Of a stretch of DNA of 64,000 nucleotides, positions 1 to 64,000 are shown in pieces. The notes under the pieces are model-generated. The model saw only the letters and a list, made by a program, of their open reading frames with translations, was not told the origin of the DNA and ran no database searches. Source of the stretch: Aurantiacibacter gangjinensis (GTDB lineage: Bacteria > Pseudomonadota > Alphaproteobacteria > Sphingomonadales > Sphingomonadaceae); contig NZ_CP018097.1 in assembly GCF_001886695.1 (NCBI RefSeq), forward strand, positions 2,127,001 through 2,191,000, read 5' to 3'. The stretch's first letter is position 1. Each line of letters starts with the position of its first letter. The translations under genes and the position numbers were made by a program.

Positions 1-425
1 AGCGGGCTGGAATAGGGCAGGCTGGCAATCGCGCCCTGCGGCCCGCCGCGATTGGTGAAGGTCTGGTAGCGGCTATGGTCGAATGTCGCCGCCTCAAGGC
101 TGTCGGCGAAAGAGCGATGCATCAGCGCATGGTCGATCTGCAGCGTTCCGGGCAGCGCTTCGGCATCGATCGCATCGAGCCGCGCACGGAAGGCGCGCGT
201 CTCTTCCAGGCGCTGCTCGTACCCTTCCAGCGACGGATCGCCCAGCTGCCCGTCATTGCGCCGGTCGCCGACCTGTTCGGACAGCCAGGGCGACTGGTCC
301 AGCGTCCACTGCCAAACATCTTCACGGAGCTCGCGGAAATCGGCCTCGGCATCCTGCGCGAAGGCGGGAGCGGGCGCGGCGATGGTGATGGCAAGCGCCG
401 ATGCGGCGAGAAGGTGGCGGATCAT
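1..425 (-). CDS. DUF885 family secreted protein, N-terminal part (runs off the window)
   Basis: An open frame starts at the ATG at 423-425 and reads off the left edge without a stop, giving about 141 residues. It begins with a Sec signal peptide: Met-Ile-Arg, a hydrophobic Leu/Ala stretch, then Ala-Phe-Ala before Gln-Asp at about residue 24. The mature part is acidic and helical and ends with TFTNRGGPQGAIASLPYSS, which resembles the start of the conserved core of DUF885 proteins, large exported hydrolase-like proteins of proteobacteria. The assignment rests on this motif and the signal peptide. The catalytic part lies outside the window, so the function cannot be tested here. Confidence 0.7.
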   Translation of the reverse strand, partial: MIRHLLAASALAITIAAPAPAFAQDAEADFRELREDVWQWTLDQSPWLSEQVGDRRNDGQLGDPSLEGYEQRLEETRAFRARLDAIDAEALPGTLQIDHALMHRSFADSLEAATFDHSRYQTFTNRGGPQGAIASLPYSSP

Positions 426-492
426 ATGCGGTGTCTCCCGAAATGTTTGCGAGAGAGACTAGTGCCGCGCGTGACTATGGCAAGCGTCGTGA

Positions 493-1038
493 CTACAAGC
501 CCTTGCGACCGAATCCGCCGCCCACCGGCGCAGCGGGCTGCGGCGCTTGCGCAGCGGGGCGCGTGCGGTGGGCGATCTCCGGCGCGGTGTAATTGCCGCT
601 GGCGCGCGCATGCTGGTTTTCGAGAAATGCGTGAAACACCGTCATCACATCCCGCACATCGCCGTGCTCCTTCTCCAGCAGCTTGACCGAGATGTGGCAG
701 TTGCCGAAATAGCCCTTGCCGAAATCGAGTTGCAGATGCGTGCTGCCAGAGGCCTGCTGGATATTCATCCCGCGATAGTCGCGCCAAGTTGCGCTCTGGC
801 GGCCGGTCCATTTGAAGTAGCCGATCTTTCCGTCGGGATGCAGCGTCATCACATCGCGGTTGAGAAGCATGATGAGGCCGCTAATCGAGCAAAACGGCCC
901 AAGGCCCATCATCATGATGCCCAGGAACCAGCGCTTGCGCTGATAGACATCGCTCATCCAGTCGCCGACGAAATACAGGCCGACGCCCAGCGCGATCAGC
1001 GTCAGCAGTTTGGCGATGCTATAGCGGAATGTATGCAT
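493..1038 (-). CDS. small membrane protein with two TM segments, unknown function
   Basis: This 181-residue protein has two hydrophobic segments near its N-terminus, at about residues 9-27 and 38-58. They are separated by a short basic loop (QRKRW). A soluble domain of about 80 residues follows, containing HPDGKIGYFKWTGR and later FGKGYFGNCHIS, which could form a beta-rich PH-like fold. The tail, from about residue 150, is rich in Pro and Ala. I do not recognise the family. It sits about 65 bp downstream of recG and reads in the same direction, so it may be co-transcribed. It probably lies in the inner membrane with a cytoplasmic C-terminus (inference). Confidence 0.6.
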   Translation of the reverse strand: MHTFRYSIAKLLTLIALGVGLYFVGDWMSDVYQRKRWFLGIMMMGLGPFCSISGLIMLLNRDVMTLHPDGKIGYFKWTGRQSATWRDYRGMNIQQASGSTHLQLDFGKGYFGNCHISVKLLEKEHGDVRDVMTVFHAFLENQHARASGNYTAPEIAHRTRPAAQAPQPAAPVGGGFGRKGL

Positions 1039-1102
1039 GGGTCCCCCGGCTCCCTCTTACGAGAAGGGATAGCAAGCATCTCAAAACAATCGGTTAAAGC
1101 GG

Positions 1103-3169
1103 TTATCCGCCGCGCAGGGTTTGCACGCCCCAGTCGCGTTCCAGCAGGTAAAGTACCAAACGGGCGGCCTTGCCGCGCTCGCTTTCCAGCCCGCCTTCAT
1201 TGTCCATCAGCAGCTTCGCGTCGGCATTGGCGATGGGCAGCAGGCGAGTGATCTGTTCGAGGCTGGCGATGTTGAACGCCTCGTCCCCCGATTGCCGCGT
1301 GCCGAGCAACTCGCCGCCACCGCGCAGGCGCAAATCTTCCTCCGCCAGTTCGAAACCGTCCTGCGAGGTCTTCATCAATTCGAGACGCTTCTTGCCGGTT
1401 TCGGACAATTCGCCGCCGCGCAGCAACAGGCAAGTCGATTTCTCCGCGCCCCGCCCCACCCGTCCGCGCAACTGGTGCAGCTGCGCCAGGCCGAAGCGCT
1501 CGGCCTGTTCGATCACCATCAGCGTGGCGTTGGGCACATCGACGCCGACCTCGATCACCGTGGTTGCGACGAGGATCTTCGCCTCACCCGCCGCAAATCG
1601 CGCCATGCCAGCATCCTTGAGCTCGGGCGCAAGCTGGCCGTGAACCAGCACCACGTCGTCACCGAACCGCTCTCTCAGCGAAGCATAGCGCGCTTCGGCT
1701 GCGGCAATATCGTCGTCCATCGTCTCGCTGTCGCGCACCATGGGGCAGACCCAGTAGGCCTGCTGGCCGCTGGTTACATGACGGCCCACAGCGGCGGCGA
1801 TGTCATCGATCCGGTCGAGCGGCAGCACGCGCGTGTCGATGGACTGGCGGCCGGGTGGCAGTTCGTCCAGGCGACTGACCTCCATCTCGCCATATTGCGC
1901 CAGCACCAGCGTGCGCGGAATGGGCGTGGCCGTCATGGCCAGCGTGTGCGGCGTCACCTTGCCCTTTTGCGTCAGCATCAGCCGCTGCGAGACACCGAAA
2001 CGGTGCTGCTCGTCGATCACGACGAGCCCGAGGTTCTTGTAGCTTACGCTCTGCTGGAAAATGGCGTGGGTGCCGACGACGATGTCGATACTGCCGTCGA
2101 GCAGACCCATCAGGATGCTCTCGCGCGACTTGCCCTTGTCGCGCCCTGTCAGCAGAGCGACTTCCACGCCAGTCGGCGCGGCCATGGTGCGCAGCGTCTC
2201 GTAATGCTGCCGCGCGAGCAATTCGGTCGGCGCCAGCAGCGCGGCCTGCGCGCCTGCCTCGTTCGCCACCAGCATGGCTTCCAGCGCGACCACTGTCTTG
2301 CCCGCGCCTACATCGCCTTGCAGCAGGCGCAGCATGGGGCTGGCTTGCGCCATGTCGCCTGCGATCTCCTCTATCGAGCGCCGCTGCGCGCCAGTCAGGG
2401 GAAAAGGCAACTGAAGTTTGTCCCTCAGGGAGCCGTCGCCCTGCAAGGCCTGTCCCTTGCGCCGCTTGTTGCTCTCCCGAACAAGGGTCAGCGCCAGCGC
2501 ATTGGCGAACAGTTCGTCATAGGCGAGCCGGTCGCGCACCTTCTGGTTCTCGCCGCCATGGGCCAGCACCAGCGCGTCGCGCCAGCTGGGCCAGCCTTCG
2601 CGGTCGAGAGCACTAGGCTCGATCCATTCGGGCAGTTCGGGTGCGCGGGCCAGCGATTGCTCTACAAGACTGCCGATGCGCGGCTGGGTCAGCCCTTCTG
2701 ACAGGCGATAGACCGGCTCTACCATGCGGCCCATGGCGCGGTCGCTGCTTTCCGCAATGTGATCCGGATGCACGATCTGCAGCATCTGGTCGTACTGGTC
2801 GAGCCGGCCGGCCACCCAGCGTTTTTCCCCCACGGGCAGCTGCTTTTTCGCAGAATAGCTCGCCCGCCCGAAGAAAGTGAGGGCGCAGACATTGCCCTTA
2901 TCGTCCGTCGCAAGCACACGATATGGCCCACGCGGGGATCGGCTGGCGCGATGTTCGGTAACCGTCAGCCCGACCACGACTTGTTCGCCCACTTGGCCAT
3001 CGTCGAGATCGGTCACCGCACGGCGCACGACAAAGCGCTCAGGCAAATGGTACAGGACGTCGCGCACCCGGGTCAGCCCCAGCTTGGCCAGCGGCTTCTT
3101 CACCTTCGGCCCGACGCCGTCGAGGCCGTCCGTTTCGGCAAACAGGGGGATGAGCTCTTCGGGCCGCAT
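1103..3169 (-). CDS. recG: ATP-dependent DNA helicase RecG
   Basis: RecG is a monomeric superfamily 2 helicase that reverses stalled replication forks and processes Holliday junctions. The 688-residue length is normal for the family. The N-terminal wedge domain carries an OB-fold (about 60-150). Walker A is GDVGAGKT, the DExH-type box is DEQH in VVIDEQHRFG, and motif III is TATPIPRTL. The C-terminal half has the helicase motifs ATTVIEVGVDVPNAT and HQLRGRVGRG, and the RecG-specific end ELLGTRQSG. The ATG at 3169 agrees with family starts (MRPEEL). An inverted repeat and the sdhE gene lie just upstream, in the divergent direction. Confidence 0.97.
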   Translation of the reverse strand: MRPEELIPLFAETDGLDGVGPKVKKPLAKLGLTRVRDVLYHLPERFVVRRAVTDLDDGQVGEQVVVGLTVTEHRASRSPRGPYRVLATDDKGNVCALTFFGRASYSAKKQLPVGEKRWVAGRLDQYDQMLQIVHPDHIAESSDRAMGRMVEPVYRLSEGLTQPRIGSLVEQSLARAPELPEWIEPSALDREGWPSWRDALVLAHGGENQKVRDRLAYDELFANALALTLVRESNKRRKGQALQGDGSLRDKLQLPFPLTGAQRRSIEEIAGDMAQASPMLRLLQGDVGAGKTVVALEAMLVANEAGAQAALLAPTELLARQHYETLRTMAAPTGVEVALLTGRDKGKSRESILMGLLDGSIDIVVGTHAIFQQSVSYKNLGLVVIDEQHRFGVSQRLMLTQKGKVTPHTLAMTATPIPRTLVLAQYGEMEVSRLDELPPGRQSIDTRVLPLDRIDDIAAAVGRHVTSGQQAYWVCPMVRDSETMDDDIAAAEARYASLRERFGDDVVLVHGQLAPELKDAGMARFAAGEAKILVATTVIEVGVDVPNATLMVIEQAERFGLAQLHQLRGRVGRGAEKSTCLLLRGGELSETGKKRLELMKTSQDGFELAEEDLRLRGGGELLGTRQSGDEAFNIASLEQITRLLPIANADAKLLMDNEGGLESERGKAARLVLYLLERDWGVQTLRGG

Positions 3170-3198
3170 GACGTTGCTCTAGCGGGTCTCTTCCTCAC

Positions 3199-3269
3199 CG
3201 TCATTCCCGCAAAGGCGGGAATCCACTTTCAGACGTAGAAGCTGGATTCCCGCCTTCGCGGGAATGACG
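3199..3269. repeat. REP-like intergenic inverted repeat
   Basis: Two arms of about 27 bases, GTCATTCCCGC...GGCGGGAATCCA (3200-3226) and its near-perfect complement TGGATTCCCGCC...GCGGGAATGAC (3243-3268), face each other across about 16 bases. Each arm also contains its own CCCGC-GCGGG hairpin. This matches the widespread bacterial REP-type palindrome that sits between genes. It lies in the divergent gap between recG and sdhE. Confidence 0.85.
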
Positions 3270-3289
3270 AAGTTTGTTAGTGGGGCCCC

Positions 3290-3553
3290 ATGACAGACTT
3301 TACCACCCGCCTCGCCAAGGCCAAATTCCGCGCATGGCATCGCGGCACGCGGGAAGCGGATTACACCTTCGGCGGCTTTTTCGACCGCTACCATGCCGAG
3401 TGGGACGAGGCCGGCCTCGACTGGTTCGAACGCCTGCTGGAGCGTGACGATGTGGACGTAATGGCCTGGGCCATGGGCACCGCCGATGTTCCGGCCGAGT
3501 TTCAGGGCAACCACATGAGCGCGATGCAGCGGCTGGATTACGTCAAGATTTGA
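3290..3553 (+). CDS. sdhE: succinate dehydrogenase assembly factor SdhE
   Basis: SdhE (YgfY/Sdh5 family, formerly DUF339) promotes covalent attachment of FAD to the SdhA flavoprotein. The 87-residue protein is the usual size for a one-domain five-helix bundle. It carries the family signature around HRGTREADYTFGGFF, where Arg-Gly and the following acidic residue form the conserved RGxxE-type motif, and a second conserved block at LDWFERLLERDDVDVMAWAMG. The start ATG at 3290 gives the family-typical N-terminus. SdhE next to RecG and Mfd is a common alphaproteobacterial arrangement. A hairpin overlaps its stop codon. Confidence 0.93.
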   Translation: MTDFTTRLAKAKFRAWHRGTREADYTFGGFFDRYHAEWDEAGLDWFERLLERDDVDVMAWAMGTADVPAEFQGNHMSAMQRLDYVKI

Positions 3554-3560
3554 TCTTGAC
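3542..3560 (+). terminator. hairpin overlapping the sdhE stop codon
   Basis: GTCAAGAT-TTG-ATCTTGAC forms an 8-bp stem with a 3-base loop that spans the sdhE stop codon (TGA at 3551-3553). No clear run of T follows, so it may be a weak terminator or an mRNA 3'-end stabiliser. Confidence 0.4.
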
Positions 3561-3562
3561 CA

Positions 3563-3679
3563 CCCCTCCTCTTCAAAGGAGGGGCAGCGAGGCTTGGTAA
3601 GCCGTAGGCGAACCTAGCCGCAGCGGGGTGGTGACCTTGCCCAAACCACCCCCAACCCCCTCCTTTCAAAAGGAGGGGG
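3563..3679. repeat. paired AGGAGGGG hairpins between sdhE and mfd
   Basis: Two short hairpins bracket this gap. One is CCCCTCCT-(6)-AGGAGGGG at 3563-3584. The other is CCCCCTCCTTT-CA-AAAGGAGGGGG at 3656-3679, followed by CACTTTT. Between them are complementary GGGGTGGT and ACCACCCC blocks (3625-3632 and 3645-3652). The arrangement looks like a small repetitive element, and the second hairpin resembles a terminator just before mfd. Confidence 0.6.
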
Positions 3680-3710
3680 CACTTTTGCCTGCCAGATGGT
3701 TCTCTCTTCA

Positions 3711-6700
3711 ATGCCCGACCTTTCCCGCATCCTCTCCGCCAAATCGCCGCTCACACTTGCCTCCATCGTGCGCGGTGCGCAGCCGCTGGTGATGGCCGAC
3801 ATTGCCCGCGCGGCGAGGCGGCGGGCCGTGTTCATCGCGCCGGACGATGCCGCCATGCGTGCCGTGATCGATGCCGCGCGATTTTTCGCGCCGGAGCTGG
3901 ACGTGGTGGAGTTCCCCGCATGGGACTGCCTGCCTTACGACCGCGCCAGCCCCGCCCTTTCCGTCAGCGCGCGGCGGCTGGCGGCGCTTCATGCGCTGCA
4001 GAAGAAAAGCGGTCCGAACCAGCTCGTCGTTACCACGATCAACGCGCTGTTACAGCGGGTGCTCACGCCGTTCCGCGTGCGCGAGGCGGTGCGCGAGTTC
4101 AAGGTGGGCAGCCAGATCGGCTTCGACAGCCTGGCCTGGCTGCTACGTCGTCAGGGCTACAGCCGGGTCGATACCGTGGTCGATACAGGCGAATTCGCGA
4201 TGCGCGGCAGCATCGTCGATATCTATCCCAGCGGACTCGATGCCGGGTTGCGACTCGATTTCTTCGGGGACGAGCTGGAAAGCCTGCGCCTGTTCGATCC
4301 AAGCACCCAGCGCACGACCGAGCGGATCGACAGCCACCTGCTGCTGCCCGCCAGCGAGGCGCTACTGGACGAGGACAGCATCAAGCGTTTCCGCAGCCGC
4401 TATCGCGAGAAATTCGGCGCGACCGCAACGCAAGACCCGCTCTACGAAGCGGTTTCCGATGGCCGCCGCCTTGCCGGGATGGAACACTGGATGCCGCTGC
4501 TGGAGGAGAAGCTGGCAACGCTTCTCGACCACCTCGGCGAAGACGATGCCATCGTCGTGGATGCAGGCGCCATGCAGGCCGCCGACGAACGGTTGAAGGA
4601 CATTGCCGACTACCACCGACAGCGCGGCGAGATCGCCGGACAGGCGAAAGGCAGTTATCGCCCGCTTGCGCCCGATGCGCTTTACCTGACCGAGGATGAA
4701 TTGCAGTCCGGCATGGCGGACTGGCCGATCCATCGCGCCAGCATCTTCGCGGAGCCCGAAAGCGACAAGGTCATCGATTTCGGCTTCAGGTCAGCCCGAG
4801 ATTTCACGCCGGAGCGCAAGGCGGGCCAGAACGTGTATGACGCTGCCGCCTCGCACCTCAAGGGGCTTGGAGCGCAGGGCAAGCGACCGCTGATCGCCGC
4901 CTATTCCGCCGGATCGCGCAGCCGCATCGCCTCGATTATCGAGGAAGCGGGCACGCCGGTGCAGCTGGAAGATAGCTGGCAGGAAGCGCTCGGTGCGTCG
5001 GCGAAGGGCAAGACGACGTCAATGGTGCTGCCGCTCGATACGGGCTTCGCCAATGACGAGATGGAAGTCGTCACCGAGCAGGATTTACTTGGCGATCGCC
5101 TCGTCCGCCGCCGCAAGAAGAAGAAGGATGCCGATGCCTTCCTCGCCGAATTGCAGGCACTCAGCCGCGGCGATTTGGTGGTGCATGTCGATCACGGCAT
5201 CGGCAAGTATCTGGGCCTGGAGCCGGTCGCGGCAGGCAAGAGCCAGCACGATTGCGTGATGCTGGAATATAAGGGCGGCGACAAGCTCTACATCCCGGTC
5301 GAGAACCTCGAGGTGCTCAGCCGCTATGGCAGCGCGGAAGACAGCGTTGCGCTCGACAGGCTGGGCGGCGAAGCGTGGCAGAAGCGCCGCTCGAAGCTGA
5401 AAGAGCGCATCCGCGCGATTGCGGGCGAGCTGATGGAAGTCGCCGCCAAGCGCTCACTGCGCAAGGCGCCGGTGCTGAGCGCGGACGATGCCAGCTACAA
5501 CCAGTTCCTCGACCGCTTCCAGTACGAGGAAACCGACGACCAGGATGCCGCCATCGACGATGTGCTGCGCGACCTGGAAAGCGGGCGGCCGATGGATCGC
5601 CTCATCTGCGGCGATGTGGGCTTCGGCAAGACCGAGGTCGCGCTGCGCGCTGCTTTCGTCGCCGCCATGAATGGCCAGCAAGTGGCGATGATCGCGCCCA
5701 CTACCCTGCTCGCCCGCCAGCATTTTGAGAATTTCCGTAATCGTTTCTCCGGTTTTCCGCTCAAGGTCGGCCGCTTGTCGCGGCTTGTCCGGTCCACGGA
5801 GATGAAGGAAACGCGCGAAGGCCTGGCGTCAGGCGATATCGACATCGTGATCGGCACCCATGCCATCCTTTCCAAGAACACGCAGTTCAAGGATCTGGGC
5901 CTTGTTATCGTGGATGAGGAGCAGCGTTTCGGCGTCACGCACAAGGAGAAGCTGAAGCAACTGCGCGCCGATGTGCATGTGCTGACGCTGACCGCCACGC
6001 CCATTCCGCGCACGCTACAAATGGCGATGACAGGCCTGCGCGAACTTTCCACCATCAAGACCCCGCCCGTCGACCGGCTTGCCGTGCGGACCTATGTGAT
6101 GGAGTGGGACGACATGGTGGTGCGCGAGGCGCTGCTGCGCGAGCATCATCGCGGCGGGCAAAGCTTTATCGTCGTGCCGCGCATTTCGGATATGGAGCCG
6201 CTGGAGCAGTGGCTGCGCGATACGGTGCCCGAAGTCAAAGTGGTCGCCGCGCATGGCCAGATGAGCGCTGGCGAGATCGAAGACCGGATGAGCGCCTTTT
6301 ACGAGGGCAAATACGAGGTGCTGCTCTCCACCACCATCGTGGAAAGCGGGCTGGACCTGCCATCGGCCAACACCATGATCATCCACCGCGCGGATCGCTT
6401 CGGCCTAGCCCAGCTCTACCAGCTGCGCGGCCGCGTGGGCCGTGCCAAGATCCGCGCTTATGCCTATCTCACCACGCCTGCCGACACGCAGCTGAGCGAG
6501 GTGGCGGAGAAGCGCCTGAAAGTGCTGGGAGATCTCGACAGTCTCGGCGCGGGCTTCCAGCTTGCCAGCCACGATCTCGACATCCGCGGCGCGGGCAATC
6601 TGCTGGGGGACGAGCAATCGGGCCATATCCGCGAAGTCGGCTTCGAGCTTTACCAATCCATGCTGGAGGATGCGATCCTCGCCGCCAAGGCGGGCGATGC

Positions 6701-7193
6701 CGGGCTGGAGAAGGACCGCGGCCGCCTGTCCCCGTCCATCACCGTCGACGCCCCCATCATGATACCCGAGGACTACGTGCCCGATCTCGCCGTGCGCATG
6801 GCGCTCTATCGCCGCCTCAACCAGGCCGAGGGCAAGGCCGAGGTGGAAAGCCTCGCCGCCGAGATGATCGACCGCTTCGGAGAATTGCCGCAGCCGACCA
6901 AGAACCTCATCCGCCTGATCGAGATCAAGGCGCAGGCCATAGAGGCGTGCATTTCGAAGATCGAAGTCGGCGCACGCGGCACGCTGGTGACGTTCCACAA
7001 CAACGAATTCCCCGATCCGGCGGGGCTGCTGGCTTATGTGGAGCGGCTGAAGGACACGGCCAAGCTGCGCCCTGATATGAAATTGCAGATCAACCGCGCC
7101 TGGGGCGATCCGCAAAGCCGCCTCAACGGCCTGTTCCAGCTGACCAAGGGTTTGGGCGGCATCGTAAAAAAGGCGCAGAAGCAGGCGGCATAG
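3711..7193 (+). CDS. mfd: transcription-repair coupling factor Mfd
   Basis: Mfd displaces RNA polymerase stalled at DNA lesions and recruits UvrA for nucleotide excision repair. The about 1160-residue protein shows the full domain order: UvrB-like N-terminus (residues 1 to about 330), the polymerase-interacting CarD-like domain (GDLVVHVDHGIGKYLGLE), a RecG-like motor with Walker A GDVGFGKTEVA, DEEQRFGV and TATPIPRTLQ, the TRG motif region (QLRGRVGRA, LLGDEQSGHI), and the C-terminal TRCF domain (VPDLAVRMALYRRL). I prefer the ATG at 3711 (MPDLSRIL), which matches family N-termini. An in-frame ATG at 3696 would add five residues. Confidence 0.97.
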   Translation: MPDLSRILSAKSPLTLASIVRGAQPLVMADIARAARRRAVFIAPDDAAMRAVIDAARFFAPELDVVEFPAWDCLPYDRASPALSVSARRLAALHALQKKSGPNQLVVTTINALLQRVLTPFRVREAVREFKVGSQIGFDSLAWLLRRQGYSRVDTVVDTGEFAMRGSIVDIYPSGLDAGLRLDFFGDELESLRLFDPSTQRTTERIDSHLLLPASEALLDEDSIKRFRSRYREKFGATATQDPLYEAVSDGRRLAGMEHWMPLLEEKLATLLDHLGEDDAIVVDAGAMQAADERLKDIADYHRQRGEIAGQAKGSYRPLAPDALYLTEDELQSGMADWPIHRASIFAEPESDKVIDFGFRSARDFTPERKAGQNVYDAAASHLKGLGAQGKRPLIAAYSAGSRSRIASIIEEAGTPVQLEDSWQEALGASAKGKTTSMVLPLDTGFANDEMEVVTEQDLLGDRLVRRRKKKKDADAFLAELQALSRGDLVVHVDHGIGKYLGLEPVAAGKSQHDCVMLEYKGGDKLYIPVENLEVLSRYGSAEDSVALDRLGGEAWQKRRSKLKERIRAIAGELMEVAAKRSLRKAPVLSADDASYNQFLDRFQYEETDDQDAAIDDVLRDLESGRPMDRLICGDVGFGKTEVALRAAFVAAMNGQQVAMIAPTTLLARQHFENFRNRFSGFPLKVGRLSRLVRSTEMKETREGLASGDIDIVIGTHAILSKNTQFKDLGLVIVDEEQRFGVTHKEKLKQLRADVHVLTLTATPIPRTLQMAMTGLRELSTIKTPPVDRLAVRTYVMEWDDMVVREALLREHHRGGQSFIVVPRISDMEPLEQWLRDTVPEVKVVAAHGQMSAGEIEDRMSAFYEGKYEVLLSTTIVESGLDLPSANTMIIHRADRFGLAQLYQLRGRVGRAKIRAYAYLTTPADTQLSEVAEKRLKVLGDLDSLGAGFQLASHDLDIRGAGNLLGDEQSGHIREVGFELYQSMLEDAILAAKAGDAGLEKDRGRLSPSITVDAPIMIPEDYVPDLAVRMALYRRLNQAEGKAEVESLAAEMIDRFGELPQPTKNLIRLIEIKAQAIEACISKIEVGARGTLVTFHNNEFPDPAGLLAYVERLKDTAKLRPDMKLQINRAWGDPQSRLNGLFQLTKGLGGIVKKAQKQAA

Positions 7194-7252
7194 GTCTTGC
7201 CATCGCTGCCCTTGCGCGATTTACTGCGCGGGCAACGGAGGAGACCTGCAAA

Positions 7253-9670
7253 ATGCGTTTCATGCTTACCACCGCGCTGGGCCTTGCCCTCGCCGCGCCT
7301 CTCGCCACGCCTGCCATCGCGCAGGAAACGGAAGGCTACCAGCAACCTCCGCAAGAGATTACCGACATCGTGCTGCGCGCGCCCTCGCCCGCCGTCTCGG
7401 TCTCCCCCGATGGCGAGACGCTGCTGCTGCTGGAGCGCGAGAGCCTGCCGCCCGTGGCGGATCTGGCGCGCCCGATGGAGAAGCTCGCCGGCTTGCGGCT
7501 CGACAGCTCGATCAACGATCGCCACGGCACGCGCGCCTATGTCGGCATGACGTTGCGCAATCTCGATGGCTCGGTCGAAATGCCGGTCTCCCTACCCGCC
7601 AATGCCGATATCTCGGACATGGCATGGTCGCCCGATGGGTCACGCATCGCCTTCACCAATACCTATGAAGACGGCATGGCCTTGATGGTGCTGGACGCTG
7701 CCACCGGGGAAGCGACCACCGTGCTGGAGCGCGGCATCAATCCGATCTTCCAGGGCCCTCGCTGGTTGCCCGATGGCCGCCTGCTGGCGCTGACCATCCC
7801 CGAGAATCGTGGCCCCATGCCGACCGAATCGCTGACACCCGCCGGCCCCGCTATCCAGGATGCCAGCGGCGGCGAGGAAGCGCAGACGCGCACCTATCAG
7901 GATCTGCTCGAAAACCCGCATGACGAGGCACTGTTTACCTGGCTCGGCACCAGCCAGCCCATCGCCTTCGACCTTAATAGCGGAGAACGGCAAGTGCTGG
8001 GCGAGGCGCGCCTCTACACCTATGCCGCCGCATCCCCCGATGGCGAGTACATGCTGCAGGAATGGCTGGAGCAGCCCTTCAGCTATCAGGTCCCCTATTC
8101 CAGTTTCCCGCTGACATCGGTCGTGACCGATGCCGATGGCGAGATGCTGGCGACTATCGCGCAGCAGCCGCTGGCCGACAACCTGCCTGTGCAGGGCGTG
8201 CCCACCGGTCGCCGCAGCATCATCTGGCATCCGACCGAGCCCGCCCTGCTCGTCTGGGCCGAGGCGCTCGATGGCGGTGACCCGCGGGTCGAGACTGATG
8301 AGCGCGATGCCATGTACGGCCTCGCCGCGCCGTTCACCGGAAACCCCCGCGAGATCGCCCGCTTTGAAGATCGCTTCTCCGGCTTCATGGGCATGGAAGG
8401 CACGGACGATGTGATCGCCTACGATTACGACCGCGACACCCGCGAATTGCGCCTCTCGCAGATAGACGTGACCGGTGACAACGCACCGCGCGAAGTGTTC
8501 ATGCGCAATATCCAGGATGCCTATGCCGATCCTGGCTCACCCGTCATGGTGACGACCGATGCCGGGTTCGGTGTGGCGCGTAACGATGATGGCGTGCTTC
8601 TGTTGTCGGGCAGCGGCGCAACGCCCGATGGCCTGCGCCCATTCTTGCGCCGTTTCGACCTCGCAACGCTGGAAACCGAAGAAGTCTGGCGCGCGTCGGG
8701 CGAGAACCTGGAAAGCGTGGTCGACGTGCTGGAGGATGATGGCAGCAGCTTCATCACCTTTTACGAAAACCCGCTCGATCCGGGCAATTTCCGCCTGCAT
8801 GACGATGGCGATGTGACTGCGCTCACCACCTTCCCCGATCCCCATCCGGAGCTGACCGGCATCAGCCGCGAGCTGGTGACCTACACGCGCGCAGACGGCA
8901 CCGAGCTGACCGCTACGCTCTATCTTCCCGCCGATTACGAGGAGGGGCAAACCCTGCCATTGGTGGTGTGGGCCTATCCGCGCGAGTTCAACAACGCCGC
9001 CACGGCTTCGCAGAACCGCGACAGTCCGTATCGGTTCACCCGCATCGGCGGCTATTCGCAGCTCTTCTTCCTGACGCAGGGCTACGCCGTGCTGGATAAC
9101 GCCGCCATGCCGGTGATCGGCGACGATCCGGAAACGGTGAACGATACCTTCATCGAGCAGATCGTGTCCTCCGCGCAGGCGGCGGTCGATTTCGCGGTGG
9201 AGCGCGGCATCAGCGATGGCTACCGCGTCGGCGTGGGCGGGCACAGCTATGGTGCGTTTATGACGGCGCATTTGCTGGCGCGCAGCGACATCTTCCGCGC
9301 CGGCATCGCGCGATCCGGCGCCTACAACCGTACGCTTACGCCTTTCGGCTTCCAGTCGGAGCGTCGCATCTTCTGGGATACACCGGAAACCTATTACGAA
9401 CTGTCGCCTTTCATGGCCGCCGATATGATCAACGAGCCGATGCTGCTGATCCACGGCGACAATGACAACAATTCCGGTACTTTCCCGCAGCAATCGGAAC
9501 GCATGTTCGCCGCCATTCGCGGCACGGGCGGCACCGCGCGGCTGGTGATGTTGCCGCATGAAAGCCACGGCTATCGCGGGCGCGAAAGCGTGCTGCACAC
9601 GCTGGCGGAAATGATCGACTGGTTCGACGAGCACGTAAAGAACGCCGAAGCGCCTGCCGAAGGCGATTAA
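7253..9670 (+). CDS. secreted S9 (prolyl oligopeptidase family) serine peptidase
   Basis: This 805-residue peptidase has a clear Sec signal peptide (Met-Arg-Phe, a hydrophobic core, Ala-Ile-Ala-Gln at about 23). The first 500 residues look like a beta-propeller, with repeats such as VSVSPDGETLLLL and MAWSPDGSRIAF. The C-terminal alpha/beta hydrolase holds the nucleophile in GGHSYGAF (Ser at about 665), the Asp in HGDNDNNSG and the His in PHESHGYRGR. It most resembles the glutamyl-type S9 peptidases of Sphingomonadales and Bacteroidetes that degrade peptides in the periplasm. A strong GGAGGAG ribosome site precedes the ATG. A hairpin follows the stop. Confidence 0.92.
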   Translation: MRFMLTTALGLALAAPLATPAIAQETEGYQQPPQEITDIVLRAPSPAVSVSPDGETLLLLERESLPPVADLARPMEKLAGLRLDSSINDRHGTRAYVGMTLRNLDGSVEMPVSLPANADISDMAWSPDGSRIAFTNTYEDGMALMVLDAATGEATTVLERGINPIFQGPRWLPDGRLLALTIPENRGPMPTESLTPAGPAIQDASGGEEAQTRTYQDLLENPHDEALFTWLGTSQPIAFDLNSGERQVLGEARLYTYAAASPDGEYMLQEWLEQPFSYQVPYSSFPLTSVVTDADGEMLATIAQQPLADNLPVQGVPTGRRSIIWHPTEPALLVWAEALDGGDPRVETDERDAMYGLAAPFTGNPREIARFEDRFSGFMGMEGTDDVIAYDYDRDTRELRLSQIDVTGDNAPREVFMRNIQDAYADPGSPVMVTTDAGFGVARNDDGVLLLSGSGATPDGLRPFLRRFDLATLETEEVWRASGENLESVVDVLEDDGSSFITFYENPLDPGNFRLHDDGDVTALTTFPDPHPELTGISRELVTYTRADGTELTATLYLPADYEEGQTLPLVVWAYPREFNNAATASQNRDSPYRFTRIGGYSQLFFLTQGYAVLDNAAMPVIGDDPETVNDTFIEQIVSSAQAAVDFAVERGISDGYRVGVGGHSYGAFMTAHLLARSDIFRAGIARSGAYNRTLTPFGFQSERRIFWDTPETYYELSPFMAADMINEPMLLIHGDNDNNSGTFPQQSERMFAAIRGTGGTARLVMLPHESHGYRGRESVLHTLAEMIDWFDEHVKNAEAPAEGD

Positions 9671-9676
9671 GCGACG

Positions 9677-9702
9677 GCCCCCGTCGCAGGCGCGGCGGGG
9701 GC
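9677..9702. terminator. bidirectional terminator-like hairpin
   Basis: GCCCCCG and CGGGGGC form a 7-bp GC stem around a 12-base loop. It sits between the converging S9 peptidase and EAL genes and touches the EAL stop codon (TAA complement at 9703). No strong U tract is present on either side. Confidence 0.5.
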
Positions 9703-10530
9703 TTACCCTTTCAGCAAGCGGGCGAAGTCAGGCTCTGCCAGCGGCTTTGCACCGAGAAAACCCTGCCAGGCCGTGCAGCCCTCCTGCGCGACCAGGTCGC
9801 GCACCGCCTCTGTCTCCACCCCCTCTGCCGTGACAGAAAGACCCAGCGCCTTCGCCATGGCGACAATGCCGCGCAGCACGGCAAGGTCGCGCTCGTCGCT
9901 GGCAATGCCTTCAACCATCGCGCGGTCCAGCTTGAGCGCGTGCAGCGGCAGCAGTTTCAGGTAGCGGAAATTGCAAAAACCCGCGCCGAAATCATCGAGC
10001 GCGAGATGAATGCCATTTTCCGCCAGCGCGGCGAGACGCTCCGCCGATTGCTCGACATCGTCGACAAGAGCCTGCTCGGTAATTTCCAGCGTCAGCCGCT
10101 CCGGCGAAAGACCGGTCTCGCCCAGCAGAGCCAGCAAGTCTTCGCCAAAGGTACGGTCATGCAGGTCCATCGCGGTAACGTTGAATGAAACGCCGATATG
10201 GGCAGGCCATCCGGCGGCCGCTTCCATCGCACTGCGCGCTACATGACGTGCCAATCTGCGACCGAGACCGCCATGCTGGGCGATTGCCACCAGCCTGTCG
10301 CCATTCATGTGGCCATGTTCGGGGTGCTGCCAGCGGATCAACGCCTCCGCCCCGCAAACGGCGCCATCGGCGCAGCGGAATTGCGGCTGGAACACCATGG
10401 TAATGGCGTCGTCCGCCATCGCATCGGCCAGCTCGCCTGCCACAGGGTGCGGGTCCGTGCGGCGGCGATCCTGCCGGCGGCGTCTGTCATGTATATGGGC
10501 GGGTACGGCCATGCGCGCTCCCTGTCGCAA
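9703..10530 (-). CDS. stand-alone EAL domain cyclic-di-GMP phosphodiesterase
   Basis: EAL proteins hydrolyse cyclic-di-GMP to pGpG. This 275-residue protein has no GGDEF, PAS or membrane segment; the EAL domain covers about residues 40-272. The catalytic set looks intact: EALIRW, FNVTAMDL (metal Asn), EITE, DDFGAG, KLDRAMV, AEGVET and the final QGFLGAKPL. Activity is therefore likely. The first about 35 residues are Arg/His-rich and weakly conserved, so translation may begin at the second Met (ATG at 10512). It is divergent from nadK, with under 100 bp between them. What signal controls it cannot be seen. Confidence 0.88.
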   Translation of the reverse strand: MRQGARMAVPAHIHDRRRRQDRRRTDPHPVAGELADAMADDAITMVFQPQFRCADGAVCGAEALIRWQHPEHGHMNGDRLVAIAQHGGLGRRLARHVARSAMEAAAGWPAHIGVSFNVTAMDLHDRTFGEDLLALLGETGLSPERLTLEITEQALVDDVEQSAERLAALAENGIHLALDDFGAGFCNFRYLKLLPLHALKLDRAMVEGIASDERDLAVLRGIVAMAKALGLSVTAEGVETEAVRDLVAQEGCTAWQGFLGAKPLAEPDFARLLKG

Positions 10531-10625
10531 TCGGGGCTGTCAGTCTGCCCGCGCGAATGCCGCGTTGCAAATCGGGACGCCGCTTCATAGGGTTGCGCGC
10601 AAGCGGGCTGAGGAGCGGGCGTTCA

Positions 10626-11417
10626 TTGAGCGGTAACGACACACGATTCGGAAAGCTGGCGCTCACCCATTCGCAAAGCGAGCGGGCGTCCGATGCGGCG
10701 CGCGAATTGTGCGACCAGATCGACTTCGTGCCTGCGGATCAGGCCGACGCGATGATCGTGGTCGGCGGCGACGGCACCATGCTCGATGCGCTGCACGACA
10801 TGCTGGAAGGCGGCAAATCGCTACCAGTTTTCGGTCTCAATCTCGGCTCTGTCGGCTTCCTGATGAACCGTTATCGCGGCGCGGCGGGCCTGATTCAGCG
10901 CCTTACCAAAGCAAAGCCGCTCGGGGTCAAACCGCTGCGCATGACGGTGACGACGCAGTCCGGGGAAACGCATTCCGCCTGCGCCATCAACGAAGTCAGC
11001 CTGCTGCGTGAAACCCGCCAGACGGCGAAGGTCGAGATATCGGTCAACGACCGCGTGCGTATCCCGGAACTGGCGGGCGACGGTATCCTGCTGTCGACAC
11101 CGGTCGGCTCGACCGCCTACAATCTTTCCGCCCATGGCCCAATCCTACCGCTGGGCTCCGGCATGCTGGCCCTTACCCCGATCAGTCCGTTCCGCCCCCG
11201 GCGCTGGCGCGGCGCGATCCTGCCGGATCAAAGCCGCGTGACCTTCCGCGTGCGCGAGCCGGAGAAGCGCCCGGTCGCCGCAGTCGCCGATTTCCGCGAA
11301 ATTCGCGACATCGCCGAGGTGCAGATCGAGGTCGCGCACGAGATGGAAATGACGCTGCTCTTCGATCCCGGCCAGGCGCTGGACGAGCGCATCGTGGCCG
11401 AACAATTCGCCCACTGA
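10626..11417 (+). CDS. nadK: NAD kinase
   Basis: NAD kinase phosphorylates NAD to NADP. The conserved motifs are VVGGDGTMLDALHDM (the GGDG motif), SVGFLMNRY, NEVSLLRE and the long block GDGILLSTPVGSTAYNLSA, followed by GPILPLGS. The frame is open from 10557, but homologues begin close to the FGKLALTHS strand. I therefore choose the TTG at 10626, which has GAGGAG 11 bases upstream and gives 263 residues, a normal length. An upstream ATG at 10557 would add 23 basic residues with no counterpart known to me. The gene is followed by tRNA-Asn. Confidence 0.92.
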   Translation: MSGNDTRFGKLALTHSQSERASDAARELCDQIDFVPADQADAMIVVGGDGTMLDALHDMLEGGKSLPVFGLNLGSVGFLMNRYRGAAGLIQRLTKAKPLGVKPLRMTVTTQSGETHSACAINEVSLLRETRQTAKVEISVNDRVRIPELAGDGILLSTPVGSTAYNLSAHGPILPLGSGMLALTPISPFRPRRWRGAILPDQSRVTFRVREPEKRPVAAVADFREIRDIAEVQIEVAHEMEMTLLFDPGQALDERIVAEQFAH

Positions 11418-11447
11418 CAAAAGCGTAAAGAGCCGCGTTTTTCAGGG

Positions 11448-11476
11448 TTGCCAAAGCGAATCCGCGACCATATACG
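11448..11476 (+). promoter_or_regulatory. putative sigma-70 promoter of tRNA-Asn
   Basis: TTGCCA (11448-11453) and TATACG (11471-11476) are separated by exactly 17 bases and lie 37-65 bases upstream of the tRNA 5' end. The tRNA-Arg gene has the same -35 hexamer and spacing. Confidence 0.6.
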
Positions 11477-11512
11477 CGCTCACCTGCCCCCTCGATACCG
11501 CTTGGGGGCTGC

Positions 11513-11587
11513 TCCCCGATAGCTCAGCGGTAGAGTAGGTGACTGTTAATCACTTGGTCGTTGGTTCGAATCCAACTCGGGGAGCCA
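11513..11587 (+). tRNA. tRNA-Asn (anticodon GTT)
   Basis: A 75-nt cloverleaf with encoded CCA. The acceptor stem is TCCCCGA (11513-11519) pairing with TCGGGGA (11577-11583), then G and CCA. The anticodon stem-loop is GTGA-CTGTTAA-TCAC with anticodon GTT at 11545-11547. The T arm is TTGG-TTCGAAT-CCAA. The D stem closes GCTC with GAGT, so position 10-25 is a G-U wobble. The gene follows nadK and borders the AT-rich segment downstream. Confidence 0.97.
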
Positions 11588-12214
11588 CTTTTCACGACAT
11601 CGCCAATGGGAAGTGCCGCTTCGATCCGGACGGATAGCGCGCATGAAAAAGGCCGCGCCTCTTTGACCCGTCGGCCAGTGAGACAGCGCAGCCTTGTAAT
11701 TGCGATCTTGATTGCGGGCCGGACATCGCAGATCCGCATCCGCTATGTGAAAGAGTACAACCGGGTATGAGCGTGCAGGCTGAGATCAAGACCGGCACCC
11801 GGCGGATTATTCGATACCTCTTGTCCCCTCTTACACAGACCTTAGACGAGGCAAGGGCGGGAACGCTGAGCTCGCTAATCATTTGAGAAAATTGCTAAAA
11901 GAAGAATAGCCACCTGACTTAGCCTCTCTTCACGTCACTTTGGTCACGTGAAAAGTGCGAGTCGACGCTTCACGTCTGCTCAGACCATCTGGCAGTTAGC
12001 CGAGTAGGGAGGGTGTTGGTGACTGGGAGGCACAACCATCACTGCGAGATCTTTGCTCATTCTGACGGGTTGCTGACTCGGATCGCAAGCAGCGCTACCC
12101 CCGAGAATTAACTATTTCTCTACTTCTGCTACTTTCATGTCGTCATTTTGGTCTTTGGTGCCTTGCTGAAGGTGAAAATGTCGTGGCTATATTCACGATT
12201 GTAGCGGAGAGCGT
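11588..12214. other. gene-free, increasingly AT-rich stretch after tRNA-Asn
   Basis: I find no convincing gene in these 627 bases on either strand. The open frames are short, have poor starts and resemble no family I know. The first 200 bases are of ordinary composition and become AT-rich towards 11880-12214. I searched by eye for a second copy of the tRNA-Asn 3' end, as an integrated element would leave, and saw none. The stretch is best read as the left part of an inserted or decayed segment. Confidence 0.5.
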
Positions 12215-12754
12215 ATGAGTGAGTGCATAGCTTTAGAGCCAAGGGCGTCGGCTCGTATATGGAAAGGGATGCGCTGGCTGACGCTGGCACTAATGGCCAT
12301 TTGGATTGGATTCGCGGCAAACGCTTGGAAATACTTTTCGGACTTTGGTCTCTATGGAGTTTACTTGGCGGCGCGCTACTCTTTCGAAGTCATTGATCTT
12401 CCCGAAGCAGAAATGCCCGATAACTTGGCTGGCCATCGTCCAATGTCGGAGCCAGAACTGTATCGCTTAATTCACGACAAGCCTCTGTTGTCCTTTGAGC
12501 ACGAGACGATGCGCGAGCAACGCTTTGGTCTGGAAATTACTGGACCAAACAGCGTGATATCCGGCTCAAGCTTAAGCTTTGGTGCTGCTACCTTTTCTGG
12601 TCATTTTCTTTTAAAGGACAACGAAATTTGCCTACTTGAGCCCATCTTTATGCCGACAAATTGTCGATTCTTTTTTCTTGATGAAGACGGGGGCCTATAC
12701 AACGCTCTTCCCGGTGATAACGGGACGGAATGGCAAAAAATTTCTGTGAGATAG
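12215..12754 (+). CDS. small membrane-anchored protein of unknown function in an AT-rich segment
   Basis: The 179-residue product has one hydrophobic segment (about residues 20-37, LTLALMAIWIGFAANAW) after a basic start, so it is probably anchored in the inner membrane with its C-terminus in the periplasm. The C-terminal part has the pattern FSGHFLLKDNEICLLEP, then Cys, then FFFLDEDGGLY. This recalls small exported proteins in which a Gly-x-Trp/Phe strand is followed by two cysteines. GGAGA lies 4 bases before the ATG. Base composition is unlike the neighbours (22 of 60 bases are G or C at 12601-12660), which suggests recent acquisition. I do not recognise a family. Confidence 0.6.
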   Translation: MSECIALEPRASARIWKGMRWLTLALMAIWIGFAANAWKYFSDFGLYGVYLAARYSFEVIDLPEAEMPDNLAGHRPMSEPELYRLIHDKPLLSFEHETMREQRFGLEITGPNSVISGSSLSFGAATFSGHFLLKDNEICLLEPIFMPTNCRFFFLDEDGGLYNALPGDNGTEWQKISVR

Positions 12755-12762
12755 GGGTGGTT

Positions 12763-13076
12763 ATGAGCTTGCTAAGTGTTCTGCAGTCGATGAATTTCTA
12801 TACTGATGTCACGTCAGTGGATATTGATTTAGATGGAGACGGTCAGGCTGATCAAACAATTTCTATCAATCAACTATCTCAGTCAGAGGTTGAGTCTTTT
12901 GCAGTTAAACTAAGCGCTTCTGACATTGTGCGTATATTCGATTGGACTGCTGAGCTATTTGCCACTGGCAACAATTCCGATCGCGCGATCCGGTTCCCGC
13001 TTGCCTTCAAAAAAATTTCAGGACCAGTCACTGCTGCCGGGAGGAGAGCAAGCCCTCGCCCCGGCTCGCGGTGCAA
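12763..13076 (+). pseudogene. 3'-truncated ORF joined to the secA tail
   Basis: An ATG at 12763 with a GGGG-type ribosome site (TAGGGGTGG) starts a frame of about 85 plausible residues. These include DIDLDGDGQADQTISI, a calcium-loop-like Asp/Gly repeat, then acidic helical sequence. From about 13020 the frame loses this character and runs antisense through the end of secA until a stop at 13479. The natural 3' end therefore seems to have been lost at a junction near 13000-13076. It starts 8 bases after the preceding gene stops, so the two were probably one operon. No family recognised. Confidence 0.5.
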
Positions 13077-15890
13077 TCAGGCTTCTGCGCCGTGGCAATG
13101 CTTGTACTTGTTGCCCGACCCGCAGGGGCACGGCGAATTCCGGTTGACGTTGAGACCGCGATACGGATCGCGGTCGCCGCTCGCCAGGCCGCCCGGGCCA
13201 GTCTCTGCGACAGGCGAACCCGCCAGCGTTCCGAAAAGCGGCGCAGCGGCGCGCGAACCATCGCCATCGCGCGTATTGTCCTCGCCCGTCAGCGGGTCGA
13301 TATGCCCGGTCATAAATTCTGGCAGGTTGGGCAATTCACGCGGCGGCGGCGGCGCGGCAGGGCGCAGTTCCGCCGTCATCAGCACCTTGGTCACATCCTC
13401 GCGCAGCGTATCGAGCATGGACTGGAAAAGGCCGAACGCCTCCTGCTTGTATTCGTTGAGCGGCTGCTTCTGCGCATAGGCACGGAGGAAGACCACCTGG
13501 CGCAGCGCATCGAGCGTGGCGAGGTGTTCCTTCCAGTGATAATCGAGCCGTTCCAACAGGATACTCTTTTCCACGCGCCGCCATGACGGCTCGGGAATTT
13601 CGGCAACGCGCGAATTGAGCCGTTCTTCGGCCAGTTCTTGCAAACGCTCCTCGATCAGGTCTTGTTCGACCTGGTCTTCTTCCATCCAGTCGTCGATGGG
13701 CGGCTGCAGGCCGAGGATCTCGTCCACCTTGTCTTTCAGCCCTTCGACATCCCACTGTTCGGGATAAGAGCCCGGAGGGCACGTTTCCGCCACAAGAGCG
13801 CCGATGGCATCCTGCCGCATATCCAGGACGACGTCGTCGACCTGTTCGGAATCCATGATTTCGGCGCGCTGGTCGTAGATGACCTTGCGCTGGTCGTTCA
13901 TCACATCGTCGAACTGCACGACCTGCTTGCGCATTTCGTAATTGCGCGCCTCGACCTTCTTCTGCGCCGTCTCGATGGCCTTGGAGAGCCACTTGGAGCC
14001 GATCGCCTCGCCATCCTCCAGATTGGAGTTCATCATCTTTGCAAACAGCGTGTCCGGCCCGAAAATGCGCAGCAAATCGTCTTCGAGACAGAGATAGAAG
14101 CGGCTGAGGCCGGGGTCGCCCTGGCGTCCGGAGCGGCCGCGCAGCTGGTTGTCGATACGGCGGCTTTCGTGGCGTTCGGTACCCAGCACGAACAGGCCGC
14201 CCGCTTCCTTCACCTTCTGGCGTTCGGCAGCGACTTCGGCCTTGATCCGGTCTATCTCCAGCTGCCGCTTGGGATCGTCTTCAGCCAGCTCGGAAAGCTC
14301 GTCATTGATGCGGAATTCGACATTACCACCCAGCTGGATGTCCGTACCGCGACCGGCCATGTTGGTGGCGATGGTCACTGCACCGAGACGGCCCGCCTGT
14401 GCCACGATATGCGCCTCGCGCTCGTGGAAGCGGGCGTTTAGCACCTCGTGCTTCACCTTTTCCTCGTCGAGGAACTTGCTCAGCAATTCGGACTTTTCGA
14501 TCGACACCGTGCCCACCAGCACCGGCTGGCCGGTCTCGGCCTTATCGGCAATCGCCTTGGCGATGGCTTTAAACTTGTCGACCGTGTTCTTGTAGAATTC
14601 GTCTTCTTCGTCGACACGCGCCACGGGCACATTGGTCGGGATTTCCACGACGTTCAGCTTGTAAATGTCCCAGAATTCGCTCGCCTCGGTGGCGGCGGTG
14701 CCGGTCATGCCGGCGAGCTTGGGATACATGCGGAAATAGTTCTGGAAGGTGATGGAAGCCATGGTCTGGTTCTCGGGCTGGATTTCCACACCCTCCTTGG
14801 CCTCTGCCGCCTGGTGCAGGCCGTTGGACCAGCGGCGGCCATCCATCATGCGGCCCGTAAACTCGTCGATGATGATGACCTTGTCGTCCTTGACGATGTA
14901 GTCCGTGTCCTTTTTGAACATGACCACCGCGCGCAGGGCCTGGTCCAGATGGTGGACGACCTGCGTGTTCTCGACATCGTAGAGATTGTCGGTCGCCAGC
15001 AGTTCTGCAGCAATCAGGCGGCGCTCGACCTCGTCCACGCCTTCTTCAGTCAGGCGGACATTCTTCGATTTCTCGTCATAGGTGACGAAGCCGCCGTCCT
15101 CTTCCAATGGGCCTTCCGCTTCCTTCTCAAGCTTCTGGTGGTCCGCCCAAAGCTGTTTTACGATGCCGTCCAGCGCGACATACAGCTCGCTCTTGTCTTC
15201 CGTCGGGCCGGAAATGATGAGCGGGGTGCGCGCCTCGTCGATCAGGATCGAGTCCACTTCGTCGACAATGGCGAAGTTGAAAGGCCGCTGCACCATTTGC
15301 GCACGCGACTGTTTCATATTGTCGCGCAGGTAATCGAAACCGAATTCGTTATTCGTGCCGTAGGTGATGTCGGCGGCATAAGCCTCGCGGCGCTGCGCCT
15401 CGGGAAGATTGGGCACGATCACCCCGACAGTCAGGCCGAGGAAATTGTAAAGCTGCCCCATCCATTCCGCGTCACGCGCAGCGAGGTAATCGTTCACGGT
15501 CACGACGTGCACGCCCTTGCCTTCGATGGCATTGAGATAGGTGGCGAGCGTGGCGACCAGCGTCTTACCCTCACCCGTTTTCATCTCGGCAATCTCGCCG
15601 CGGTGGAGAACGATGCCCCCCACCATCTGCACATCGTAATGACGCATGCCCATCACCCGCTTGGACGCCTCGCGCACCGTAGCAAACGCTTCAGGCAGGA
15701 TGTCGTCGATGGACTTGCCATCCTCTTCCATCTGCTTGCGGAACTTGAAAGTCTGCGCCTTCAGCTCCTCGTCGGAGAAATCCTCCAGCTGCTCTTCAAG
15801 CGCGTTGATACGCGATACGATCTTGTCGAGCGATTTGACGTAGCGGTCGTTGGAGGAACCGAAGACGGATTTGGCGATGGTCTGCCACAT
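13077..15890 (-). CDS. secA: preprotein translocase ATPase SecA
   Basis: SecA drives export of unfolded proteins through SecYEG. The 937-residue protein has Walker A MKTGEGKT in NBD1, [13 protein letters not shown] (Walker B/DEAD region), the preprotein cross-linking domain, NBD2 with [14 protein letters not shown] and [13 protein letters not shown], and a helical wing and scaffold. It ends in the zinc-binding SecB/lipid site [14 protein letters not shown]. The start [16 protein letters not shown] is family-typical. The 3' end borders the AT-rich segment, but the protein looks complete. Confidence 0.98.
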
Positions 15891-15977
15891 GACGGGGCGC
15901 TTTCTGTCGGAAAAAATGGGAATGGGCCACGCGCGCGGCGTGACCGGAAAAAGGCGTTATGCTGTGAGGACGCGCGC

Positions 15978-16238
15978 CTATTCGCGCGCGCGATCGGCCT
16001 TCAGCTGGACCGGAGCGGGCGCGACGACGATAACCGGACGATCGCACGGCTTACGCTGCGAGCCGCTTTCATCGCCTGCCCGCATCAGGATCGGCGGGCG
16101 CTGGACGACGACTTTGCAATCGGCAGCATCATCACTCGCCAGCACCGTCACCACATCGGCGCGCGCCGCAATAGCGGGCTGGGCCGAGAGGCCAAGGCCG
16201 GAAATCACGGCCAGCAGGGTGAGCAATTGGCGAAGCAT
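15978..16238 (-). CDS. small exported protein with two cysteines, unknown function
   Basis: This 86-residue protein starts with a good signal peptide (Met-Leu-Arg, a Leu/Ala/Gly core, Ala-Ile-Ala-Ala at about 22-25). It leaves a mature chain of about 62 residues with only two Cys (DAADCKVVV and KPCDRPV), which could form one disulfide. Val-rich strands and Pro-rich tails surround them. It lies 87 bp upstream of secA in the same direction and faces argJ across 109 bp. A CG-rich inverted repeat lies around its stop. No known family recognised; signal peptide and codon usage support a real gene. Confidence 0.6.
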   Translation of the reverse strand: MLRQLLTLLAVISGLGLSAQPAIAARADVVTVLASDDAADCKVVVQRPPILMRAGDESGSQRKPCDRPVIVVAPAPVQLKADRARE

Positions 16239-16347
16239 AGCTATGTCTCAGATAGCGGTCTTTTTCTTAAAGTCCACTGACCAAGCGCCAGCTTTGCGAG
16301 AATTGCACTGTTGGCGAAGGCCTCTCGCCATCGTAGTGGACGGGACA

Positions 16348-17574
16348 ATGGACCTCGAACCCTCCCCCCTCGCCCAGCCTTTTCCCGATATGCCGCAAAT
16401 CGACGGCATTATGCTGCGCGTTGCGCGCGCGGGCTATAAAAATTGGGACCGTGCCGACCTGACTTTTATTGAACTAGCCGAGGGCACGGCTCTTGCGGGG
16501 GTTTTCACGCGCAATGTCTGCTGTTCGACCGAGGTGGAAATGGGCCGCGAACAGGTTGTGCTTGGCCGCGCGCGGGCGCTGGTGGTGAATGCGGGCAATT
16601 CCAACGCCTTTACCGGCCATCGCGGGCGCGAGGCGGTGGAACAGATCATGGCGCAGGTCGCCGCGCATCTGGATTGCAACCCGTCCGACGTACTTGTTTC
16701 CTCGACGGGCGTGATCGGCGTGCCACTGCCGAAAGACAAAGCCCGTGACGGTGTTGCAGCAGCGCTCACTGCCGATGAGGTTTCGTGGGAGGAGGCAGCT
16801 CTAAGTATCGGGACAACCGATACTTTTGCAAAAGGCGCGACCGCCTCTGCCATGATTGGCGATACGCGCGTGACGCTGAACGGCATCATCAAGGGCAGCG
16901 GCATGATTGCGCCCGATATGGCGACCATGCTGGGCTACATCTTCACCGATGCAGCGGTCGATCCGGCATTTCTGCAGCAATGCCTTACCGCCGCGAACCG
17001 GCGCAGCTTTTCCTGCATCACTGTCGATAGCGATACCTCCACCAGCGACACGGTCTTGGCCTTTGCGACCGGCAAAGCGGGCAATCCGCTGCTCTCCTCT
17101 TTCGACGATGCGGGTGCGGATGCCTTCATGGCTGCGCTGGACGATGTGTGCCGCCAACTCGCTCACCTGGTCGTTCGCGACGGCGAGGGCGCGCAGAAAT
17201 TCATAACCGTCAGCGTCCAGGGCGCTGTGGACGATGACAGCGCGCGCCGCATCGGGCTGGCGGTTGCCAAATCGCCGCTGGTGAAGACCGCGATCGCCGG
17301 TGGCGATGCCAATTGGGGCCGCGTGGTTATGGCCGTGGGCAAGGCAGGCGAACCGGCGGACCGCGACAAGCTTGGCATCGCCTTTGCCGGGCATTGGGCG
17401 GCGCGCGATGGGCTGCCGCTTCCCGATTACGACGAAGCGCCTGTGGCGCGGCATCTGGAGGGGCGCGAGGTGGATCTGACAGTCGATATCGGCATCGGCG
17501 AAGGCCGCGCGACGGTCTGGACCTGCGATCTGACGCACGGCTACATCAGCATCAATGCGGATTATCGCAGCTGA
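16348..17574 (+). CDS. argJ: bifunctional ornithine/glutamate N-acetyltransferase ArgJ
   Basis: ArgJ transfers the acetyl group from N-acetylornithine to glutamate in the cyclic arginine pathway; many members also use acetyl-CoA. The 408-residue precursor cleaves itself before the Thr in MIAPDMATML, and that Thr becomes the nucleophile. Other conserved blocks are LVVNAGNSNAFTG, VLVSSTGVIG, NGIIKGSGM, ITVDSDTSTSDT and the C-terminal GDANWGRV and GYISINADYRS. The frame is open further upstream, but the ATG at 16348 (MDLEPSPLAQ) gives the normal length. Whether the protein is bifunctional cannot be told from sequence alone. Confidence 0.95.
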   Translation: MDLEPSPLAQPFPDMPQIDGIMLRVARAGYKNWDRADLTFIELAEGTALAGVFTRNVCCSTEVEMGREQVVLGRARALVVNAGNSNAFTGHRGREAVEQIMAQVAAHLDCNPSDVLVSSTGVIGVPLPKDKARDGVAAALTADEVSWEEAALSIGTTDTFAKGATASAMIGDTRVTLNGIIKGSGMIAPDMATMLGYIFTDAAVDPAFLQQCLTAANRRSFSCITVDSDTSTSDTVLAFATGKAGNPLLSSFDDAGADAFMAALDDVCRQLAHLVVRDGEGAQKFITVSVQGAVDDDSARRIGLAVAKSPLVKTAIAGGDANWGRVVMAVGKAGEPADRDKLGIAFAGHWAARDGLPLPDYDEAPVARHLEGREVDLTVDIGIGEGRATVWTCDLTHGYISINADYRS

Positions 17575-17583
17575 TCCGATCAT

Positions 17584-17649
17584 CCGTTCGTGCTGAGCTT
17601 GTCGAAGTGCGAATGTGCCAACGCCCTTCGACAAGCTCAGGACGAACGG
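17584..17649. repeat. intergenic inverted repeat (GAGCTTGTCGAAG family)
   Basis: The arm CCGTTCGT.CTGAGCTTGTCGAAG (17584-17607) is matched by CTTCGACAAGCTCAGGACGAACGG (17626-17649) across an 18-base spacer. This long palindrome is a familiar intergenic element in sphingomonads and other GC-rich bacteria. It lies between argJ and the inositol-phosphatase gene, where it would fold in the mRNA. Confidence 0.85.
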
Positions 17650-17657
17650 CAGCACTT

Positions 17658-18458
17658 ATGGCCACTTTAGACAGACATATTCAGGCCCTAGTCGAGCGCG
17701 TCACCCGCGACATCATCCTGCCGCGCTACCGCAATCTTGCCAGCGGCGATGTGGAGGATAAGGGCGGCGGGGATCCGGTGACAGTGGCCGACAAGGAAAG
17801 CGAAGCGGCGTTGCGCGAAGGTCTTTCAACGCTAGCGCCCGGCGTCGCATTCGTTGGAGAAGAGCTCGTCCACGCCGATCCGGCTACGCTCGAGCATCTG
17901 AAAGGCGATTGCTGGATCGTCGATCCCATCGACGGCACGCGCAATTTTGCCAGCGGACAGCCGCCTTTCGGCATTTTGATCGCTCGCGCCGAGGGAGGTC
18001 TCGCGCAAAGCGGCTGGATTTACGATTGCCTGACGGGGCGCTTCTGCATCGCCCATCGCGGCGCAGGTGCCTTTGTCGATGGTGCGCGTGTTACCGCCCG
18101 AACATCCGGCGACGACATGCCGGTGGCGGCGATTTCGCTGGTCTATATGGACGATGCCCAGCGAGAGGCGGTGAAACAGCAGATCTGCCCGCACTATTCG
18201 CTAGTCGACATCCCCTATTGCGCGGCGGAGCAATATCCGCGGCTCGCGCTGGGGCAGAACGACGTGTCAATCTTCGAGCGCACGCTTGCATGGGACCATG
18301 CGGCGGGCGTGCTATGGTTGGAGGAAGCGGGCGGCAAGGCTGCGCGCCATGACGGCTCAGCCTACCGCGTAGACGAATGGGAGCGGACAGGCCTGATCGG
18401 CGCGGCCAGCCCCGCCCTGTGGGAGGAAATGGCCGCGCGATTGCAGAGTCTCGCCTAG
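17658..18458 (+). CDS. inositol monophosphatase family phosphatase
   Basis: The 266-residue protein has the metal-binding signatures of the Li-sensitive phosphatase superfamily: FVGEEL (metal Glu), VDPIDGTRNFASG (motif DPIDGT) and the later AWDHAAGVLWLEEAGG (motif WDxAAG). Members act on inositol phosphate, histidinol phosphate or 3'-phosphoadenosine nucleotides; the sequence does not settle which. The ATG at 17658 (MATLDRHIQ) lies just after the inverted repeat. Its stop overlaps the trxA stop by 4 bases in a convergent arrangement. Confidence 0.88.
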   Translation: MATLDRHIQALVERVTRDIILPRYRNLASGDVEDKGGGDPVTVADKESEAALREGLSTLAPGVAFVGEELVHADPATLEHLKGDCWIVDPIDGTRNFASGQPPFGILIARAEGGLAQSGWIYDCLTGRFCIAHRGAGAFVDGARVTARTSGDDMPVAAISLVYMDDAQREAVKQQICPHYSLVDIPYCAAEQYPRLALGQNDVSIFERTLAWDHAAGVLWLEEAGGKAARHDGSAYRVDEWERTGLIGAASPALWEEMAARLQSLA

Positions 18459-18775
18459 AGCTGTCCTTCCAGCCAGCCCTTCAGCGCGTTCTTGGGCGCC
18501 GCGCCCGCCTGCTGCGCCACCGGCTGGCCATCCTTGAACAGGACCAGGAACGGGATGGACTGCACGCCCATCTTCCCCGGCACGTCCGGATTTTCCATGA
18601 TGTCCATCTTGGCGATGGTGACTTTGTCGGAAAGTTCGTCCGAAATCTCTTCCAGCGCGGGCGCGATCATCTTGCACGGGCCGCACCATTCGGCCCAGAA
18701 ATCCACCAGAACCGGCTTGTCGGAATCCAGCACATCGGCCTGGAAGCTCGCATCGGTGACGTTGACGGTGGCCAT
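18455..18775 (-). CDS. trxA: thioredoxin
   Basis: A 106-residue classical thioredoxin. The active site is WAEWCGPCKM (Cys31 and Cys34), and the cis-Pro loop is SIPFLVLFKDG. It reduces disulfides in cytoplasmic proteins such as ribonucleotide reductase. It is the last gene of the divL-like to trxA cluster, 92 bp after addA, an order found in many alphaproteobacteria. The ATG at 18775 has AGGAGA upstream. Confidence 0.96.
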   Translation of the reverse strand: MATVNVTDASFQADVLDSDKPVLVDFWAEWCGPCKMIAPALEEISDELSDKVTIAKMDIMENPDVPGKMGVQSIPFLVLFKDGQPVAQQAGAAPKNALKGWLEGQL

Positions 18776-18867
18776 TCATATTCTCCTGATCTGTCTTGGC
18801 ACCCTACCTAGGCGCGCTGCTGTGTGACTCAACCGCCAAGGCGCAAAAGCTTTCCTGCACCCCGCCC

Positions 18868-21800
18868 CTAGCCCGGCTTGTGCGCGGCGAGGATGTCGGC
18901 GGGGATAGCGATGAGCTGCGGCGTTTGCGTGTAGAGCACGGCCGCCTCCACCGCGCGGTCGGGGTAGATAACCTGCAAGGCCGCGACATAGGCCGCCATC
19001 TGTCGCAGCGTGCTTTGCGGAACCTGCTCCAGCGACGCCGGCGGGCGGCGCGCAGTCTTGAAATCGGCGACCAGCACGCGCTCCGGCGTGACGAGCAGCC
19101 TGTCTGCCGTGCCAGCGATCACTTGTTCGCCCACCGTGGCGGCGAGCGGCACTTCCGCGAGCGCGGACGGGCCGAAGAGCTCGCGCCATTCGCCAGCATC
19201 CATCACGGCGAGCGCACGGTCCAGCATCTCCGCGCGTTCTTCCGACGAGAGGGCTGGGCCATGTCGTTCCAGCCATGCCCGCCCCGCACTTTCGCGCATA
19301 TCGACGGGCACATCCGGCAAGCGCTCCAGAAGAGCGTGGATCAGGACTCCGCGCCGTGCGGCGATGGCAGCCTGCTCCGGCGGTAAAGGCGGATCGGCAC
19401 CCGCCTCATCCGCGCTGGCGGACGGCGCGAGCGGACGCGGCGGGCGCGGTTCCTCGCCAACCGGCCGCATGGCCCAAGCCGGTAGCGGCTCATGTATATC
19501 GAGAGCCTGCTGCGTCCTGTGCGGAACGGACGGCGCACGCCTGACCTCCTCCAGACGCCAGCCCCAGATGTCGTCCTCAAGCGGCGCGGCATCGAAGAGC
19601 GGCGCGAGCCGCGCGTACCAGCTATCGGGTGCGGGCTCTTTCTCGCGCTTGCCTAGCGCACCGCCGATAAACAGCGCTTCCTCGGCGCGAGTCATGGCGA
19701 CGTAAAGCAGGCGCCAATGCTCCTGGCGCTCGGCGGCTTTCATGGCTTCTGCGGCATCCGCAATACGCCCAACCCGCTCTTCGGACCGAAGCCCCGGCAG
19801 CGGGATGGTGCGCGCCGTGTCGTTGCCCGGCAGTTCCTCGTCCAGTTCCAGGCCGGATGCGCGCGAGGCATCGGGATCGCCGGTCGCATCGGCGAGAATG
19901 ACGATGGGCGCTTGCAAGCCTTTGGAGCCATGCACGGTCATAACCCGTACCATGTCGCCCGCGCCCTCGGCTTCGCGCTTCAGCTCGCCATCGCCGGCAT
20001 CGAACCAGCGGATGAAACCCTGCAAGCTCGGCGTGTTGGAGGCGGTGAATTGCTGTGCGGCGTTGAGCAGCTCGTCAATCGGATCGTTCGCCTCTCGCCC
20101 GAGACGCGCCACGAGCCGCCCGCGCGCTTGCCATGGCCCGGTCAGCATCCAGTGCATCAGCGCCTGCGGCGGTTCGTAATCGGCGCGTTCAAGCAGGCGA
20201 CCGAGCGCTTCGACAGCTTCGCGCGGTTTGGCATCGTCCAGATCGCGCAGGTGATCCCATAAAGCGCGCTTTTCCGGGCGAGCCGCATAGCGAAGCAAGT
20301 CGTCCTGGCCCCAACCGAAGATCGGTGAAACGAGCAGGCATGCAAGGCTGAGGTCATCGCGCGGCTGCACGGCGAAACGCAATGCGGCCATCAGGTCTTT
20401 CACCGCCAGTGGCGCGCCGAGCCGCAGGCGGTCTACACCTGCCACCGGCACGCCTGCCGCGTGCAGCTTTGCAACGATGAGGCCCGCCAGCTCCTTGCGC
20501 TTGCGCACCAGCACCATGAAATCGCCCGGCGTCGCGTTGCGCGGCGTATCGCCTTTCACCAGCGTGAAGCCGCCATCCCACATGCGGCGGATCTGCAATG
20601 CAATCTTCTCCGCCATGCGGCGCTCCGGCTCGGACACGCCGATCTCCGGACCGTCGCCACCTTCGATCTCGACTTCGTCCGGATGCCCGGGGACGGGCTG
20701 CCATAGCGTGACAAGGCCCGCGCGGTCCTGCCCCTCATGCGGTTCCGGCGCATCGCGCAGGCCGAAATTCTCATGGCCGATGGCTTGGATGGCCTCGTCC
20801 ACGAAGCGTAGCACGTTGTCGGCGGTGCGGTAGGACCGGCCAAGCCCCAAATCCTGCAATTCGCGCGCAATGACGCGACCCCGCATCTGTACGGCGCTTT
20901 CGACCCAGTCGGACAATCGCTTCGCGTAGGATGCGCGCGCGGCAGCGAAATTCTCCGGGCTGGTGCCCTGAAAGCGGAAAATCGCCTGCTTGTAATCCCC
21001 CACAACGAAGATCGTGCGCACCCGCTCGCCCGCCTGCCCTTCCCCGCTGAAGAAGTCGTCCGTCAGCGCATCGACGATAGCCCATTGCGCGGCATTGGTA
21101 TCCTGCGCCTCGTCGACGAGGATGTGGTCGAAGCGCCGGTCCAGCTTGTAGCGGATCCAGGCGGACATATCCTCGCACTTCACCAGCTGCGCGGCCTTGG
21201 CGATCAGATCGTCGAAATCGACCAGCCCCTCGCGTGCTTTCGCGTCCTCCCAGCGAAGGGCGAACAACCGCCCGACTTCGAGCGCGGGTGTAATGATGTC
21301 GACAAGATCCAGCAGGGTCGCCTGCTCGGCGATGGACAGCAATTGCTCGCGCAGCCGGTCCGCAGCGGCCAGCGCGTCCGGATCGACCTTCTCGACCGAT
21401 TTGGCGTATTTGGGCACACCTTCCTTATTGAAGATCGCGCCCAACAGATCGGCACATCCGGCCAATCGCGCCGCCGCATTGCCGGCCAGCCATGCTTCGA
21501 TCGGTTCCGCGATGCCCAGGCCGGATTTCGTCCCCCAGCCCGCATAGGCGGCCAGGACTTGCTGCAAATCTTGCACATCGAATCGCGGCGTGATGCATGT
21601 CGCGGAGAGGCTTTCACGGCTTGCGTCGGCGTCGAGCCCGATCAGGCGCTTTACGCGCGGTTCCATTGGCGGCTGCCAAGCGCCGGGTCCGAACCACGCA
21701 TCGCGCATGGCCGCGCAGCGCATCATCCAGCTTCGCGCGCCATCCGGGCCCATCCGCAACGAAAGCGCCTCAAGCGCCGCGCGTGCTTGAGGGCTGGTGT

Positions 21801-22311
21801 CTTCCCACTCAACGAGCAACTCGCGCAACACGCGCTCTGCCAGTAGGTCGCGGTCGCGATCCTCCATCGGGCGCGTACCCGGCGTCAGCCCGGCTTCCTG
21901 CGGAAACGCCGCCAGCAACCATTGCGAAAAGGCGTGGATCGTGTCGATCCGCAACCCACCACCCGGGCAATCGAGCACCGAGGCGAACAGCGTTCGCGCG
22001 CGCGCAATCGTATCGGGATCAAAATCGGCGCCGATGGCGCGCAAGTCCGCCGCCAGGAGTTCGGAATCCATCCGCACCCAGTTGGCCAGCACCTCGTTAA
22101 CGCGAGTTGCCATCTCGGCAGCGCCAGCCTTCGTGAAGGTCAGGCAGAGGACTTGCTCAGGCCGCACGCCCGGCTCCAGCAGCAGGCGCAGCACGCGCGC
22201 GGAAAGCACCTGGGTCTTGCCCGTCCCGGCCGAGGCCGACAGCCACACGCTGTCGCGCGGATCGACAGCGGCGGCCTGATTGTCCTCCAGCGGAAAGACC
22301 TTGCCGCTCAC
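18868..22311 (-). CDS. addA: double-strand break repair helicase-nuclease AddA
   Basis: AddA with AddB forms the alphaproteobacterial counterpart of RecBCD, resecting broken ends for RecA loading. The about 1147-residue protein has a UvrD-like helicase with Walker A SASAGTGKT, LVDEAQDTNAAQW, VGDYKQAIFRFQG and TVHGSKGLQAPIV. Its C-terminal PD-(D/E)xK nuclease shows GTADRLLVT followed by VADFKTARRP. I choose the GTG at 22311, which overlaps the addB stop as GTGA and has AGGAGAG 8 bases upstream. An in-frame ATG at 22338 would add nine residues. Confidence 0.95.
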   Translation of the reverse strand: MSGKVFPLEDNQAAAVDPRDSVWLSASAGTGKTQVLSARVLRLLLEPGVRPEQVLCLTFTKAGAAEMATRVNEVLANWVRMDSELLAADLRAIGADFDPDTIARARTLFASVLDCPGGGLRIDTIHAFSQWLLAAFPQEAGLTPGTRPMEDRDRDLLAERVLRELLVEWEDTSPQARAALEALSLRMGPDGARSWMMRCAAMRDAWFGPGAWQPPMEPRVKRLIGLDADASRESLSATCITPRFDVQDLQQVLAAYAGWGTKSGLGIAEPIEAWLAGNAAARLAGCADLLGAIFNKEGVPKYAKSVEKVDPDALAAADRLREQLLSIAEQATLLDLVDIITPALEVGRLFALRWEDAKAREGLVDFDDLIAKAAQLVKCEDMSAWIRYKLDRRFDHILVDEAQDTNAAQWAIVDALTDDFFSGEGQAGERVRTIFVVGDYKQAIFRFQGTSPENFAAARASYAKRLSDWVESAVQMRGRVIARELQDLGLGRSYRTADNVLRFVDEAIQAIGHENFGLRDAPEPHEGQDRAGLVTLWQPVPGHPDEVEIEGGDGPEIGVSEPERRMAEKIALQIRRMWDGGFTLVKGDTPRNATPGDFMVLVRKRKELAGLIVAKLHAAGVPVAGVDRLRLGAPLAVKDLMAALRFAVQPRDDLSLACLLVSPIFGWGQDDLLRYAARPEKRALWDHLRDLDDAKPREAVEALGRLLERADYEPPQALMHWMLTGPWQARGRLVARLGREANDPIDELLNAAQQFTASNTPSLQGFIRWFDAGDGELKREAEGAGDMVRVMTVHGSKGLQAPIVILADATGDPDASRASGLELDEELPGNDTARTIPLPGLRSEERVGRIADAAEAMKAAERQEHWRLLYVAMTRAEEALFIGGALGKREKEPAPDSWYARLAPLFDAAPLEDDIWGWRLEEVRRAPSVPHRTQQALDIHEPLPAWAMRPVGEEPRPPRPLAPSASADEAGADPPLPPEQAAIAARRGVLIHALLERLPDVPVDMRESAGRAWLERHGPALSSEERAEMLDRALAVMDAGEWRELFGPSALAEVPLAATVGEQVIAGTADRLLVTPERVLVADFKTARRPPASLEQVPQSTLRQMAAYVAALQVIYPDRAVEAAVLYTQTPQLIAIPADILAAHKPG

Positions 22312-25274
22312 GCCTCCCTCTCCTCGCGGCCCTGCCATTCGGCCAGACGCATCAGCTGGTCATACGTATCATAGCCCGGCGCATCGGGATTGAGCCGCGC
22401 GGTGAAAGGCTCGTCGCCCAAAATCCAGCGGCTGAGCGCATCGTCGAGATAGGCTTGCGCTTGCGGCAGGAACTCTTCGGGCGGAATTCCGCTGCGCTTG
22501 CGGCCTTCCAGCACGGGCGTCGACACATAACCGAAACCGGTTTCCGATTTGGCATCGCGCCCCAGCGACCAGTATTCGAACCGCGTCGGCTCGCCGGTAA
22601 GATTTTCGAACCCGCCGGCATTGGCGATCAGGCCGATCGTGCCGAGCTGCAGGGCGTAGCCTGCTTCGACCTCAGCCCCAGAAGGCGGCCGGCCGGTTTT
22701 GTAATCGACCACCGCCAGCGAGCCATCGGCCAGGCGGTCGATCCGGTCGGCCTTGCCGAAAATGCGGATGCCACGATGGGTCATCTCGCCCCATTGCTCG
22801 ATGGCCTCGGGCTTGCGGTCGGCATCCTCTGCGATCTTTGCGGAAACCCATTCCAGTGCCGCCAGCAAGCGCGGTCGCCACAGCGCGCGCATCAGCGGGT
22901 GGGCGGACATGGCGCGCATGTGCTTCTCGGCCAGCTCCGCAAGCTCGCCCTCGCCGTTGTGCCAGTCTTCGAGGATCGCGTGCGCCAGTTCCCCCTGCCA
23001 GGCAGGCGTCGGCTCGGCATCGAGCAGGTCGAGATCGCGCAGCGAGAGCAGCTTGGAGGCGTAATACTGGTACGGATCGGAGCGCAGCCTATCCAGCCCG
23101 GTTACGCTGATATCGCGGCGACGCATTTCGGCTGGCGGGCATGGCTTGGGCTGCTTTGCCGGATCGACTGGCGGCGGATCGTCCAGCCTTCGGGCAAGAT
23201 CGACGGTCGCCTCGTCCGTCGCATCCTCGGTCATCTTCTGGCCGAGCAAAGCGCGCACGCGCAGCAGGAACCGGCTGGCGATGGCGGGCCCTGCCAGATC
23301 GCGCCGCGCGCGGCTGAGGACAACCTCCGGCGCGCCGAGCATCCCGGCAAGGTCGTGCGCGGAAAGGCCGATGCGGAAATCCGCACCCGGTACGCCAAGC
23401 GCCCGCAGCACGCCGGGCGAGAGCAGCGGATCGGTCGACGGGCGCGGTGGCCATGTCCCTTCGTTCAGACCGGCGCAAATGACGAGGTCCGCCCGCGTCA
23501 TGCGCGCTTCCAGCAGGCCGTAGATCGCCACGCGGGGATGGCCGCCATAGGGCGGGCGCACAGCCACGGTATCCATTGCATCGCGCAGGACGCGCGGCAG
23601 GTCTTCCGCGGCGAGCGGCGTCGTGACGTCACGCGCATTGAGGCGCAAATTTTCCACAAAGTTCGACAGCGCGCGCCCATCCTCCCGCGCCCAGATATTC
23701 TCGCCGCACAGGGCCTCAGCCGTGGCGGCGAGCCCGTCCAGCCATGTCGCAAGATCGCCTTCGGCTGGCATATCGAGCAGAGGCGACAGGATCGCTTCGA
23801 CCTCTTGCCACCATTCGCCGACCCCGGCCTTCGCAGCGAGCGGGCGCAACGGCGAAAGCCCCGCTTCCTTGCGCGGACCGCGCAGTCTCAGCTCGAATTT
23901 GCGAGCGGAGCGCAACCACGCATTGCGCTCGTCACCGGCCTTTGCCAGCGGGTGCTGCAGCAGAGCCATGAGCGGTACGGGCGCAGCCTTTTCCGCCGCG
24001 ACTTCGGCCAGCAGAAGCAAGACCCGCCCTGCCGCCGTTTCGCCCAGCGGTTGACCAGCGGAGTCGTCCGCTTGAATAATCCAGCGGCGCAAATGCTGCG
24101 CAACGCGGCCTGCCAGACCGCGATCCGGCGTAACCACGGCAACCCGCTTCTCCGGCGTCTCCAGCGCTTCCCGCACCAGCAGCGCGACAGACTGCGCCTC
24201 CTCTTCCGGATTGGCTGCCTCGATCAGGCGGACGCCTGCCAGTCGGCGTTTCGCGGCGGGTAGGTCCACCCACGCCTTGCTCGACTCGGGCGGCAGGAAC
24301 AGGCTGGAAATGGCGTGGCTGCGCGCTGGCGGTCCCTTGCCGATACCCGCGCGGTGCCATGGCTGCACCTCGGCGCGGGCCACACCCATGCGATTGAGCA
24401 GCAGTTTCAGATGGTATTGCGGGTGAGTGACGGCGTCGCCGCGCGCAAACGGCGTCTCGCCCGATGTGTCGCCTGCGCTTCCAAGCTCGTCCCACACGAC
24501 ATCGCTCATCGACAGGTCGAGATCGGGCAAGACGACAGCGCCCTTCGGCAATTGCGACACGGTTTTCAGCAATCGCGCGAGTGCAGGCGCGGCGCTGGTG
24601 ACACCGGCGGCGACGAAAGGCGTTTCCGGCGGATTATCGCGCATACGCTTCGCCGCTTCGGTGAAGAGCAGGTTGCGCCGGGCGGAGGCATCAAGCTGCC
24701 CAGCCTCCTGCAATTCCGCCAGCCACAGGCGTTGCAGGGTGGCAAAGAGATGCAGGTTTTCGCGCCAATGGTCCGACAGGTCGCCGACAAGGTCTAGCAC
24801 GGCGTCGGACAGAAGATCCTCCGGTGCGATCTCTTCGACCAGCAGGCGGTCCATAACCTGCCCCGTCTCGCGCGCGAGGTTCAGCAGCGCAGCACCCTTG
24901 GGCGCATCATCGCCCTTCACCTGCCTGATGAGCGCGGCGAGGCGCACCCAACGGCGCGTGGGATCGGCAGCGGGCGGGATGGCAGCGCCAGCGCCCAGCG
25001 AATCGAACAACGGCCCCAGCGCTTCGTCCAGGTCGAGATCGCCCACCAGCACCATGCGCGGCATGAGCAAGCCGTGAGAACCAGTTTCTCCCGCATGACG
25101 CACGAAAGCTTCGGAGATGGTGCGCGCGGCGCGGGCGCTGGGCAGCAAGAGCGTCAAGCGAGCGAGGCCGAAGTCGCCTTCCGCATAGCGAGGCACGAGC
25201 CCTGCAACCAATGCGTCGGCAAAGCCGCGATGGGCGGCGATGGAATAGATGTTCGGCGCGGCGTGCTCAGACAT
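22308..25274 (-). CDS. addB: double-strand break repair protein AddB
   Basis: This is the AddB subunit of the AddAB helicase-nuclease, 988 residues, of the alphaproteobacterial type. The N-terminal motor site is degenerate: where active motors have a P-loop, LTLLLPSARAART stands here, as expected for this subgroup. The C-terminal nuclease keeps FGKADRIDRL and VVDYKTGRPP. I start at the ATG at 25274 (MSEHAAPNIYSIAAHRG), which overlaps the murU stop by 8 bases. The frame stays open upstream only as antisense of murU. Confidence 0.93.
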   Translation of the reverse strand: MSEHAAPNIYSIAAHRGFADALVAGLVPRYAEGDFGLARLTLLLPSARAARTISEAFVRHAGETGSHGLLMPRMVLVGDLDLDEALGPLFDSLGAGAAIPPAADPTRRWVRLAALIRQVKGDDAPKGAALLNLARETGQVMDRLLVEEIAPEDLLSDAVLDLVGDLSDHWRENLHLFATLQRLWLAELQEAGQLDASARRNLLFTEAAKRMRDNPPETPFVAAGVTSAAPALARLLKTVSQLPKGAVVLPDLDLSMSDVVWDELGSAGDTSGETPFARGDAVTHPQYHLKLLLNRMGVARAEVQPWHRAGIGKGPPARSHAISSLFLPPESSKAWVDLPAAKRRLAGVRLIEAANPEEEAQSVALLVREALETPEKRVAVVTPDRGLAGRVAQHLRRWIIQADDSAGQPLGETAAGRVLLLLAEVAAEKAAPVPLMALLQHPLAKAGDERNAWLRSARKFELRLRGPRKEAGLSPLRPLAAKAGVGEWWQEVEAILSPLLDMPAEGDLATWLDGLAATAEALCGENIWAREDGRALSNFVENLRLNARDVTTPLAAEDLPRVLRDAMDTVAVRPPYGGHPRVAIYGLLEARMTRADLVICAGLNEGTWPPRPSTDPLLSPGVLRALGVPGADFRIGLSAHDLAGMLGAPEVVLSRARRDLAGPAIASRFLLRVRALLGQKMTEDATDEATVDLARRLDDPPPVDPAKQPKPCPPAEMRRRDISVTGLDRLRSDPYQYYASKLLSLRDLDLLDAEPTPAWQGELAHAILEDWHNGEGELAELAEKHMRAMSAHPLMRALWRPRLLAALEWVSAKIAEDADRKPEAIEQWGEMTHRGIRIFGKADRIDRLADGSLAVVDYKTGRPPSGAEVEAGYALQLGTIGLIANAGGFENLTGEPTRFEYWSLGRDAKSETGFGYVSTPVLEGRKRSGIPPEEFLPQAQAYLDDALSRWILGDEPFTARLNPDAPGYDTYDQLMRLAEWQGREEREA

Positions 25275-25983
25275 TCCGCAGCGCGGCTTCGGTAGGCTTG
25301 ATGGCTTCCGGCGTGCCGACTTCGAACCACTGCCCGGTGAAATGCGTGCCGAATAGCCGCCCTTCCTCGATGGCGCGGCTCCAGAGGACATTAGTGCTGA
25401 ATTTGCCTTCCGGCGCATCACGCAGCAGCCGCTTCGAGATCAATTGGATGCCGGTAAAAATGTAGGGCGCGATCCGGCCCGGCTTCCGGCGGCTGACGCG
25501 GCCCAACGGGTCCATGTGGAAATCGCCATCGCCGCGGAAGTTGTGCGCACCTGTGTGCGGCACCAGCAGCAACAGCGCGTCCATCGCATCCTCATCCCAA
25601 GCGGAGGAAAGATCGGCAAAGCAATCCCGCGGTCCGTCCAGCCAGATATTGTCGGAGTTGAGACAGAAAAATGTGTCGGGCAGGTGGTCTTTTGCATGGA
25701 CCAGCCCGCCGCCTGTCTCCAGCAGCTGTGCGCGCTCATCGGAAACGGTGATGGCGGGGCTGGACCGCTCCCTCACATGCGCTTCGAGGCTGTCGGCGAG
25801 GTAATGCACATTGACCACGGCCTTGACGATACCCGCCTCGGACAGCCTATCTAAAGCGTGGTCTATCAAGGGTTTGCCAGCCACTCTTACCATGGGTTTG
25901 GGCTGCGTTGCGGTGAGCGGACGCATGCGCTTGCCTATCCCTGCCGCCATTACCATGGCGGTATCCGATGCGAGTGTGCTCAT
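25267..25983 (-). CDS. murU: N-acetylmuramate-1-phosphate uridylyltransferase (MurU-type)
   Basis: A 238-residue nucleotidyltransferase with the sugar-nucleotide signature AAGIGKRMRPLT...PKPM and the metal/uridine-site region LNSDNIWLDG. The short length and direct overlap with an AmgK-type kinase identify it as MurU, which makes UDP-MurNAc from MurNAc-1-phosphate in peptidoglycan recycling and so bypasses de novo synthesis and fosfomycin-sensitive MurA. That pathway was described in Pseudomonas putida and is shared by many Gram-negatives. The ATG overlaps the amgK stop as ATGA. By sequence alone it could be called a mannose-1-phosphate guanylyltransferase; context favours MurU. Confidence 0.85.
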   Translation of the reverse strand: MSTLASDTAMVMAAGIGKRMRPLTATQPKPMVRVAGKPLIDHALDRLSEAGIVKAVVNVHYLADSLEAHVRERSSPAITVSDERAQLLETGGGLVHAKDHLPDTFFCLNSDNIWLDGPRDCFADLSSAWDEDAMDALLLLVPHTGAHNFRGDGDFHMDPLGRVSRRKPGRIAPYIFTGIQLISKRLLRDAPEGKFSTNVLWSRAIEEGRLFGTHFTGQWFEVGTPEAIKPTEAALRNV

Positions 25984-26969
25984 GCAGAAATCGCTCCACG
26001 CCTGGCGCGTGTGTCAGCGGGAATATTGGCATCGAACCACGCTGCGACGGGCGCCAACGCCGGATGCTCGAGGTCGCGCTCCATAGCCTCCCACACGCGC
26101 GGGATCATGGCGAGGTAGCGGTCCTTGCCGTCGCGCTTCCACAACCGCGCGAAAATACCGACGATCTTGGCGTTGCGCTGCGCTCCGAGCCGCGCATAGT
26201 CCGCTTCGAAATCGGGATCGGTATCGATGCGAGAGCGGTAATGGTTGAGCATCGCCTGCTCCAGTTGCGGCGATACATCGCGCCGCGCATCCTGCAACAG
26301 CGAGACAAGATCGTAAGCCGGGTGTCCAGACAGGGCATCCTGGAAATCGATCAGTCCCTGCTCGCCCGAATACTGCCCTTCCGGCCCAAGCAACATGATG
26401 TTTTCGGCATGATAATCGCGCAGCACCGTGACGCCCGGCTGCTGACGCAGCAATAGCGGGCCAAGCGCCTCTCGCCATGCGGCGAGGAAGCCCATGGAAT
26501 CGACCTCGATACCGGCGGCGGGGCAGAACCAGTCGGGCAGCAGCGAGACCTCGCGCAGATATGTCTCCAGCGAATACGGATCGAAGGGACCGGCGGGGCG
26601 GTTGTGCAGCGCCACCAGCGCATCGACGGCATCCTGATATGCCCGATGTTCCTCCTGCGGATGGATGTCGAGCCAGTCGCGCATCCGGTCATTGCCGAAA
26701 TCCTCGGTCAGCACCCAGCCCGCCTGTGCATCTTCCGACAGGATGGCAGGCGCGCGCATGTTGTGATCCGAAAGCCACCGCGCGACATGCAGGAAGGGCC
26801 GCGGGTCTTCTTCAGGTGGCCGGGCATACATCAGCATCGCCGTGCCATCACCGCGGCGCAGGCGGAAATAGCGGCGGAAACTCGCATCGCCGGGGATCGG
26901 TTCGATAACCGCATCGCTCCAGCCCGCTTTGCCGAGAAAATCGCGGATGCCTTCGGGCAAGTCATTCAT
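25980..26969 (-). CDS. amgK: N-acetylmuramate/N-acetylglucosamine anomeric kinase (AmgK-type)
   Basis: A 329-residue aminoglycoside-phosphotransferase-fold kinase. The nucleotide-binding N-lobe includes FRRYFRLRRGDGTAMLMY. The catalytic loop is VLRDYHAENIMLL, and the metal-binding motif is LIDFQDALSGHPAYDL. AmgK phosphorylates the anomeric carbon of MurNAc (and GlcNAc), feeding MurU. I start at the ATG at 26969, which overlaps the tsaE stop as ATGA; an ATG at 26987 would add six residues inside tsaE. Pairing with murU is the main support for substrate. Confidence 0.85.
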   Translation of the reverse strand: MNDLPEGIRDFLGKAGWSDAVIEPIPGDASFRRYFRLRRGDGTAMLMYARPPEEDPRPFLHVARWLSDHNMRAPAILSEDAQAGWVLTEDFGNDRMRDWLDIHPQEEHRAYQDAVDALVALHNRPAGPFDPYSLETYLREVSLLPDWFCPAAGIEVDSMGFLAAWREALGPLLLRQQPGVTVLRDYHAENIMLLGPEGQYSGEQGLIDFQDALSGHPAYDLVSLLQDARRDVSPQLEQAMLNHYRSRIDTDPDFEADYARLGAQRNAKIVGIFARLWKRDGKDRYLAMIPRVWEAMERDLEHPALAPVAAWFDANIPADTRARRGAISA

Positions 26970-27403
26970 GGCATGCGTCCTTGCCAATCCGCGCCGCCTT
27001 CCACAACGGCCATGCGCCCTTGCCCACGGATTTCGAGCGCGATTTGCAGGCAGGCTGGCTCATGCACGAAGCCGCCGGCGTGATCGGGCCATTCCGCCAG
27101 CAGCACGGCACCGTCGCGATAGTCATCAAGCCCGATCTCCTCGGCCTCCTGCGGGCTTTTGAGCCGGTAGAAGTCGGCATGGACCACGGGCGGGGCGAGA
27201 TGGTCGTATGTTTCGACGATGGTGAAAGTGGGTGACGGCACTTCGCCCTCATGGCCCAGAGCGCGCAGGATCGCGCGCGACAGTGTCGTCTTGCCCGTTC
27301 CCAGATCGCCGCTGAGAGACACGACGTCGCCCGCGCGCAGTTTCGCGGCGAGGCGCGCGCCAAGATCGTTCATGGCTGCAAGGTCGGGCAGGTCGATATT
27401 CAA
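26966..27403 (-). CDS. tsaE: tRNA threonylcarbamoyladenosine biosynthesis ATPase TsaE
   Basis: TsaE is the ATPase that works with TsaB, TsaC and TsaD to form t6A37 in ANN-decoding tRNAs. The 145-residue protein has Walker A SGDLGTGKTTLSRAI, the switch-like VPSPTFTIVETY, DFYRL and LAEWPDHA (motif WxE/D region). It is normal in size. Start and stop overlap the flanking genes by ATGA on both sides, so translation is probably coupled to the kinase gene upstream and to amgK downstream. Confidence 0.94.
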   Translation of the reverse strand: MNIDLPDLAAMNDLGARLAAKLRAGDVVSLSGDLGTGKTTLSRAILRALGHEGEVPSPTFTIVETYDHLAPPVVHADFYRLKSPQEAEEIGLDDYRDGAVLLAEWPDHAGGFVHEPACLQIALEIRGQGRMAVVEGGADWQGRMP

Positions 27404-29742
27404 GGCAGCAATACCGTCGCCGTGGTGCCTGCACCCTTTTCCGACTGGATTTCAAGCCGGCCCCCATGCGCCTCGATCAGCTGGCGCGCCAATGGCAGGC
27501 CGAGGCCGCGCTTTCCGTCACCGCCATCGTCGCCCGGCAAGCGGTAGCCGTCCAAAGCGCGGGCAAGCTCGCTAGGCTTCATGCCCTCGCCATTGTCGGA
27601 GATAACGATGCGCGCGCCCGATTTTCGGCGAGTCAGCGCCACGAGGATGCGGCCATTGGCAGGCGTTGCGCTGATGGCATTGTCGAGCAGATTGCCGACC
27701 GCCCGGCCCAGTTGGCGGGGGTCCGCATGGACGCTGCCCGCGCCCTTGTCGCCGCGCAGATCCAGCGTGACATTCTTCGCTTCGATCGCTTCCTCGCGAG
27801 CGCGGACGATCTGCGTGGTGAAATTGAGCAGGTCCACCTCCTCGGTCGCAATCGGCAACAATCCCGCCTCGCTCTGCGTCAGATCGAGCACGCTTTCGAT
27901 CTGCTGCGACAAGCGCTCCACCGAAGCAATGATCGCGCCGACATATTCCTTGCCCTGATCGCTGAGATCGCCCGCCATGCCGGATTGCAGCAATTCGGCG
28001 AAACCGCCGATGGAGGTAAGCGGCGTGCGGAATTCGTAGGACATATTGGCAAGGAAGCGCGTCTTCACCGCGTCGGCCTCTTCCAGCGCCGACGCGCGTT
28101 CGCGCAAGGCTTCTTCGGCCTTCGTGGAATCGGTCACATCCATCACGGTCAGCAGGCCATTGCCATCGGGCAGCGGCACGCCTGCGAACTCCAGCGTACG
28201 CCCGTCGGACAGCACGACGCGCCCGCCCCTCTCCTTACGCTCCAACGTGGCCTCGCGCACGACTTCGCCGATGGCCTTGCGCTGCGCGGGGCGCGCGAGG
28301 CGATTGGAAATGCGGTCGAGCAGCTGATCAACATGGGGGTGCTTGTCGAGCACCTCGTCGGGCAGGCCCCAGATCGCGGGAAAACTGCGGTTCCACAGCT
28401 GCATACGTCCATCGGGCGCGAAGACAGCGAGCGACTCGAACAGCGAATCGAAGGTCGCCGTGCGCGTCCGCAGCAGCGTGTCGCGCGTTGCGGATAGAGC
28501 GAGCTGTTCGGACCTGTCTTCGGCCACGAGAACCAGACCGCCATCGGGCATGGGCTGCGCCACGATGCGCAAATGCGTGCTGTCCGGCAGAGACCAGGCG
28601 TCCTCCACCGGGTCGTCCTCGATAAACCAGCTGACCAGTTCGTCACGCCATTCGGGGAAGTCGCGGACTTCGGGCAACCGGCCTTGGTCGCGCGCCATGT
28701 CGAGAAACCGCTCGAAACGCGGCGGGTCCACCTGCGCCGCATTCGGCAGGGCGAAAATGCGCTGGAAAGGCTGGTTGGCGAAGATCATTCGCTTGTTCGC
28801 ATCGAATTGCGCCACGCCGACCGAGAGTTGGTCCAGCATGGATCGCTGCGCGGCGCGGAAGGCGCGGAAGGCACGCGTCTGCTCTTCCATCTCCTCGATA
28901 TCGATGGCGTATCCGGCGACACCTTCCGCCCCCAGCGGCAGGTCGCTGACCCGCAGGGTGCGGCGCTGGCTGCCGACGGTCGCCTGCACAATCCGCTCTA
29001 CCGGCAGATCGCGGCTGTGCGCCTGCCCCGCCACCTGCGCGGCGGTGAGGCCGTCGACGGTTTCGATCAGTTCGACCTGCTGCTCCACCACGCTGGCAGC
29101 ATCTTTCGCGCCGACCGCCGCAACATAGGCGCTGTTGACGAGGCGCAGGTCGAGTTCCGGCCCGCGGAACCACATGGGCATGGGAGCAGCTTCGATAAGG
29201 CCGACCAGCGCGGCGAAATCGTTGCGCGCGCGCGCTGTTTCGGCGCGAAGGCGAGAAAGCTCGCCCTGACTTTCGGAGAAGTCGAAAAACCACACCATCG
29301 CCGCCCCGCCCGATGCGACGACGGGGTCGGCCAGCTGCCCACGCACGGCAAGGCTGCGCTGCGATCCGCGCGGCGTCACGACCATGGTGAAGGCTGCCGC
29401 GGTTTTCTGCGTGCGGCGAATTGCCTCGAACAGTTCCTTCTGGTCGTATTCCGAAAGACCGCCCTCCTCGCCATCCAGTTCGCTGATAAAGTCGGGCAGC
29501 TTGTCCAGGCCCAGCCAAGCGGCCAAGCGGTCCGGACCCTCTATCTTGCCATCGGGACGCACCAGCAGCGGGATGGCGGGCGAATTGTCGATGATGCGCG
29601 AGAGACGTCGCACCGTGCTGCGGGCCGATCGCGCCGCGCGCTGGCGTTGGAGCGCGCCCACCACCAGCCAAACCGCGCCAAAGGTCCAGGCGGCCAGCAT
29701 CAGCCCCAGCAGGGCCAGCGCGGTAGGGGTGAGTTCCATCAC
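27400..29742 (-). CDS. divL: DivL-like PAS histidine-kinase homologue with Tyr in the H-box
   Basis: A 780-residue protein with one N-terminal membrane segment (about 8-30), several PAS-like segments (about 45-155, 180-285, 300-410, 430-540), a dimerisation helix and a kinase ATPase domain. The H-box reads FLANMSYEFRTPLTS, with Tyr569 (codon TAC at 28036-28038) where active kinases have the phosphorylated His. The ATPase motifs remain (NLLDNAIS, DNGEGM, GLGLPLARQLIEAHGG). This matches DivL of Caulobacter (about 770 residues, Tyr550), which senses DivK-P and controls CckA and so CtrA. DivL was first reported as a tyrosine kinase, but its cell role does not need that activity. Its position at the head of the tsaE-addA cluster supports orthology. 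Cellular role here is inference. Confidence 0.85.
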   Translation of the reverse strand: MMELTPTALALLGLMLAAWTFGAVWLVVGALQRQRAARSARSTVRRLSRIIDNSPAIPLLVRPDGKIEGPDRLAAWLGLDKLPDFISELDGEEGGLSEYDQKELFEAIRRTQKTAAAFTMVVTPRGSQRSLAVRGQLADPVVASGGAAMVWFFDFSESQGELSRLRAETARARNDFAALVGLIEAAPMPMWFRGPELDLRLVNSAYVAAVGAKDAASVVEQQVELIETVDGLTAAQVAGQAHSRDLPVERIVQATVGSQRRTLRVSDLPLGAEGVAGYAIDIEEMEEQTRAFRAFRAAQRSMLDQLSVGVAQFDANKRMIFANQPFQRIFALPNAAQVDPPRFERFLDMARDQGRLPEVRDFPEWRDELVSWFIEDDPVEDAWSLPDSTHLRIVAQPMPDGGLVLVAEDRSEQLALSATRDTLLRTRTATFDSLFESLAVFAPDGRMQLWNRSFPAIWGLPDEVLDKHPHVDQLLDRISNRLARPAQRKAIGEVVREATLERKERGGRVVLSDGRTLEFAGVPLPDGNGLLTVMDVTDSTKAEEALRERASALEEADAVKTRFLANMSYEFRTPLTSIGGFAELLQSGMAGDLSDQGKEYVGAIIASVERLSQQIESVLDLTQSEAGLLPIATEEVDLLNFTTQIVRAREEAIEAKNVTLDLRGDKGAGSVHADPRQLGRAVGNLLDNAISATPANGRILVALTRRKSGARIVISDNGEGMKPSELARALDGYRLPGDDGGDGKRGLGLPLARQLIEAHGGRLEIQSEKGAGTTATVLLP

Positions 29743-29862
29743 TTACGCAGCTATTCGCGCAGCCACGCAGATGCAATCGCTGCACGGCAAACTTGCACGA
29801 AATAGCAAACGCCCCGGCGTGCAGAAGCAGACCGGGGCGCTGTGTTACGAAGGCGGCGAGCC

Positions 29863-31278
29863 TTAGTAGCGATAATGTTCGGGCTTGAAGGGGCCTTCCA
29901 CCGGCACACCGATATAATCGGCCTGCTGCTGGCTCAGCTTGGTCAGCTTCACGCCCAGCTTGTCGAGGTGCAGCGCGGCGACCTTCTCGTCCAGCTTCTT
30001 GGGCAGGACGTACACGTCGTTCTCATACTGGTCGTGGCGTTCCCAAAGCTCGATCTGCGCCAGAACCTGGTTGGTGAAGGAACAGCTCATCACGAAGCTG
30101 GGGTGGCCGGTGGCGCAGGCGAGGTTCACCAGGCGGCCCTTGGCCAGCACGATGATTTCCTTCCCGTCAGGGAACTTCACCAGGTCGGTGCCCGGCTTCA
30201 GTTCGGTCCACTCGTAATTGTCGAGCGCGCCGATCTGGATCTCGCTGTCGAAGTGGCCGATATTACACACGATCGCCATGTGCTTCATATTCTTCATGTG
30301 CTCGGCGGTGATGACGTCTTCGTTGCCCGTCGTGGTGACGAAGATGTCCGCGCGGCCCACGGCGTCTTCCAGCGTGGTGACTTCAAAGCCTTCCATCGCG
30401 GCCTGCAGCGCGCAGATCGGATCGATTTCGGTCACCAGCACGCGGGCACCGCCATCGCGCAGCGACTGTGCGCTGCCCTTGCCGACATCGCCATATCCGG
30501 CGACGCAGGCAACCTTGCCGCTCAGCATTACGTCGGTGGCGCGGCGGATGGCGTCGACCAGCGATTCGCGGCAACCGTAGAGATTGTCGAACTTCGACTT
30601 GGTGACGCTGTCATTCACATTGATAGCGGGGAACGGCAGCTTGCCCTTCTTGGCGAGCTGGTAGAGGCGATGCACGCCCGTGGTCGTTTCCTCGGACACG
30701 CCCAGAATGTTCTCGACCGACTTGGTGAGATAGCCGGGCTTCTTCTTGATGAAGGCTTTCAGCGCGCGCTGCATCTCGATTTCTTCGGCATTGGCGGGCT
30801 CTGGCATGTCCTCGCCTGCTTCAAGACGGGCGCCCCACAGCGCAAACATGGTAGCATCGCCACCATCGTCGAGGATGAGGTTGGCGGTCAGCTCCGCGTC
30901 ATCATCGGTCGACCAGTCGAAGATGTTGCCGACATAGTCCCAGTACTCGGCCAGGCTCTCGCCCTTCACGGCAAACACGGGAATGTCCTGCGCAGCGATG
31001 GCGGCGGCGGCGTGGTCCTGCGTGGAGAAGATGTTGCAAGTTGCCCAGCGCACTTCGGCGCCCAGGGCCACCAGCGTTTCGATCAGCACGGCGGTTTGGA
31101 TGGTCATGTGCAGCGAGCCGGTGATGCGCGCGCCCTTCAGCGGCTGCGCTTCGCCATATTCTTCGCGCGTGGCCATCAGGCCCGGCATTTCGGTTTCGGC
31201 AATGTTGATTTCGGCGCGACCGTAATCGGCAAGGCCAATGTCTTTGATGATATAGTCGTTGAAAGCGGCGTCGGCCAC
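29863..31278 (-). CDS. ahcY: adenosylhomocysteinase (SAH hydrolase)
   Basis: AhcY hydrolyses S-adenosylhomocysteine to adenosine and homocysteine using tightly bound NAD. Conserved blocks are [19 protein letters not shown], the NAD-binding [37 protein letters not shown] and the C-terminal [12 protein letters not shown]. The length of 471 residues fits, including the roughly 40-residue insertion of this bacterial clade. I choose the GTG at 31278, which has GAGGAG 7 bases upstream. An ATG at 31350 would add a Pro/Arg-rich stretch with no family match. I see no SAH riboswitch upstream. Confidence 0.96.
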
Positions 31279-31456
31279 GGCACGTCTCCTCGGTGCGAAT
31301 GGGGGATGGGCGTCGCCGGGGCTCCATGCAACGCATTTGCCGCGCGACATAGAGCGCGAATGGCCCGCTCACAACCCCTTGGAATGCAGCGTGCCGCCTT
31401 GCGTGCGAGGCGGCAGGCCCTATGTCGGTTCGCGGACGGTGACAGGAGGATTATTG

Positions 31457-31936
31457 ATGACGATTTCCAAAGGCGATTCCATTCCAGAGGTGAAGCTTGC
31501 CAAAGCAACCGCCGACGGCCCCGAACAGGTCCAGTCGAGCGAGTTCTTCGCCGGCCGGAAGATCGCGCTGTTCGCAGTACCCGGCGCTTTCACGCCCACC
31601 TGCTCCGCCCGCCACCTGCCCGGCTATGTCGACCATGCCGCCGACCTGAAAGCCAAGGGCGTGGACGAGATCGCCTGCACCAGCGTGAACGATGCCTTCG
31701 TGATGAAAGCCTGGAACGAGGCGGATGGCTCTTCCGATATCACCATGCTGGCCGATGGCAGTGGCGATTTCGCCAAAGCGCTGGGCCTCGACGCCGATTT
31801 CTCCGGCTATGGAATGGGCCAGCGCTCGCAGCGTTATTCGATGATCGTGGATGATGGCGTGGTGACCGAAATCAATGTCGAAGATTCCGGTGAATTCGAT
31901 GTCTCCAGCGCGGAGCATATGCTCGGGCAGCTATGA
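31457..31936 (+). CDS. glutaredoxin-dependent peroxiredoxin (Prx5 type)
   Basis: A 159-residue atypical peroxiredoxin that reduces peroxides. The peroxidatic site is FAVPGAFTPTCSARHLPGY (PxxxTxxC), followed by IACTSVNDAFVMKAW and LADGSGDFAKALGL, the Prx5/AhpE-like order. AGGAGG stands 7 bases before the ATG at 31457. It diverges from ahcY across about 180 bp, and a strong terminator follows. Confidence 0.92.
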   Translation: MTISKGDSIPEVKLAKATADGPEQVQSSEFFAGRKIALFAVPGAFTPTCSARHLPGYVDHAADLKAKGVDEIACTSVNDAFVMKAWNEADGSSDITMLADGSGDFAKALGLDADFSGYGMGQRSQRYSMIVDDGVVTEINVEDSGEFDVSSAEHMLGQL

Positions 31937-31975
31937 CCGGATCTGCTTGAACGTATGTGCAAGTCGAGCACGATC

Positions 31976-32004
31976 GGGGGCGTCCTTTGTGGCGCCCCTT
32001 TTTT
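31976..32004 (+). terminator. intrinsic terminator after the peroxiredoxin gene
   Basis: GGGGCG (31977-31982) pairs with CGCCCC (31993-31998) around a 10-base loop, directly followed by six T. It is one of the clearest Rho-independent terminators in the window. Confidence 0.88.
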
Positions 32005-32102
32005 GCGTCACGGGTCGGCAAATCCCGGCGTCCAATCATACTTGATGACACCTCTCTCCTTCTCTCCTAGGCTTGTAGCTGTAGCGAGGAAGGAGCCGGG
32101 TC

Positions 32103-33740
32103 ATGTTACGCTGGGGGATTACAACGGTACTTGTGCTGTGGTGCTCCGCCGCCGCACATGCGCAGCCGCTTAGCGAAGCCGAAGCAATCGCGATCGCCGC
32201 AGTCGTCGATGAAGCGGAGACCCAAAATGCGCCGGGCATCGCAGTTGGTATCGTGCGCGGCGGTGATGTCGTATTCGAGCAATATCGCGGTCTGGCAGAC
32301 CTCTCTCACAACGTTGCCATCGGACCGGAAACGCGGTTCAACCTGGCATCGCTCGCCAAGCAATTCACGGCGGCGATGGTGCTCGATCTCTCGCAGGCCG
32401 GGCTGATCGACCTCGACGCCGACATTCGCACTTACCTGCCGGACGTGCTGCCCGAGATCGACCAGCCAATCACCGTGCGGCACCTGATCGAGCATCGCAG
32501 CGGCCTTCGCGATGTTTACGATCTCTGGAGCCTGTCGGGCTTCAACTGGTATGAGCGGGCGCTGACGAACGAGGACGCGATCCGATTGCTTGCCCAACAG
32601 CGCGACCTGAATTTCGCACCCGGCAGCGCCCACCTTTATTCCAACAGCAATTACATCGTGCTGGCAGAGCTCGTCGCAGCAATTGCGCAGGAACCGTTTG
32701 CCGATCATGCCGCTAGCTTCTTCGATCGCTACGGAATGTCTGCTACCAGATGGCGACCAAGTTACGGTACGGTGGTCCCGCATCAGGCCGAGGCATATTA
32801 CCGGTTCGATGATTGGTTTCGCAGCCCGGACCTTGCCAATTTACATGGCGACGGTTTCCTGTGGACGACCTTGGCCGACCAGCTGCAATACGAAGCACTG
32901 GTGCAGGATGGCAGCGGCACCCTGCTGATGGCAGCACAGGCCAGACCGGATGTCGGAGACTACGGTTACGGGCTCGAACATGACGTGCACGGCGATGTGC
33001 CGCGCATTTCCCACGTCGGATCCACGGGCGCCTATAATGCAGTGGTGATCCGCTATCCGGAACAGGCCGTAAGCGTCGTCGTGATGGGCAACAATGCCAC
33101 TCTCGGCGTCGTGCCTATGGCCTATCGCATCGCAGACTTGCTGGTCGCCGAGGACGTCGGTCGAGCGCCCGCATATCCCTCCGGTCCGGAAAGTATCGGT
33201 CCTCGGCTTGCCAATGGCGATGTCGTCGGTCGGTATGAGCAGGAAGGCGGCAGTATCATCGCCATCACCGAGCGTGACGGACGCCTGTTTCGCGAACTGG
33301 CCGGTCGCGATCCGGTCGAGCTGTTGCACGAAGACGGCAATCTCTTCGCCTATGCCAGCAATACCGATCTTAAGATCCAGCTGGAGGGCGAGCGCTTTCG
33401 CATTTTCTTGCCCAGCAAACCGGTCGCCACGTTCGTTCGTCTGGCCCCCGTGCCCGACGACGATGCGCGACTTGCGAGTATCGAGGGCGCCTATGCGAAT
33501 GACGAAACCGGCGCAGTCCTCCGGATCGAGCGGACATCGGGGACGGACTACCGAGTCACCGACATGCGCGGTGTTGGCGATGCGCAGATGATCGCGGATG
33601 ACGACATCTTCTGGAACGGGACAAGGCTCCGGTTCCAACGCGATGACGACGGGGAAGTTACCCGGCTCCTCTATACGAGCGGCAGGCTCGCCAATGTCGA
33701 GTTTCTCCGCATCACCGATGCAGGCCTGGCATCCGACTAG
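32103..33740 (+). CDS. exported serine hydrolase, class C beta-lactamase fold
   Basis: The 545-residue protein starts with a signal peptide (ending Ala-His-Ala-Gln at about 21). The nucleophile motif is SLAKQF (Ser83, Lys86 as SxxK), the second motif YSNSNY (YxN), and the third region HVGSTGAYNA (HxG). An additional C-terminal domain of about 170 residues is beta-rich. Members of this family are usually esterases, D-aminopeptidases or peptidases rather than antibiotic-resistance enzymes, so I do not call resistance. AAGGAG precedes the ATG. The gene stands alone between the terminator and the converging murA. Confidence 0.88.
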   Translation: MLRWGITTVLVLWCSAAAHAQPLSEAEAIAIAAVVDEAETQNAPGIAVGIVRGGDVVFEQYRGLADLSHNVAIGPETRFNLASLAKQFTAAMVLDLSQAGLIDLDADIRTYLPDVLPEIDQPITVRHLIEHRSGLRDVYDLWSLSGFNWYERALTNEDAIRLLAQQRDLNFAPGSAHLYSNSNYIVLAELVAAIAQEPFADHAASFFDRYGMSATRWRPSYGTVVPHQAEAYYRFDDWFRSPDLANLHGDGFLWTTLADQLQYEALVQDGSGTLLMAAQARPDVGDYGYGLEHDVHGDVPRISHVGSTGAYNAVVIRYPEQAVSVVVMGNNATLGVVPMAYRIADLLVAEDVGRAPAYPSGPESIGPRLANGDVVGRYEQEGGSIIAITERDGRLFRELAGRDPVELLHEDGNLFAYASNTDLKIQLEGERFRIFLPSKPVATFVRLAPVPDDDARLASIEGAYANDETGAVLRIERTSGTDYRVTDMRGVGDAQMIADDDIFWNGTRLRFQRDDDGEVTRLLYTSGRLANVEFLRITDAGLASD

Positions 33741-33764
33741 ACGTCGCCCGCCATTAGCAACCGC

Positions 33765-35057
33765 TCAATCGTCCCAGCTGACGTCCACACCGAGGCTGTC
33801 GATGTTCTTCACGAAATCGGGGTGCGCGCGGCGGATGGGGTCGGCGTCGAGAATGGTGCTTTCCCCATCGATGCTGCTGGCGATCATCAGCATCGCGATG
33901 GCGACGCGAATGATATAGGGGCTGGTAACCGTCGCCGGGCGCAGCGTGTCACCGCCGAAGGTGATGAGGCGGTGCGGATCGCATAGCAGCGTATGCGCGC
34001 CGAACAGGCTGAGTTCGGTGTGCCATGTCAGGCCGCCTTCATAGACCTTGTTCCAGAACATGGTCTGCCCCTTGGCCTTCACGCCCAGCGCGATAAAGAT
34101 CGGCAGCAGGTCGGCGGGGATATAGGGCCATGGCGCGGCCTCCACCTTGGTGGTGATGTGACTGGTGAAGTTCTGCTGCACGACCAGCTGGTCGGGCGCG
34201 TTGAGCCGGCTCCACCCATCGGCATGTTCCACATGCGCGCCGAACTTCTCGAATGTCCGGTCGATCAGCATGAAATCCTCGGGGCGCGTATTGCGCACCG
34301 AAATATCTCCGCCGGTTACTGCGGCGAGCGCCAGGAAGGTGGCGATCTCGTGGAAATCCTCGACGAAAGTGTAATCGACAGAGGTGAACTCCTCGCACCC
34401 CTCGACCGACACCATGGAGGTGCCCTTGCCCTTGATGCGCGCCCCCATCTTTTCGAGGAAGGTGCACATTTCCTGCACATGCGGCTCGCAAGCGGCGTTC
34501 ACAATCTGGCTGGAGCCATTGGCGGTCAGCGCGCTGATGATGAAGTTCTCGGTCGTGGTGACGGAGGCATATTCCAGCCACATGCGCGCGCCATCGCCGC
34601 GCTGCTTCTTGCGGAAGACGATATCCTTGCCTTCGTAGGACACAGTCGCGCCGAAGGCTTCAAATACCTTCACATGCGGGTCGATCTCGCGCGCGCCAAG
34701 CGTGCAGCCCTTTACCTCATGCTCCAGCCGCGCTTCGCCGAGCCTTGCCAGCAGGCCCGGAATCATCATGATGGAAGCACGCATGGCTTGCGGCAGCGTC
34801 GCCTTGGCGGAAGGCGAGATGGTCGAATGGTCGATGCGCAGGGTCTTGCCCTGCTTGTCCCATTCCACCGTGCTGCCCAGCTCGCCGAAAAAGGCGTGGA
34901 TGCGCTGGACGTCGGTAATTTCCGGCACGTTGCGCAGCATGATCGGCGCGTCGCTCAGCAGAGTCGCGCACAGCACCGGCAGCACTGCGTTCTTGTTGGC
35001 CGAGGGGTCGATCTTGCCCTGGAGCTTTTGCCCGCCCCGCACATACAAAGCCGTCAT
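33765..35057 (-). CDS. murA: UDP-N-acetylglucosamine 1-carboxyvinyltransferase, divergent MurA family
   Basis: MurA transfers enolpyruvate to UDP-GlcNAc, the first committed step of peptidoglycan synthesis. The 430-residue protein keeps the catalytic loop KGCTLGAREIDPH, with Cys118 and Arg123 at the positions of E. coli Cys115 and Arg120. It also keeps NKNAVLPVL, an Asp in IPADLLPIF (E. coli Asp305 region) and an Arg in SPYIIRVAIAM. Blocks around APWPYIPAD and the C-terminus differ from standard MurA, so it belongs to a divergent branch common in alphaproteobacteria. It may be the only MurA or a second copy; the window cannot tell. Confidence 0.85.
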   Translation of the reverse strand: MTALYVRGGQKLQGKIDPSANKNAVLPVLCATLLSDAPIMLRNVPEITDVQRIHAFFGELGSTVEWDKQGKTLRIDHSTISPSAKATLPQAMRASIMMIPGLLARLGEARLEHEVKGCTLGAREIDPHVKVFEAFGATVSYEGKDIVFRKKQRGDGARMWLEYASVTTTENFIISALTANGSSQIVNAACEPHVQEMCTFLEKMGARIKGKGTSMVSVEGCEEFTSVDYTFVEDFHEIATFLALAAVTGGDISVRNTRPEDFMLIDRTFEKFGAHVEHADGWSRLNAPDQLVVQQNFTSHITTKVEAAPWPYIPADLLPIFIALGVKAKGQTMFWNKVYEGGLTWHTELSLFGAHTLLCDPHRLITFGGDTLRPATVTSPYIIRVAIAMLMIASSIDGESTILDADPIRRAHPDFVKNIDSLGVDVSWDD

Positions 35058-35092
35058 TCGTAATCCTTATCCATTGCTCCGGACGGGTCGCC

Positions 35093-35704
35093 TCAGGCGA
35101 AGCCCATCAGGCTGAGCACTTCCTTGCGGCTGCGCGCATCCTCGCGGAAGCAGCCGGTCACCCTGCTGGTGGTCATAGAGACCCCCGGCGTGCGAACGCC
35201 GCGCGCGGTCATGCAGGCATGGCTCGCCTCGATCACCACCGCAACGCCGCGCGGCTCCAGATGATCCTCGATGCATTGCGCGACTTCCGCCGTCAGCCGT
35301 TCCTGTATCTGCAAGCGGCGCGCAAAGCCGTGCAGCACCCTTGCCAGCTTGGAAATGCCGACAACGCGGTTCGTTGGCAGGTAGGCGATATGTGCCTTAC
35401 CGATGATGGGCGCCATGTGGTGCTCGCAATGACTCTGGAACGGGATGTCCTTCAGCAGCACGATCTCGTCATAGCCGCCCACTTCCTCGAACACGCGGCT
35501 GAGGTGGATCGCGGGATCTTCCTCGTAACCGATGCAATATTCTTTCCACGCGCGCGCGACGCGGGCGGGTGTGTCGAGCAGCCCCTCGCGTTCCGGATCG
35601 TCGCCCGCCCAGCGGATCAGCGTGCGGATGGCATCCTGCACATCGTCGGGCACCGGCGGCTTGCCGCGCGGATCGTCTTCATCTGGGCCTTCAAGGCTGC
35701 TCAT
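35093..35704 (-). CDS. folE: GTP cyclohydrolase I
   Basis: FolE converts GTP to dihydroneopterin triphosphate, the entry to folate and pterin synthesis. The 203-residue protein has [14 protein letters not shown], the zinc and active-site block [35 protein letters not shown] and the last zinc ligand in [11 protein letters not shown] start at the ATG at 35704 ([11 protein letters not shown]); the frame continues upstream only as antisense of the PLD gene. It lies one base after the PLD gene stop, so both probably share an mRNA. Confidence 0.96.
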
Positions 35705-35705
35705 A

Positions 35706-37241
35706 TCAATGTCCGTTCTTGCGGCGTAGCCGGTTGCGTGCCCGCGCCAATAGGCTGCCATCGCGGAAAAGGCCATGGCGCGGCAGGCGGATCTCGAAAA
35801 GGTCTTCCGGCTCCTCCGGATCGAAGGTCTGGCGGTCCGCGAGTTCGTCCAGCAAGCCCTTGGGCAGTTCCGGATGGAAGGGGCGCAAATGCCGGTGCGC
35901 CTTGTCACCGGCAGCCTCGATCAGAGCTGCCATCGAGCCATGCCGCTCGAGCAAATCGGGCACCGCGTCTTCACGGATGCCCAGATGCTCCGCCAGCAGC
36001 GAATGGCGCAGAGCAGTGATCGCGGCCCCTGCATCGCTGTTCGCGGGGCGCGACGTGTCGATGAACACATCGCACTCGCTATCCAGCCCCATGGACCGAT
36101 TGTTCATATTGGCAGAGCCGATGCGCAAAACCTTGTCGTCAACGATCATCAGCTTGGCATGGACATAGATCGGCATGTCCTTGGCGTAGGGCACATAGAT
36201 GTGGAAGCGGTCATGCTTGTCCATCTCTTCCAGCGCAGCCACCAGCTTCGCACGAGCGGGCGACATCGCCTGCTCTTCAATCCAGCCCTCTGCCGTTTTC
36301 GGACATATAATTACGATTTCGGGGGGATCGGCTTCATCGAGACGCCTAGCGATCGCTTCGCTGATGGTGCGCGAGGTAAAATACTGGTTCTCGGCATAGA
36401 TAAAATGCTTCGCTTCGGCGATCTGCTTGAGGAACAGCTCTTCGATCTCATCGACCTTCGCCAGTTCGTCATGCTTCGCTCGCGTGCGCGCGATACCGAT
36501 CTCGACATTCTCGAAATGCGGTTCCAGCCCATCGGGCCAGGTGCTGCCTTCGTCCAGTGTCGGAGCGGACAACACCCCGCCACCGGCATGCAGCCAGCGA
36601 TGCCGGCCCAGCTTCTCCAACGCGCCGGCGACATCGCCTTCCATCATCATGGTGACATCATGCCACGGCTCGTACGGCGCGCCGCTCGGCTGCTTGCGGC
36701 GATGGTCGTTTGCCTTGTGCTCGCGCGTGTCCCAACGGCGTGTCGTCATGTCGATCCCGCCGCACACTGCGAAATCATCGTCTATGACGACGATCTTCTG
36801 GTGATGCGAGCAACCGATCGGATGATTTGTGTCGAATTTGAAATCGATGCGGCGGTGCGGCCACCAGCGCGCAAGGTCCAGCATCATGGAGCCACGCCCC
36901 AGGAATTTCAGGACGCCATAGCTCCATTTGAGAATACGAATTTCTAGATCGGGCCGGTGATTGCTGAGCCAGACGATAAAGCTGCCCAGACGCGAGGGGT
37001 ATTCGCGCTTCCAGCCTTTCTGCCACCAGCGCCGCCCGCGCGAGAGGTGGATGCGCGTGTCGAAATCCCACCCGATCAGCAGGATGCGCTGCTTGGCTTT
37101 CAGCATCGCCTGCTGGATGAGGTCGAAATAATCCTCCCCGTCCACTACCACACGCACGCGCCTGGCGTGGGCATATTGCCACACGCCCGGCTCAGCGGAA
37201 GCGTCGTCGAAACCTTCGACTTGTTTGTCGGTGTTGCTCAA
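35706..37241 (-). CDS. phospholipase D-like protein
   Basis: This 511-residue protein carries two HxKxxxxD catalytic motifs: [19 protein letters not shown], in the middle of the N-terminal half, and [20 protein letters not shown], in the C-terminal half. It therefore belongs to the PLD superfamily. There is no N-terminal membrane segment, unlike cardiolipin synthases of the E. coli ClsA type, and the spacing resembles the larger, plant-type bacterial PLDs. It probably acts on phospholipid head groups; substrate unknown. Co-oriented and almost touching folE. Confidence 0.88.
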
Positions 37242-37269
37242 ACGCTCCCTCTGGCGTTTGCGAGGGAAA

Positions 37270-37755
37270 TTACTCCTTCGCGTCTTCCATCTTTTCCGGT
37301 GTGATCTCGGCGTCGGCCTTCTCGGCCTTCTTCCGCTTGTCGAACACAGAGCGCATGTGCTCGCGATCTTCTTCGGTCAAGAGCTTCTCGAAATCGGGGA
37401 AGTGATCTTCCTCTTCTTCGTTGATGTGGTGGCGATATTCGTGATCGAGCTTCTTGAACTTTTCCAACCATGCCGAAGATGACATGTCGGTTGCGGCAAG
37501 ATCGTTCAGCATCTCGTTCAGCTCATGATGCTCTGCGACGGAGTGACGGGTCATGTCGGTCGCCTTGGGCTTGCGCAGCATGGTCGAATACAGTGCCTGC
37601 TCTTCGGCGGCGGCATGGCTCTTCACATCCAGCGTGAACTTCTCGAACAGCTCCTGCCGCTCTTCGCTGTCGCCGCTGGTTTCGGCCAGCTTGTCGAGGA
37701 TTTCGCGGTGATCTTCGTGGTCTTCTTTTAGGCGGGCAAAAATGTCGTCGGACAT
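37270..37755 (-). CDS. hemerythrin-domain protein
   Basis: A 161-residue helical protein with the His/Glu pattern of a diiron hemerythrin-like bundle: EDHEDHREI, KSHAAAEEQALY, AEHHELNEML and EYRHHINEEEEDHFPDF. The C-terminus is Lys/Glu-rich. Such proteins bind oxygen or NO or handle iron, often as stress proteins. I start at the ATG at 37755 (MSDDIFARLKEDH). The frame is open upstream only through non-coding and tRNA sequence. It lies 28 bp after the start of the PLD gene, in the same direction. Confidence 0.85.
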   Translation of the reverse strand: MSDDIFARLKEDHEDHREILDKLAETSGDSEERQELFEKFTLDVKSHAAAEEQALYSTMLRKPKATDMTRHSVAEHHELNEMLNDLAATDMSSSAWLEKFKKLDHEYRHHINEEEEDHFPDFEKLLTEEDREHMRSVFDKRKKAEKADAEITPEKMEDAKE

Positions 37756-37875
37756 GGGTGGGGACTCCTGTGGTTCCTTTGCAAGATCAACAGGTGCGCG
37801 GGCCGCTTGTTCCGAGACTGGGACAAAGGGGGTGGTGAAGTGAGGCGACTGCGCGGTGACGTGCGGTTCTATAAA

Positions 37876-37897
37876 GCGCCAGGAAGGATTGGCCGCC
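37876..37897. repeat. partial, decayed copy of the tRNA-Arg 3' half
   Basis: GCGCCAGGAAGGATT (37876-37890) is identical to 38013-38027, the acceptor and T-arm of tRNA-Arg read on the plus strand. After a 9-base deletion the match goes on for GGCCGCC. The copy lies 137 bases on the 3' side of the tRNA, where a duplicated attachment half would lie. Confidence 0.6.
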
Positions 37898-37973
37898 GCC
37901 GCTTCGCGGCTCTGGCCCTCTCCGGCGCTTCGCGCCTCCGAGTCCGACGTTCGCCCCTTCATACTGCCACACC

Positions 37974-38009
37974 AAAAAAGCCCACCCTCTTGCGAGGATG
38001 GGCTTTTTT
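37974..38009. terminator. strong bidirectional terminator after tRNA-Arg
   Basis: AAAAAAGCCCA (37974-37984) pairs with TGGGCTTTTTT (37999-38009) over a 14-base loop. Read on the minus strand it follows the tRNA-Arg CCA and has a perfect T tract. Confidence 0.85.
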
Positions 38010-38085
38010 GGCGCGCCAGGAAGGATTCGAACCTCCGGCCGCCTGATTCGTAGTCAGGTACTCTATCCAGCTGAGCTACTGGCGC
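38009..38085 (-). tRNA. tRNA-Arg (anticodon ACG)
   Basis: A 77-nt cloverleaf on the minus strand with encoded CCA. The acceptor arms are GCGCCAG and CTGGCGC, then G and CCA. The anticodon stem-loop is CCTGA-CTACGAA-TCAGG with ACG (complement at 38049-38051), and the T arm is GGAGG-TTCGAAT-CCTTC. As in tRNA-Asn here, the D stem pairs GCTC with GAGT, a G-U at 10-25. A34 is probably edited to inosine. Confidence 0.97.
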
Positions 38086-38097
38086 GTTGGAGGGCGG

Positions 38098-38126
38098 CAA
38101 ATAGGCAGCTAGCGGCAGCTTGGCAA
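38098..38126 (-). promoter_or_regulatory. putative sigma-70 promoter of tRNA-Arg
   Basis: On the minus strand TTGCCA (complement of 38121-38126), a 17-base spacer and TATTTG (complement of 38098-38103) lie just upstream of the tRNA. Hexamer and spacing match the tRNA-Asn promoter. Confidence 0.55.
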
Positions 38127-38130
38127 GCCC

Positions 38131-38532
38131 CTAATCCGTGAAGGCAACCAATAGTTGCCGGTCCATCGGCGCGAGCGGCAAGCGCTCCGCTTCGGCGGGC
38201 ATGAACCACCCGGTGCGCTGTCCGTCTTGCGGGCTCACGGTGCTGCCATCATGCTGCGCAGTGTAAAGATTGAGGACAATCGCGGGATCGCACCCCTCTT
38301 CAGCAAATGCCACGGGTCGCAACACCGCCTCGTCCAGCGTCAGCGCCAGTTCCTCGCCGATCTCGCGAACCAGCGCCGCCCTAGGGCTTTCGCCCGTTTC
38401 CACCTTGCCGCCGGGGAATTCCCACAATCCGGCATGGGGCTTACCCGTGGGCCGTTCCTGCAGGAAAAGCCGCCCTTCCCCGTCCCGCAAAGCGACCGCG
38501 ACGACCAGCAGCCATGTCGGAATTTTTTTCAC
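38131..38532 (-). CDS. mutT: NUDIX hydrolase, MutT type (8-oxo-dGTP diphosphatase)
   Basis: A 133-residue NUDIX protein with a complete box GGKVETGESPRAALVREIGEEL (pattern Gx5Ex7REUxEExGU up to the final hydrophobic). LWEFPGG just before it and the GWFMPAEAERLPLAPMD end agree with MutT, which clears 8-oxo-dGTP from the nucleotide pool. I start at the GTG at 38532, which has GGAGG 9 bases upstream; an upstream ATG at 38610 overlaps the pilin region. It is divergent from the pilin genes. Confidence 0.88.
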   Translation of the reverse strand: MKKIPTWLLVVAVALRDGEGRLFLQERPTGKPHAGLWEFPGGKVETGESPRAALVREIGEELALTLDEAVLRPVAFAEEGCDPAIVLNLYTAQHDGSTVSPQDGQRTGWFMPAEAERLPLAPMDRQLLVAFTD

Positions 38533-38613
38533 TTTCTCGGCCCTCCGAAAGGATTTGTTAGGCTTTGGCTGCAAAATCCCAAGCTGTCGCAAACGAACCA
38601 AAGGGACCAAGCG

Positions 38614-38808
38614 GTGTTTTTGAAAGAATTCTACAAAAAGCTGCTGGACGACACCTCGGGGGCAACCGCGATTGAGTACGGCCTGATCCTGGCGATGATT
38701 TGCATCGCGATGATCGTGGCCATGCAGGGCTTTGCCAATGCTGCCATCGGACTCTGGGACTACGTAGATTCCAATGTGGATACGGCAACGTCAAATCAAG
38801 GAGCTTAG
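38614..38808 (+). CDS. Flp-type pilin 1
   Basis: A 64-residue type IVb prepilin. A short basic leader ends in DTSG, and the processed part begins ATAIEYGLILAMICIAMIV, with the conserved Glu5 and Tyr6 and a single hydrophobic helix. Flp pilins are cut by a dedicated prepilin peptidase and exported by Tad machinery for attachment. The start is a GTG at 38614 with AGGGA 7 bases upstream; TTG at 38620 is a possible alternative. It is followed by a second pilin. Confidence 0.88.
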   Translation: MFLKEFYKKLLDDTSGATAIEYGLILAMICIAMIVAMQGFANAAIGLWDYVDSNVDTATSNQGA

Positions 38809-38821
38809 GAATTTAGAAACT

Positions 38822-38873
38822 TCTGCTCCTTAAACAGCAGATTGCTCGATCGGCGGACCCGGTTGAGCCGGGT
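38822..38873 (+). promoter_or_regulatory. two small hairpins in the leader of the second pilin gene
   Basis: TCTGCT-(8)-AGCAGA (38822-38841) and ACCCGG-TTGAG-CCGGGT (38857-38873) lie between the two pilin genes. Neither has a T tract. They may set the relative amounts of the two pilins by mRNA stability (inference). Confidence 0.4.
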
Positions 38874-38901
38874 ACCGAAGATTGAAACCAGGAGACTATC
38901 A

Positions 38902-39084
38902 ATGACCTTCTTCAAGAACATGATCCGTGACGAGCAGGGCGCTACCGCCATCGAGTATGGCCTGATCGCCGCTCTGATCGCTGTTGCTGCCATCACCGCC
39001 ATGGGCCAGCTGGGCAACCAGCTCTCCGAAACGTTCGGCAACGTCCAGTCGGAACTCGACGACGCTAACCCGAACAACGCCTAA
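38902..39084 (+). CDS. Flp-type pilin 2
   Basis: A 60-residue pilin with DEQG before ATAIEYGLIAALIAVAAITAM and a polar tail (QLSETFGNVQSELDDANPNNA). This is the standard major Flp/PilA form, and closer to family consensus than the first pilin. A good AGGAG precedes the ATG at 38902. It lies 93 bp after the first pilin gene and is followed by a terminator. No tad/cpa secretion genes lie in the window, so the rest of the machine must be encoded elsewhere. Confidence 0.93.
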   Translation: MTFFKNMIRDEQGATAIEYGLIAALIAVAAITAMGQLGNQLSETFGNVQSELDDANPNNA

Positions 39085-39106
39085 TTTTTAGGTAGTTCGC
39101 TGAATT

Positions 39107-39136
39107 GGGGCGGTAGGGAAACCTGCCGCCCCTTTT
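39107..39136 (+). terminator. intrinsic terminator after the pilin genes
   Basis: GGGGCGG (39107-39113) and CCGCCCC (39126-39132) pair around a 12-base loop, then TTTTC follows. Confidence 0.85.
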
Positions 39137-39172
39137 CTTTGCCCGCTCTCCGCGTGGCAGGCAGACAAACGA

Positions 39173-39204
39173 AAGGCGGGCCGACAGCGATGTCGGCCCG
39201 CCTT
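39173..39204 (-). terminator. terminator-like perfect inverted repeat after the M48 protease gene
   Basis: AAGGCGGGCCGACA (39173-39186) and TGTCGGCCCGCCTT (39191-39204) form a 14-bp stem with a 4-base loop. It lies just downstream of the M48 gene, which is on the minus strand. Confidence 0.75.
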
Positions 39205-39224
39205 ACGGTTTTGCAATTGCCGCC

Positions 39225-40697
39225 TTAATTGGAGCGGACGACGATCTTATATTGCTGGCCCGGCACCACCCGGTCGCCCGATCCCAGCCCATTGAGAACG
39301 CGAAATCGCGCTTCCTGCCCGTTATCGTAGGCCATCCGGCGCGCCATGGTCGCCACTGTGTCGCTGCGACCCGCCGTCACAATGTCGATCCGGCGCGGTA
39401 CCACACTGCCAGCTTCCGCCGCGCTGATCGGGCGGAAGGACTGATAGAGCGAGTTGAAATTACCGGCCTGCCCCGCAGGCGTGATGGCCTGGAAGTGATA
39501 GGCCCGGTCATTGGCGAATTCATACGCAAACACCGTCACGTCCACCTGTTGCTGCCCATTGTTCACGCGCGCGGTGCCGTAGGCGGCGGGGAGGCCGTTC
39601 ACGGTGGTGCGCTGGATGCTTTGCGGGCGGATCTGCTGTTGATCACCGCCGATGGCGTTGAAAACATTCTGCACATAGGCGCCCAGATCGCCATTGTACT
39701 GGCCCAGCGTCAGCTGTGCACGGCCACTATCGCCGTTGATGGACACAGCGCGCGTTCCGTTCACCATGTAGGTGCCCTGCGGCGCGGTGAAGGTGAAGCG
39801 CAGAATCGGGTGGATGAACTGCCGGCCCTCGATGACGCCCTGCTCCGGATCGTCGCCATAGATCATGCCGTCGATACGCTGGAGGAAGGTTTCGCGATTG
39901 AGGCGTCCTGTGCCGCCTGCGGCCAATTGCTGCGCATTGCGCACACGGCTGGCGGGATCGGGGTGCGTCGATGCCCATTCGGGGATCGTTGCATTCTGCC
40001 TGCCCTGTAGCTGCGCATCGAGCTGGTTCTGCGCGGCAAGGCTGGCGAGCAACGTCGCCATGGCGTTCGGGTCATAGCCCGCCCGGTTGAGATATTGCAC
40101 GCCAAGCTGGTCGGCCTCCAATTCCTGGCTGCGGGAATAGGACAGCGTCAGCGCCTGCGCGCCCTGCTGGCTCAGCTGCGCCAGTTCGGGGCTGCCGAGT
40201 ACCGCACCACCGATGATCGTGCCGAGCAGGCCAAGCAGCTGGTTGCGCTGTGCAGCCTGCTGGCGGCGGGCCGAGTGACGCGCCGCGACGTGGCCGACTT
40301 CGTGGCCAAGCACAGCTGCGAGCTCAGCCTCGTTATTCATGAGGTTCACCAGCTGGCGCGTCGCATAGACATAGCCGCCGGGCACGGCGAAGGCATTGTT
40401 CACGCTGGAATTCAGCAGCGTCACCTCGAAAGCGTCCGGCCGCGACGCGAGACCCGATTGCAGCGCGATGTTGGAGCCGACCTGCTCGACATAGCGTGCG
40501 TACGGTCCAGTCATTTCACCGCCGAATTCAGCGACGAACTGCTCATGATATTGCGCGCCGACCTGCTGTTCTTCGGCCGTGATGGGCGAACCCGGCGCGA
40601 CATTCGCACCCGGGATGCTGGCGCAGGCGCCCAGCGCCAGCGACGCTGCCCCTGCAAGCGCGGCGGCGGAAAATTTGCGTGCGAATGTCCTTGGCAT
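39225..40697 (-). CDS. M48 family periplasmic lipoprotein metalloprotease with C-terminal LysM-like region
   Basis: The 490-residue protein begins with a lipoprotein signal (lipobox LGAC, Cys25). The zinc site is AVLGHEVGHVAARH (HExxH at 132-136), with the third ligand in ELEADQLGVQYL. The middle carries tetratricopeptide-like QMNQ helices and a beta-rich domain (FTFTAPQGTYMVNG). The last about 60 residues (RIDIVTAGRSDTVATMARRM to YKIVV) resemble LysM. This matches BepA/YfgC-type proteases, which repair or degrade misassembled outer-membrane proteins. It sits 98 bp after accA in the same direction. Confidence 0.9.
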   Translation of the reverse strand: MPRTFARKFSAAALAGAASLALGACASIPGANVAPGSPITAEEQQVGAQYHEQFVAEFGGEMTGPYARYVEQVGSNIALQSGLASRPDAFEVTLLNSSVNNAFAVPGGYVYATRQLVNLMNNEAELAAVLGHEVGHVAARHSARRQQAAQRNQLLGLLGTIIGGAVLGSPELAQLSQQGAQALTLSYSRSQELEADQLGVQYLNRAGYDPNAMATLLASLAAQNQLDAQLQGRQNATIPEWASTHPDPASRVRNAQQLAAGGTGRLNRETFLQRIDGMIYGDDPEQGVIEGRQFIHPILRFTFTAPQGTYMVNGTRAVSINGDSGRAQLTLGQYNGDLGAYVQNVFNAIGGDQQQIRPQSIQRTTVNGLPAAYGTARVNNGQQQVDVTVFAYEFANDRAYHFQAITPAGQAGNFNSLYQSFRPISAAEAGSVVPRRIDIVTAGRSDTVATMARRMAYDNGQEARFRVLNGLGSGDRVVPGQQYKIVVRSN

Positions 40698-40795
40698 GAG
40701 GTTTCCTCCAACCTTCTCGCGTCGCTTTGCTGCGACGCGTCCTTGGACAAGAGAACCTTGATCCTGTTGCGATGTTCCCGCTGCGCGCGTGGCGT

Positions 40796-41755
40796 TTAGC
40801 GGCTAAGCCCCTGCCCGATGGCGAGAAAACGGTCCTCGCGCTTGCGGCGAAGGGCGTCGCCATCGATCCCGCTCAGCGCATCCAGCTCCTCGCCAATGGC
40901 AGCGGCGAGGTTGTCCACGGCTGCTGCCGGATCTCGGTGCGCCCCGCCCACAGGCTCGGGCACGATGCGGTCGATCACGCCGAGCTTCGCCAAATCCTGC
41001 GCCGTCATCTTCATGGCTTCGGCTGCCTGTGGGGCCTTTTCCGCCGTGCGCCAGAGGATGGACGCGCAGCCTTCAGGCGAAATCACGGAATAGACGGCAT
41101 GCTCGAACATCAGCACGCGCTCGGCGGATGCCAGCGCCACCGCGCCGCCCGATCCGCCTTCGCCCACGATTGCCGCCACCAGAGGCACGCCGAGCGCAAG
41201 GCAGGCTTCGGTAGAACGCGCGATGGCTTCCGCCTGGCCGCGCTCTTCGGCCTCGATTCCGGGAAATGCGCCTGAAGTGTCGACCAGCGTGACCACCGGC
41301 AGGCCGAAGCGGTCGGCCAGTTCCATCAGGCGGATCGCCTTGCGATAGCCCTCAGGCTTGCCCATGCCGAAATTGTGCCGGATACGGCTTTCGGTGTCGT
41401 TGCCCTTTTCATGGCCGATCACCACCACCTTGCGGTCGCCGAGGCGCGCAAGACCACCCATGATTGCCTCGTCATCGCCATAGGCACGATCACCGCCCAG
41501 CGGCATGAAATCGCTGAAGCCTTGCGCAATATAGTCGCGAAAATGCGGGCGCGCCGGATGCCGGGCAACTTGCGTTTTCTGCCACGGCGACAGGTCCGCA
41601 TAGGTATCGGCAAGCAGCTTCGCGCTTTTCAGCTCAAGGCGCTGCAATTCGTTGGAAATATCGACATCGCCGTCGTCGCCCGCCGCATTGCGCAGTTCGG
41701 AAATCTTGGCTTCAAGCTCGGCGACCGGCTTCTCGAATTCGAGGTAGGAAATCAT
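40796..41755 (-). CDS. accA: acetyl-CoA carboxylase carboxyltransferase subunit alpha
   Basis: AccA with AccD transfers the carboxyl group from carboxybiotin to acetyl-CoA, making malonyl-CoA for fatty acids. The 319-residue protein begins [18 protein letters not shown], a family hallmark, and has [26 protein letters not shown]-like [30 protein letters not shown] and [11 protein letters not shown]. It starts 9 bp after xerD stops, so both are likely one operon. Confidence 0.97.
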
Positions 41756-41764
41756 TGCGCCCCG

Positions 41765-42643
41765 CTACTCTGCCGCACGCCCGCCCGCAAGGGGATGCCG
41801 CTCATTCACCAATGCTACGAGCCGGGCCGAATCGACATGGGTGTAGATTTGCGTGGTGGCAATGTCGGCATGGCCCAGCAGGGTTTGCAATATGCGCAGA
41901 TCCGCCCCGCCCTCCAGCAGATGCGTGGCGAATGCGTGACGCAGCACATGCGGGCTGACCTTTGCCGGATCGAGATCGGCGCGCGCGGCCAGCTCTTTCA
42001 GCATCTGGTAAAGCCGCACGCGGCTGAGATGCTTTCCGCGTGAAGGAAAAAGAAACGGCGAGCCTTCCTCGCGCAGCGGCATCCATGCAGTGATCGCAGT
42101 CTGCGCGCGGCGCGATACCGGCACCATGCGCTGCTGCCCGCCCTTCCCCGTGATGGTGAGAAACGGCGCGTCGCGCGGCACTGCGGCGACGGGTAGCGAG
42201 ACAAGTTCGGTGGCCCGCAGCCCCGATCCGTAAAGCAGTTCCAGCAAAGCAAGCATACGGACAGGCGCGGGTTTGCCGCCTTCCGCCTCGGTTTCCGCCT
42301 GTGTCAGCAGGCGCTCTACCTCCTCATGCGAGAGAATTTTGGGAAGCGGACGGCGGGCCTGCGGGCGCGGCAGCGCGCTGGACGGATCGTCATCCCGAAC
42401 ACCCTCATCGATGCAGAAGCCGTAGAATTGGCGTAGGGCCGACACTTTGCGGGCCACCGTGGATGGCGCAAGGTCGGCCCAGGCGCGAGTCAGGGCCGAC
42501 AAGGAATCGCGCGATGCAGTGCCTAGATCGCCGACCGTTTCGGCTGCGCCCTCCAGATCGCGGCGATAGGCGGCCAGCGTATTCGCCGCCGCGCCCCGCT
42601 CTGCGGCGAGCATGGCGAGAAAGCTTTCGATCATCGCGGCCAT
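41765..42643 (-). CDS. xerD: tyrosine recombinase XerD
   Basis: XerD with XerC resolves chromosome dimers at dif with FtsK. The 292-residue protein has the N-terminal core-binding domain and the catalytic set: Arg in LLYGSGLRATELVSL, the HxxR box in HVLRHAFATHLLEGG, the following His in LLGHADIATTQIY and the nucleophile Tyr in the same motif (QIYTHV). As it stands in a stable housekeeping operon before accA, it is a chromosomal Xer protein and not a phage integrase. The second Met (MIESFLAML) may be the real start. Confidence 0.93.
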   Translation of the reverse strand: MAAMIESFLAMLAAERGAAANTLAAYRRDLEGAAETVGDLGTASRDSLSALTRAWADLAPSTVARKVSALRQFYGFCIDEGVRDDDPSSALPRPQARRPLPKILSHEEVERLLTQAETEAEGGKPAPVRMLALLELLYGSGLRATELVSLPVAAVPRDAPFLTITGKGGQQRMVPVSRRAQTAITAWMPLREEGSPFLFPSRGKHLSRVRLYQMLKELAARADLDPAKVSPHVLRHAFATHLLEGGADLRILQTLLGHADIATTQIYTHVDSARLVALVNERHPLAGGRAAE

Positions 42644-42650
42644 GGAACGG

Positions 42651-44495
42651 TCAGCCGCGGGCCACGGCCTCCGCCGCGATCATGCGCGCTTCGGCGGAAA
42701 GACCTGCCTGGTCGAGCGCGCGGGTGATGAAATAGAGGTGGCGCGGGGTCATTTGGTCCCAGCTGGTGCCTTGCATTCCGAGGCCTGCAAGAATGGAGAC
42801 AAGCGCGGGATTGCCAAGTTCTCCAGCACGGCTGATTTTCTCGCTCCACGCACTGGAACGCGTGAGGTTTACGCCGACGCGATCGGTGAAGTCGGACAGG
42901 TCGCCGCTATCGATGCGGCCCAGCCCGGCAAGACCAGCCAGCAGGAAAGCGGATTTACGCATATCCGCGCTGTCGTCACTGTCGAGATAGCTGTCGACAG
43001 CACCGCGCGACACATTGCCGCTGCGATCCGGCTGGGCGAGCGCCAGCAGCGCCCAACCCTGCGAGCCTTCGGGCACGGTCGCGCCCCAGCGAAGCGCGTT
43101 GCGGTCCAGGCCCGCCGCCAGCATGGAGGCGATGAACGTGCCCGCATCGTCTGCCAGCGCCTCGTTCACCGGCAGGCGCGCTGCGGCATAGGCGGTCAAC
43201 ACCAGGCGACCGTAATCGGCATTCTCGCCCCACAAGCTTCGCATGGCGGCGACGCGATCGGCCACGGTGTTGGCGACATAGGCCTCGCGCAGTTGGGCGG
43301 GCAGCTGCTTGTCGGCGGCATCGTAACGGTCGCTTGCCCAAAGCTGCGAATACAGGTCCACCATGGCGGCGGACGAAATTACCCCGCGCGCGGCGGCGGT
43401 ATCGGCGTTCTGCACGCGTTGCAGCAGCGGGGTGGCGGGGATCAGGACATCGGAAACGCGGTAGCTGGATGGCAGATCATCACCCAGCGCTTCCGGCAGG
43501 TCCTCACCCACGGCGCGGGCCAGCGAGTAGCGCCATGGCGTCAACTCGTCGACCCCTTCCCATTCGATATTGACCGCGCGGCCGCCGGTGCCTGCTGCGC
43601 CGGCAAAACGCTGGGCAAGGCGCACGTCAATTTCTTCTGCAACGCCGGTGCCCAAGGCCCGGTCGAGACGGCGATTGGCGCTGCGGCTTTCGCCCAGATA
43701 GGCCGAGCAGACCGCTTGCAGCATTTCCCACTCGCCATCGTCGCGCAGATCGCTTTGCAGGCGGGCTACTGGGCACATACCCAATAGGTCTCCGCTGCCG
43801 AGATAGGCGTCGAACGCCGCCCCGGCGAGCGCGGAATTGTATTCCGAACCGTCGACATCCTGCACCAGCGAACGCGCGACGACCGGCTCGCCCATATTGG
43901 CGAGCGCCTGCGCGCGAAGGGCCGCAAATTCAACCGGGTTCAGGCCCCGCGGTGCGTCGAGCCGACTGGCGAGCGCGCGGCGCATAAGGATGTGCCCCCA
44001 GCGCGACACGAGCGGCCCGTCGCTCGCCTGGAGCGCCGCGCGCACCAGCGCCGCCGGTTGGCCGGCCAGCGATGCAACCGGGAAGCCGCCTTCCTCTTGG
44101 GAAATGACGCCGACCTGCTCCACCGCGCGGCGCGCGCCTTCGGGAATGTCGAAGCGCGGGCGCAGGCCGAAGAGATCGTTGATTTCATCACCTTCCATCG
44201 CTTCCAATTCGCGCAGCGAGGGAAAATCGGCAGGCAGGCGGAAGTCGGACGAGCCGGACGAGCCGCCGCTGCCGCTCGGGGCGGACGGCGCGTTGGGCGC
44301 GGACGGCGTTTGCGACGTTGGCGTGCGCGGCTCTGTCGTAGGGCGCGGGGTCGGCTGGGCCGGCGTCGGCGTAGGCGTGGCCTGCGGGGGATCGCGGAAT
44401 GCGGGCGGCAACAGGTCTTCCGGCCCGCTCGCCCATGCAAGCGAGGACGACAATGCCAGCCCTGCCCCGCCGATCAGCAACAATGCGCGTTTCAC
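42651..44495 (-). CDS. large exported protein of unknown function, Pro/Thr-rich linker
   Basis: The 614-residue product has a signal peptide (MKRALLLIGGAGLALSSS, cleavage near Ala-Trp-Ala-Ser). A Pro/Thr/Ser/Gly-rich linker of about 55 residues follows (about 37-90), including TPTPTPAQPTPRP. The rest is an alpha-helical, Ala/Leu-rich body reminiscent of helical repeats, with NxxxRLDRALGTG and LPAQLREAYVANTVADR. Only one or two cysteines occur. I recognise no family; it seems to be a conserved sphingomonad protein. It lies just upstream of xerD and overlaps the small gene before it by 4 bases. Confidence 0.75.
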   Translation of the reverse strand: MKRALLLIGGAGLALSSSLAWASGPEDLLPPAFRDPPQATPTPTPAQPTPRPTTEPRTPTSQTPSAPNAPSAPSGSGGSSGSSDFRLPADFPSLRELEAMEGDEINDLFGLRPRFDIPEGARRAVEQVGVISQEEGGFPVASLAGQPAALVRAALQASDGPLVSRWGHILMRRALASRLDAPRGLNPVEFAALRAQALANMGEPVVARSLVQDVDGSEYNSALAGAAFDAYLGSGDLLGMCPVARLQSDLRDDGEWEMLQAVCSAYLGESRSANRRLDRALGTGVAEEIDVRLAQRFAGAAGTGGRAVNIEWEGVDELTPWRYSLARAVGEDLPEALGDDLPSSYRVSDVLIPATPLLQRVQNADTAAARGVISSAAMVDLYSQLWASDRYDAADKQLPAQLREAYVANTVADRVAAMRSLWGENADYGRLVLTAYAAARLPVNEALADDAGTFIASMLAAGLDRNALRWGATVPEGSQGWALLALAQPDRSGNVSRGAVDSYLDSDDSADMRKSAFLLAGLAGLGRIDSGDLSDFTDRVGVNLTRSSAWSEKISRAGELGNPALVSILAGLGMQGTSWDQMTPRHLYFITRALDQAGLSAEARMIAAEAVARG

Positions 44496-44626
44496 GAATA
44501 GCTCTCCGGAATCTCCACCGGCTGGGTGATCAGGCGCTGCTCTTCCTGCCCGCCATCATACCATGCGATGCCCGCAAAAACTGCAACGACTGCCACAAGC
44601 AGCACGATCAGCCTCTTCCTCAACAT
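44492..44626 (-). CDS. 44-residue single-pass membrane protein
   Basis: The ATG at 44626 opens a 44-residue frame: MLRKRL, a hydrophobic stretch of about 16 residues (IVLLVAVVAVFAGIAWY), then a polar tail (DGGQEEQRLITQPVEIPESYS). The stop overlaps the start of the 614-residue exported protein as ATGA, so the two are coupled. The charge pattern places the N-terminus in the cytoplasm. It may anchor or stabilise its partner (inference). Frames extending further upstream are antisense of aroK. Confidence 0.6.
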   Translation of the reverse strand: MLRKRLIVLLVAVVAVFAGIAWYDGGQEEQRLITQPVEIPESYS

Positions 44627-44705
44627 CGCGCGGACCCAACCTTTCACAATGCGCTTGCCACGCAACCTTGCCAGCGCGGTTAGCCCATCTATAGGCCATG
44701 CGGCA

Positions 44706-45284
44706 ATGACCATTGGCAAGACCCTCCCCGATGACGCGACGATCCGGTCCATCCGCCAGCGGATCGACCGACCCTTGGTGCTGGTGGGCATGATGGGCGT
44801 GGGCAAATCGACCGTGGGCCGGAAACTGGCGCAGGCGCTGCAGATGCAGTTTACCGATGCCGATGACGAGGTGGAAAAGGCCGCCAACATGGCCATCCGC
44901 GAAATCTTCGAGCAGTTCGGCGAGGACTATTTCCGCGATGGCGAACGGCGCGTGATCGCCCGGCTCATGGACGAAGCGGGCGCGGGCTGCGTGATCGCGA
45001 CGGGCGGCGGAGCCTTCGTGCAGGAGGAAACGCGCGACCTGATTCTCGAAAACGCCATCGCCATCTGGCTTGATGCCGATATTGAAACGCTCGTGGAGCG
45101 CGTGAGCCGAAACGACCGCCGCCCGCTGCTGAGCGATGGCGACCCGCGCACCGTCGTCACCAAGATGCGGAGCGACCGCGAGGCTGCCTATGCCCGCGCG
45201 CCGATCCAGGTGGAAAGCAATCGCGGGCCGCACAATGTCGCCGTGGCGCGGATCCTGGAGGCGCTGGACGAATGGCTGGGGTAA
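44706..45284 (+). CDS. aroK: shikimate kinase
   Basis: AroK phosphorylates shikimate in chorismate synthesis. The 192-residue protein has the P-loop GMMGVGKSTVGRKLA, the shikimate site DADDEVEKAA, FGEDYFRDGERRVI, IATGGGAFV and a lid with DRRPLLSDGDP. The ATG at 44706 (MTIGKTLPDDA) yields the usual size; the frame is open further upstream without family match. Its last codons overlap the aroB start by 13 bases. The aroK-aroB pair is classic. Confidence 0.96.
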   Translation: MTIGKTLPDDATIRSIRQRIDRPLVLVGMMGVGKSTVGRKLAQALQMQFTDADDEVEKAANMAIREIFEQFGEDYFRDGERRVIARLMDEAGAGCVIATGGGAFVQEETRDLILENAIAIWLDADIETLVERVSRNDRRPLLSDGDPRTVVTKMRSDREAAYARAPIQVESNRGPHNVAVARILEALDEWLG

Positions 45285-46381
45285 ATGTCGATCTCGCCGG
45301 GCGCAGCTACGGTGTGCTGATCGGTAGCGGGCTGCTGGCGGACGCCGCGAGCCTGAGCGGTGGATTGCTGCGAAAGCCGGTGGTCCCCGTCGTGACGGAC
45401 ACGAATGTTCACGCCGCTTGGGGCGGTGTGCTGGCCGAAAGCTTTGCCAAGGCCGGGCACGAAGCGCGTTTCCTCATCCACGACCCCGGCGAGAGCGCGA
45501 AGAGCTGGGCCGGTCTCTCTCGCACGGTCGAGTGGCTGCTGGAGCTTGGCGTCGAGCGCGGTGATAACATCGTCGCGCTGGGCGGCGGCGTGATCGGCGA
45601 CCTGACGGGCTTTGCCGCCGCCATCCTGAAGCGCGGTTGCGGGTTCATTCAGATTCCCACTACGTTGCTGGCACAGGTCGATAGCTCGGTCGGTGGGAAG
45701 ACGGCGATCAATGTCGCGGCGGGAAAGAACCTTGTCGGCGCCTTCCACCAGCCCTCGCTAGTGCTCGCCGACCTTGCGACGCTTGGCACCCTGCCCGACC
45801 GCGAGATGCGCTGCGGCTATGCCGAGATTATCAAATACGGCATCCTTGGCGATGCGGCGTTTTTCGACTGGTGCGAGGCCAATGGCAGCGCGATGATCGC
45901 GCGAGAAGCCGATGCGCTGGAATATGCCGTAACCACCAGCGTCAGAGCGAAAGTGCGCATCGTGGCTGAAGACGAGCGCGAGACGAGCGGTGCACGCGCA
46001 CTGCTCAATCTGGGCCACACCTTCGGCCACGCGCTCGAAGCCGAGACCGACTATTCGGAGAAGCTGCTGCATGGCGAGGCCGTGGCGCTCGGCATGGTTC
46101 TGGCAGCCCGCTATTCGGCCCGGCGCGGGCTGGTCAGCTTGGACGATGCGGCCCGCATCACCGCCGCGATCGATGCTGTCGGCCTGCCCTCGGAGATCGC
46201 GGCACTCGGCCTAGACTGCGACGGGCAAACGCTCGCGGCGCACATGCTGCACGACAAGAAGATGGACGCGGGCACCCTGCCCTTCATCCTGCTGCGCGGC
46301 ATCGGCGATGCCTTTCTCGACCGCGAAGTCGACATGGCCGACATCGCCGCATTCCTGACCGAGCAGCTACAGGCGCATTAG
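45272..46381 (+). CDS. aroB: 3-dehydroquinate synthase
   Basis: AroB turns DAHP into 3-dehydroquinate using NAD and a divalent metal. The 369-residue protein has the NAD site VALGGGVIGDLTGFAAAILKRG, IQIPTTLLAQVDSSVGGKTAIN, the metal ligands in GYAEIIKYG and LNLGHTFGHALE, and the late HGEAVALGM. The start at 45272 (MAGVNVDLAGRSYGV) overlaps aroK. The 3' end overlaps the convergent enoyl-CoA hydratase gene by 4 bases. Confidence 0.97.
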   Translation: MAGVNVDLAGRSYGVLIGSGLLADAASLSGGLLRKPVVPVVTDTNVHAAWGGVLAESFAKAGHEARFLIHDPGESAKSWAGLSRTVEWLLELGVERGDNIVALGGGVIGDLTGFAAAILKRGCGFIQIPTTLLAQVDSSVGGKTAINVAAGKNLVGAFHQPSLVLADLATLGTLPDREMRCGYAEIIKYGILGDAAFFDWCEANGSAMIAREADALEYAVTTSVRAKVRIVAEDERETSGARALLNLGHTFGHALEAETDYSEKLLHGEAVALGMVLAARYSARRGLVSLDDAARITAAIDAVGLPSEIAALGLDCDGQTLAAHMLHDKKMDAGTLPFILLRGIGDAFLDREVDMADIAAFLTEQLQAH

Positions 46382-47163
46382 CGGCCCTTGAATGCCGGCG
46401 GACGCTTCTCGCGGAACGCCATCACCGCTTCCATGAAATCCTCGGTCGCCCCGGCTTTGGCCTGATTTGCAGCCTCGTCTGCCAGCACGGCATCGAAATC
46501 GGCATCCAGCGCATTGGCGACCTGCTTGCGGATCATGCCCAGCGCCTGCGACGGCCCCTGCGCAAGCCGCTTCGCCAGTGCCTGCGCGGTAGGCAAGACG
46601 TCCTCGTCATCGACCACGCGGTTCACCAAGCCAAGGCGAAGCCCCTCCTCCGCCGGAATTTCATCGCCCAGCAGCGCCAGTTCCAGCGCCTTCGCGCGGC
46701 CCACGGCCTTTGCCACCAGCCATGTGCTGCCGGCATCGGGCACAAGGCCGATGCGCACGAATGCCAGCATCAGGTAGGCGGAACGCGCCATCACCGCGAT
46801 GTCGGCGGAGAGCGCAAAGCCCATGCCTGCGCCGACAGCCGGTCCGTTGATGGCGGACACGACCGGCACAGGGAGGTCGGCCAAGCGGCGGATCATCGGG
46901 TTGTAATAGGTCTCCAGCGGGTTGGAGAGGTCGCGGCCCAGCGCGTCTTCGGGCCCGTCACCGCCTTGCAAGTCGGCACCGGTGCTGAAAGCCTTGCCTG
47001 CCCCGGTCAGCACGATGGCGCGCGCGCCATCATCCAGCGCGCGGTCGGTCGCGGCCTGCCATTCCTTGAACAGTGTGGGCGTGAGCGCATTCATCCGGTC
47101 GGGCCGGTTCAGCGTCAGCGTGGCGACATTGTCGGCGAAATCGTACAGCACGCGGGTGGTCAT
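46378..47163 (-). CDS. enoyl-CoA hydratase/isomerase family protein (PaaG-like)
   Basis: The 261-residue crotonase-fold protein has the oxyanion-hole motifs GAGKAFSTGADLQG and INGPAVGAGMGFALSADI. The pair VPDAGSTWLVAKAVGR suits the PaaG branch, which isomerises an epoxide of ring-CoA compounds. No other phenylacetate genes are near, so beta-oxidation or a housekeeping isomerase role is equally possible. The acyl-CoA substrate cannot be named. Confidence 0.88.
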   Translation of the reverse strand: MTTRVLYDFADNVATLTLNRPDRMNALTPTLFKEWQAATDRALDDGARAIVLTGAGKAFSTGADLQGGDGPEDALGRDLSNPLETYYNPMIRRLADLPVPVVSAINGPAVGAGMGFALSADIAVMARSAYLMLAFVRIGLVPDAGSTWLVAKAVGRAKALELALLGDEIPAEEGLRLGLVNRVVDDEDVLPTAQALAKRLAQGPSQALGMIRKQVANALDADFDAVLADEAANQAKAGATEDFMEAVMAFREKRPPAFKGR

Positions 47164-47226
47164 AGGTTTCTCCCTTATAACCTGCGCGCCTAGCCGGATT
47201 GCGCCCCCGTCAGCAAGCCATGCGTG

Positions 47227-48060
47227 TTAGCCCGGCGGCGGGACAGGATCGGGCCGAGGGCCATAGGTGCTTTCCATCTTGGATTGCGCTGCCGGATTGC
47301 CGACCATCGCGACCGGTGCATCGCCGCATGCTGCGCGAAATTCCATGCGGGACGGGCCGCCGGGCAGGATCGGATTGGGCGCGGCCCATGTGAACATTTC
47401 ACCCAGCCTGCCCATCGTTTCGCCGGTCATGCGGTTCACGAGGATGAGGTAACCTTCCTCATCCATGTCGATGCCTGTCTCGGCATGGAACCACGCCAGG
47501 CTTTCAGTGCCGTCGCCGCCTTCCCGTTGCAGGAAAAAGCAGCCGTCGCGCAGTATGATCCGACCACCATCGGCGGCCTGGTTCTGCAATCCGGTGCGCT
47601 GCGTGCTGGCGGGCCAGATACGGATGGCGGTTCGCGCCGCCTCGCTCACGCGCGGTGCGACCAGCGGTGGCGAAAAGCTCCAGCGCAGATGCGGCGGCAC
47701 GTCCCAATCGTTACGCGCGACAGCCTCGTCGAACTCGTCCGGCGTCATTCGCAAATCGAATCCGGCAATTGCCGAGTTATCGTCCTTCCCTGCAAGGCCA
47801 TAGCCATCGACGACATCCAGCGCTTCCAAGCGCGACAGCCACAGCTCGCCAATCGCTTTGGCATTCGCGGGCGGTTCGGCATTCGCTGCCCTGCGCAGGG
47901 AGCCATGGTCTAGCGGTTCGGGAGCGGGCATGGTTGCATAATCGGGTGCGGGCGCCTCGATCTGCGTGGCGTAATCGCGCTCCGGCATGTCGACAGCTTC
48001 GCCTTGCGGACTGCATGCAGCCACTACGGCAAGTGGGGAAAAACGCAAAAGACATCGCAT
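47227..48060 (-). CDS. putative lipoprotein of unknown function
   Basis: A 277-residue protein with a short lipoprotein signal: MRCLLRF, then SPLAVVAACSPQ, in which VAAC is a lipobox with Cys at about 16. The mature part has acidic, Pro-rich sequence, then a domain with DDNSAIAGFDLRMTPDEFD and ARTAIRIWPAS, and ends in PRPDPVPPPG. I do not recognise the family. It starts 26 bp after gor stops on the same strand. The frame stays open upstream inside gor, but the ATG at 48060 gives the only sensible signal sequence. Confidence 0.65.
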   Translation of the reverse strand: MRCLLRFSPLAVVAACSPQGEAVDMPERDYATQIEAPAPDYATMPAPEPLDHGSLRRAANAEPPANAKAIGELWLSRLEALDVVDGYGLAGKDDNSAIAGFDLRMTPDEFDEAVARNDWDVPPHLRWSFSPPLVAPRVSEAARTAIRIWPASTQRTGLQNQAADGGRIILRDGCFFLQREGGDGTESLAWFHAETGIDMDEEGYLILVNRMTGETMGRLGEMFTWAAPNPILPGGPSRMEFRAACGDAPVAMVGNPAAQSKMESTYGPRPDPVPPPG

Positions 48061-48086
48061 GGCAGCGAATATCCGCGCCGCTTCCT

Positions 48087-49439
48087 TTACCGCATCAGAA
48101 CAAGCTCTTCCGCCATGGTCGGGTGGATCGCCGTGGTGGCGTCGAAGTCTTCCTTCGTCAGCCCCGCTTTCACGGCAATCGCCGCGGCCTGCATCATTTC
48201 GGGCGCTTCGGGCGCGATCATGTGGATGCCGACGATGCGGCCATTCGCGCCGTCGCACACCATCTTGAACAGGCTCCGCTCATTCCGTCCGGCGACGACA
48301 TTCTTCATCGCGCGGAAATCGGACTGGTAGACCTTGACGCTGCCCAGCGAATTCTTCGCCTCGCCCTCGGTCATGCCGACGGATGCAATGGGCGGATGGC
48401 TGAATACGGCGCTGGGGATGCAGCTATGGTCGACGGCGCACGGGTCGCCATCGCCAAACACGGTATCGGCAAAGGCCTGCCCTTCGCGGATTGCGACGGG
48501 GGTGAGCTGCACGCGGTCCGTCACATCGCCCACGGCATAGATGTGGTCGACGCTGCTCTTGCTGAAGCGGTCGACGACCACTTCGCCATTGTCGCCCAGT
48601 TCGACGCCGATATCTTCAAGGCCCAAGCCGTCCGTATTGGGCACGCGGCCGATGGCGCACATGACCAAGTCGGCGCGCTCCTCCTCGTGGTTTTCCAGCT
48701 TGACGAAATAGCCGCCTTCCTCGCACTCGCGCACATATTCGAAGGTGGTGTTGAAGCGGAACTCGATGCCCTTGGTGATCGAAATTTGCAGAAGCCGGTC
48801 GCGCACCGCTTCGTCATAGCCGCGCAGCAATTTGTCGCCGCGATTGACGATGCAGACCTTGCTGCCGAATTCGTTGAAAATGCCGGCGAACTCGTTGGCG
48901 ATATAGCCGCCGCCTGCGATCACCACCTTCTTGGGTAGCTCGTCGAGATGGAACGCCTCGTTCGACGTGATGATGTGCTCGTGCCCTTCGCAATCGGGCA
49001 GGCGCGGCTTTGCGCCGGTGGCGATCAGGATATATTTGGCGGTAACTGTGCTGCCATCTTCCAGCGTGATCTCGTGCGGACCGGTCAGCTTCACGCGCTG
49101 CTTGATCACGGTCACATCATGATTTTCCAGCGTATCGGTATAGGCGTTTTCGAGCCGCTTCACATCGTCCAGCACATGATCGCGCAGTTTGATCCAGTCG
49201 AAGCTCTTGCCTTCGATGGTCCAGCCAAAGGCCTGGCAATCTTCCAGATCCTCCGCGAATTGCGCGCCGTAGACCAGCATCTTCTTGGGCACGCAGCCCC
49301 GGATGACGCAGGTGCCGCCTACGCGGTGTTCCTCGGCAATGGCCACGCGCGCGCCATGCGCGGCGGATACGCGGCTCGCGCGCACGCCGCCGGAGCCTGC
49401 ACCGATGGTGAAGAGGTCGTAATCATATTTGTCGGACAT
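48087..49439 (-). CDS. gor: glutathione-disulfide reductase
   Basis: Gor reduces oxidised glutathione with NADPH. The 450-residue flavoprotein begins with the FAD motif YDLFTIGAGSGGVRASR and has the redox-active disulfide GGTCVIRGCVPKKM (Cys44, Cys49). An NADPH region with IAGGGYIANEFAGI follows, then the C-terminal interface motif IPSAVFSHPPIASVGMTE and the His-Pro base in GIHMIAPEAPEM followed by AIHPTMAEE. It is the plant/alphaproteobacterial Gor type. Confidence 0.95.
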   Translation of the reverse strand: MSDKYDYDLFTIGAGSGGVRASRVSAAHGARVAIAEEHRVGGTCVIRGCVPKKMLVYGAQFAEDLEDCQAFGWTIEGKSFDWIKLRDHVLDDVKRLENAYTDTLENHDVTVIKQRVKLTGPHEITLEDGSTVTAKYILIATGAKPRLPDCEGHEHIITSNEAFHLDELPKKVVIAGGGYIANEFAGIFNEFGSKVCIVNRGDKLLRGYDEAVRDRLLQISITKGIEFRFNTTFEYVRECEEGGYFVKLENHEEERADLVMCAIGRVPNTDGLGLEDIGVELGDNGEVVVDRFSKSSVDHIYAVGDVTDRVQLTPVAIREGQAFADTVFGDGDPCAVDHSCIPSAVFSHPPIASVGMTEGEAKNSLGSVKVYQSDFRAMKNVVAGRNERSLFKMVCDGANGRIVGIHMIAPEAPEMMQAAAIAVKAGLTKEDFDATTAIHPTMAEELVLMR

Positions 49440-49531
49440 ATGGCGCGGTAATTCCCTGAGTCAGCGAAGGTGAGTGGCTGCATGGCCATTCGCTGGCGCA
49501 CGGGCAAGGCTTTCAACCCGCCGCGCCGGGA

Positions 49532-50548
49532 TCAGGTTCCTAGCAAGGGCATGTTATCGCGCAGCATTGTCCAGCAGGGTGTGCGTTCGCGCGTAACGAT
49601 CTGGTCGGCCCCGATACCGGCATTGCGCGCCAGCAGCTGGGTGACTGCTTCGGGGCCCGGCCCCTCACCCTGCCGCAACGCGACAAGCGTTTCGGGCGCC
49701 TGCGCCAGGCGCTCGTCGAACAGCAGCGCCACATCCATCGGGTTGAAATCGAAACCGAGAAACAGCAGCCGCCGCGCTTGTGCCAGCCCGCCATTCAGCG
49801 CGGCGCGCGCGGCGCGGCTTTCGCTGAACTCTCCGGCGGTGCGGATAGCTTCGGCCACGCCAAACAGCGCCTTGGCATCGTCGTCACCCCAAGAGGCGGC
49901 CGGTTCGTCGCCCGCTTGCCAGTCGAGCCGCCCGGCTTTGCCATAAGGCTGCACGATGCGCAGCTTCTCGGTCACGATCGACTGCGCCTCTGTCAAATCC
50001 ATGCCGAAGGCATTGCGCAGCGCCCATGGCATGTAATGCTGCACGGCGCGGTCGCAGTTGAAGTTCACGATGTGAAGATTGTCTAGACAGCTCTCCGCCT
50101 TGGCGCGCGGGACGCCGTCCACCACCAGGCTGGCGAGCTGGAACAGCCAGTTTTCGGACCCGCGCAGCGGCAAGTCGCCCGGATCGCGCGGCTCCTCTTC
50201 CATGGGAGAGGTCGCCTCGGCCTGCAATGCGAAGAAGGCCAGCGCCAGCTTGCCGACAGCCTGCACGTGCTGGTCATCGCCCAATTGCTGCAACAGCGCA
50301 TGCAGCGAGCTGCTGAGCCGCGATCCTGCACGCAGACGCACCGCCGCTTCACGCAGCGCCGCGTCCTTGCCCTTCACCTTTTTGAACAGCGCGTCAAAGG
50401 CCTGCATGTCATCGGTCTGAAGGCCGGTGCCCAGCCGCTGGAAATCGAAAGACTGGCCGATCTTGTGCAGGATATCGCGCGCGTCGGGAAACTCCAGTTC
50501 CACCGCAGCGCCCGCGCCCACGACAACCGTGGTTTTCGTCCTGATCAT
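49532..50548 (-). CDS. SIR2-like (Rossmann NAD-binding fold) protein of unknown function
   Basis: The 338-residue protein opens with TTVVVGAGAAVELEFPDA, the NAD-site pattern of SIR2-like proteins (GAGxS-type). It later has LHIVNFNCDRAVQHYMPWAL (pattern FNxDrxxEh), RIVQPYGKAG (where relatives often have HxYG or HG) and RRLLFLGFDFNPMDVALLF. This order resembles SIR2-like domains seen in several bacterial NADases, some in antiviral systems. The His of the third block is Gln here, so NADase activity is doubtful. An in-frame TTG at 50560 would add four residues. It is in one direction with gor and the PAP2 gene. Function is open. Confidence 0.55.
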   Translation of the reverse strand: MIRTKTTVVVGAGAAVELEFPDARDILHKIGQSFDFQRLGTGLQTDDMQAFDALFKKVKGKDAALREAAVRLRAGSRLSSSLHALLQQLGDDQHVQAVGKLALAFFALQAEATSPMEEEPRDPGDLPLRGSENWLFQLASLVVDGVPRAKAESCLDNLHIVNFNCDRAVQHYMPWALRNAFGMDLTEAQSIVTEKLRIVQPYGKAGRLDWQAGDEPAASWGDDDAKALFGVAEAIRTAGEFSESRAARAALNGGLAQARRLLFLGFDFNPMDVALLFDERLAQAPETLVALRQGEGPGPEAVTQLLARNAGIGADQIVTRERTPCWTMLRDNMPLLGT

Positions 50549-50576
50549 ACCGCTGTCCAATCCCCGCGCATCGACG

Positions 50577-51599
50577 TCAACCAGCCGGAACTAGACCTTC
50601 GTTGGTTAAGTTTGCGCTACCATCGCGGTTTGCAGTCCGCCTCGCGCTCGACCGATCGCGCCGCGCAAAGTACGCATTTACCAAAGCGATGGCGACGATG
50701 GCGACCGCCGCGCCCGCCACGATATCGATCACATAGTGGCCGCCGATCGGTACGGCAGCCAACGCCATGCCGATATTAAGAAGAACGAACGGCCAGCGTA
50801 GCAGCCGGAAACGCCACCAACACCAGGACAGCAAGACCGCAGCACATGCGTGGAAGCTGGGAATCGTCACCATCCCGGTCAGATTATCCATACCGATGGA
50901 ATCGATAGCGCCACTGCGCATCCCTTCGAACTTCGGCAAAAAGTCCCAAGGAAGCGCGACGAGGCTACCGGGCATATCTTCGCGCGAAATACCATAGTGG
51001 ATGTAGGGGGACTTCGCTGGCAGGAAGTGGAATGGCAGGATGCACCCCGCCATGCCCAGCGCCCAAACGCTGACCAGCCCCTCCATATCGCGCAAGCTTC
51101 CGAAGAACAGCACTAGGACCAGAAATGCGAAAGGCTGCCAATTCAAGGAGGCGTAGATATAGCTTAGCGCGGTGTAGAGCCGCGGGTATTCGGGCAGGTT
51201 CAATGTGAAGCTGCGCCAATCAAAGAACGGGAACAACGCCTTGTCCAACGCGACAAGCGTATCATCGATATACGCGCCGCCGCCGATGGCCAAGACCGAT
51301 GCCGCAAGCGCCGCAAAAAGCGAAAGCATGGCAAAGATGCATAGGGTTTCGATCAGGCCCGCCAGCTTCGAACCCGGTGAAAACATGCGGGTACCAAAAC
51401 CCATCACCCAAACGAAACAGATAAAGGCCAGCGAGGCGTTCAGCGAGGCATCGCCATTCCAACCGCCCGGAAGTATAGTCACACCGTAGGCGACGATGGC
51501 GGCAAACACCGCCAGCATGGCCAATGGGATGACAAACGCTTCCTGAAAAGTCGCAGCGACACGGGCATGAATGGGCCGAAGGGAAAAGCGTGATGGCAT
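50577..51599 (-). CDS. membrane phosphatase, PAP2 superfamily
   Basis: A 340-residue protein with about six hydrophobic segments and a loop bearing the acid-phosphatase motifs TIPSFHACAAVLL (PSxH-type) and IGGHYVIDIVAG (GHYxxD). Family members remove phosphate from lipids or make inositol phosphorylceramide. Sphingomonads make sphingolipids, so a role there is possible but unproven. The C-terminus is Arg/Asn-rich and cytosolic. It stands 28 bases upstream of the SIR2-like gene. Confidence 0.85.
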   Translation of the reverse strand: MPSRFSLRPIHARVAATFQEAFVIPLAMLAVFAAIVAYGVTILPGGWNGDASLNASLAFICFVWVMGFGTRMFSPGSKLAGLIETLCIFAMLSLFAALAASVLAIGGGAYIDDTLVALDKALFPFFDWRSFTLNLPEYPRLYTALSYIYASLNWQPFAFLVLVLFFGSLRDMEGLVSVWALGMAGCILPFHFLPAKSPYIHYGISREDMPGSLVALPWDFLPKFEGMRSGAIDSIGMDNLTGMVTIPSFHACAAVLLSWCWWRFRLLRWPFVLLNIGMALAAVPIGGHYVIDIVAGAAVAIVAIALVNAYFARRDRSSARRTANRDGSANLTNEGLVPAG

Positions 51600-51650
51600 C
51601 GCCTACGCCCTATCCCTCCATGGTAAACACCGCGTAAATCATATTGGCCG

Positions 51651-53075
51651 CTACAGGCTGTTGCGACGCCTGTTCGGTCCACGAGAGCGCTGACCACCGG
51701 GGCGCGAGCTGCCTTGCCCGCCCTGTCCGGAGCCACCACGGCGCTTACCTCCCGGCGAGCGTTTCGGCATGCCCTGACCCCGGTTCTGGGCATTGCCCTG
51801 CTCTCGACCTTCGCCGCCGCCCTGCTTGGGACGATGCGCCTTCGATGCGCCGTGCGGCTTGGGCCGGACGCGCTGCTGCGGCTTGCGCGGCTCGGGCTTG
51901 GTCGGGCCCACGCCTTCCACCACCGCGCGGAAATTCTCCGGCAAAGGCAGACGCTCGAACTCGGCATCGGTGACCTTGCGGATACTCTTGAGGTACGCCC
52001 GCTCGTCCTCGGCGCAGAAGGCAATCGCAATGCCATCCGCACCAGCCCGCGCGGTGCGCCCGATGCGGTGCACATATTGCTCCGGCACATTGGGCAGCTC
52101 GTAATTGATGACATGGCTGACGCCCGGAATGTCGATCCCGCGCGCGGCCACATCGGTGGCGACCAGCACGGGGGTTTTCGCACGCTTGAACTCGTCGAGC
52201 GCGCGCTGGCGCTGCGGCTGGCTCTTATTGCCATGAATGGCATTGGCGGCGATGCCGGTTTGCGCCAGCTTCTTCACCACGCGGTCCGCACCGTGCTTGG
52301 TGCGGGTGAAGATCAGCACTCGCTCGATCGTGCCGGGCGTCTGGTGGCGTCCGCTGAGGATAAGCTCCAGCAGCGCCTGCTTTTCGGCCTGTTGCACCAT
52401 GAACAGGTACTGGTCGATCCGCTCTGCCGTCGTGGCAGCGGGCGTGACGCTGACGGTCACCGGATTATGGCAGTATTTGCCCACCAGCTCCTTGATCTGC
52501 TTCGGCATAGTGGCGCTGAAGAAGAGCGTCTGGCGGTCTTCGGGCACCAGCTGGCTGATGCGGCGCAGGGCATGAATGAAGCCGAGGTCCAGCATCTGGT
52601 CCGCCTCGTCCAGCACCAGCACCTCGACGCCGGACAGGTTGAACGCCTTCTGGTCGATCAGGTCGAGCAGGCGCCCCGGCGTCGCGACAAGGATGTCGCA
52701 GCCGCGATGCAGCTTGTTGCGATCCTTGTTGACCGAAGTGCCGCCAACGATGGAATGGACTTTCAGGCCGGCAAGCGCGCCGTAATCCTTGGCACTGTCG
52801 GCGATCTGCCCGGCCAGCTCCCGCGTCGGGGCGAGGACCAGCATACGGCAGCTCTTGAACGGGATGCGGTTGTCGCTCTTGCGCAGATTGTCGATGCTGG
52901 GGAGCATGAAGGCAGCGGTCTTGCCGGTGCCCGTCTGTGCGATGCCCAGCAGGTCGCGCCCTTCGAGCACGGCAGGAATGGCCTGCGCCTGAATCGGCGT
53001 TGGCGTGGAATAGCCCTTCATGTCGAGGGCCTGGAGAACGGGCTGCGACAGCCCGAGGTCTTTGAAATGTGTCAT
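51651..53075 (-). CDS. rhlE: DEAD-box RNA helicase, RhlE type
   Basis: The 474-residue protein has all DEAD-box motifs: Q motif with GYSTPTPIQAQAIP, AQTGTGKTAAFMLP, PTRELA, TPGRLLDL, VLDEADQMLDLGF (DEAD), SATMP, ATDVAARGIDI and HRIGRTARAG. The C-terminal about 90 residues are a basic Arg/Lys/Gly/Gln tail that binds RNA. RhlE-type helicases act in ribosome assembly and mRNA turnover. I start at the ATG at 53075 (MTHFKDLGL); the earlier frame is not conserved. Confidence 0.94.
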   Translation of the reverse strand: MTHFKDLGLSQPVLQALDMKGYSTPTPIQAQAIPAVLEGRDLLGIAQTGTGKTAAFMLPSIDNLRKSDNRIPFKSCRMLVLAPTRELAGQIADSAKDYGALAGLKVHSIVGGTSVNKDRNKLHRGCDILVATPGRLLDLIDQKAFNLSGVEVLVLDEADQMLDLGFIHALRRISQLVPEDRQTLFFSATMPKQIKELVGKYCHNPVTVSVTPAATTAERIDQYLFMVQQAEKQALLELILSGRHQTPGTIERVLIFTRTKHGADRVVKKLAQTGIAANAIHGNKSQPQRQRALDEFKRAKTPVLVATDVAARGIDIPGVSHVINYELPNVPEQYVHRIGRTARAGADGIAIAFCAEDERAYLKSIRKVTDAEFERLPLPENFRAVVEGVGPTKPEPRKPQQRVRPKPHGASKAHRPKQGGGEGREQGNAQNRGQGMPKRSPGGKRRGGSGQGGQGSSRPGGQRSRGPNRRRNSL

Positions 53076-53394
53076 AATAAACTCGCAATATGCGGATGAA
53101 CCGCAGGTGGTGGGGCGAGTTCGTCCCAAATCCGTCATTGCGAGGAGCCGTCAGGCGACGCGGCAATCCATGAACGGACGCTGCGAAGGCGGCGACCCAT
53201 GCACCATGGATCGCCACGCCCTGCGGGCTCGCGATGACGAGAGGTGAGATACCGCCCCGTCAAAACCGCCCGCGTGAAAAGGGAAGCCTGTGATGATTAT
53301 CGCGAAACGCCGCCGGGGCTGGTTGCTAGAACCGCCACTTCACGCTGGCCGGGCGTTTCGATTGCGCGCTATGTGGATGTTGCAGTGCGGAATG
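53076..53394. other. intergenic stretch with an inverted repeat
   Basis: No gene is convincing in these 319 bases. The stretch holds the rhlE promoter region and the repeat at 53133-53241. The remainder looks unstructured, with short frames only. Confidence 0.6.
53133..53241. repeat. imperfect long intergenic inverted repeat (GTCATTGCGAGG type)
   Basis: The arm CGTCATTGCGAGGAGCC with GCGACGCGGCAATCCATG (53133-53172) faces a degenerate complement, CCATGGATCGCCACGCC with GGCTCGCGATGACGAG (53204-53241). This is a common alphaproteobacterial palindromic element, here with several mismatches. Confidence 0.75.
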
Positions 53395-54162
53395 TCAATG
53401 CCGGCTAAACAAGGCATACTCGCCGTTTATTGGATCACCATTGGCATCAGTAGCGGGTCGAAACTCAGAATTCTGCAATAATGAATTGCACAATTCGCGC
53501 ATTTCAGCGCTTTCTTCTACGCTTGGATCAGTCCTGCATGAGGTTGGGGCTCCCTCATCATCCACGCTTACTACGATCTCTTGGGTATCGAGCCTGAGCA
53601 GAAGCCGCTGAATTAAATCAAAGTCACGCCGAATAGCCATGTTCGGAATTGGAATCGGCGGCGTGCCCATGACGTCAAGCCTAGCAATGCAATCTGCAAA
53701 TGGCTGACGAACTGCATCGACATTATCGAGATTGACGACAAGTTCATCGTTACCATCAATGATTTTGAGAGAATCAAAGCCCTGAAAAATTGCGAAATCT
53801 TCAATTCCGAGAGCTTCTCCGCGCACAAGCTCTCGTCCGACCATCGGGTCAACTACCGAGTCTATTTCTCTTACGTCGCCATCAAATTGCATTTGAAACG
53901 CGGTGGCTCCGCCTTCCTCAGGCTCGCTCCATGGGTCCCAATCTGGTGGTCTGAAACCAAACGCATATTCGTAGCTCGAATTGATTTGGTACTGGAACAT
54001 AGCGTCCTGACTGTGATCCTCATACCTTACGATGCAACCGTACTCAATTTGCTGTGCAACCCATTCTTCAGCATCCTGAGCCTTTGCCTCTCCCCACACA
54101 TTGAGGGATCCAATCGCAGCAGCAACGACGATCCGCGCCAGAAGGTTTGGCATTGTCATCAC
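53395..54162 (-). CDS. AT-rich exported protein with a TonB-C-like end, unknown function
   Basis: A 255-residue protein with a signal peptide (MMTMPNLLARIVVAAAIG, Ala-Lys-Ala-Gln at about 29). The body has two scattered Cys (CIVRYED, FADCIARL). The last about 60 residues, EIVVSVDDEGAPTSCRT, MRELCNSLL and EFRPATDANGDPINGEY, follow the strand-helix-strand pattern of TonB/TolA C-terminal domains. G+C is far below the neighbours (26 of 60 at 53701-53760). Its start overlaps the pgi stop by 4 bases, so it may be read with pgi. Confidence 0.7.
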   Translation of the reverse strand: MMTMPNLLARIVVAAAIGSLNVWGEAKAQDAEEWVAQQIEYGCIVRYEDHSQDAMFQYQINSSYEYAFGFRPPDWDPWSEPEEGGATAFQMQFDGDVREIDSVVDPMVGRELVRGEALGIEDFAIFQGFDSLKIIDGNDELVVNLDNVDAVRQPFADCIARLDVMGTPPIPIPNMAIRRDFDLIQRLLLRLDTQEIVVSVDDEGAPTSCRTDPSVEESAEMRELCNSLLQNSEFRPATDANGDPINGEYALFSRH

Positions 54163-55700
54163 CCCACCCCGGCCGCCTTCAGCAGCGCCTCGGTACTCGC
54201 ATCGAACCGCGCGCCGCCAGCCTCGATCTTTTTCGCGATTTCCTTGCCCAGTTCAACGCCGAACTGGTCGAAGGGGTTGATATCCATCATTACCGCTGCA
54301 GCAAACACGCGGTGTTCGTGGAAGGCGATGAGGGCGCCGAAAGTGGCGGGGTCGATGTCGTCGCACAGGATCGTGGCGGACGGGCGGTTGCCGGGATAGT
54401 TGCGGTGCGGATCGTCCGATGATTTCCCAGCCATCAGCGCCGCGCCTTGCGCGAAGCAGTTCATCAGCAGGATGTGGTGATGCGCCGGGTCAAGCATGTC
54501 GCCCGCTTCCACGCTGGCGATGAAGTCTATCGGCACCAGATGCGTGCCCTGGTGGAGCAGCTGGAAGACGGCGTGCTGCGCGTCGGTGCCCACGCCGCCC
54601 CATGTGATCGGCGCGGTGGGTGCGGTCGGCTCGCCATCCACGGTCACGCTCTTGCCGTTCGATTCCATTTCCAGCTGCTGGAGGTAATCGGGGAAGAGGC
54701 GCAGCCGCTCGTCATAGGCGAACACGGCGCGGGTCTGCGCGCCGCGCAAGCGCAGGTAAAACAGGTCCGCAAAGGCGGCGCGCAGCGGCAGGTTGGCGCG
54801 GCCATCAGTATCGCGGAAATGCCGGTCCACCGCCGCAGCCCCGTCCAGCATTTGCTGGAATGCATCCCACCCGATGGCGAGCGCAATGGGAAAGCCGATG
54901 GAGGACCAGAGCGAGTAGCGCCCGCCTACGCTTTCGGCAAAAGGCAGGATGCGCGTTTCATCGACGCCCCATTCCACCGCCTTGTCCGGCGCGGCAGTCA
55001 GGGCGATGACGCGGCCCGTCGGGTCCGACACGCCATTATCAGCCAGCCATTTGAGCGCGGATTGCGCATTGGTCATCGTCTCGATGGTGGTGAAGGTCTT
55101 GCTGGCCACGGCAATCAGCGTGGCGGCCGGATCGCAAGCCGCAAAGGCCTCCTCCAGCGCCACACCGTCGATGTTGGAGACGACATGCACATCCACATGC
55201 GCGCCGTCGCGTGCCAGCGCATCCACGGCCAGCGCCGGGCCCAGCGCGCTGCCGCCGATGCCGACATGGATCAGGTGCTTCACCTCTCCCATGGCGCCAT
55301 CATGGATCGCGCCGACCAGCAGCTTCATCCGCTCGCGCAGAGCTTCGGCTTCCTCGACGCTGGTATCCTGTCCCACACCGCGAAGGGCGGAATGCTCCGC
55401 CGCGCGATTCTCGGTCGGGTTGACGACCTCGCCGCCGAACAGGCGCGCCCGCATCGTGTCGAAATCGGAGGCATCGGCCAGGTTCTCGAAATCGGTCAGC
55501 AGCTCGTCGGTCAGGTGGGTCTTGGACCAGTCGAACAATATACCGCTATTGTGCTCCACACCGCCTTGCTCGAACACGCCCAGTTCCAGCCGCGTCGCCA
55601 GCTTGTCTACGCGATCGGGATCGGCGGCGAACAGTTCCTCCAGCGTGGGATCGCGATGCAGCGCGATGGCTTTCCAGGCTTCGTCGCGGGTGATGGTCAC
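54159..55700 (-). CDS. pgi: glucose-6-phosphate isomerase
   Basis: Pgi interconverts glucose-6-phosphate and fructose-6-phosphate. The 513-residue protein has VGIGGSALGPALAVDAL, SKTFTTIETMTNA, GGRYSLWSSIGFPIAL (signature 1 region), and the C-terminal Lys/His blocks around QLLHQGTHLVPIDFI and NPFDQFGVELGKEIAKKI (signature 2 region). A slightly short but complete member of the family. The ATG at 55700 (MTITRDEAWKAIALH) is reasonable. Confidence 0.96.
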   Translation of the reverse strand: MTITRDEAWKAIALHRDPTLEELFAADPDRVDKLATRLELGVFEQGGVEHNSGILFDWSKTHLTDELLTDFENLADASDFDTMRARLFGGEVVNPTENRAAEHSALRGVGQDTSVEEAEALRERMKLLVGAIHDGAMGEVKHLIHVGIGGSALGPALAVDALARDGAHVDVHVVSNIDGVALEEAFAACDPAATLIAVASKTFTTIETMTNAQSALKWLADNGVSDPTGRVIALTAAPDKAVEWGVDETRILPFAESVGGRYSLWSSIGFPIALAIGWDAFQQMLDGAAAVDRHFRDTDGRANLPLRAAFADLFYLRLRGAQTRAVFAYDERLRLFPDYLQQLEMESNGKSVTVDGEPTAPTAPITWGGVGTDAQHAVFQLLHQGTHLVPIDFIASVEAGDMLDPAHHHILLMNCFAQGAALMAGKSSDDPHRNYPGNRPSATILCDDIDPATFGALIAFHEHRVFAAAVMMDINPFDQFGVELGKEIAKKIEAGGARFDASTEALLKAAGVG

Positions 55701-55931
55701 AGGCCAGATCCTTTCCTACAGGCAGGCCGCTTCGCTAAGGCCCTGCGCCATGATTGCAAGCGGCAAATCTCCTGTAGAATGCGCCGGTTCGGGCCCGATT
55801 GCGCCTCCACGGGTTTTCTCCACCAAGACAGTGCTCCAGGTGCTCCAGGTTAGCATGGCGGGGCAACGGCATCGGGCGGCGCGCATCGCAGCGCTTGACG
55901 TAGGCTCGCACTCGCAACATGGACGCTGGCA

Positions 55932-56771
55932 ATGACTGAAACCGTGAAACCGCGCGAGATCGAAGAGCCCGCTGCCGCCAAGCCGGCGGAGGAAAAGGAA
56001 GACTGGAAAAGCTTCGGCTGGTTCCTCGTCAAGCTCGTCATCATCGTGTTCCTGTTCCGCACGCTGGCCTTCACCAGCTTCAACATCCCCAGTGAAAGCA
56101 TGATGCCGCGCCTGCTGGTGGGCGACTACCTGTTCGCGCAGAAGTGGTCTTACGGCTACTCGCGCAACTCGCTGCCCTTCGATGCCGATGTGGGCGATGG
56201 TCGCCTGTTCGGCAGCCTGCCGGAACGCGGCGATATCGTCATCTTCAAGCACCCCATCGACAATACGGACTACATCAAGCGCGCCATCGGCCTGCCCGGC
56301 GATACGGTGCAGATGATCGACGGCGTGCTGCACCTGAATGGCGAGGCTGTTCGCAAGGAACGGGTGGAGGACTTCCTCATACCTGTGCGCCCGGGCGATG
56401 GCTGCTATTCCATGCGGTTCGAGGAAGCGGCCGACGATGGCAGCCTGATGTGCCGCTACCCGCAGTTCCGCGAAACGCTGCCCAATGGCGTCAGCTACAA
56501 CACCTTCGACCTTGGCATCGTCGATGTCGACAACACCGCGCCGCTGGTGGTGCCGGACGATCACGTGTTCATGATGGGCGATAATCGCGACAACTCGCAG
56601 GATAGCCGCCGTGCGGCCGTGTCTGGCGGATGGGTCGGGCTGGTGCCGGTCGACAACCTCGTGGCCGAAGCCAGCTTCATGTACTGGTCCACCGATGGCC
56701 ATGCGGAATGGGTAAAGCCGTGGACATGGTTCACGTCCGCGCGCTGGAGCCGGATGTTCCGGGGCATATGA
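55932..56771 (+). CDS. lepB: signal peptidase I
   Basis: LepB cleaves Sec and Tat signal peptides at the periplasmic face. The 279-residue protein has one membrane segment (about 29-47) and the catalytic Ser in FNIPSESMMPRLLVGDYL (Ser56). The catalytic Lys lies in TDYIKRAIGLPGD and the conserved box in VFMMGDNRDNSQDSR. The N-terminal about 27 residues are a charged Glu/Lys/Pro lead. It heads the lepB-rnc-era operon; its stop overlaps the rnc start as ATGA. Confidence 0.96.
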   Translation: MTETVKPREIEEPAAAKPAEEKEDWKSFGWFLVKLVIIVFLFRTLAFTSFNIPSESMMPRLLVGDYLFAQKWSYGYSRNSLPFDADVGDGRLFGSLPERGDIVIFKHPIDNTDYIKRAIGLPGDTVQMIDGVLHLNGEAVRKERVEDFLIPVRPGDGCYSMRFEEAADDGSLMCRYPQFRETLPNGVSYNTFDLGIVDVDNTAPLVVPDDHVFMMGDNRDNSQDSRRAAVSGGWVGLVPVDNLVAEASFMYWSTDGHAEWVKPWTWFTSARWSRMFRGI

Positions 56772-57439
56772 GCCCGCTCGATCCCGAGACCCGCCAATGG
56801 CTGGAAAGCGCAGGCTTCGCCATCGGCAACGATGCCCTCTGGCGAGAGGCGCTGACGCATGGCTCCACCGGAGAGCAGCGCGACTATGACCGGCTGGAGT
56901 TCCTCGGCGACCGCGTGCTGGGCCTCACCATCGCAGACTGGCTCTATGACACCAGCGAGAATGCGGAAGGCAAGCTCGCCCAGCGCCTCAATGCGCTTGT
57001 CAGCAAGACGGCCTGCGCGCAGATCGCCGCACGGCTCGGCGCGTCGCAGCATATCCGCATGGGCAAGCAGGCGCGCGAGGATGGTGCGCAAAACAGCGAG
57101 AACGTGCTGGGCGACATCATGGAATCGCTGCTTGGGGCCAGCTTCCTCGAAAGCGGCTTCGATGCAACGCGCGACCTGATCCGCGCCTTCTGGAAAGACA
57201 CTTTCGAAGGCTCTGCCGGACGTCGCAAGCATCCCAAAAGCGCGTTGCAGGAATGGGCTGCAGGCAACCAGCGCCGCCCGCCGGAATACCGCGTGACGGA
57301 GACATCCGGCCCCGACCACAATCGCAGCTACACCGTCGAGGTGAGCGTCCACAAGGTTGGCGCGGTGGAAGCGACCGCCAGCGGCAAGCAGGACGCCGAG
57401 ACCGAGGCCGCGCGCCTCTTCATGGAAAGGTACGGCTGA
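56768..57439 (+). CDS. rnc: ribonuclease III
   Basis: RNase III cuts double-stranded RNA, including rRNA precursors. The 223-residue protein has the signature YDRLEFLGDRVLGL, the second acidic block ENVLGDIMESLLGA and a dsRNA-binding domain (about 153-222) with PKSALQEWAAG and the final GKQDAETEAARLF. The ATG at 56768 overlaps the lepB stop, and the rnc stop overlaps the era start as TGATG, so translation is probably coupled. Upstream Met choices would lie inside lepB. Confidence 0.96.
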   Translation: MSPLDPETRQWLESAGFAIGNDALWREALTHGSTGEQRDYDRLEFLGDRVLGLTIADWLYDTSENAEGKLAQRLNALVSKTACAQIAARLGASQHIRMGKQAREDGAQNSENVLGDIMESLLGASFLESGFDATRDLIRAFWKDTFEGSAGRRKHPKSALQEWAAGNQRRPPEYRVTETSGPDHNRSYTVEVSVHKVGAVEATASGKQDAETEAARLFMERYG

Positions 57440-58341
57440 TGGCAGACGAACAGCGCAAATGCGGCGTCGTGGCCGTGATCGGCGCGCCCAATGCGGGCAA
57501 ATCCACGCTGGTGAACCAGTTGGTCGGCCAGAAGGTCGCCATCACCAGCGCCAAGGCGCAGACAACGCGGGCGCGGCTGCTGGGCATTGCGCTGCATGAC
57601 GAGACGCAGATGATCCTGGTCGATACGCCGGGCATCTTCGAGCCCAAGCGCCGCCTCGATCGCGCCATGGTAAGCGCAGCATGGGAAGGCGCCGTAGCGG
57701 CCGATGCCGTGCTGCTGGTGGTCGACCCGGTCAAGCAGCGCCGTCACGAGCTGATGCCGCTGCTCGAACAGCTGAAGGACCGCAAGGAGCGCAAGATCCT
57801 GGTCCTGAACAAGGTCGATGCCAGCAAGAAGGAGCCGCTACTGGAACTGGCGCAGGAACTGACCGGCGAAGTCGAGTTCGGCGAAGTGTTCTTCGTCTCC
57901 GCCCTAACAGGCGATGGCGTGCCCGAATTGAAGGTGCAGCTAGCCGGCATGATGCCCGAGGGCCCGTGGCACTATCCCGAAGATCAGGTGTCGGACGCCT
58001 CGGAACGGCTGCTGGCCGCCGAAGTCACGCGCGAGCAGGTCTACGCGCAGCTGCATGACGAGTTGCCTTACGATGCCGCCGTGCGCCCCGAAAGCTACAC
58101 CCAGCGCGAGGATGGCTCGGTCGAAATCCGCCAGCAGCTCGTGATTTCGCGCGACAGCCAGAAGCCGATCGTGCTCGGCAAGGGCGGGCGGCGCATCAAG
58201 GAAATCGGCGAGGCCGCGCGCAAGGAACTGTCCGAGATCCTCGGCCAGAAAGTCCACCTCTTCCTCCACGTGAAAGTGGACGAGAAATGGGCCGACAACC
58301 GCGAGGTTTACGAGGAAATAGGCCTGGACTGGGTGCGCTGA
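57439..58341 (+). CDS. era: GTPase Era
   Basis: Era binds 16S rRNA and GTP to help small-subunit assembly. The 300-residue protein has G1 GAPNAGKSTL, G2 around TRARLLG, G3 DTPGIFEPKRRL, G4 NKVDASKKE and the C-terminal KH domain with IVLGKGGRRIKEIGEAARKEL. The ATG at 57439 overlaps the rnc stop by one base. A small AGCCC-TTT-GGGCT hairpin follows the stop. Confidence 0.97.
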   Translation: MADEQRKCGVVAVIGAPNAGKSTLVNQLVGQKVAITSAKAQTTRARLLGIALHDETQMILVDTPGIFEPKRRLDRAMVSAAWEGAVAADAVLLVVDPVKQRRHELMPLLEQLKDRKERKILVLNKVDASKKEPLLELAQELTGEVEFGEVFFVSALTGDGVPELKVQLAGMMPEGPWHYPEDQVSDASERLLAAEVTREQVYAQLHDELPYDAAVRPESYTQREDGSVEIRQQLVISRDSQKPIVLGKGGRRIKEIGEAARKELSEILGQKVHLFLHVKVDEKWADNREVYEEIGLDWVR

Positions 58342-58374
58342 GCCCTTTGGGCTACCCTAGAAGCCGGCAGCGTC

Positions 58375-59112
58375 TTAGCCGACGCCCAGCTTCTCAAGCT
58401 TCGCGCGCACCGCGTCGTCCTCGAAGGGCTTAACGATGTAGTCGTCAGCGCCCACGGCGATGCCGTCATGGATGTCGGCGACATCGCCCTTTGAAGTGCA
58501 GAACACGACCGTCGCCGTCTTCGACTCAGGCATGGCGCGCAGCTTCTCGACGAATTCGAGGCCGCTCATCACCGGCATATTCCAGTCGGTCAGCACAAGG
58601 TGCGGCATTTCGGCCTTGCAGCGAATCAGCGCTTCTTCACCGTTCTCGGCTTCAACGGCGGTGTAGCCCATCCCCTCGACGATACCGCGAGCGACCTTCC
58701 GGATCACGCGGCTGTCATCGACGATGAGGCAGGTCTTGCCATTGCCCACGCCGGACGCCTTGCCATCGCGCGCTGCCTTGGCGGCGGCGACGATATCGTC
58801 CGTGCTGGCCGATGCCGCCGGTTTGGCATCGGGAGCAGGTGCCGGGGCGGAAGTGGGAGCCGGAGCCGGAGCCGAAGTCGGAATGGGTGCAGGCTCGGCC
58901 TCGACCGGTGCCGGTTCTGGCGCGAAGGCCTCTTCCGCCGGTGCCTGAGCTTCTTCTTCTACCGGCAGTTCTTCCTCGATCTCCGTCTCCGAAATCTGGC
59001 TGCGGGATGCTTCGCGATTGGCCGCCATGCGTTCTGCCAGCGTCATCCCGCCCTTGCGGGTCTGGACGATGTTGGCGTTGGGCCCGGTGCTGCGCTTGAT
59101 GAGATGCTGCAT
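58375..59112 (-). CDS. CheY-like response regulator with long acidic Pro/Ala N-terminal extension
   Basis: The 245-residue protein ends in a complete receiver domain (about 126-245): LIVDDSRVIRK (Asp132, Asp133), phospho-acceptor Asp176 in LTDWNMPVMSG, Thr206 in CTSKGD and Lys228 in YIVKPF. No output domain follows. The first about 120 residues form an unusual disordered extension: a basic opening, a Glu-rich stretch, then Pro/Ala/Thr/Ser repeats. Stand-alone receivers of this subtype occur in chemotaxis and stress signalling. The partner kinase is not in the window. The ATG at 59112 stands 4 bases after the small gene upstream. Confidence 0.85.
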   Translation of the reverse strand: MQHLIKRSTGPNANIVQTRKGGMTLAERMAANREASRSQISETEIEEELPVEEEAQAPAEEAFAPEPAPVEAEPAPIPTSAPAPAPTSAPAPAPDAKPAASASTDDIVAAAKAARDGKASGVGNGKTCLIVDDSRVIRKVARGIVEGMGYTAVEAENGEEALIRCKAEMPHLVLTDWNMPVMSGLEFVEKLRAMPESKTATVVFCTSKGDVADIHDGIAVGADDYIVKPFEDDAVRAKLEKLGVG

Positions 59113-59116
59113 CGCC

Positions 59117-59374
59117 TTACCTCCCCCGCAGTGCCTGGACGCGGGCGCTGGGGCTCGCGGCGAGTGCAGCGGAATTGGCCGCGCGCACATGCACATAAGG
59201 GACCCAGACGTCGCCGAATTCGGCCTTCTGGTACCACACGTCGAGCACGTCGTAATGCTCCCACACACCACTTTCCTCGCGAAGGCGCATGCCCTCGCCG
59301 ATACGCGGCACGGCAGCGAAGCGCAGCCGCTGCTGCGACTGGTGCGTTTCGTTCTGGATTTCGATCTCGATCAC
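59117..59374 (-). CDS. 85-residue protein of unknown function upstream of the receiver protein
   Basis: The frame starts at a GTG at 59374 with AAGG about 9 bases upstream. It codes for a beta-rich domain (IEIEIQNETHQSQQRLRFAAVP, EHYDVLDVWYQKAEFGDVWVPYVHV) and a short Ala-rich end. I do not recognise a family. The stop is 4 bases before the receiver gene, so the two are probably one operon. A longer in-frame ATG at 59443 has a non-coding look. Confidence 0.6.
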   Translation of the reverse strand: MIEIEIQNETHQSQQRLRFAAVPRIGEGMRLREESGVWEHYDVLDVWYQKAEFGDVWVPYVHVRAANSAALAASPSARVQALRGR

Positions 59375-59444
59375 GATGCAGACCCTTGGGCAGACATTCA
59401 CTTGAACCGCCTGCCTAAGGGCCATTTGTTGATTATTTACCAAC

Positions 59445-59461
59445 GCGACGAAGCTCGTCGC
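59445..59461 (-). terminator. small hairpin downstream of the 60-residue basic protein
   Basis: GCGACGA-AGC-TCGTCGC is a perfect 7-bp stem with a 3-base loop, 30 bases after the stop at 59492 on the minus strand. No T tract follows, so it is only a weak terminator candidate. Confidence 0.4.
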
Positions 59462-59491
59462 TCAACAAAGTCGAAAAACTGCACGGAATGG

Positions 59492-59674
59492 TCAGCGTTT
59501 TTTGGCCACAGCGATCTTGTTCGCCTTGGCAAAAGCCTTTGTCGATTCCTCGCTGCGATTGAGCGCTTTCGCGATCTGCTTCAGCCCCTGCCCCTTGCCG
59601 GCGAGCAATCGCAGCTTGCCCGCTTCCTCGCCGTTCCACGGCTGTTTGTGCCTTTCGAAGCGTTCTTTCGCCAT
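59492..59674 (-). CDS. 60-residue basic protein coupled to topA
   Basis: This small protein has WNGEEAGKLRLLAGKGQGLKQ and then IAKALNRSEESTKAFAKANK, a Trp...Glu-Glu...helix pattern like a helix-turn-helix or SANT/Myb-type unit, and it ends Lys-Lys-Arg. The ATG at 59674 shares one base with the topA stop (TGATG), so translation is coupled. It may bind nucleic acid (inference). Not named in any family I know. Confidence 0.7.
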   Translation of the reverse strand: MAKERFERHKQPWNGEEAGKLRLLAGKGQGLKQIAKALNRSEESTKAFAKANKIAVAKKR

Positions 59675-62226
59675 CAGCTTTTCACTGCTGCCTTTTTCTT
59701 GGCCGCAGGCTTTTTCTTGGCTGGCGCCTTCTTCCTCGCCGGAGCCTTGCGCTTCTTTTTCGCCGGGGCTTTGGCAGCCTTTTCCGCGATCATCGCCAGC
59801 GCTTCGTCCAGCGTGAGGCGGTCCTTGTCTTTATCCTTCGGGATGGTCGCGTTGACATTGCCATCGGTCACGTAGGGGCCATAACGCCCGTCCATCAACT
59901 TGACCTCATCGCCCGCTTCGGTCTTGCCGAGGACCTTCAGCGGTTCGCGACTGCCACGACCGCGACCGCCCTTGCTGGCCGCTTCCGCCAACAGCGTGAC
60001 GGCGGCATTCATCCCGGTCTCGAACACATCGCGCGTGCTGGAGAGCTTGGCATATTTGCCGTCATGACGAAGGTATGGCCCGTAGCGGCCGATCGAAGCC
60101 TCGATCTCCTTGCCGGTTTCCGGATGGCCGCCGATAATGCGCGGCAGGTCGAGAAGTTTCACCGCCCAATCAAGGTCGAAATCATCCAGATCCTTTGGGA
60201 TGGAAGCCCGCTTGGCTTCCTTGCCCTCGCCCATCTGGACATACGGCCCGAACCGGCCCGACTTGCGCTCGATCGGTTCGCCGGTCTCAGGGTGCTCGCC
60301 CATCACGCCATCATCGCTGCCATCGTCGGCACCGGGCTGGCCGAATTTGCGGCGGAAGGTGCATTCGGGATAATTGTCGCAGCCGATGAATGCGCCGTAA
60401 CGGCCCCCGCGCAGGTGCAGTTCGCCCCCTTCCCGTCCCTGCTCGGCACAGAGCGGGCACCAGCGCGGCGGGTGTCCGTCCTCGCGCTCGGGGAAAAGGT
60501 AATCGGCGAGGAATTCGTCCAGCACTTCGGTTACTTCCGAAGGCTGGCGCTCCATCACCTCGTCGCTCTTGGGTTTGAAATCACGCCAGAAGTCGCTCAG
60601 CAGCGCCTTGTATTCCGCCCGCCCGCCGGAGACTTCGTCCAGCTCGTCTTCCATCTCGGCGGTGAAATCATAAGCGACATAGCGCGGGAAAAAGCGTTCG
60701 AGAAAAGCTGTGAGAAGTCTTCCCGAATCCTCTGCGAAGAAACGGTTTTTCTCCATGCGGACATAGTCGCGGTCGCGCAGTGTCTGGATGGTGGAGGCAT
60801 AGGTAGACGGGCGGCCGATCCCTAATTCCTCCAACCGCTTCACCAGACTTGCCTCCGAGAAACGCGGCGGCGGCTGGGTAAAATGCTGGGTCGCCTCGAC
60901 CGCTTTCTTGGCCGGGCTATCGCCCTTGCGCATTACGGGCAGCAGATTGTCGTCGTCATCCTCAGTCTTCTCGTCGAAGCTTTCGGAATAGACGGCGAGG
61001 AAGCCGGGGAATTGCACCACCTGGCCGGTCGCGCGCAGCTCGTGTTTGCCGGTCGGATCGCGCATGGTGATGGTCGTCCGCTCAAGCTGCGCCGTCGACA
61101 TCTGGCTCGCCATGGCGCGCTTGAAGATAAGGTCGTAAAGCTTGGCTTCGTCACCCGATCCGGCGCGGTCGCGGCTGAAATTGGTCGGGCGAATGGCCTC
61201 GTGCGCTTCCTGCGTGTTCTTGGCCTTCGTCTGGTAGAAACGGGGCTTTTCCGGGCGATACTCGGCCGAGAACCGCTCCTCGATAGCGTCGCGCGCGGCC
61301 ATGATCGCAGACATATCCATCTGCACGCCATCGGTACGCATGTATGTGATCGCGCCTGCCTCATAAAGAGACTGGGCGCAGCGCATGGTATGGCTCGCGG
61401 AAAAGCCCAGCTTGCGCGCGGCTTCCTGCTGCAATGTCGATGTCGTGAAGGGCGGTGCGGGGTTGCGCTTGACCGGCTTGGTCTCGACATCTTCGACCGT
61501 GAACTGGCCCTGCTCGACAGCGGCCTTTGCAGCGTCGGCGGTGCCCTTGTCGCCGATGGATAGCCGTTCCAGCTTCTTGCCATCGAAGCGCACTAGGCGC
61601 GCGTCGAAATCGGTTCCGTCCTGCGCCATTTTCGCGGTGACGGACCAGTATTCGTCCGCCCTGAACGCCTCGATCTCGCGTTCCCGCTCGCAGATGAGGC
61701 GCAGCGCGACCGACTGCACGCGGCCTGCCGACTTTGCGCCGGGCAGCTTGCGCCACAGCACCGGCGACAGGGTGAAGCCGAACAGGTAATCGAGCGCGCG
61801 CCGACCAAGATAGGCGTCGATCAAGTCTTGGTCGAGCTCGCGCGGAGCTTTCATCGCATCGGTCACGGCCTTTTTGGTGATGGCGTTGAAAGTGACGCGA
61901 CTGACCTCGCTGGGCAGCGCCTTGCGCTTCTTCAGCAGGTCCATCACATGCCAGCTGATCGCCTCTCCTTCCCGGTCGGGGTCGGTGGCGAGGATCAGGC
62001 GGTCTGCGCCCTTGGCGGCATCGGCGATAGCCTTAACCTGGCTGCGATTGCGCTGGTCGGAATAGACTTCCCAATCCATCGCAAAATCCTCGTCAGGCCG
62101 CACACTACCATCCTTGGGCGGCAGGTCTCGCACATGGCCGTAGGATGCGAGGACCTTGAAGTCTCCGCCCAGATATTTCTCGATGGTCTTCGCCTTTGCG
62201 GGCGATTCTACGATGACAAGTTGCAT
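59674..62226 (-). CDS. topA: DNA topoisomerase I
   Basis: TopA relaxes negative supercoils. The 850-residue protein has the Toprim opening VIVESPAKAKTIEKYLG with DPDREGEAISW, the active-site Tyr in AITYMRTDG, and one typical zinc-ribbon (RWCPLCAEQ and GCDNYPECTFRR). Three further topoisomerase C-terminal repeats (GRYGPYV, GRYGPYL types) follow. It ends in a Lys/Ala/Pro-rich basic tail of about 35 residues, as in other sphingomonads. The gene is read after dprA and before the 60-residue protein. Confidence 0.97.
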   Translation of the reverse strand: MQLVIVESPAKAKTIEKYLGGDFKVLASYGHVRDLPPKDGSVRPDEDFAMDWEVYSDQRNRSQVKAIADAAKGADRLILATDPDREGEAISWHVMDLLKKRKALPSEVSRVTFNAITKKAVTDAMKAPRELDQDLIDAYLGRRALDYLFGFTLSPVLWRKLPGAKSAGRVQSVALRLICEREREIEAFRADEYWSVTAKMAQDGTDFDARLVRFDGKKLERLSIGDKGTADAAKAAVEQGQFTVEDVETKPVKRNPAPPFTTSTLQQEAARKLGFSASHTMRCAQSLYEAGAITYMRTDGVQMDMSAIMAARDAIEERFSAEYRPEKPRFYQTKAKNTQEAHEAIRPTNFSRDRAGSGDEAKLYDLIFKRAMASQMSTAQLERTTITMRDPTGKHELRATGQVVQFPGFLAVYSESFDEKTEDDDDNLLPVMRKGDSPAKKAVEATQHFTQPPPRFSEASLVKRLEELGIGRPSTYASTIQTLRDRDYVRMEKNRFFAEDSGRLLTAFLERFFPRYVAYDFTAEMEDELDEVSGGRAEYKALLSDFWRDFKPKSDEVMERQPSEVTEVLDEFLADYLFPEREDGHPPRWCPLCAEQGREGGELHLRGGRYGAFIGCDNYPECTFRRKFGQPGADDGSDDGVMGEHPETGEPIERKSGRFGPYVQMGEGKEAKRASIPKDLDDFDLDWAVKLLDLPRIIGGHPETGKEIEASIGRYGPYLRHDGKYAKLSSTRDVFETGMNAAVTLLAEAASKGGRGRGSREPLKVLGKTEAGDEVKLMDGRYGPYVTDGNVNATIPKDKDKDRLTLDEALAMIAEKAAKAPAKKKRKAPARKKAPAKKKPAAKKKAAVKS

Positions 62227-62362
62227 GGTGGTGTTGGTCGGTCCTGCCGGAGTAAAAGCCTTACACGTGTACGTACGCGCGAGGGTGATGGCGTTTGCGC
62301 CGCTTCGTCAAGCGGACATAAGCATCGGGGATGAGGCGGCAAGCGAAAGCTCGCCAGCGCGG

Positions 62363-63457
62363 TTAGGTTAGCAGTGAAACGCGCCCGCCGGCATGGCGCT
62401 GCAAGCGTCCGGCAATTTCCAGCTCCAGCAAGGCCATCTGCACGGCGCCCGTCGTGCTGCCGGTCTGGCGCACCAGTTCGTCCACCCCGACCGGTGCGAG
62501 TGACAGCAGATCGGCCACATCGCCCGATGCGAGATCGTCATCGTCACTCTCATCGAATGCGAAACCGTTCGCCAGCTCGTTCACATGCGATCGCGGCTTG
62601 CCATCAAAGCCGGACAGCAGTTCGACCACATCGGCAGCGTTCTGAACCAGCACCGCGCCTTCGCGGATCAGCTGGTTGCAGCCTTGTGCGCGGGCATCCG
62701 CCGGATGGGCGGGCACCGCCATGACTTCGCGACCGGCCTCGCCAGCGAGCCGCGCTGTGATGAGAGAGCCCGACTTGGGCGCGGCTTCCACCACCAACGT
62801 GCCGAGCGAAAGCCCGGCGATAATGCGGTTGCGTTTAGGAAATTGCTGGCCGCGCGGTTCGGTGCCGGGCGCTTCCTCAGCGATCAGCAGCCCCTCGCTC
62901 GCGACCTGCTCCTGCAATTTCGCATGCTGCGCAGGATAAGCGATGTCGATGCCACTGGCGATAACACCGATGGTTGCAGGCAAAGCGCCTTCATGGCTCG
63001 CGCCGTCGATGCCCTTGGCAAGGCCCGAGACGATGGTGAACCCTTCGGCGACCAGATCGCGCGCCAGGTCTCGCGCCAGTTTCACCGCCGCGGCAGACGC
63101 ATTTCGCGCGCCCACCATGGCGACGCAGGGCTTGGCCGCCAGCGACAGGTCGCCCCGATAGGTCACGATGGGAGGCGCACCGTCCATGGCACGCAGCAGC
63201 GCCGGATAGTCCGCCATGTCGTGGAAGAGGTAGCGTGCGCCCGCTGCTCGCGTGGCTTCCACCTCCTGCTCGATGCGCCTGCGCTGCGCAGGCTTGTAAT
63301 TGCGCTTCGCACCGCGCGCCGCGAGATCGGGCAGCGCCTCGATCGCTTCGCGCGCCGTGCCGAACCGGCCCAGCAATTGCGCGTAGCTGACCGGCCCGAT
63401 ATTCGCGGATCGCAGAAGCTGGATGCGGGCGAACGCCTCCGCCTGGTCCAAGCTCAC
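62363..63457 (-). CDS. dprA: DNA-processing protein DprA
   Basis: DprA loads RecA on incoming single-stranded DNA in transformation. The 364-residue protein has the helix-turn-helix start, the Rossmann motifs VAMVGARNASAAAVKLA and GFTIVSGLAKGIDGASH, FPKRNRIIAGLS, VVEAAPKSGSLITA, AVPAHPADARAQGCNQLI and a C-terminal winged helix (VGVDELVRQTGSTTGAVQ). I choose the GTG at 63457, which overlaps the plsY stop as GTGA. Confidence 0.94.
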   Translation of the reverse strand: MSLDQAEAFARIQLLRSANIGPVSYAQLLGRFGTAREAIEALPDLAARGAKRNYKPAQRRRIEQEVEATRAAGARYLFHDMADYPALLRAMDGAPPIVTYRGDLSLAAKPCVAMVGARNASAAAVKLARDLARDLVAEGFTIVSGLAKGIDGASHEGALPATIGVIASGIDIAYPAQHAKLQEQVASEGLLIAEEAPGTEPRGQQFPKRNRIIAGLSLGTLVVEAAPKSGSLITARLAGEAGREVMAVPAHPADARAQGCNQLIREGAVLVQNAADVVELLSGFDGKPRSHVNELANGFAFDESDDDDLASGDVADLLSLAPVGVDELVRQTGSTTGAVQMALLELEIAGRLQRHAGGRVSLLT

Positions 63458-64000
63458 TTGCCCTGCCCGATCTTCGGTTCCTCTCCGTGCGCCAGCCGCC
63501 CCAGATTGGCGCGGTGCAGCCAGATGATGAGCACGGCGATGGCGACCAGCGCCGGCACATAGCTCTCCATTGCAAGAACGGCGGCTGCCGCGGCGGCCGC
63601 GCAAACAGCGGCCATCCCAGCCAGCGAGCTGATGCGGAAAATCGCCGCGACCAGCAGCCACGTAACCGCGTAAGCAGCCCCGATAGGCCAAGCGAGACCG
63701 AAACTCACGCCAAGATTGGTCGCCACGCCCTTGCCGCCCTTGAAGCCGAGCCAGATCGGGAAACAGTGCCCAAGAACCGCGCCGAGCGCCGCCAGCGGCA
63801 CCGGACCGTAAGCTGCCTGCGGCATCGCATCGGACTGATCGAACATCGCCTTTGCCAGCAGGACAGGCACCAGCCCCTTCGCCAGATCGAGCAGCAGCGT
63901 CGCCGCCGCCAGCTTCTTCGATCCCGTCCGCAGCACGTTCGTGGCGCCGATATTGCCGCTGCCGATGGTGCGGATGTCGCCCATGCCGCCCGCTTTCGCC
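63454..64000 (-). CDS. plsY: glycerol-3-phosphate acyltransferase PlsY (5' end cut by window edge)
   Basis: PlsY transfers the acyl group from acyl-phosphate to glycerol-3-phosphate in the membrane. The visible part has the first conserved site as GGMGDIRTIGSGNIGATNVLR, the second GHCFPIWLGFKGGKGVATNLGV and several hydrophobic segments. The frame runs off the right edge with AKAGG before the Met at 63982-63984, so the true start is outside. The plsY-dprA-topA order is conserved in relatives. Confidence 0.93.
   Translation of the reverse strand, partial: AKAGGMGDIRTIGSGNIGATNVLRTGSKKLAAATLLLDLAKGLVPVLLAKAMFDQSDAMPQAAYGPVPLAALGAVLGHCFPIWLGFKGGKGVATNLGVSFGLAWPIGAAYAVTWLLVAAIFRISSLAGMAAVCAAAAAAAVLAMESYVPALVAIAVLIIWLHRANLGRLAHGEEPKIGQGK

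Follow-up and report, generated by a model that had tools for sequence, protein, structure and literature searches.

The window, a stretch of 64,000 nucleotides from the genome of Aurantiacibacter gangjinensis, contains a gene for a SIR2-fold protein of 338 amino acids (P0001; 49532..50548, minus strand, with the ATG at 50548), an assignment that is based on the open reading frame, an AlphaFold model and structure searches. The reading frame in which the motifs GAGAA, FNCDRAVQH, QPYG and LGFDFNPMD had been recognized in an earlier note is real, and the motifs occupy residues 11-15, 163-171, 200-203 and 264-272 of the protein, respectively. The same note described the gene as standing alone, which is not the case. 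The glutathione reductase gene, gor (48087..49439, minus strand), follows on the same strand after a spacer of 92 nt (49440..49531, minus strand), and this fixed downstream neighbour accompanies the SIR2-like gene in all 34 genomes of the genus that carry it; in G211 just the start of gor is visible before the contig ends. On the other side a gene for a PAP2-family phosphatase (50577..51599, minus strand) separates the SIR2-like gene from the DEAD-box gene. No PAP2 gene was found at the corresponding place in the other loci of the genus examined, and among these loci the arrangement is confined to the window's genome. A literature search, covering titles and the openings of abstracts, gave no paper on the gene among the matches listed.

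The SIR2-like gene is found in 34 of the 40 genomes of the window's genus, and in 30 of the 33 good ones, being absent from three. Named records with identical proteins place Aurantiacibacter rhizosphaerae, A. odishensis, A. luteus, and A. sediminis in this genus. Across the family the gene was found in 10 of 199 genomes, and across the order in 27 of 296. An Erythrobacter-like genus, that of genome G180, has it in 19 of 100 genomes; 17 of these 19 are of the gor-side type, with gor observed downstream in 16, and the L159 stretch from this genus is too short to show whether gor follows. The Novosphingobium-type members are found at other loci, 11 of the 20 in one shared setting. Matches on plasmids (three records with the window protein as query, 14 with a distant member) all come from Rhizobium or Agrobacterium, and some of them are annotated as SIR2 family protein. 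The window protein is taken to belong to an uncharacterised SIR2-fold family which has the signature FNYDR...HPYG, and its own gene to be chromosomal and inherited vertically.

Among 54 distinct gor-side proteins the spacer between the two genes measures 39-116 nt in 51, about 290 nt in one, and about 1.5 kb in two. An obligate operon of the SIR2-like gene and gor was considered and rejected, since gor has a promoter-like element (TTG-N17-20-CATA) within the spacer in 38 of 51 gor-side genomes (mean for shuffled sequences, 0.9), and the same element precedes gor in seven of ten genomes without the SIR2-like gene. The pattern is missing from the window's own subclade, and a generic scan for sigma-70 promoters and terminators gave nothing exceeding the shuffled sequences. 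With a separate promoter-like element for gor in the spacer of most relatives, the adjacency need not imply a shared transcript. The gor gene found at the locus (48087-49439 in the window; L038-L074) comes in two types that diverge from each other; one shares about 72-86% identity with that of the window, the other about 58-60%. The type can differ between sister species (G223 has another than G206 and G229, for example) with no loss of the SIR2-like gene, and this suggests that gor has been replaced in place. One close copy of gor is present in 16 of the 18 genomes searched, and none has two.

When it comes to the protein, the proposed SIR2-like fold is borne out by the AlphaFold2 model (pLDDT 91.3, pTM 0.90) and by structure searches that place it with ThsA and other SIR2 proteins, and we take the fold as established by prediction. 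The best VIA-align match of the model is PsSIR2 (Z 14.7, rmsd 4.0, 250 residues), followed closely by SIR2-HerA, SIRT5, ThsA, SPARSA, KomC, and DSR2; for BcThsA the values are Z 13.0 and rmsd 3.2 over 221 residues. Foldseek returned five matches with E < 0.001, all of them SIR2-HerA chains or KomC with TM-scores near 0.4, and the TM-scores of its top SIR2 matches in the PDB are modest (0.33-0.48 on the model's length). As a single sequence the window protein matches nothing in Pfam (including SIR2_2, PF13289), NCBIfam or the PDB sequences, and the PADLOC SIR2 model matches it weakly (E = 0.0015). Its relatives, searched with E up to 1, match the PADLOC SIR2 model in 15 of 25 cases (best 5.5e-6) and Pfam SIR2_2 in eight of 25 (best 5.6e-6), while a second, wider set of relatives matches SIR2_2 weakly in 15 of 25 at the same limit. 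Searched against the PDB, a profile made from this wider set matches the NADase KomC (E 3.4e-4). In the nucleotide loop GAGxS the window protein has kept GAG, and Ser15 is replaced by Ala. The four zinc-binding cysteines typical of CobB-type deacylases were not found; the protein has three Cys and no CxxC.

In the earlier note a Gln was thought to take the place of the catalytic His, and this holds in part. Gln200 (codon CAG, 49949..49951, minus strand) does replace the His that is conserved in the family (HPYG; His200 in 89 of 103 aligned members), but the His of the HG motif of SIR2_2 proteins aligns with residue 202. The canonical profile used for this comparison was built from 15 SIR2_2 proteins that came from a search of 119 genomes within the same bacterial family and were chosen by a TTNYD-like motif; these show TTN[YFW]D and [LFIMV]HG. 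Its Asn aligns with residue 164 in all 59 alignable family members. Of the 42 members that could be aligned at its HG His, 39 have residue 202 there, and none has residue 200. The window protein has kept the Asn of NYD, Asn164 (codon AAC, 50057..50059, minus strand), and has Tyr202 (codon TAT, 49943..49945, minus strand) at the place of the His of HG. The family motif is otherwise HPYG, with HPHG in eight Novosphingobium-type members. Judged from the alignment, Gln200 may thus not sit at the canonical catalytic His, a place that would be occupied by Tyr202, and the link between residue 200 and catalysis is at most putative. With hhalign, the local alignment covered the C-terminal strand alone, and in global mode the register at the His loop was not usable. 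Asp166 and Arg167 are invariant in all 103 aligned members. The Asn matching Asn164 is conserved in most sirtuins. For FAM118 this residue is reported to be needed for activity (PMC12700824).

Within the window's genus both positions have been lost repeatedly. Asn164 is replaced in seven of the 34 orthologues (Gly in three, Ser in two, Asp and Cys in one each) and His200 likewise in seven (Gln in five, Arg and Tyr in one each), so that 12 of the 34 lack one or both, and two lack both. On the Erythrobacter side one of 20 sequences has Thr at position 164. In a quick tree the gor-side proteins form one clade (SH-aLRT 100). On a tree built without columns 164 and 200, seven changes are needed for Asn164, all of them inside this clade, and for His200 five changes there and seven overall. 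Outside the clade position 164 is Asn in all 48 aligned members, a set that leaves out L084 (a genus-like fragment filed with the distant members) and is partly biased by selection on motifs. It is also Asn in 13 of 13 outside members found by a profile without the motif filter, of which at least four were already in the set of 48; two more fragments miss the site. Position 200 is Arg in seven of 28 distant members (L084 again left out), five of which have His at position 199; the loss of His200 is therefore not confined to the genus. Phe163, Asp166, Arg167, Gly203, Gly221, and Gly265 remain fixed. The window protein deviates at nine of 34 family-conserved columns, which is the top of the range in the genus (0-9), and S15A, D83H, Y165C, E170Q, H200Q, and N272D are among these changes.

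The gene is nevertheless under purifying selection in the genus despite the loss of residues. The frames are open in all 34 members and encode 338-342 amino acids, nearest-pair pN/pS of the changed proteins is 0.16-0.55, and GC3 is 0.63-0.85 in the 13 sequences with lost residues. Relative to its neighbour genes the SIR2-like protein evolves two to three times faster in the genus than in Erythrobacter. The median distance relative to pgi is 2.87 in the genus (325 pairs) against 0.89 in Erythrobacter (78 pairs, from a motif-based set), and the corresponding medians are 3.94 and 1.29 relative to DEAD, and 2.69 and 1.22 relative to gor. The excess of changes at the pocket motifs over other conserved columns was not significant (permutation p 0.06-0.19), and the faster evolution may thus be general. 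In Erythrobacter dN/dS is 0.02-0.09 among the pairs listed, with dS saturated in many.

Upstream of the gene most gor-side orthologues have a conserved island of 30 nt. Its consensus is cTAg-N7-TTAAcCAt, with a cTA some 8 nt further on; the flanking columns carry little information. The pattern [ACT]TA[AG]-N7-TTAA is present in 45 of 54 upstream regions (shuffled mean 0.6), the half-site TTAA[CG]CA in 44 of 54 (shuffled mean 1.1), and a full TTAA-N7-TTAA site in three of 54. The corresponding control counts upstream of gor are 1/51 and 0/51 for the first two patterns, and in background windows they occur at 0.6 and 0.8%. CtrA sites have been described as TTAA-N7-TTAA (PMC9437464), and TTAA half-sites near -35 are reported to act as activators in Caulobacter (PMC4287350). 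The element appears to fit the CtrA consensus in part. In the window the element is GTAGCGCAAACTTAACCA (50603..50620, minus strand) and lies within the PAP2 gene, at its 3' end; the CtrA-like TTAA half-site is kept (TTAACCA), and the first half, GTAG, is off the consensus pattern. In the window's genome no enrichment of a regulon was seen, as the element has 10 matches and the reversed pattern 22, and no regulon is therefore claimed. Eight Novosphingobium-type members have TTAA[CG]CA 70-88 nt upstream.

The best reading of these results, in which we have roughly even confidence, is that of a chromosomal SIR2-family protein that is turning non-catalytic, with a nucleotide-binding or scaffolding role. 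The earlier proposal of a degenerate NADase gains indirect support, in that the genus has lost Asn164 and His200 repeatedly while the frames are intact. The loss of supposed catalytic residues from an intact gene suggests that the protein was once an NAD enzyme and is retained for a different job. In the window's genus an NAD-using enzyme would then be turning into a non-catalytic protein in which the fold is retained and cleavage of NAD is weak or lost. The protein might still bind a nucleotide of the NAD type or a partner protein, and its role could be that of a regulator, a sensor or a scaffold. Its expression would depend on a promoter of its own, which CtrA possibly controls, and it would not be produced as the effector of a defence operon. 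The Erythrobacter and Novosphingobium proteins are probably enzymatic, judging by the residues they have kept. A broader proposal is that Erythrobacteraceae have recruited the fold of SIR2 NADases for a housekeeping protein whose timing is set by CtrA. This pseudo-NADase would sense NAD(P)(H) or ADP-ribose and serve as a scaffold or regulator, a proposal that we regard as doubtful.

One point that speaks against a non-catalytic protein is that the window protein retains Asn164, and the main rival is for this reason a still active NADase or ADP-ribosyl-transferring enzyme of altered chemistry, in which Asn164 would work with Gln200 or Tyr202 in place of the His. This is possible, if somewhat improbable. 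The residue that aligns with the canonical Asn in all alignable members is present, Asp166 and Arg167 never vary, and the distant members with Arg at position 200, most of them with His at 199, indicate that His200 need not be essential. However, S15A, D83H, Y165C, E170Q, H200Q, and N272D are combined in this one protein, and relatives in the genus lose Asn164 itself. At the other extreme the gene might be functionless in the window's species and merely decaying towards loss. Its accelerated evolution in the genus, its absence from three of the 33 good genomes, and nine genomes without it in which the DEAD-box helicase gene adjoins gor with no trace of a gene between them are what such decay would leave, but the open frames in every member, the pN/pS and GC3 values of the sequences that have lost residues, and an upstream element that is mostly retained make it quite improbable.

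An abortive-infection NADase directed against phages, encoded by one gene on its own or working together with an unlinked partner, is likewise unlikely; both defence and plain decay are less likely readings. Many of the nearest solved structures are defence SIR2 proteins, and 15 of the 25 relatives have a match to PADLOC SIR2 models with E up to 1. Against this, most of the genus carries the gene at one and the same fixed place, and the gene is strongly conserved in Erythrobacter, where dS is often saturated. The earlier remark that a known effector partner is missing agrees with the loci, although the gene does have gor fixed beside it. No defence neighbourhood was seen around the gene in the genus or in the distant loci examined, and the distant members have no neighbour gene common to all; a few pairs are shared, as where two loci have a pair in common. 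The flanks of the 25 distant loci comprise 137 heuristically called ORFs (up to three per side, 90-900 amino acids), of which 131 were scanned, the six of L147 being left out. At most nine of the 131 match PADLOC at E 1e-10, in eight families, while 39 ordinary genes of the window, used as a control, matched 19 PADLOC families with one member each, so there is no sign of defence enrichment in the flanks. A partner in a defence island or operon was therefore rejected. The Pfam families of the flanks are mainly housekeeping among the matches listed (25 of 163 families), and a phage collection searched with the distant member L149 gave no match.

Bacterial SIR2_2 proteins are discussed mostly as anti-phage NADases. 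With ThsA, KomC, DSR2, and SIR2-HerA the family shares the SIR2 fold, the GAG loop, the NYD motif, and a strand on the C-terminal side, G-[FY]-x5-N, where the window protein has D for N. It differs from them in having HPYG or QPYG and not [LFIMV]HG, in its fixed chromosomal locus with no effector partner or defence neighbourhood seen, and in the repeated loss of key residues in the window's genus. The vertebrate non-canonical sirtuins FAM118A/B are likewise chromosomal SIR2_2-type proteins, and lead the listed Foldseek matches in TM-score on the model's length (TMq 0.47-0.48). Unlike the proteins of the genus, FAM118 is reported to retain both the Asn and the His, which are required for NAD processing (PMC12700824). 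The overall fold is also common to deacylase sirtuins of the CobB/SIRT5 type (Z about 12-13, rmsd 3.5-4), which differ from the window protein in having the zinc CxxC pairs and a His at the place of residue 202.

The single-gene chromosomal branch is strongly conserved in Erythrobacter while its sister lineages shed the supposed catalytic residues, and this offers a natural series for studying non-cleaving uses of the fold. It also cautions that not every SIR2-like gene is a defence gene. If the recruitment of a pseudo-NADase is true, this would be a bacterial SIR2 protein outside immunity and deacylation, and living species would preserve the stages from an intact to a lost active site. A second, distant SIR2-like copy (29%), in which the Asn and the His are both kept, is present in G226 (L066, G226:C2:469621-480472). 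This copy adjoins a gene of 358 amino acids, a relative of which is found near the SIR2-like gene in L139.
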